From NCBI GenBank assembly GCA_003646045.1, contig QNDV01000002.1, positions 1 through 22,161 on the forward strand: DNA of 22,161 nt, in the 5' to 3' direction. The notes under the pieces are model-generated. The model had not been told where the DNA came from. It ran no database searches and saw only the letters and a program-made list of their open reading frames with translations. The first letter of the stretch is position 1. The number at the start of each line of letters is the position of its first letter. Positions 1-22,161 of the stretch are shown here, in pieces. This DNA is from a bacterium. Its GTDB lineage: Bacteria > Krumholzibacteriota > Krumholzibacteria > LZORAL124-64-63. Both the position numbers and the translations under genes were made by a program.

Positions 1-552
1 ATCACGGGCCGGGCCCAGATCGGTCGCATTCCCGTGTCGGCCTCCATCATGGAGTTTTCCTTCATGGGGGGCAGCATGGGCTCGGTGGTGGGCGAGAAGA
101 TCGCCCGGGCCCTGCTGGACAGCCTGCGCCACCGCGAGGCGGCCATAATCCTCAGCCGCAGCGGCGGGGCGCGCATGCAGGAATCCCTGCTGTCGCTGAT
201 GCAGATGGCCAAGACGAGCGCCGTGCTGGCCCGCCTGCGGGCCGAGGGCATTCCGTTCATCTCGGTGCTTACCCACCCCACCACCGGCGGTGTCACCGCC
301 AGCTATGCCATGCTGGGGGACATCAACGTGGCCGAGCCGGGAGCGCTCATCGGCTTTGCGGGACCGCGAGTGATCAAGCAGACCATCGGCGGTGACCTGC
401 CCGAGGGCTTCCAGTCCTCCGAGTTCCTGGTCACCCATGGGCAGGTTGATCTGATCAGCGAGCGCAAGGACCTGAAGCAGACGCTGGAGACGACGCTCCA
501 CTGGTTCGTGGACGGTCGGGACATTTCGGTCCGCCGCCCGCCGCGGGGCTAG
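1..552 (+). CDS. accD: Acetyl-CoA carboxylase carboxyltransferase subunit beta (3' part)
   Basis: AccD pairs with AccA to move the carboxyl group from carboxybiotin to acetyl-CoA, giving malonyl-CoA for fatty acid synthesis in the cytoplasm. Only the last 183 codons are present. The frame is open from base 1, so the N-terminal zinc ribbon lies outside the window. The visible part is the carboxyltransferase (crotonase-fold) half. It carries SGGARMQE, the [16 protein letters not shown] block, and the GFAGPRVI and [11 protein letters not shown] blocks typical of AccD. A GTG at 34 is internal to the domain and is not the start. folC follows after 5 bases, an accD-folC order also common in other bacteria, which supports co-transcription. 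It is clearly AccD rather than a propionyl-CoA carboxylase beta chain, judging by these motifs and the short C-terminal end. The stop is TAG. Confidence 0.95.
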
Positions 553-557
553 GCGGT

Positions 558-1991
558 ATGGGCCTGGGGCGATCCCGTGACGGGGAGGCCGTGCTACCGG
601 GCGAACCGGGAGTGGGGGTCGATCTGGCACCACCTTTTGCCGCCGCCGATCCTGAGACCCGCTGGCTCTTCGCCCTGAACCGTTTCGGTATCCGTCCCGG
701 GTTGTCGCGCATCGAGGGATTGCTGAAGGACCTGGGCCATCCCGAATCCGGACTGCGGGTGCTGGTTACCGCCGGTACCAACGGCAAGGGCAGCACCACC
801 CGCGTTCTGGCCCACCTGCTGCAGGCCGCCGGTCTGCGCACCGCCACCTACACCAGCCCCCATCTGCTGGATGTCCGCGAGCGGATCCGGATCGACGACC
901 AACCCCTGGAGGAGGACGAGTTCCGTCGCCGGGTGGCCCATATTCGTCCCCTGGTGGAGAAGCACGAAGCCAGCTGGTTCGAGACCCTTACGGCCCTGTC
1001 GGTGCTGGCGGCCCGGGATCACGGCGTCGACATGGTGTGTTGCGAGACGGGTCTGGGCGGCCGCCTCGACGCTACCAATGTCCTCCCCCTGGAGGGTCTG
1101 TTGCTGACCACCGTGAGCCTGGACCATCAACGCATCCTGGGTGAAACCCTGCCGGAAATCCTGGCCGAGAAGCTGGGCCTGTTGAAGTCCGGCGTGCCGC
1201 TCTATTGCGGTGTGAATGAGGGTTTGCGCCCGCAGGTCTTCACGGCGGCGGTGGAGGCCCGGGCTCCGGTCTGTTTTCTCGACGAACTGGCCCGGTGGTC
1301 CGACGCGCCCGGTACCTGGGATCTGCAGTTGAGGGACCGTGTGGTGGTGGACCTGCCCGATCCCGGTACGGTGGCTCTGCGTCGCAACATCGCCCTGGCG
1401 GTGCTGGCCCTGTCCGACCTCGAGAGCCCTGGCGGTGGCCGCCTGCTGCCGGAAGATCCGGCGGCGGCCCTGGGGAATCTTTTCCTGCCCGGCCGGTATC
1501 AGCGCGTGCTCACCCGGCCCGACTGGATTTTCGATGTGGCCCACAACACCCAGGCCTTTGCCGGCGTGATGGCGGCGGTGTTGGCCCGACCCTGCACCGG
1601 GCGCCGGCTGATGCTGCTGGGTACCATGCACGACAAGGAACTCGCTGCCGAGCTGGCACCGTTAGCCGCGGGTTTCGACGCCGTGGTGGCGGCCCCGGTG
1701 AATCTGCCCCGGTCCCGGACCCGGGAGGAGCTGGCCGTCGCCCTGGGCAACTGGAAACTGGACTTGCAGCCGTGGCCGGTCCTGCCGCGGACCGGCGCCA
1801 CCGTGGCGCCCTCATTGTCCGAAGCCCTGGCACTGTTGGCCGGCGAGTGTAACCCCGACGACCTGGTGCTGGTGACAGGCAGCTGTTTCACGGTGGCGGA
1901 AGTCCTCTGGCACCTCGGCTTCAGCGAGCTGGACATGACCCGGGAGGCGCAACCCGCAACGGCGGTGCTGGAAGCGGTGACCCGAACCTGA
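558..1991 (+). CDS. folC: Bifunctional folylpolyglutamate synthase / dihydrofolate synthase
   Basis: FolC is a Mur-ligase-type ATP-dependent enzyme that adds glutamate to dihydropteroate and/or to tetrahydrofolate. The 477-residue product has the P-loop GTNGKGS (residues 73-79, Lys77), the TSPHLLDVRERI block soon after it, ETGLGGRLDATN (from Glu163), and DVAHN (326-330), which corresponds to the usual D-G-A-H-N of the C-terminal domain. The first 30 or so residues before the FGIRPGLSRIEGLL helix are longer than usual and low in homology signal. The ATG at 558 is therefore the simplest start, but a GTG at 612 is possible; no strong Shine-Dalgarno sequence decides it. It lies 5 bases after accD and 22 bases before the ROK kinase. 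Whether it has both synthase activities cannot be told from sequence alone. Confidence 0.93.
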   Translation: MGLGRSRDGEAVLPGEPGVGVDLAPPFAAADPETRWLFALNRFGIRPGLSRIEGLLKDLGHPESGLRVLVTAGTNGKGSTTRVLAHLLQAAGLRTATYTSPHLLDVRERIRIDDQPLEEDEFRRRVAHIRPLVEKHEASWFETLTALSVLAARDHGVDMVCCETGLGGRLDATNVLPLEGLLLTTVSLDHQRILGETLPEILAEKLGLLKSGVPLYCGVNEGLRPQVFTAAVEARAPVCFLDELARWSDAPGTWDLQLRDRVVVDLPDPGTVALRRNIALAVLALSDLESPGGGRLLPEDPAAALGNLFLPGRYQRVLTRPDWIFDVAHNTQAFAGVMAAVLARPCTGRRLMLLGTMHDKELAAELAPLAAGFDAVVAAPVNLPRSRTREELAVALGNWKLDLQPWPVLPRTGATVAPSLSEALALLAGECNPDDLVLVTGSCFTVAEVLWHLGFSELDMTREAQPATAVLEAVTRT

Positions 1992-2013
1992 ACCTGATGC
2001 GGAAGGAGACGAC

Positions 2014-2973
2014 GTGGCAGCCGACCTTTATCTGGGCATCGATACCGGCGGCACCGCGGCCAAGTTCGTACTCACCGCGGCAGACGGCACCGTGGTCGTG
2101 GAAGGCGAGGTGCCTACGGATTCCGTCCACGCCGCGATTACCCTGGACCGGGTGGCGGCGGCGGTGGGTGCCGGTGACCGCGGATCACTGGTCGGTGTCG
2201 GCCTGGCCTGCGCCGGCATCGTGACTCCCGGCTCGGGTCGCCTGGGACGCTCGCCCAATCTGCCGGGCTGGGAAAACAGTGATCTGGTGGCGCCGCTGGT
2301 CGCCGCTTTCGGACCGGTGCCCGTGACCTTGGTGAACGACGTGAACAGCGCGATCTACGGGGAGTACCGGGCCGGCGCCGGTCGCGGCTGCAGGGACCTG
2401 GTCATGTTGGCGTTGGGCACCGGGGTGGGCGGAGGCATCATCCAGGGCGGGCGCCTGCTGGAGGGCCGTCGCGGTGGCGCCGCCGAACTGGGACACATGG
2501 TCCTGGATCCGCACGGTCCCACCTGTACCTGCGGCAACCGCGGCTGCCTGGAGGCCTGGGCCGGCAGCGTGGCCCTGCTGAAACGGGCCCGCGCCCTGGC
2601 TGCCGACGGGGAACATCACCCGGTGCTGGCGCAACTCGTAGCCGAGCGCGGTGAAGACCTGGAGACCCGCGACCTGGCCCGACTTGCCGACGCCGGTGAT
2701 CAGGACACCCTGGATATCTTCGCCGAGGCGGGCCGCCGACTGGGCCAGGCGGTGGGCAATCTCATCAACACCCTCGATCCGGACCGGGTGATCCTGGGCG
2801 GAGGTGTGGCCCGGGCCGGCGACCTGGTCTTCGGACCCCTGCGAGCCACTTATCCGCCACTCGTTCTCTGTGAAGCCTCGTCACGTATACCGGTCGTGCC
2901 CGCGGAGTTGGGCCCGACGGCCGCCGCGGTGGGTGCGGCCTGGCTGGCCCGCGAACAGGGTGCTGCCGGCTGA
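2014..2973 (+). CDS. ROK-family sugar kinase (glucokinase-like)
   Basis: ROK kinases phosphorylate hexoses such as glucose, mannose or N-acetyl sugars with ATP in the cytoplasm. The 319-residue product has the phosphate-binding DTGGT (10-14), the catalytic Asn108-Asp109 pair in VNDVNSA, the LGTGVGGG loop (134-141), and the ROK zinc site in order: Glu158, His161, then C-T-C-G-N-R-G-C with Cys171, Cys173 and Cys178. There is no N-terminal helix-turn-helix, so it is an enzyme and not a NagC/XylR-type repressor. The start is GTG at 2014, with GGAAGGAG at 2001-2008 as ribosome site. Its stop overlaps the lptD start (TGATG at 2971-2975), so the two are probably translationally coupled. The sugar is not fixed by the sequence; glucokinase is the default guess. 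Confidence 0.9.
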   Translation: MAADLYLGIDTGGTAAKFVLTAADGTVVVEGEVPTDSVHAAITLDRVAAAVGAGDRGSLVGVGLACAGIVTPGSGRLGRSPNLPGWENSDLVAPLVAAFGPVPVTLVNDVNSAIYGEYRAGAGRGCRDLVMLALGTGVGGGIIQGGRLLEGRRGGAAELGHMVLDPHGPTCTCGNRGCLEAWAGSVALLKRARALAADGEHHPVLAQLVAERGEDLETRDLARLADAGDQDTLDIFAEAGRRLGQAVGNLINTLDPDRVILGGGVARAGDLVFGPLRATYPPLVLCEASSRIPVVPAELGPTAAAVGAAWLAREQGAAG

Positions 2974-5900
2974 TGGCCCGGATACGGCACACCTACCCGT
3001 CGGCGCGGCGCGGCAACGCCGACATCCTGGCTGCCCTGGCGGGGGCCCTGGGTGTGCTGCTGGTCTTTCTGGTCTCGCAGCCGGATGCCAGGGCACAGGA
3101 GGATGCCGCTGCCGACGACCATCGCCGCACGGCCTCCCGCGGTTCGGCGGATCGTTTCGAGGACCGTTTCGTGGGTGAGGAACGCGTATCCTGGTTGTTC
3201 GGCAACGTGTTCATCGACCGTGATACGGTCACGGCCAAGGCCGACACTGGCATCGTCTACCGCGATCGTGATGTCTTCGAACTCTTCGGAAACGTGCGTC
3301 TGACCAGCCATGAAGCGGTGGTGACCTGCCGTCGCGCCATCTACGACCGGGCCGCAGGCAAGGGGGATTTCTTCGGCGACGTGCGTATCGTGGAGGGTGA
3401 TGTGGTGGGTACGGGCCGGCGAGGTGAGTTGCGCCGTGCCGGACAGGACCTGAGCCTGATCGGCGACGCCCTGCTGGTGAGTCCGGAATACACAGTGCGA
3501 GCCGACACCATCTTTCGCGATCGCCTGACCGGCCGGGGCGAGGCCTTCGGTCACGTACAGATCATCGAGCCCGGGGGCCGCAACCTGGTCACGGGGGACC
3601 ATGCCCTGTTCCATGCGGACGATGATCTGGCCGAGGTGGACCGCAATCCCATCCTGATCAGTCGCGAGCAGACCGGTGGCCCGCTCGAGAGTACCGCCGG
3701 CAGGATGCTCTTCTATCGCACCGAGAATCGCGTGGTCATGCTCGACTCGGTGCGTATTCGCCAGGGTGCGGTGCGGGCCCGGGGAGACACGGTGGTGGCC
3801 TACGGCCGCGATCGCATGGTGTTGACCGGAGAGCCGGAAGTGAGCCGCGGCGGTACCAATATCATGACCGGTGACGAAATCGAATTCCGCTACGCCGGAG
3901 GGCAGTTGCACCGGGTGATCCTGGTGGGCGATGCGCGCATGGAGGATACGGCCCCCGACAGCCTGGCGGCCATCTACGGCGGCCTGCCCGGAATGGACGT
4001 TCTCGAGGGCGACTCCATCTCCATCGAGTTCGAGGACGAGAAGATACGGCGCAGCGTCGTGATCGGCGATGCCTCGAGCCGCTACACGCCACTGGACCTC
4101 ACGGACGAGGTGGCCACCAACGACATGGTCGGTGACACCATCATCATCTATTTCCGTGACGAACAGGCCCAGCGCGTGGACGTGCGCGGACACATGTCCG
4201 GTACCTACCGTTTTGCCCGCGTAACCGAAATGGAGGAGACCCTGGGTCGATCGCGTCGCCTGGCCGACCTGCTGGCACGCTCGCGCGTGGATAGCAGTGG
4301 CGTCGCGGACGGTGATACGATCTCCAGCGAGGCCGGTGACATGTTGCCGTTGACAGACGTGGATGCGGTGGCCCGCGAGATCGGCCTGGCCCTGGTGGAC
4401 GCGGACACCATGGCCACCCGCGGCACCCTGGTGGACTCGCTGCTCACCGCGGCCCTGGATTCCCTGGCCAGCGCCGGTCTGGATACCAGCCGCTCGGACC
4501 TGGATTTCGATGCAGCGGCACAGATTGTCCGTTACAGCGGTGACAGCGCCGTCTTCGCCATGCGGGACCGCAAGATGGACATCAGGGGTGACGGCAGGCT
4601 CGAGTACGACACCATGGTGCTGACGGCCGCACACATCAAGATGGATACGGACGAACGCGAACTGTACGCCGAGGGTGATCCCCTGGTGGAGGACAGCGAG
4701 ACCATCACCGGTACCCGCATGGGCTACAACTTCGGTCACAAGACCGGCGCGGTGGAGAACGGTGTCACCGCCATGGAGGAGTACTACTACGTGGGCGACG
4801 AGATCAGGCGCTTCGAGGACACAACCATGAAGATCTGTTCGGGCCGCATGACTTCGTGCGACCTGGAGGATCCCCACTACCACTTCTGGTCCGGCAAGAT
4901 GAAGATGCGCATGGGGGACAAGGTGGTGGCGGCACCGGTGGTGATACGCGTGGGCCGGGTCCCGGTCTTCGCCCTGCCCTTCTACTACAAGGCCCTCAAG
5001 ACGGGTCGCCAGTCGGGCATCCTCTTCCCTTCCTTCGATTTCGGCTGGTCCAGTCGCGAGGGCCGCTATATCCGGGATTTCGGCTACTACTGGGCTACCA
5101 ACGACTACATGGATTTCATCTTCGAGGGGGACTACAACGAGCGGCAGGATCTGGGTATGCGCATCAGCAACCGCTACCGCAAGCGTTACGCCTTCAACGG
5201 CGGTATCGACTACAGCCGCAAGATAGGACTGGGCGATGGCAGCACCCTGAGCGACTGGCAGCTGCGCTGGAACCACACCCAGCCCACCCTGTTCGACGAT
5301 TACAGTTTTCGGGCCGAGGTGAAACTGGCCAGTACCACCCTTTCGAGCAACGATCTCGCCGGCAGCAATGACCGGGATGTGGTCAGTGGCCAACTCAAGT
5401 CCAACGTCTCCGTAGCCCGCACTTTTTCCTGGGGAAACATCAACCTCAACGCCAACCGGGACGAGTTTCCCAACGCCGAGGTGGGCAAGCAGCAGTACAA
5501 CATGACGGCCCCGTCGATGTCCCTGGGCTTTCGCCAGTTCTCGTTGCTACCGGAAAAACGTGGTGGGGGACAGGGCAGTTTCCTGGGTAACCTGGGCCGG
5601 GCCACCACTTTCAGCCACCAGTATACGATGCGCGCCAATGAACAGGGCTATGAGCGGCGTACGGTCCGCCAGTATCAGGCTTCGGGCAGTTGGAAACTGG
5701 GTGTGCAGGTTCCGCGCTTCAGTATCTTCGATATCAGGGGCAACGCCAGCGCCGGCCAGCGTTGGCAACGGGACGAGAACAGCGGGTTCGTCTACGATCC
5801 GTCGGACAGCAGCTATTCGCCGGTGGACGAGTTCATGGAAGTGACCACGCCCAGCGTGAACGTAGGGGCCAGCCTGGGCACCAAGCTCTACGGCTTGTTC

Positions 5901-6875
5901 CCCGTGAATCTGGGGGTGGTGCGTACGGTACGCCACACTCTCGAGCTGCGTACCGGTTTGACCCTGCGTCCGGGCCTCTCGGGACACCAGGCCCACAGCA
6001 CCAGCTATTCGTTCAGCCTGGGTAATACCTTCGACGTGAAGTACCTGGCCCAGGGGGCCGATTCGACGCTGACGGAGAAGAAGCTGGACGGCATGCTGGA
6101 CTGGGACCTCTCCACGGCCTACAACCCCAAAGCCGAGCCGGGCCGGCGGTGGTCCGATATCCGCAGCACCCTGCAGATCAAACCCGGCCAGGCGCGATAT
6201 CTGCACCTGCGGGTGAACAACACCATCGACCCCAACAATCTGGCGCTGAAGACCACCGGTTTCACCTATGGGCTGAACTTCGGCGGCAAGATGGATCTGG
6301 GGGATGTGGAGGCGGCTCCGGAACAGGAACGCAATGCGGCCATCGATCGTCTCGGCCTGCCCGACAAGGCCGCCGTCGATACCGCGGCCTTCGATGAGGA
6401 CCCCTTCCTGGCTGCGGACGAGGATGCGCTTTTCAACGGCGAGGAGAACTCATTCGACGAGTTCTATGAACGCCAGGGGCGGCAACAGGGACCGCGCGAT
6501 ACCAAGGATCCCACCGAGGGCGGGCGTTACATCCCCTTCGATTTCGGCACCAACCTGACCTACAACTACACCAACGCCACGGCTACGCGCGAGGGCACCA
6601 AACGCGCCAGCGCCGGCGTCAATTTCAAGATCAACGTGACCCAGAAGTGGCAATTGGGGTACACCGCCCAGTTCGACCTTACGGAGAGTATCCCCATCCG
6701 CCAGCAGTATCGCCTGCATCGGGATCTGCACTGCTGGCGCCTGGAGTTCACGCGCACCATCAGCACCAATGACTCCCAGTTCGGTTTCCGCCTTTATCTG
6801 AACAGCATCCCCGACCTGAAGTTCGCCCGCGGTCGCGAGGACTACATGAGTACCGCAGGTGGTGGCTTCTACTAG
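2973..6875 (+). CDS. lptD: LPS-assembly outer membrane protein LptD, with long N-terminal OstA/LptA-like region
   Basis: LptD is the outer-membrane barrel that, with LptE, inserts lipopolysaccharide into the outer leaflet. The 1300-residue product has a Sec signal (hydrophobic residues 18-35, cleavage likely after A-R-A, 39-41). A long run of OstA/LptA-type beta repeats follows, with recurring units such as LFGNVFIDRDTV and ELFGNVRLTSHEA. The LptD core begins near residue 622, with C-S-G-R-M-T-S-C-D-L-E-D-P-H-Y-H-F (Cys622, Cys629), VPVFALPFYYK and RQSGILFPSFDFGWSSREG. The rest is a beta-barrel ending in F-Y. Cys119 and Cys1254 are the other conserved-looking cysteines and could form inter-domain disulfides as in E. 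coli LptD, though this is inference. Residues about 418-512 form an acidic Ser/Asp/Leu-rich insert between OstA repeats. The protein is far longer than E. coli LptD (784 residues). It overlaps the ROK gene by one base. Confidence 0.9.
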   Translation: MARIRHTYPSARRGNADILAALAGALGVLLVFLVSQPDARAQEDAAADDHRRTASRGSADRFEDRFVGEERVSWLFGNVFIDRDTVTAKADTGIVYRDRDVFELFGNVRLTSHEAVVTCRRAIYDRAAGKGDFFGDVRIVEGDVVGTGRRGELRRAGQDLSLIGDALLVSPEYTVRADTIFRDRLTGRGEAFGHVQIIEPGGRNLVTGDHALFHADDDLAEVDRNPILISREQTGGPLESTAGRMLFYRTENRVVMLDSVRIRQGAVRARGDTVVAYGRDRMVLTGEPEVSRGGTNIMTGDEIEFRYAGGQLHRVILVGDARMEDTAPDSLAAIYGGLPGMDVLEGDSISIEFEDEKIRRSVVIGDASSRYTPLDLTDEVATNDMVGDTIIIYFRDEQAQRVDVRGHMSGTYRFARVTEMEETLGRSRRLADLLARSRVDSSGVADGDTISSEAGDMLPLTDVDAVAREIGLALVDADTMATRGTLVDSLLTAALDSLASAGLDTSRSDLDFDAAAQIVRYSGDSAVFAMRDRKMDIRGDGRLEYDTMVLTAAHIKMDTDERELYAEGDPLVEDSETITGTRMGYNFGHKTGAVENGVTAMEEYYYVGDEIRRFEDTTMKICSGRMTSCDLEDPHYHFWSGKMKMRMGDKVVAAPVVIRVGRVPVFALPFYYKALKTGRQSGILFPSFDFGWSSREGRYIRDFGYYWATNDYMDFIFEGDYNERQDLGMRISNRYRKRYAFNGGIDYSRKIGLGDGSTLSDWQLRWNHTQPTLFDDYSFRAEVKLASTTLSSNDLAGSNDRDVVSGQLKSNVSVARTFSWGNINLNANRDEFPNAEVGKQQYNMTAPSMSLGFRQFSLLPEKRGGGQGSFLGNLGRATTFSHQYTMRANEQGYERRTVRQYQASGSWKLGVQVPRFSIFDIRGNASAGQRWQRDENSGFVYDPSDSSYSPVDEFMEVTTPSVNVGASLGTKLYGLFPVNLGVVRTVRHTLELRTGLTLRPGLSGHQAHSTSYSFSLGNTFDVKYLAQGADSTLTEKKLDGMLDWDLSTAYNPKAEPGRRWSDIRSTLQIKPGQARYLHLRVNNTIDPNNLALKTTGFTYGLNFGGKMDLGDVEAAPEQERNAAIDRLGLPDKAAVDTAAFDEDPFLAADEDALFNGEENSFDEFYERQGRQQGPRDTKDPTEGGRYIPFDFGTNLTYNYTNATATREGTKRASAGVNFKINVTQKWQLGYTAQFDLTESIPIRQQYRLHRDLHCWRLEFTRTISTNDSQFGFRLYLNSIPDLKFARGREDYMSTAGGGFY

Positions 6876-6936
6876 CCCGCATTGTCCAACCCGCCGAAAC
6901 CCCGCGTCCGCTCTGGCAATACACGCGTTTTAATTG

Positions 6937-6966
6937 TTGACACTTTGCGCGGGGCCGCGGTTTGAT
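6937..6966 (+). promoter_or_regulatory. Candidate promoter of the HU gene
   Basis: A perfect -35 TTGACA lies at 6937-6942. A 4-of-6 match to the -10 (TTTGAT, 6961-6966) follows after 18 bases. Transcription would begin close to the ribosome site at 6974, giving a very short leader. The spot is the only clear promoter-like pair between lptD and HU, in an AT-richer patch. The -10 is weak. Confidence 0.45.
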
Positions 6967-6988
6967 GGGTCCGAAAGGAGGTGAGCGC

Positions 6989-7282
6989 ATGAACAAGACC
7001 CAACTCACCGACCATCTCGCTGCCAAAACGGGAATGAGCAAGGCCGCCGCCAAGCGGGCGGTCGACGCGCTGTTTTCCACCGCACCGCGGGAGGGGATCA
7101 TCGCGACCGCCGTGTCCAAGGGGGACCGGGTTCAGATCACTGGCTTCGGTACTTTCGAGCGACGCAACCGCAAGAAGAGGATGGGGCGTAACCCGCAGAC
7201 GGGTGCCTCGCTGACGATCCCGGCCGCCAAGTATCCCGCCTTCGTCGCGGGCAAGAGCCTCAAGGATCGAGTTCAGAAGTAG
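6989..7282 (+). CDS. HU/IHF-family DNA-binding protein
   Basis: This is a small nucleoid protein that dimerises, bends DNA and compacts the chromosome. The 97-residue product has the helical N-terminus beginning MNKTQLTDHLAAKTG, a second helix K-A-A-A-K-R-A-V-D, the VQITGFGTFERRNRKKRMGRN arm region with its G-F-G-T-F signature, the N-P-Q-T-G turn, IPAAKYPAFVAGKSLKD, and a basic end. The length matches HU (about 90-100). The ATG at 6989 is chosen because a near-perfect AAAGGAGGTG lies at 6974-6983; in-frame codons upstream at 6962 and 6965 would place the ribosome site inside the gene. It stands alone, with its own promoter candidate and a hairpin after it. HU versus IHF cannot be settled here; a lone homologue of this type is normally called HU. 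Confidence 0.95.
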   Translation: MNKTQLTDHLAAKTGMSKAAAKRAVDALFSTAPREGIIATAVSKGDRVQITGFGTFERRNRKKRMGRNPQTGASLTIPAAKYPAFVAGKSLKDRVQK

Positions 7283-7306
7283 CACCGGTATCACCGGTTG
7301 ATGACG

Positions 7307-7332
7307 GGGGCGGCTTTGCGGCCGCCCCTGTT
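7307..7332 (+). terminator. GC-rich hairpin after HU, probable terminator
   Basis: A perfect 8-bp stem GGGGCGGC (7307-7314) / GCCGCCCC (7321-7328) closes a 6-base loop, 24 bases after the HU stop codon. Only a poor T tract follows (TGTTG), so it may be a weak intrinsic terminator or a 3'-end-protecting hairpin. Confidence 0.6.
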
Positions 7333-7380
7333 GCGTCGTGGACTCCGGTTCGGTGACTTCAAGACCGTGGGCCCGCTCCA

Positions 7381-7428
7381 CGGCGACATTGCTCCACCCT
7401 GACATTGTTACGCCCTGACCTTGCTGCA
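7381..7428 (+). repeat. Three 16-nt imperfect tandem repeats upstream of a promoter
   Basis: The cores GACATTG (7385-7391), GACATTG (7401-7407) and GACCTTG (7417-7423) recur with an exact 16-base period. The last two units share CCCTGAC-TTG. The array ends 3 bases before the candidate -35 at 7432, the position of an activator-binding array. No regulator can be named. The 293 bases between HU (ends 7282) and the next start otherwise hold the HU hairpin, this array, a promoter and a leader of about 110 bases in which I see no gene. Confidence 0.45.
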
Positions 7429-7431
7429 CTC

Positions 7432-7460
7432 TTGCCCGCCGCCCGCCGTCACCCTATCAT
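7432..7460 (+). promoter_or_regulatory. Candidate promoter of the selenoprotein gene
   Basis: TTGCCC (7432-7437), 17 bases, TATCAT (7455-7460). The same -10 hexamer occurs in the candidate promoter before the hybrid kinase gene. It would give an untranslated leader of roughly 105-110 bases. Confidence 0.45.
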
Positions 7461-7575
7461 GCGGGTGGGAACCAGCGCCGGGTGACGGTGTTGGCGACCT
7501 CTGCCGCGGCGCCCATGTTTACTGGCGGCGACGGCAGGTTCTTGAATCCCGACAACGCCCGAAAGGACTCCCGTG

Positions 7576-8937
7576 ATGACCGAGCGTGAAACGCGCACCG
7601 GACGGATGGCCCTGCTGTTCGTCCTGGCACTGATACTGACGGCGGCGGTGGCGCCGGCCGTGGCCCAGGACAAGGACGAAAACGCCGACTGGAAACAGGT
7701 AACGGTGTTGTACATGTCCGACGTGAAGGGCAAGATCGAACCCTGCGGCTGAAAAACCAATCGCCGCGGCGGGTTGGCCCGGAGGGCCACCTATCTCGAG
7801 TCGATCTGGAACGAAGGCGCCCCGGTCCTGATGCTGGACGGAGGCGATCTATTCGGTCCGCGCAACCAGAACGAGAAACACCAGACGGCCTTCCTGTGCG
7901 AGGTCACCGCCGACTTCGGAACCGATGCCATCGGTCTCGGGGAGCGGGATCTGAACTACGGCCTGGCGTACCTGCAGGCCGTCATGGAGGACCCGGGCCT
8001 GCCCTATACCAATGCCAACGTGCGGGCGGTGAGTACCGGCGAGCTGGTCTGCCCCGAGTACCTGGTGGTAGAAAGGGGCGGTATCCGCTTCGGTATCGTC
8101 AGCGTCCTGGACCCGTCGCACCACATCTTCACCATGACCACGCAGGAAGAGGAATTCGAGGTGGCGGATCCCGTGGCGACGCTGAGGGAACTGTTGCCGC
8201 GGGTGCGCGAAAAAGCCGACACCATCGTCCTGCTGGGGCACCTGGGTGACACCCGCACCGAAGCGGTCCTGGGCGAAGTGAACGGTATCGACGTGGCGGT
8301 GGTGGGGCACAGTCGCCGCAACGTGGACACCGAGCGCCTGGTCGGCGATACGATCCTGCTGAATTCGGCGTACGAAGGTCGTTACATCGGGCGGGCGAAC
8401 ATGTTCTTCCGCAAGAAAGATGGCCGGGTGATGGCCGTCGACGTCATGACCACGCAATTGAACGACAAGGTCGAGGACGACCCGGACATGCTGGCGCGAA
8501 TCGAGGAGTACAAGGCCAGTCTGGTGGCCTTCAAGGAAGCCAAGCGGGCCGCCTATCCCCGTGATCGGGGTGCCAAGAGCGAGAATTTCCTCGGTGACCG
8601 GTCCTGCAAGTCGTGCCACGAGGATGCTTGGACCGCGTACTCCTCATCGCAGCACCGGCAGGCCTACATGACCCTGCGGCGCAAGGGACAGTTCGCAGAG
8701 CCGGAGTGTCTGTCGTGCCACACCACGGGGTACCAGTACCACAACGGCTATGCGGACGAGAGTCCCTACAACCGGCTGGTCAATGTCCAGTGCGAGGCCT
8801 GCCATGGCTACGGCACGGAACACGCCCGCGACGGCAGTTGGATCACCCAGGCCCGGGAGTCCTGCGCAACCTGTCACGATGCAAAGAACAGTCCGGATTT
8901 CGACTATGCGACCTACTGGGAAAAGATCAAACACTAG
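7576..8937 (+). CDS. Periplasmic UshA-like selenoprotein with C-terminal tetrahaem cytochrome domain (TGA at 7750-7752 read as selenocysteine)
   Basis: The full frame is 453 residues with one internal TGA, codon 59. Before it lie a Sec signal (hydrophobic 12-30, AVA-Q cleavage) and the start of a metallophosphatase/5'-nucleotidase-like domain, VLYMSDVKGKIEPCG. After it the same frame continues KTNRRGGLARRATYLES. From memory of the family, relatives read E-P-C-G-C with G-G-L-A-R-R following, so the TGA replaces a Cys. Later domain blocks are DGGDLFG (88-94), GERD (122-125), GHLGD (221-225) and VGHSRRN (243-248). Canonical metal ligands such as D-x-H, GNHE and GHxH are altered, so hydrolase activity is doubtful. 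Four CXXCH haem sites follow: CKSCH 344, CLSCH 378, CEACH 406 and CATCH 430, a cytochrome c554-like domain. The start ATG 7576 has AAGGA at 7563-7567. I recall families named UshA-like (seleno)protein; I could not check this. The redox role and substrate are unknown. Confidence 0.85.
7771..7792 (+). promoter_or_regulatory. SECIS-like hairpin downstream of the in-frame TGA
   Basis: The arms at 7775-7780 (TGGCCC) and 7784-7789 (GGGCCA) pair as six base pairs around the loop GGA (7781-7783). Beyond a single bulged T at 7774, G73-C90, G72-C91 and a G71-T92 wobble extend the stem. Bacterial SECIS elements sit in the coding sequence just after the UGA and have a G-containing apical loop roughly 16-37 bases downstream, and E. 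coli fdhF also has a bulged U. Here the loop starts 28 bases past the UGA. The hairpin codes for the conserved L-A-R-R-A, so codon constraint could also produce it. Confidence 0.6.
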
Positions 8938-9733
8938 CCTGGCCCGGGGCCCGATCCTCCTGTTGCTGGCGGCGCTCCTGCTGGGAGCGCCGCCGGTGTC
9001 GGCACTGGACGTGTTCACCTTGTGGCGGCAGCCCGGTATCCCCCTGGCCATCAGCGAGGGGGACTGGGTGGACTACCGCACCCAGGTCATGGCGGCGGGC
9101 CGCCGGGAACACGGTATTACGCGCCTGGCCTGTCTGGACCGTGCGGCCGGAACCGACAATGAGACCTGGGTTCTGGAGATCCTGCCCCTGGAGGAGCATC
9201 CCGACGGTACCCGCACCCCCGTACCGGGAGAAGGTGTGCGGCTGCGTGTGGACCGCAATCTGGCTGCCAGGCAGGGCAGCCTGCTGGACGCGGTGCGCGA
9301 GGCCCGCCACTGGCAGGATGGTCAGGTCACGGTCCTGACCCGGCAGGAGCTGCGGGAGCACCCCCTGGTGTCGGCCTCGCTGGAGGATTCCTTCCTGGCC
9401 GGCGACGTCCAGGAACAGGGGCCCACCACGCGGGTGGTGCAGAAGCGGGAACTGCTGTGCCGACAAATGGTCCTGACGGCCGCCGACACGTCGGTGGCGG
9501 ATCTGCCGGCAGGGCGCATGATCCAGGAAACACTGCGGGAGATATCCGTGGCTATCCACCCGGAGGTGCCGTTCCTGGGGCTGGTCTATGTGGCGGAGAG
9601 GGTCCGGGCCGAATCACGCCTGGACCCGCCCAGTGGTCGCTTCAGCCCGCCGGCACCCCAGGTACGCGTGGAAATCATGGAACTGGTGGGGTTCGGCAGC
9701 GGTGCGACACCGACCTTCCCCGCCCCCAATTGA
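8906..9733 (+). CDS. Secreted protein of unknown function
   Basis: I do not recognise the family. The 275-residue product has a basic N-terminus, a hydrophobic stretch (residues 17-28) and a likely signal cleavage after V-S-A (31-33), so it should be periplasmic or surface-located. The mature part is mixed alpha/beta in look, has two cysteines, no repeats and no known motif, and ends in a Pro/Gly-rich tail. The ATG at 8906 overlaps the end of the selenoprotein gene by 32 bases. It is chosen because it gives a compact signal peptide, but no good ribosome site precedes it, so translational coupling is likely. An in-frame ATG further upstream would put a long Arg/Pro-rich shadow of the haem domain in front of the signal and is rejected. 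The close linkage suggests work in the same periplasmic process as the selenoprotein. Confidence 0.75.
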   Translation: MRPTGKRSNTSLARGPILLLLAALLLGAPPVSALDVFTLWRQPGIPLAISEGDWVDYRTQVMAAGRREHGITRLACLDRAAGTDNETWVLEILPLEEHPDGTRTPVPGEGVRLRVDRNLAARQGSLLDAVREARHWQDGQVTVLTRQELREHPLVSASLEDSFLAGDVQEQGPTTRVVQKRELLCRQMVLTAADTSVADLPAGRMIQETLREISVAIHPEVPFLGLVYVAERVRAESRLDPPSGRFSPPAPQVRVEIMELVGFGSGATPTFPAPN

Positions 9734-9759
9734 CCCTTCATACTGACCCGTGATATAAT
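9730..9759 (+). promoter_or_regulatory. Promoter giving a probable leaderless transcript
   Basis: TTGACC (9730-9735), 18 bases, and a perfect TATAAT (9754-9759). The ATG of the next gene starts at 9766, 6 bases after the -10, which is about where RNA synthesis should begin. No Shine-Dalgarno sequence lies between. The -35 overlaps the TGA stop of the preceding gene. Confidence 0.65.
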
Positions 9760-9765
9760 CATCCC

Positions 9766-10605
9766 ATGAAAACGCACGATTTGCAGAAATTGCGCGATCA
9801 GGCACATGACTACCTGATTCGGCAGAGTCACCCTCTGCCGACCCAGCTGGTGGCGCGCCGTCTTTTTGGTGCCCGTCGGCACGAGATGCCCGAGACCCAG
9901 GTCGTGGTGCGTGCTCTGCTCGACGGAGATCCGCGCTTCGTGCGCTCCCACGACGACAGATGGACTGTTCTCGGCGCCGAACACCTGCACCATGATCTGG
10001 ACGGCGTGGAATTCGCGGTGGTGGACCTGGAAACCACCGGCAGTGTCATAGGTGTGGATGAGATCATCGAGATCGGGGCCGTGGTCATGCGCGGCGGTGA
10101 GATCATCGACACTTTCGAAACCCTCGTCTGGACCGATCGCACGATTCCTTCCTGGGTGGCCCGGTTGACTGGCATCTGCAATGCCGACCTGGCAGGGGCA
10201 CCCACTTTCTCGGATGTGGCGTTGGATCTCCACCACCGGTTGGAAGGCAGGGTCTTCGTGGCGCACGACATCCGCTTCGACCTGCCTTTCCTGCGCTGGG
10301 AATTCGCGCGGCGCGGATTGACGGCGCCGGCGGTAACAGGGCTCTGTACGCTGCAGTTGTCCCGCCAGCTCTGGCCCGGCCTGACCAGCCGCAGCCTCGG
10401 GGACCTGGCCCGCCATTTCGGCGTCCTGCACGATACGCCCCACCGTGCGGCAGCCGACGCCACCGCCACCGCAGGTGTGTTGAACGAGGTCATATCCGCC
10501 GCCCATTCCCTGGGGTTGGCCGATCTGGGTGACCTGCTGCGCATCGCGGAGATCCTCGCAGCACGCGGTGACGGCGAACTTCCGGCCCGTGTGGCCGAAT
10601 CCTGA
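9766..10605 (+). CDS. DnaQ/DEDDh-family 3'-5' exonuclease (DNA polymerase III epsilon-like)
   Basis: The product is predicted to remove nucleotides from 3' ends using two metal ions, in proofreading, repair or RNA turnover. The 279 residues hold the three exonuclease blocks in order: Exo I VVDLETTG (Asp87, Glu89), Exo II VAHDIRFDLPFL (Asp172) and Exo III HRAAADA (His226, Asp231). All four acidic residues and the His of the DEDDh class are present. Residues 1-80 precede the nuclease fold and look like a small helical, winged-helix-like domain (LPTQLVARRLFG, then DPRFVRSHDDRWTVL), which could bind DNA; that is inference. Bacteria often carry several such stand-alone proteins, so calling it the replicative DnaQ would be unsafe. 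It is a single-gene unit between two promoters, with a probable leaderless mRNA. Confidence 0.88.
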   Translation: MKTHDLQKLRDQAHDYLIRQSHPLPTQLVARRLFGARRHEMPETQVVVRALLDGDPRFVRSHDDRWTVLGAEHLHHDLDGVEFAVVDLETTGSVIGVDEIIEIGAVVMRGGEIIDTFETLVWTDRTIPSWVARLTGICNADLAGAPTFSDVALDLHHRLEGRVFVAHDIRFDLPFLRWEFARRGLTAPAVTGLCTLQLSRQLWPGLTSRSLGDLARHFGVLHDTPHRAAADATATAGVLNEVISAAHSLGLADLGDLLRIAEILAARGDGELPARVAES

Positions 10606-10639
10606 TTCCTCTTCCCTGAAGAAAAACATGCCGGGCCGG

Positions 10640-10668
10640 TTGACTCTACTATCGGGATTCGATAGTAT
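10640..10668 (+). promoter_or_regulatory. Strong promoter containing a 19-bp palindromic operator candidate
   Basis: TTGACT (10640-10645), 17 bases, TAGTAT (10663-10668). Inside it, ACTATCGGGATTCGATAGT (10648-10666) is a perfect inverted repeat with 7-bp arms and a 5-base centre. It fills the spacer and overlaps the -10, so a dimeric repressor bound there would block RNA polymerase. The transcript leader would be about 75 bases. The cognate regulator is not identifiable. Confidence 0.65.
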
Positions 10669-10750
10669 GCGGCGTTGATCGTGCGCGGGTTTTAGATACG
10701 TTGCCTCCGGAACGGCCCGTAGCGGCACGGTCAAAGCCAAGGAGGAGCCC

Positions 10751-10930
10751 ATGACCACCGTCAAGGAAGATGACATCCTCGTGCGCGACGAGAGCTTCGT
10801 GAAGTACGAACGGCTGTTGAGCAAGGCGGAAGGCGAGGGCCGGATCGACGGTCCACGCAAGTGCCTGGTTTGCGGCATGCGTTATCTCAACAAGCAGGAA
10901 GCCGACAACTGCTGTCGTTCCGTACCCTGA
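10751..10930 (+). CDS. Small Cys-motif (zinc-ribbon-like) protein, 59 residues
   Basis: This is a short gene that is easy to miss. The ATG at 10751 is preceded by AAGGAGGAG at 10739-10747, one of the best ribosome sites in the window. The product begins MTTVKEDDILVRDESFVKYE and has an acidic N-terminal half. A C-L-V-C-G pair near residues 39-42 and a C-C pair near the end can form a four-Cys metal site. The codon pattern matches the neighbours. The gene follows the palindromic promoter and lies 37 bases before another zinc-ribbon gene, so the two are probably co-expressed. No family name can be given; a nucleic-acid or protein-binding adaptor is a fair guess. Confidence 0.75.
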   Translation: MTTVKEDDILVRDESFVKYERLLSKAEGEGRIDGPRKCLVCGMRYLNKQEADNCCRSVP

Positions 10931-10967
10931 CCTCGGAGCACACGCGGGGCAGGTCACGGAGACCATC

Positions 10968-11645
10968 GTGAAGTCCAAACAATTCTGCTCTGTATGCAAG
11001 CAGTGGCTCGACATGGAAGTCGTGCCCACTGACGGCGATGACGACGACGGCGTCGTCTGGTTCCGTTGTCCCAGCTGCCAGGGATTCCTGCCCAAGCTGA
11101 GTTCCGCCCTGGAAGACCAGCCCGGGTCTGATACGGAGGCGGCAGCCGGGACTACCGATGAACCTGAGGGCACGGATACGCATACGGATGAAGCTGCTAC
11201 CGCCGATACCACCACGACTGCCGATACCACCACGACGACGGCAGAGGGCAGCGACATGCCCTGGGACAGTCCCGCCGATATGCTGGCGGCCCGGGCCGCC
11301 GGGCTGGACGGTGCCGGCGGCGATGCCCCACCAGCAGAGTCCAAGGACGAAGCCGACACACCCGCCCCGCGTGTTCTCACCGCTCAGAGCGGGGACAAGG
11401 ACCAGCCTCCATCACCCGAGCCCATCGCCGAATATGCGGCGCTGCTGGCGGAGCAGGATGCCGCCGCTGCTGTGCCCTATCGCCCCTGGGAAACCTACGA
11501 AGTGGGCCAGTGCGTACACCACCTGGCCTGGGAGGACTGCGGAGTCGTGGTGGCCAAGGAGGAGATCCCCGGTGGTCGCCACATCATCAAGTGCTATTTC
11601 GAGGCAGCCGGCGTAGTGCGCCTGATCGAACAGGCAGCACGGTGA
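10968..11645 (+). CDS. Zinc-ribbon protein with acidic linker and C-terminal tudor-like (DUF3553/CarD-like) domain
   Basis: The 225-residue product has three parts. Residues 1-45 form a zinc ribbon, with Cys7-x-x-Cys10 and Cys34-P-S-Cys37. Residues about 46-165 are an acidic Thr/Ala/Asp-rich disordered linker that includes an 18-nt tandem duplication. The last 55 residues (YEVGQCVHHLAWEDCGVV onward, ending in RLIEQAAR) resemble the small SH3/tudor-like module found at UvrD C-termini and in CarD-type proteins, which contact RNA polymerase or nucleic acid. A role in transcription or repair is therefore possible but unproven. The GTG start has GGAG at 10958-10961. The stop overlaps the next start (GTGA at 11642-11645). 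Confidence 0.75.
   Translation: MKSKQFCSVCKQWLDMEVVPTDGDDDDGVVWFRCPSCQGFLPKLSSALEDQPGSDTEAAAGTTDEPEGTDTHTDEAATADTTTTADTTTTTAEGSDMPWDSPADMLAARAAGLDGAGGDAPPAESKDEADTPAPRVLTAQSGDKDQPPSPEPIAEYAALLAEQDAAAAVPYRPWETYEVGQCVHHLAWEDCGVVVAKEEIPGGRHIIKCYFEAAGVVRLIEQAAR
11202..11237 (+). repeat. 18-nt tandem duplication within the Thr-rich linker
   Basis: GCCGATACCACCACGACT (11202-11219) is followed directly by GCCGATACCACCACGACG (11220-11237), differing only in the last base. It encodes A-D-T-T-T-T twice in the disordered linker and keeps the frame, so it is a likely source of length variation between strains. Confidence 0.85.
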
Positions 11646-12520
11646 GCCGCGGCCTGGCGGCCGTATTGCTGACGCTGGTCCTGGTCGTGACCGCGCAACC
11701 CGCCCTGGCCCAGTTACCGTACCTCGACCCTCTTCCCCATTTCACCGCCGCCGATTCCACCTCGCGCAAGGCCGCGATATTCGACATCGACAGGAACGAG
11801 GATTCGGCCACCGGCTGGTCGTTGAACCGACTCCTGGTCACGGTGGTCCTGCCGGCGGGAGGGCGGGCCGCCTGGTATCTGCGCCTGCCGGTGATGACCT
11901 TCGGCCGGGAAGACCTGACGGTGGCGCAACGCTGGCCCGGAGTGATCGGCGAGGATGAGGCTCCCGGTTGGCCCCACGAAACCTCGGGCAGCGGTATCGG
12001 CCAGCTCGAAGTGGGAGTCACCGGACCGGTGGGTTTCGGGATCCTCGAGAAATGGCGCTACGGCTTCGGGATGGGACTGCCGACGGCGGGCAATGACCTG
12101 TATCCCTGGTCGGCGGGAGGTATGCCCGTGCGGTTGCAACTGCGTCCCGGTTTCGATCTGGGTGGCGGACGCCATCTCTGGCTGCAGGGGAGTTACCTCA
12201 TGCACCTGGATGCCAGTCGCGAAACCCTTACGCCGGAGGCTTTTCCCAACGGCATCCAGGTCGGTGCCGAATACGCCTGGTACCGCGGTCGGGGGCGACG
12301 CTGGTTGCTGACCTGGGACTGGGAGGATCGCGATGGGCGCATAGGCCACATGGTGGGGGCGGCGGCCTGGTTCCCCTGGACCCGGTCGGGCAGTGTGGGC
12401 CTGCGCGTGCGCCACGAATTGCGGGGGACCGAACACCGGCCGGCAGCCTGGTTCTTCACGGTTTCCTTTCGTTTCGACGGTTCCACCGACGCTTCGGCCC
12501 TCGGTCTGGATACCGACTGA
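11642..12520 (+). CDS. Predicted outer-membrane beta-barrel protein
   Basis: The 292-residue product has a Sec signal peptide (hydrophobic 5-18, cleavage likely after A-L-A at 21-23). The mature part alternates short amphipathic strands with Gly/Asn/Asp turns, for example WYLRLPVMTFG, QLEVGVTGPVGFG, RYGFGMGLPTAG, VRLQLRPGFDLGG and LWLQGSYLMHLD. It has many aromatic residues at strand ends, the look of a 12- to 14-strand barrel. It resembles the general class of short outer-membrane channel or transporter barrels; no specific family or substrate is clear. The GTG start overlaps the preceding stop by four bases, so translation is probably coupled to the zinc-ribbon gene. The frame is open farther upstream to 11510, but that extension lies in the previous gene and lacks a signal peptide. 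Confidence 0.75.
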   Translation: MSRGLAAVLLTLVLVVTAQPALAQLPYLDPLPHFTAADSTSRKAAIFDIDRNEDSATGWSLNRLLVTVVLPAGGRAAWYLRLPVMTFGREDLTVAQRWPGVIGEDEAPGWPHETSGSGIGQLEVGVTGPVGFGILEKWRYGFGMGLPTAGNDLYPWSAGGMPVRLQLRPGFDLGGGRHLWLQGSYLMHLDASRETLTPEAFPNGIQVGAEYAWYRGRGRRWLLTWDWEDRDGRIGHMVGAAAWFPWTRSGSVGLRVRHELRGTEHRPAAWFFTVSFRFDGSTDASALGLDTD

Positions 12521-12760
12521 TTTGCCCCCGGCGGACGCTTCGTGGTTGCAGGATGCCCTGCGCGACCGGACACCATCCGGCAACGGGCAGTGGCGTCGTG
12601 CCTGTGCTCATCCTTCCCCGTTGTTCCCCTCCGTGGTTCCGGTTTCCCGCTTCGGTCCCGCCATTACCCGCCGCAGGATACTATGACCAGCTTTTCGGTC
12701 CCGGGCATATGACTTGCGGTTTCGTAGGACCGACATGGAACCAATGCGAAACGGGAGACC
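12521..12760 (+). other. Intergenic region, no gene supported
   Basis: 240 bases of lower coding signal lie between the barrel protein and the first kinase-like gene. Short frames here have no ribosome site and no recognisable product. TACTAT at 12679-12684 could be a -10, but no well-placed -35 accompanies it. No clear terminator hairpin with a T tract is seen. Confidence 0.5.
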
Positions 12761-13762
12761 ATGGCCCACGCCATCATCACAGGAGATCCACAGCAGGCCG
12801 ACCGGGTGCGTATCCGGCTGGAGATGCTGGGTCTGACGGTCGCCGAGACCGAATTGCCGGCGATGTCTTCCGTCGGCGATTGTGACCTGGTGGTGCACGT
12901 CGCGACCGCGCGCCATAGTGACGTGCCCCACCGGCCAACCGGGGAACTGCCCCAGGCACCGCTGTTGTGCCTGGGCGCCCCCCGGTCTTCTGCCTGGGAA
13001 TCGGTGCCTGCACGGGAGCTGGACCACGGGTTGTTCGCGGCGGCGGTCAGAAGCTGTGTGGACCGCGCCTGGGACTTGCGGCGTCGGCCCTCGCCCGAAT
13101 CGCCACCCGAACGGTACCGCGATTTCCTGTCCCACGAGCTGCGCAGTCCCCTGTCAGTGGTGGCTACCACCCTGCGGGCCCTGGACGAAACCCTGGTGAC
13201 GCGGGGAGGGTCGGCGGATGAGCGCGACCTGATTGTCCGTGCCCTGCGCAACGTGCAGCGCCTAGAACGAACCGTGGACTGGAGCCAGCGCACCCTGATG
13301 CTCACGGATATCCCGCCGGTAAGGACCCTGCAGGCCCTGAGTGCGGACGAACTGGCCGAGCGGCTGGACCACCTGGGTGTGACGCCGGCGGCGCATACCG
13401 ATGGCGAGCAGGTCGTGGAGACCGACCCGGACCTGCTGGCCGCCATGGTGCAGCAACTGGTAAGGGCCTGCGACTGCCTCTCACCGGATCTGCAGATCCA
13501 CCTCACGCTGGCAGCCGGCGCGGCAGGCTGTACTATTCGTGTCGAAGCACCGGCTATTGCCGACCTGACGCCTCGAGTGGCCCGGATCGGGTTGGCTCGT
13601 CCAGGCGAAACCGGGACCAGTGACGAGTTGGCGGAACTGGCTTCGATGCTGGTGCCGGTAGCCGCCCTCGACAGTGTGGGTGCCCGACTCGATCTGAGCG
13701 GCGCCGGTGCGGGCGTGCTCGAGATCCGCCTGCCGGTGGTCGCGACCCCGATCCTGGCCTGA
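12761..13762 (+). CDS. Degenerate histidine-kinase-like protein (HisKA domain, ATPase boxes missing)
   Basis: The 333-residue product starts with about 110 residues resembling a receiver-like or Rossmann-type module (AHAIITGDPQQADRVRIRLE, with hydrophobic strands VAETELP and DLVVHVATA) but without the phospho-acceptor Asp and Lys pattern. A HisKA dimerisation domain follows, with the H-box FLSHELRSPLSVV (His125). The C-terminal part sits where an ATPase domain should be. The N-box position reads MVQQLVRACDC with no Asn, and the DxGxG and GxG boxes are absent, so it probably cannot autophosphorylate. It may be a phosphotransfer partner or a scaffold that dimerises with the neighbouring kinase. 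The ATG at 12761 has GGGAG just upstream. There is no signal peptide, so it is cytoplasmic. Confidence 0.7.
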   Translation: MAHAIITGDPQQADRVRIRLEMLGLTVAETELPAMSSVGDCDLVVHVATARHSDVPHRPTGELPQAPLLCLGAPRSSAWESVPARELDHGLFAAAVRSCVDRAWDLRRRPSPESPPERYRDFLSHELRSPLSVVATTLRALDETLVTRGGSADERDLIVRALRNVQRLERTVDWSQRTLMLTDIPPVRTLQALSADELAERLDHLGVTPAAHTDGEQVVETDPDLLAAMVQQLVRACDCLSPDLQIHLTLAAGAAGCTIRVEAPAIADLTPRVARIGLARPGETGTSDELAELASMLVPVAALDSVGARLDLSGAGAGVLEIRLPVVATPILA

Positions 13763-13795
13763 TTCCAGCGGACAATCCGGACTGCGGCCTCGAGG

Positions 13796-13823
13796 TTGCA
13801 AGCCTGACGTTGCCGTGTATCAT
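13796..13823 (+). promoter_or_regulatory. Candidate promoter of the hybrid kinase gene
   Basis: TTGCAA (13796-13801), 16 bases, TATCAT (13818-13823), in the 103-base gap between the two kinase genes. The -10 is the same hexamer as upstream of the selenoprotein gene. The spacer is one base short of ideal. Confidence 0.45.
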
Positions 13824-13865
13824 GCACGGTGCGCGACCGTTGTCCCTCGTAACCAGGGGTGGCCC

Positions 13866-15035
13866 ATGTCCTCCGCGGAAACACCCGGTATCGTACCTCG
13901 CAATGAAGACGACCTGCGCCTTGCAGGCGTGGTCCATGACGTGAACCAGATGCTCACGGTCATCGTCGGGCGTGCCGCATTCCTGCAGGGGAACCACACG
14001 GACGAGGAACTGCGCAACGGTCTGGACAGCATCCTGACGGCGGCCGGCGACGCCGCGGTGATTCTCAAACGATGGAAGTCGTCATCGCCGATCGCCGGCG
14101 AGAGCGGGGACCTGCGTACCCGTGTGGACGAGGCGCTGGCCGCAATCCTGCCCCCCGGCCAGTCATCGTGGTATGCGACTCCGGTCGAGGGAGCCTGGCA
14201 TGCCGTGAACCGGATCCCGTCGGGATTCGGCGCTGCGGTGCCTGCGGCGGAGGTGCGCGAGGTGTTGCAGAACCTCCTGCTGAACGCCCTGGCAGCCATG
14301 CCGAGCGGCGGTGGCATAGAAGTTACCGGTGAGACGGTGGACGAAGGTTCCCCGGCGGACCGGATTCGTCTGCAGGTTGCCGATACGGGGCCGGGCGTGG
14401 ACGCGACGGCCCGGGAGGATATTTTCAATGCCGGGTATTCCACCAGCGGCAGCAGTTCCCGTGGTGTGGGTCTGGCAGCGTGCCGGCAACTACTGGCCCG
14501 ACATGGCGCGCATCTGGAACTGGCGCCACCGGAATCCGGCTCGGGAGCCGTCTTCAGGCTGGATCTGCCTGGAGGCGGCACGGCAGGGCAGGCGTTGGCG
14601 GAGGCTCGCGTGGATGACGGTCCGCTGGCGCTGACGATTCTGGTGGTCGACGACGAGCCGGCGGTACGGGATGTCTTCGGCGATGTGTTGCGGTCCTGGG
14701 ACTGCGTCGTCGATACCGCGGCCGATGCCGCCACGGCCCGGGATTTGTTCGCTGCCGGGCGGTACCAGGTGGCGCTGGTGGACCTGGGTCTGCCGGGTGA
14801 GACCGGATTGGAATTGGCGCAGGGGCTGCGGGATACGGACCCGGCCCTGGCGATTATCCTCACCACCGGCCTGGACCGGGAGCGTGATCTGACCGGAGCG
14901 GTGGGACCGGCAGTGGATTTCACCCTGGTCAAGCCCCTGGACCTGGACGATCTGCGACGGACACTCGGACTGGCGGCGGCCCTGACCGCCGATCGTGGCG
15001 CTACCGGCGGTCAGCCGGGCAAGGAGAAGAAATGA
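13866..15035 (+). CDS. Hybrid histidine kinase with C-terminal receiver domain
   Basis: A soluble 389-residue signalling protein. The N-terminal kinase core has an NtrB-like H-box, VVHDVNQMLTVI (His24). The ATPase domain has the N-box LQNLLLNALAAM (Asn140), the G1 box ADTGPGVD (Asp173) and G2 RGVGLAACRQLLARHG. A receiver follows, with VVDDEP (Asp262, Asp263), the phospho-acceptor in ALVDLGLPG (Asp306), T-T-G, and the conserved Lys356 in LVKPLD. All catalytic residues are present. There is no sensor, transmembrane or output domain, so the signal input and the final target must come from other proteins, perhaps the kinase-like protein encoded just upstream. The ATG at 13866 has AGGGGTGG before it. 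An in-frame extension to 13707 would run back into the previous gene and is rejected. The stop overlaps the next start (ATGA). Confidence 0.9.
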   Translation: MSSAETPGIVPRNEDDLRLAGVVHDVNQMLTVIVGRAAFLQGNHTDEELRNGLDSILTAAGDAAVILKRWKSSSPIAGESGDLRTRVDEALAAILPPGQSSWYATPVEGAWHAVNRIPSGFGAAVPAAEVREVLQNLLLNALAAMPSGGGIEVTGETVDEGSPADRIRLQVADTGPGVDATAREDIFNAGYSTSGSSSRGVGLAACRQLLARHGAHLELAPPESGSGAVFRLDLPGGGTAGQALAEARVDDGPLALTILVVDDEPAVRDVFGDVLRSWDCVVDTAADAATARDLFAAGRYQVALVDLGLPGETGLELAQGLRDTDPALAIILTTGLDRERDLTGAVGPAVDFTLVKPLDLDDLRRTLGLAAALTADRGATGGQPGKEKK

Positions 15036-15826
15036 TACCGGTACGACGATTCCCGCGACCATCCCGCCTGTGGGCCGTGGCGCTGCTCATCCTGGGTCTG
15101 GCCGGCAGCGGTTCCCTGGCGCCGGCCACGGCGGTCACCGATCTGGTATTCACGCGAGGGGACTCGCTGGCCATAGCGGGGGAGGGCCTGCTGGTAGGTC
15201 TGTCCATGGCAGGCGCGGACACTTTCGCCCTGCTCAACGAGATTCCGGACAGCCTGTCGGTCACCGGCGAACGCACCATTACCCTGGTCCTGCAGAACGG
15301 CGAGGGCGAGATCTTCAATCAGGCTGATTTCTCGGGCGTGCTGGATCGTGCCCTGGCCTGGGACGGCGAGTTCTTCTGGTCCTGCGGCGATGCGAAGGAC
15401 GGTTCTTCCATCATCTACAAGATAGCCACTGACACCCTCGGAGTGCTGGTGATCGACGATGCCATCACTGCGCCGGGACATCGCCCCTCGAGCCTGGCCT
15501 ACGACGGCAGGTACCTGTGGTTGACCGACCGCGATTCGGCGCGCATCGACCGTTTCGACCCGGAAGTGGAGGAATTCACCCGCACGGTGACGGCCCCGGG
15601 TTTTTCGCCCTTCGGGCTGGCCTACGACGGATCGGCCATGTGGTTGTCCGACAGCGGCACGGGCCGTCTTTATCGCCTGAACGGCTCGCGACTGCGCTGG
15701 ACCGGAAGTGTGGCACCGGACGTCTTCCTGGCCCGTGGCCAGGATATCCGACTGTTCCACGATGGCGAGAATCTGCGGTATCTGCCATCTGGTGGCCGTT
15801 TGGCTGTGCGTATGGATTTCGAGTGA
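15032..15826 (+). CDS. Secreted beta-propeller-like protein
   Basis: The 264-residue product has a signal peptide (hydrophobic 13-25, cleavage likely after A-T-A, 32-34). Its mature region carries at least three blade-like repeats about 41-46 residues apart: ALAWDGEFFW, SSLAYDGRYLWLTD and FGLAYDGSAMWLSD, each followed by a strand ending in a Tyr/Phe-rich motif such as GRLYRLN. This pattern is typical of six-bladed propellers of the glutamine cyclotransferase, NHL or SMP-30 type. At this length it is near the lower limit for a full propeller. Its ATG overlaps the kinase stop by four bases, and AAGGAG lies at 15021-15026, so it is co-expressed with the hybrid kinase. A periplasmic ligand-sensing or binding partner is possible, but nothing in the sequence proves that. 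Confidence 0.75.
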   Translation: MIPVRRFPRPSRLWAVALLILGLAGSGSLAPATAVTDLVFTRGDSLAIAGEGLLVGLSMAGADTFALLNEIPDSLSVTGERTITLVLQNGEGEIFNQADFSGVLDRALAWDGEFFWSCGDAKDGSSIIYKIATDTLGVLVIDDAITAPGHRPSSLAYDGRYLWLTDRDSARIDRFDPEVEEFTRTVTAPGFSPFGLAYDGSAMWLSDSGTGRLYRLNGSRLRWTGSVAPDVFLARGQDIRLFHDGENLRYLPSGGRLAVRMDFE

Positions 15827-15837
15827 GGGCCGGGACC

Positions 15838-15866
15838 TTGACACGGAGTGGTGGTGTGATTAATCT
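15838..15866 (+). promoter_or_regulatory. Candidate promoter of the fur-alr operon
   Basis: A perfect -35 TTGACA (15838-15843), 17 bases, then TAATCT (15861-15866), a 3-of-6 -10. A Fur-box-like site begins 4 bases later and would cover the transcription start. Confidence 0.5.
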
Positions 15867-15869
15867 ATC

Positions 15870-15888
15870 GAAAATTGTTTTCATTTTC
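15870..15888 (+). promoter_or_regulatory. Fur-box-like operator
   Basis: GAAAATTGTTTTCATTTTC matches the classical 19-bp Fur box GATAATGATAATCATTATC at 13 of 19 positions. It sits in a conspicuously AT-rich island and contains a perfect inverted repeat CGAAAAT / ATTTTCG (15869-15875 and 15883-15889) plus an inner GAAAA-TTG-TTTTC. It lies just downstream of the -10 and 35 bases before the fur start, which suits autoregulation. Confidence 0.6.
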
Positions 15889-15922
15889 GGCAGAAGTACA
15901 CACGCCAACGAAGAGGTCAGTG

Positions 15923-16432
15923 ATGACTCCCGTTCAACGTACCAAGGAAGTAGACGAGAATTACGTAAAGGAAAAGGAGATGGGCTTTGCGGAGTTCATC
16001 CAACGCAAGGGCCTCAAGACGACGCGGCAACGCAACACCATCGTCTCGACGTTCTTCCGCCTGCGCGGTCATATCTCCGTCGAGGAACTCCTCAACGAGG
16101 TGAAGAAGGTCAATCCCCGTATCGGCTATGCAACGGTCTACCGGACCCTGCATCTGCTGGTGGCAAGCAATCTGGTGGAAGAGCGTCGCTTCGGCGACGG
16201 CCTGGCCAGGTACGAAGGGCACTCGGACGTGGAGCACCACGACCATATGATCTGTCTGGAGTGCGGAGAGATCTTCGAGTTCTTCAATCCGCGTCTGGAG
16301 AGCCTGCAGGAAAAACTCGCGGAAGAGAACAATTTCAAGATCTACCGTCACCGGCTGGAGCTCTACGGTGCATGCAAGGACACCAAGGCCTGTGAGTCCC
16401 GCAAGCGCAAGAAAGCAGCTGCCAGCGCCTGA
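15923..16432 (+). CDS. fur: Fur-family metal-dependent transcriptional regulator
   Basis: A dimeric repressor that senses iron or a related metal (or peroxide, in PerR members). The 169-residue product has the winged-helix domain with GLKTTRQRNTIVSTFF, the recognition-helix block GYATVYRTLHLLVASNLVEE, and the RFGDGLARYE hinge. The dimerisation domain has HHDHMICLECG (His105, His106, His108, Cys111, Cys114) and a second Cys pair, LYGAC-x5-C (Cys151, Cys157). The two Cys pairs suggest a structural zinc site. The N-terminus is about 20 residues longer than E. coli Fur, and the tail is Lys/Ala-rich. The ATG at 15923 has GAGG at 15913-15916; an earlier in-frame codon at 15875 lies inside the putative operator and is rejected. 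Whether it is Fur, PerR or Zur cannot be settled, though the operator match favours Fur or PerR. Confidence 0.88.
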   Translation: MTPVQRTKEVDENYVKEKEMGFAEFIQRKGLKTTRQRNTIVSTFFRLRGHISVEELLNEVKKVNPRIGYATVYRTLHLLVASNLVEERRFGDGLARYEGHSDVEHHDHMICLECGEIFEFFNPRLESLQEKLAEENNFKIYRHRLELYGACKDTKACESRKRKKAAASA

Positions 16433-17558
16433 CGGTGCGGGGGCGTGGCTGACGATCGATGTGGATCGGGCCGCTCTTACCGCGAACATGCAGGCGTTCC
16501 GGTCCCTGGTGGGGCCGCAGCACCGATTGATGGCCGTGGTCAAGGCTGACGCCTATGGCCACGGCCTTCTGCTTGCCGCTACCGCCTTCCTGGCCGGGGG
16601 GGCGGATATGCTCGGCGTACACAGCCTGGCCGAAGCCAGGGCCCTGCGCGAAGGCGGTGTGCAGGCGCCGGTACTGGTGCTGGGTCCGTTGATCGCGGAC
16701 GAGGTGTCGGTCGCCGTACACCTGGACGCCGAGATAACGGTGGCCTCGGTGGCGGCCTTGAGCGCGGCCGTTGCCAGTGGCGCGGCTTGCCGAATCCACC
16801 TCAAGGTCGAGACCGGCGTGAACCGTCAGGGTATCGTCGAGGACGAACTGGAGTCGTGCCGGCGTATCCTCGAGGCGGCGCCAACCTGCCGGCTGGTGGG
16901 AATCTCGAGCCATTTTGCCGACGTGGAGGACACCACTGATCATGGGTATGCCGAGGCCCAGATGGCCCGCTTCGCCGCCTGGCGCGAGGCTGTGGCCGCC
17001 CTCGGGTATGCTGATCTGGCGGCCCACATGAGTTGCAGCGCCGCGGTGCTGGTATGGGACCGCACCCACGGGGATCTGGCGCGGGTGGGCGTGGCTGCCT
17101 ACGGCATCTGGCCGTCGCGCGAGACCCGGGTGGCGGTACACCAGCGCGGGCGGAGCGAGTTGACCCTTACGCCGGCGCTGACCTGGCGCGTGCGTGTCAG
17201 CCAGGTGCGTCAAGTGGCCGCCGGCGAAACCGTCGGCTACGGACGTACCTGGAAAGCCATGACCGACAGCCGCATCGCCGTATTGCCCGTGGGCTATGCG
17301 GATGGTCTGCCGCGGGCCCTGGGCGGGCGGGGCCATGTCCTGTTGCACGGTCGGCGCGCACCGCTGGTGGGCCGGATCTGCATGAACCTGTGCATGGTGG
17401 ACGTGACCAACGTGCCGCAAACCGCGGCGGGCGACCAGGCCGTACTGCTGGGTCGCCAGGGGGACGAGATCATCACCGCCGAGATGCTGGCCGACCAGCT
17501 GGGCACGATCGCCTACGAAGTACTCACCCTGCCGGGTCCCACCTGGACCCGGCGCTGA
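16392..17558 (+). CDS. alr: Alanine racemase
   Basis: A PLP enzyme that converts L-alanine to D-alanine for peptidoglycan. The 388-residue product has the PLP-lysine block AVVKADAYGHG (Lys51), a TIM-barrel with LKVETGVNRQGI and GISSHFADVED, AAYGIWPS, the second catalytic Tyr in VGYGRTW (Tyr283), LPVGYADGLPR, and GRICMNLCMVDVT near the end. At Asn332 many relatives have Asp; Asn may be tolerated. The domain must start before AWLTIDVDRAAL. The only sensible in-frame starts lie inside fur: GTG 16392 (chosen, AAGG close before it) or GTG 16368, giving overlaps of 41 or 65 bases. The start is uncertain. A further gene with a good ribosome site follows after 23 bases. Confidence 0.92.
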   Translation: MSPASARKQLPAPDGAGAWLTIDVDRAALTANMQAFRSLVGPQHRLMAVVKADAYGHGLLLAATAFLAGGADMLGVHSLAEARALREGGVQAPVLVLGPLIADEVSVAVHLDAEITVASVAALSAAVASGAACRIHLKVETGVNRQGIVEDELESCRRILEAAPTCRLVGISSHFADVEDTTDHGYAEAQMARFAAWREAVAALGYADLAAHMSCSAAVLVWDRTHGDLARVGVAAYGIWPSRETRVAVHQRGRSELTLTPALTWRVRVSQVRQVAAGETVGYGRTWKAMTDSRIAVLPVGYADGLPRALGGRGHVLLHGRRAPLVGRICMNLCMVDVTNVPQTAAGDQAVLLGRQGDEIITAEMLADQLGTIAYEVLTLPGPTWTRR

Positions 17559-17581
17559 ACCTGATATCACCGGAGGCCGCC

Positions 17582-18034
17582 GTGCTGGAACGTCTACATG
17601 GTTTTTTCAACAACCGCATAGCTCCCGAGGACGACGTGGATGGGGAACACCGGCTGCGGGTGGCTACCTGCGCCCTGTTGCTGGAAGCGGCCCACGCCGA
17701 CGACGATTTCAGTAAGCAGGAGCGCGAGGCCATCGGTGGCATGGTTGCGGCGCGATTCGAGCTGGATGAAGCCGAAGCAGCCGAGTTGGTGGAGATTGCC
17801 GAAGCCGAACGTAAGGCTGCCGGGGACCTTTACCAGTTCGCCCGCCTGATCAACGACACCTTTCCCCGACCGCGCAAGCTGGCCATCCTCGAGCTGCTGT
17901 GGCAGGTGGTCTACAGCGACGGCGTGCTCGAAAGTCACGAGGACGCCCTGATGCACCGTATGGGTCGCGTGCTGGGTATCCGGCACGAGGAACTCATCGC
18001 GGTGAAGCTGAAGGTCAAGCGGACGCTGGACTGA
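17582..18034 (+). CDS. TerB-like (tellurite-resistance TerB family) protein
   Basis: The 150-residue, mostly helical, acidic product is of the TerB type. It has the paired helical repeats seen in that family, LRVATCALLLEAAHADDDFSKQE and later LAILELLWQVVYSDGVLESHE, each ending in an acidic D-G/D-D...E/H metal-binding-like turn. The family is widespread and usually of unknown function; tellurite resistance should not be inferred from the name. The start is GTG 17582 with GGAGG at 17572-17576. The frame is open upstream as far as 17033, but that part is a shadow of alr. It lies 23 bases after alr and probably shares the fur-alr transcript. It has no signal peptide, so it is cytoplasmic. Confidence 0.8.
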   Translation: MLERLHGFFNNRIAPEDDVDGEHRLRVATCALLLEAAHADDDFSKQEREAIGGMVAARFELDEAEAAELVEIAEAERKAAGDLYQFARLINDTFPRPRKLAILELLWQVVYSDGVLESHEDALMHRMGRVLGIRHEELIAVKLKVKRTLD

Positions 18035-18236
18035 GCAGCGCACAGGTGTCCCGCGACGGTTCGCGAGTGTTCCTCACGGTACACCCCAGGGTCATCCCGT
18101 CCTTCGGCAATTCCATCTCAACATTATGTCAATCGGCATCTTATGGATGTCGTGACTCTTTGGTACCGGAGATGCACAGGGGTCGGGTGCGGAACCGAAC
18201 CGTATGACCTGTACCCTGCGAACCGAGGAGCATGAT

Positions 18237-19427
18237 ATGACGCCCACTCGCCTGATGACCTTGCTGGCGCTGCTGCTGGGACTGCTGCTGATGATCGGCT
18301 GCAGCAATGACGCCGACAGCCCCCTGGCCGCCGATCCCAGCGGCGGCGACGACTATGAATCCCTGGACTTCAACGATCCCCACGGCGGGCTCACGGCCAG
18401 TGACGAGGAGGAAGCCTTCGGCGACCCGTCCCTCAAGGCCATGCTGTTGGCCGAGGACGGGGAGATTGTCGATGATCCCCTGGCCCTGGATCCGGAAGTC
18501 CTGGCCCTGGAGGAGGCCGGCCGGCGCACGGGTGGCATGCACGAACGCCATCGTCCGCGATTCACATACCTGCGCCTGCGCTGGGGCATGCTGCGGGGAC
18601 CGGATGATTCCGTCTCCATCGAGCCTCCCTGCGACGTGGTGGACTGGACCGGTGAGATCCATACCGACCGGGGCCTGGTGGTGGTCAAGCGGGTGATCCG
18701 TTTCGAGCGGCCCTACGACCACATCATCTGGCCGCGGCTCAATCCCCGCACGGTGGCTTTCCAGTCCAGGACCGGCTGCCACTTCGACGGCCTGGTGCTG
18801 CAGATAATCGAACGACCCGAAGTCGGCGAAGATGCCACGGATGTCGAACCCGAGCAGCCCAACCAGCTGCACATCAACCTGCCCCACTACACGGCCACCT
18901 TCGACGTGGCGGACCTGGCCAAACTGGATCTCATCGAGGACGTGACCGAGTCCGGCGCGCAGATCCAGCTGACCGGTTTCAAGTTGCAGGACATCGACGT
19001 CTGTCCCAAGGGTTTCCTGTCGGGGCGCTGGCGTCGGCTGACCCGGGACCCGAGTCTGGCGGTCACCGACACGGTGGACCACGGTGTGCGCATGGGGTCC
19101 CTCGCCGGGGCCTGGTACTCGCTGGACGGGCGTATCAAGGGCTTCCTGCGGGGTGGCTACGGCGTGGATGCTGACGGTCAGCGGGTTTTCCGCGGCAAGG
19201 CCATCGACCGGCGCGGCCGTTTCCACGCCCTGCTGGCGGGGACCTGGGAACCGGCCGCGGGTGATGATCTGGCGTCCTTCCGGGGCGACTGGATTCTGGC
19301 CTCGGGACGGGTCGAGGGGATCCTCGGCGGCACCGCACAGCCGGTGGACGGGTATCCCGGCGGATTCTTCACCGGGCGCTGGACCACTCTTTGTGACGAT
19401 GAAGCGGAGTCCGCGGTCAGGTTCTGA
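18237..19427 (+). CDS. Predicted lipoprotein of unknown function
   Basis: The 396-residue product has a lipoprotein signal: a hydrophobic stretch from residue 9 and a lipobox ending L-M-I-G-C with Cys22. The mature protein starts with an acidic, Asp/Pro-rich segment (about 23-100). The middle is a folded region with RFTYLRLRWGMLRGPDDS and FDVADLAKLDLIEDVTESGAQIQLTGFK. The C-terminal part repeats short G-x-W / G-R-W-type units (LSGRWRRL, LAGAWYSLDGRIKG, FLRGGYGVDADG, LLAGTWEPA, FRGDWIL, FTGRWTTL), suggesting a beta-rich repeat domain. I do not recognise the family. The ATG 18237 follows GAGGAG at 18225-18230; an in-frame ATG at 18204 is less likely because it lengthens the signal peptide and lacks a ribosome site. 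The gene stands alone before a strong terminator. The 200 bases before it hold no clear promoter, though 18110-18145 is AT-rich. Confidence 0.8.
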   Translation: MTPTRLMTLLALLLGLLLMIGCSNDADSPLAADPSGGDDYESLDFNDPHGGLTASDEEEAFGDPSLKAMLLAEDGEIVDDPLALDPEVLALEEAGRRTGGMHERHRPRFTYLRLRWGMLRGPDDSVSIEPPCDVVDWTGEIHTDRGLVVVKRVIRFERPYDHIIWPRLNPRTVAFQSRTGCHFDGLVLQIIERPEVGEDATDVEPEQPNQLHINLPHYTATFDVADLAKLDLIEDVTESGAQIQLTGFKLQDIDVCPKGFLSGRWRRLTRDPSLAVTDTVDHGVRMGSLAGAWYSLDGRIKGFLRGGYGVDADGQRVFRGKAIDRRGRFHALLAGTWEPAAGDDLASFRGDWILASGRVEGILGGTAQPVDGYPGGFFTGRWTTLCDDEAESAVRF

Positions 19428-19442
19428 TCGCCGACGGAAAGC

Positions 19443-19487
19443 AGCCACGGGGAGCGGCTCCTGCGGGACCGCTCCCCGTTGGCTTTA
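19443..19487 (+). terminator. Intrinsic transcription terminator
   Basis: An 11-bp perfect stem ACGGGGAGCGG (19447-19457) / CCGCTCCCCGT (19469-19479) is extended outward by AGCC (19443-19446) / GGCT (19481-19484) across a one-base bulge, and inward by TCC/GGA around TGCG. TTT follows directly. It is the best terminator in the window and ends the lipoprotein unit. Confidence 0.88.
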
Positions 19488-19508
19488 ATCCCACCCGGCC
19501 CGGTCCGG

Positions 19509-19538
19509 TTGCCGCCGGACTGTCATATGCTGTAGAAT
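19509..19538 (+). promoter_or_regulatory. Candidate promoter of the C25 peptidase gene
   Basis: TTGCCG (19509-19514), 18 bases, TAGAAT (19533-19538; 5 of 6 to the -10 consensus). It lies just after the terminator and gives a leader of about 40 bases. Confidence 0.5.
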
Positions 19539-19582
19539 GATGGTGCCCCTGCTAGCTTCCCTGGTCGTTTCCGGAGCCCTGC

Positions 19583-22161
19583 ATGACACGTTGCCTGGCA
19601 TTGCTGATCCTGCTGGCGGGAGCTGTTCCCGCCGTCGCCGCCGACTGGGTATCGCCGCGGGGGTTGCCGCCGGGTCCGCCACGCATCGAGACGTCGGTGG
19701 AGGCGCCGGGCCGCACGCGGGTGACGGTGGATGTACCGGGGTTCTTTACCGCCGAACAGGAAATCGAGGGACGTGTTTTCGCCCGCGTCGGCGTACCCGG
19801 TACCTGGCCCACCCTGGAAGCAGGACATCCCGAACTGCCCCGGCTGACCCTGCAACTGCGCCTGCCGTCCGCGGGTACTCCCCGTCTGAGGATCGTGTCC
19901 GAGTATTGGCGCGAGTTGGCCTCCGCGCCCGTGCTTCCTTCCCGTGGCAACATCCCGCGCACCATGGACCCGCTGCAAGTACCACGGGCAACCGGGCCGT
20001 CGTACGCTAGCGGCGTCTACCCCGCCGCAGGCCATAACCTGGAGCGGCCGTACCTGCTGCGTGGCGAACGGGGTGTGGGCCTGACAGTTCATCCCCTGCG
20101 CTGGGACGCGGACCGGGGTCGCCTGCTGGTGCTGGAGCGCCTCGAACTGGAAGTGGTCACCGAAGGCAGTGGCGGCGTCAATGAGCGGCGACGGGCCACG
20201 GGGCGGGACCGGGTATTCGAGATTCTGGCCACGCGGCGTTTCGCGGACCGGAAACCGGTGACCAAGTACGCCGAGGTAAACACCGGCGGCCGCATGCTGG
20301 TGGTAACGGCACCGGAATTCGAGCTGGACCTGACGGAGTTCGTCCAATGGAAACGCGAGCGGGGCCTGACGGTGGAGGTGGCTACCACCGTGCAATTGGG
20401 TGGGACGGTCGAGTCGATCTCCGCCGCGGTCGCCACCCGCTACGGTGAACCCGCGGGCCTGACCTACCTGGTGCTGGTGGGGGATATCGACCAGGTGCCC
20501 ACCCACGCCGGACTTTTCGAGGGCGCGGACAACGATACGCGCTATGCCATGGTCCAGGGCGATGACCTCTATCCCGACCTGTTCGTTTCACGGGTGTCGG
20601 CGCGGGATCGGGACGAACTGCTGGTGCAGCTGAACAAGTTTGTCCGCTACGAGCGCGATCCCGACCCTGACGGCGCCTGGTACTCACACGCAGTGGGCGT
20701 CGCGTCCATTCTGGGTGACCCCACCGATGCCGAGCGTGCCGACTGGCTGCGCGACGACCTGCTGGGCTACAACTTCACGGCGGTTGATCGTCTCTACGAG
20801 CCGTCGGCCACCGCCGCGGCCATCATCGCCGCCCTGGATGAGGGCCGCAGTTTCATGAACTACCTGGGTCACGGTTCAGGCGTCTCATGGTCCAATCCGG
20901 CTTTCGGGCTGGGTGAAGTGGCAAACCTGGCCAACGACCACCGTGTGCCCTGGATCATCGATGTGAGTTGTGCCAACGGCCGGTTCTCGTCGCCCGAGTG
21001 CTTCGCCGAAGCCTGGCTGCGCGCCGGTACCCCCGAGGCGCCCCGCGGCGCCCTCGCCATGTACAGCGCGTCGACCACCACGCCCTGGATACCGCCTACG
21101 CTGATGCAGGAGGAAACCACCGACCTGCTGGTATCCGGGCGTGCCCTGGAGATCGGTGCCCTCTGCCAGCACGGCATCATGAAGGTACTCGACAACTATC
21201 CCGGCGAAATCGGCCGACAGTTGGTGGAGCAGTACAACATCCTGGGGGATTGCTCACTGCAGGTCCGTACGCGGCGGCCACGACCGCTGGAGGTATCCCA
21301 CGCGGGAACGCTGGCGGTGGGCGTACCGGTTTTCGCGGTACAGGTGGACACGGTGGGAGCCACGGTGACCCTGACGGCGCCGGGGCGCCTGCTGGGTTCG
21401 GCTGTAACCGACGAACTGGGTCGGGCGACCATATACCTGTCCGATCCTCCTGCCGAGCCGGGCGAACTGGTGCTGACGGTGACGGGCCCGGACCTGTTGC
21501 CGCACCGGACGATGCTGCCGATAGTGCGTCCCCTCCTGGTGACGGCCACGCCGCTGGCATTGCCCGTGGGCCAAACCACCAGCCTGATTGTGGGCACCGG
21601 CGTCGCGGAATCCGTAGCCGGCCAGGTCGAGGTGACGGTGGAGGGCTGGGGTGTCGCCGGTGTGACCAGCACGGTGACGCCAGGCGGTTCAGTGGAACTG
21701 GGAGTGACCCCGGTCTACGGCGAGAACCTCTCCCTCTGGGTGCGGGATGCCACCACGGGACAGCCACTGCATCACCAGCTGTTGCCGGTCACCGGCGCGG
21801 TCGTCCTTGCGGATCCCGGTGTCCTGGCGGCGGCGCCTGCCGTCGGCATGTTCGGATCACTGGCACCCGGGACCGCGGGCGTGGTGCGGGCCTGGGCGGG
21901 TGAGCCCGGAGCCGCCCTGGGATTGCGGGGCAACGGCGTCGACACGCTGGTGGTGGCGACGGGCGATACGGTCGTCGCGCGGATCGTGCCGCTGCGACCG
22001 GGTCTGGTGCAGGCGGCGGTACTCAAGCCGGGTCGCCTGGTCCACGAAGTGGCGGTGTCGGTGGTGATGGCTCGCGGCACGCTGGCCGGCACCATCGTGC
22101 CCCTTGGGGGCGGGTCCGGTATAGGACGTGCCCGGGTCTGGATAACACGTGTGGGCGAGGA
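19583..22161 (+). CDS. Gingipain-like cysteine peptidase, C25 family (3' end missing)
   Basis: A secreted cysteine endopeptidase. 859 codons are visible and the frame is still open at the right edge. Residues 1-20 form a signal peptide (cleavage after A-V-A-A). An N-terminal propeptide-like region follows, with PELPRLTLQLRLP as in C25 propeptides. The catalytic domain starts near residue 236 (RMLVVTAPEFE), has VGDIDQVP (299-306), the active-site His430 in NYLGHGSG, and the active-site Cys463 in IDVSCANGRF. From about residue 570 on, beta-sandwich (Ig-like) segments follow, with repeated T-V/V-T-L strands. A C-terminal sorting signal, if any (T9SS type), would lie beyond the window. The start ATG 19583 has GGAG at 19573-19576. 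It is recognisable as C25 by the His and Cys motifs; the substrate is unknown. Confidence 0.9.
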   Translation, partial: MTRCLALLILLAGAVPAVAADWVSPRGLPPGPPRIETSVEAPGRTRVTVDVPGFFTAEQEIEGRVFARVGVPGTWPTLEAGHPELPRLTLQLRLPSAGTPRLRIVSEYWRELASAPVLPSRGNIPRTMDPLQVPRATGPSYASGVYPAAGHNLERPYLLRGERGVGLTVHPLRWDADRGRLLVLERLELEVVTEGSGGVNERRRATGRDRVFEILATRRFADRKPVTKYAEVNTGGRMLVVTAPEFELDLTEFVQWKRERGLTVEVATTVQLGGTVESISAAVATRYGEPAGLTYLVLVGDIDQVPTHAGLFEGADNDTRYAMVQGDDLYPDLFVSRVSARDRDELLVQLNKFVRYERDPDPDGAWYSHAVGVASILGDPTDAERADWLRDDLLGYNFTAVDRLYEPSATAAAIIAALDEGRSFMNYLGHGSGVSWSNPAFGLGEVANLANDHRVPWIIDVSCANGRFSSPECFAEAWLRAGTPEAPRGALAMYSASTTTPWIPPTLMQEETTDLLVSGRALEIGALCQHGIMKVLDNYPGEIGRQLVEQYNILGDCSLQVRTRRPRPLEVSHAGTLAVGVPVFAVQVDTVGATVTLTAPGRLLGSAVTDELGRATIYLSDPPAEPGELVLTVTGPDLLPHRTMLPIVRPLLVTATPLALPVGQTTSLIVGTGVAESVAGQVEVTVEGWGVAGVTSTVTPGGSVELGVTPVYGENLSLWVRDATTGQPLHHQLLPVTGAVVLADPGVLAAAPAVGMFGSLAPGTAGVVRAWAGEPGAALGLRGNGVDTLVVATGDTVVARIVPLRPGLVQAAVLKPGRLVHEVAVSVVMARGTLAGTIVPLGGGSGIGRARVWITRVGE

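Follow-up and report, generated by a model that had tools for sequence, protein, structure and literature searches.

A probable selenoprotein of the UshA-like PCGU family with a C-terminal tetrahaem domain in a Krumholzibacteria-type bacterium

Introduction

How is a TGA codon to be read when it lies in the middle of a gene whose two sides continue one another in a single frame, and what kind of protein would result? We asked this of a locus in a 22,161-nucleotide stretch of DNA (contig QNDV01000002.1, referred to here as the window). The TGA could encode selenocysteine (Sec), it could be a mutation or a sequencing error in a cysteine codon, or translation could begin after it. We conclude that the gene, which comes from a Krumholzibacteria-type bacterium, is very probably a Sec-decoding member of the UshA-like PCGU family (NF041198).

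This is not an unknown kind of protein, as the family has already been named both by NF041198 and in the literature, where it appears as the "UshA-like" CxU selenoprotein. A section of PMC2398784 gives COG0737 UshA-like proteins with the motif CxU, counting 76 sequences with Sec and 92 homologues with Cys; NF041198 is listed with CxU in part of PMC13188914, and UshA-like CxU proteins are listed in part of PMC9312934. In these portions of the three papers the family is named without a function, and the words cytochrome and heme are absent from the main text of PMC2398784. Among the titles listed by searches of open-licence PubMed Central, none pointed to a functional study of these proteins.

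Results

A single reading frame contains one TGA codon

The gene occupies positions 7576-8937 of the forward strand. Translation confirms the preliminary description in that both sides of the TGA belong to one frame, which spans 453 residues, has its only TGA at codon 59 (7750-7752) and terminates with TAG. A possible ribosome-binding site, GAAAGGA (7561-7567), was read by eye upstream of the ATG at 7576. The first part of the gene (7576-7668) encodes a putative signal peptide, also recognized by eye from its basic start, hydrophobic stretch and A-x-A-Q end, and a structure model predicts this region as a helix over residues 3-30. Between the signal-peptide-like start and the TGA lies E-P-C-G; the TGA is followed by K-T-N-R-R-G-G-L-A-R-R, by a domain of some 260 residues and, at the C-terminus, by four CxxCH motifs.

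TGA is a normal stop codon in this DNA, as had been claimed from a count of 14 in 18 genes. Our own count of 17 listed gene ends gives 13 TGA and 4 TAG, which rules out reassignment of UGA throughout the genome.

Selenocysteine and cysteine alternate at the site

Alignment of homologues across the TGA had been proposed as a check for Cys/Sec alternation, and this alternation is what we found. The relatives were drawn from a part of the matching genes in 80 genomes of the phylum, with a script that looked for U or C at the site. There are 54 distinct loci, including the window, with TGA at this codon within the same motif, and 13 loci with a Cys codon, some of these loci sharing a genome. The counts exclude repeats of other loci (L010, L024, L030, L038, L088 and L089), loci of sel genes, a distant locus in which the motif was not found (L005), and loci that fail the script's pattern or minimum length, such as L078, which starts at the site. 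Three loci missed by a narrower motif pattern (L066, L019 and L025) were recovered with a wider search.

We built a 50-row alignment (A1) from 38 of the 67 loci, with the window among them, and 12 of 120 listed database proteins. All 39 rows that reach the site have Cys or Sec there, the rows having been picked largely from loci selected for those two residues, while the metal-ligand positions vary. The residues that precede the TGA also align across the family.

A protein search found 592 homologues. Among the 120 listed, one (P0007) reaches the site, with Cys, and the Sec site is absent from the other 119, in a comparison of protein records rather than of DNA. This absence is expected if gene callers stop at TGA. 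Automatic gene calling thus hides the family, some of whose listed members bear names of 5'-nucleotidase-family proteins, of multiheme or c554-like cytochromes, or of hypothetical proteins. Corrected gene calls would restore an exported selenoprotein to Krumholzibacteria-type genomes.

With the TGA read as U, the window protein scores 280.4 bits against the NF041198 model, "UshA-like (seleno)protein" (UshA_like_PCGU), 5.4 bits above the cut-off of 275, compared with 226 for the form beginning past the TGA. The cut-off is also passed by the relative at L001 (283.3) and by a Cys gene, L067 (276.4). Below it fall P0007 (256.6), L084 (217.4), which has Sec in a variant motif, and the haem-less relative L011 (172.6). 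Matches at E <= 0.001 occur in all 80 phylum genomes and in 9 of 14 control genomes, and scores above the cut-off in 14 of the 80 and in none of the 14 controls. The PCG[U/C] motif, with either Sec or Cys, recurs across the relatives.

The motif itself admits some variation. Three relatives (L084, L086 and L090) have PAGU, in which Ala replaces the motif Cys, and keep both the TGA and the four haem motifs; two others (L019 and L025) have ECGU. The Ala substitutions weaken the idea that Cys and Sec act as a redox pair.

A predicted hairpin follows the TGA

Bacterial selenoprotein genes carry a SECIS-like hairpin with a loop guanosine just past the UGA, and such a structure is predicted here at 7772-7791 on the forward strand. 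Its upper stem pairs GGCCC (7776-7780) with GGGCC (7784-7788) around a GGA loop (7781-7783), which places the GGCCC-GGA-GGGCC core 24-36 nt 3' of the TGA; a lower stem pairs GGT with ACC and leaves T7775 unpaired. The arrangement may resemble that of the E. coli fdhF hairpin.

The pair 7776-7788 links two third-codon positions, and it is formed in 51 of the 54 Sec genes (G-C 28, G-U 8, U-G 6, C-G 5, U-A 2 and A-U 2) against a shuffle mean of 31.5, and 0 of 5000 shuffles reach 51 when kinship is ignored. In a reduced set of Sec genes below 65% identity the pair is formed in 29 of 32 against 17.7, again with 0 of 5000 shuffles reaching this and kinship ignored. The other pair of wobble positions, 7779-7785, is formed in 53 of 54 (mean 51.1; 6 of 5000 shuffles, kinship ignored). 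Because the shuffle and binomial figures ignore common descent, they overstate significance. The lower stem showed no significant covariation at any of its three pairs, which are numbered by offset from 0 after the TGA so that 23-35 corresponds to 7776-7788 in the window: 21-36 is paired in 22 of 54 genes (mean 18.3; 266 of 5000 shuffles), 20-37 in 31 (mean 28.0; 898 of 5000) and 19-38 in 49 (mean 49.0). Support for the predicted hairpin therefore comes from the upper stem, mainly from pair 23-35 and less from 26-32.

Codon choice points the same way. Among the 54 Sec genes, 32 have a wholly Watson-Crick five-pair core, where the codon usage of the individual genes would predict 7.1. The Cys genes cannot serve as a control for the core, since their amino acids differ and the expectation there is 0.0, as is the number seen (0 of 13). 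The loop guanosines stem from the first Arg codon, for which 50 of 54 Sec genes and 1 of 13 Cys genes use CGG; in the reduced set, where CGG makes up 29% of the other Arg codons, 28 of 32 do so. According to a passage of PMC12013277, defining bacterial SECIS elements is difficult, and predicted SECIS-like structures increase with GC content. Codon-usage and covariation tests matter here for this reason, and the codon-usage control answers the GC-content objection in part. An Rfam scan of the window gave nothing above threshold, and a tRNA search of the window found none.

These results bear on two ways of explaining the TGA without selenocysteine. That it is a point mutation or sequencing error in an intact Cys gene, which the preliminary description named as the main rival, agrees with the existence of Cys homologues (the 13 loci and P0007) but is practically untenable, given TGA at the same codon in 54 distinct loci, 32 of them forming the set below 65% identity, a covarying hairpin behind the TGA, and a frame that stays open 3' of it into haem-motif columns at least 90% conserved. 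A late start near 7774 would yield a shorter haem protein lacking both the export signal and the motif. The TTG that it requires does exist, at 7774-7776, and a form of this kind is what gene callers give, as the listed homologues without the site illustrate. This TTG, however, sits inside the conserved hairpin with its covarying wobble bases, and the residues before the TGA align throughout the family. Attachment of c-type haem, moreover, requires export. We regard the late start as very improbable. The TGA very probably encodes Sec59 within the motif PCGU.

Relatives encode the selenocysteine machinery

We assessed the machinery in the genomes of relatives: four Krumholzibacteria-type genomes that carry L001-L004 (G001-G004), the 80-genome phylum set and the 14 controls. 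Among the four, SelA and SelD exceed their cut-offs in every genome, each selD with its own in-frame TGA, and SelB and tRNA-Sec exceed theirs in three. The one genome below both latter thresholds is G002, whose SelB is partial. The corresponding numbers among the 14 controls are SelA 1, SelB 2, SelD 2 and tRNA-Sec 5. Across the phylum set, SelA was matched in 78 of 80 genomes and exceeds the cut-off in 77. The two genomes that lack a SelA match (G051 and G071) have SelB, SelD with its TGA, and tRNA-Sec over threshold, so that the absence of SelA is probably due to incompleteness. As a separate observation, selenophosphate synthase (SelD) with an in-frame TGA was present in all six genomes searched for it (loci L044-L047, L094 and L095).

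An altered phosphoesterase domain is joined to a tetrahaem region

The N-terminal domain, at residues about 39-323 (7690-8544), resembles the calcineurin-like N-terminal domains of UshA, CD73 and SoxB by its fold matches, by alignment to 5'-nucleotidase, and by a match to PF00149 (calcineurin-like phosphoesterases) of 21.8 bits against a cut-off of 21.5. The metal and catalytic motifs of 5'-nucleotidases are D-x-H, GNH and GH-x-H. The window protein lacks the complete set, with changes at K51, E123, R124 and R247. These changes extend to the family: 2 of 39 rows retain the His of DxH, 42 of 50 carry Glu at the Asn position of GNH, and 6 of 50 retain the last His. Most rows preserve four metal-site positions, namely D49 (32 of 39), D91 (44 of 50), H222 (43 of 50) and H245 (43 of 50). 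The protein scores 40.5 bits against the UshA equivalog NF007109, which has a cut-off of 600, and the C-terminal 5'-nucleotidase domain is absent from its Pfam matches at E <= 0.001. Given the altered motif positions, we think that the domain no longer acts as a nucleotidase, and the four retained positions leave room for some metal-dependent activity.

The C-terminus contains a c554-type tetrahaem region (8605-8877) that matches PF13435 (cytochrome c554) with 47.7 bits against a gathering score of 20.8. Its four haem motifs are CKSCH (residues 344-348), CLSCH (378-382), CEACH (406-410) and CATCH (430-434), and conservation of the motif Cys and His columns is 90% or more across the 50 aligned rows. 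Four haem motifs are present in 50 of the 54 Sec loci; the sequences of L025, L059 and L068 break off where their stretch ends, and L087 ends ahead of such a domain. Of the 13 Cys loci, two (L067 and L069) carry haem motifs, four each, and the other eleven lack them. Those eleven haem-less relatives, from the same phylum set, carry SCGC at the motif (L011, L014, L015, L018, L022, L023, L027, L031, L033, L035 and L037).

The preliminary description had pictured a Cys-Gly-Sec redox motif joined to a four-haem domain as an unusual combination. The c554-type domain and its four CxxCH motifs bear this out, whereas the motif Cys proves not to be obligatory and the family is a known one.

A conserved gene overlaps the selenoprotein gene

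The next gene (8906-9733, forward strand) encodes a protein of 275 residues that by eye appears to be secreted. It can start at the ATG at 8906, in which case it overlaps the last codons of the selenoprotein gene by 32 nt; earlier in-frame ATGs lie at 8750 and 8879, and the start at 8906 fits database homologues of 275-277 residues. Homologues of this protein (E <= 0.001) follow the selenoprotein gene at 35 of the 53 other Sec loci, several of the others having little flanking sequence. At E <= 1e-5 a protein search yielded 201 homologues, and the 120 listed are 232-296 residues long and have no precomputed Pfam domain. The window's copy, likewise, had no match in Pfam (E up to 0.1) or NCBIfam (E up to 0.001). 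Two cysteines, C76 and C185, are invariant in 44 aligned rows. Its structure model (pLDDT 89.2) is beta-rich and gives weak PDB matches to an ApoB barrel, ependymin-type proteins, LmcA, DUF1329 and LolA/LolB; the best fold match has E 2e-4, a TM-score to the query of 0.31 and an rmsd of 12. We treat a LolA/B-like fold, suggested by this model, as a lead only.

The surrounding gene order (folC, ROK kinase, lptD, HU, selenoprotein gene, secreted protein, exonuclease) is kept at L002, where accD also stands at its head, and at L003. The contig of L001 begins near the selenoprotein gene and keeps the order from that gene onward. The order is the same at L004, with lower identity and a secreted-protein neighbour that is weakly similar. 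Elsewhere in the window, 2973-6875 encodes a 1300-residue LptD-type protein that shows LptD_N/OstA-like matches close to the N-terminus, and 19583-22159 encodes a peptidase of family C25 (gingipain-type) with a propeptide and a C-terminal domain, which runs off the window end.

Discussion

What might such a protein do? Our results suggest an altered phosphoesterase domain that carries Sec beside a former metal site and is joined to four haems, together with a conserved partner gene that overlaps the first. We envisage that the UGA is decoded by SelB and tRNA-Sec using the hairpin, as its conservation and covariation suggest. The protein would then be exported and would carry four c-type haems, judging from its signal peptide and CxxCH motifs. 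Sec59, which follows the first metal-ligand motif, is likely to be the reactive group; next to the former metal site it may attack or reduce a small periplasmic substrate, possibly a thiol or a compound of sulfur or selenium, and it may exchange electrons with the haems. The selenoprotein is probably produced together with the overlapping downstream protein, which could be its partner.

Alternatively, the protein could be a true selenoprotein that has kept the metal-dependent hydrolase activity of UshA or SoxB, with Sec as a ligand or structural residue and the haems serving another purpose. The mostly retained metal-site positions would suit such an enzyme, but the loss of the DxH His, the exchange of the GNH Asn for Glu and the loss of the last His in most rows argue against it, as does a C-terminal region that is a cytochrome c554-type domain with conserved haem motifs. 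Weighed among mechanisms alone, we consider a hydrolase possible but rather unlikely.

We lean slightly towards a redox mechanism in which Sec chemistry is coupled to the haems. A fuller proposal, which we offer only tentatively and would not expect to hold in all its parts, is a periplasmic oxidoreductase that depends on Sec, is coupled to the haems and uses a disarmed UshA/SoxB-type domain as its scaffold. Its chemistry would be done by a lone Sec, as the PAGU relatives suggest, rather than by a Cys-Sec pair, and it would work near the outer membrane with the LolA/B-like secreted partner encoded by the overlapping gene. If true, the phosphoesterase fold would have gained a new enzyme chemistry, and the two genes would form a periplasmic system not described before.

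Comparison with known systems places the protein among several relatives. It shares the PCGU motif and the UshA-like domain with the NF041198 family, and the haem part also falls inside that family's model, since the C-terminal piece matches profile positions 352-519; the window protein has 453 residues against 519 profile positions, and its score is just above the cut-off. It differs from the UshA/CD73 5'-nucleotidases in that the His of DxH, the Asn and His of GNH and the last His are changed, a Sec follows motif I, and a cytochrome domain stands at the C-terminus. From the SoxB thiosulfohydrolases (2wdf, 4uwq) it is set apart by a TIGR04486 score of 67.1 bits, far under the cut-off of 550. 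With cytochrome c554 (PF13435; 1bvb) it has the same C-terminal tetrahaem domain in common, although it scores 31.3 bits against the 400 of NF043010, and here that domain is fused to a Sec-bearing domain of the phosphoesterase fold.
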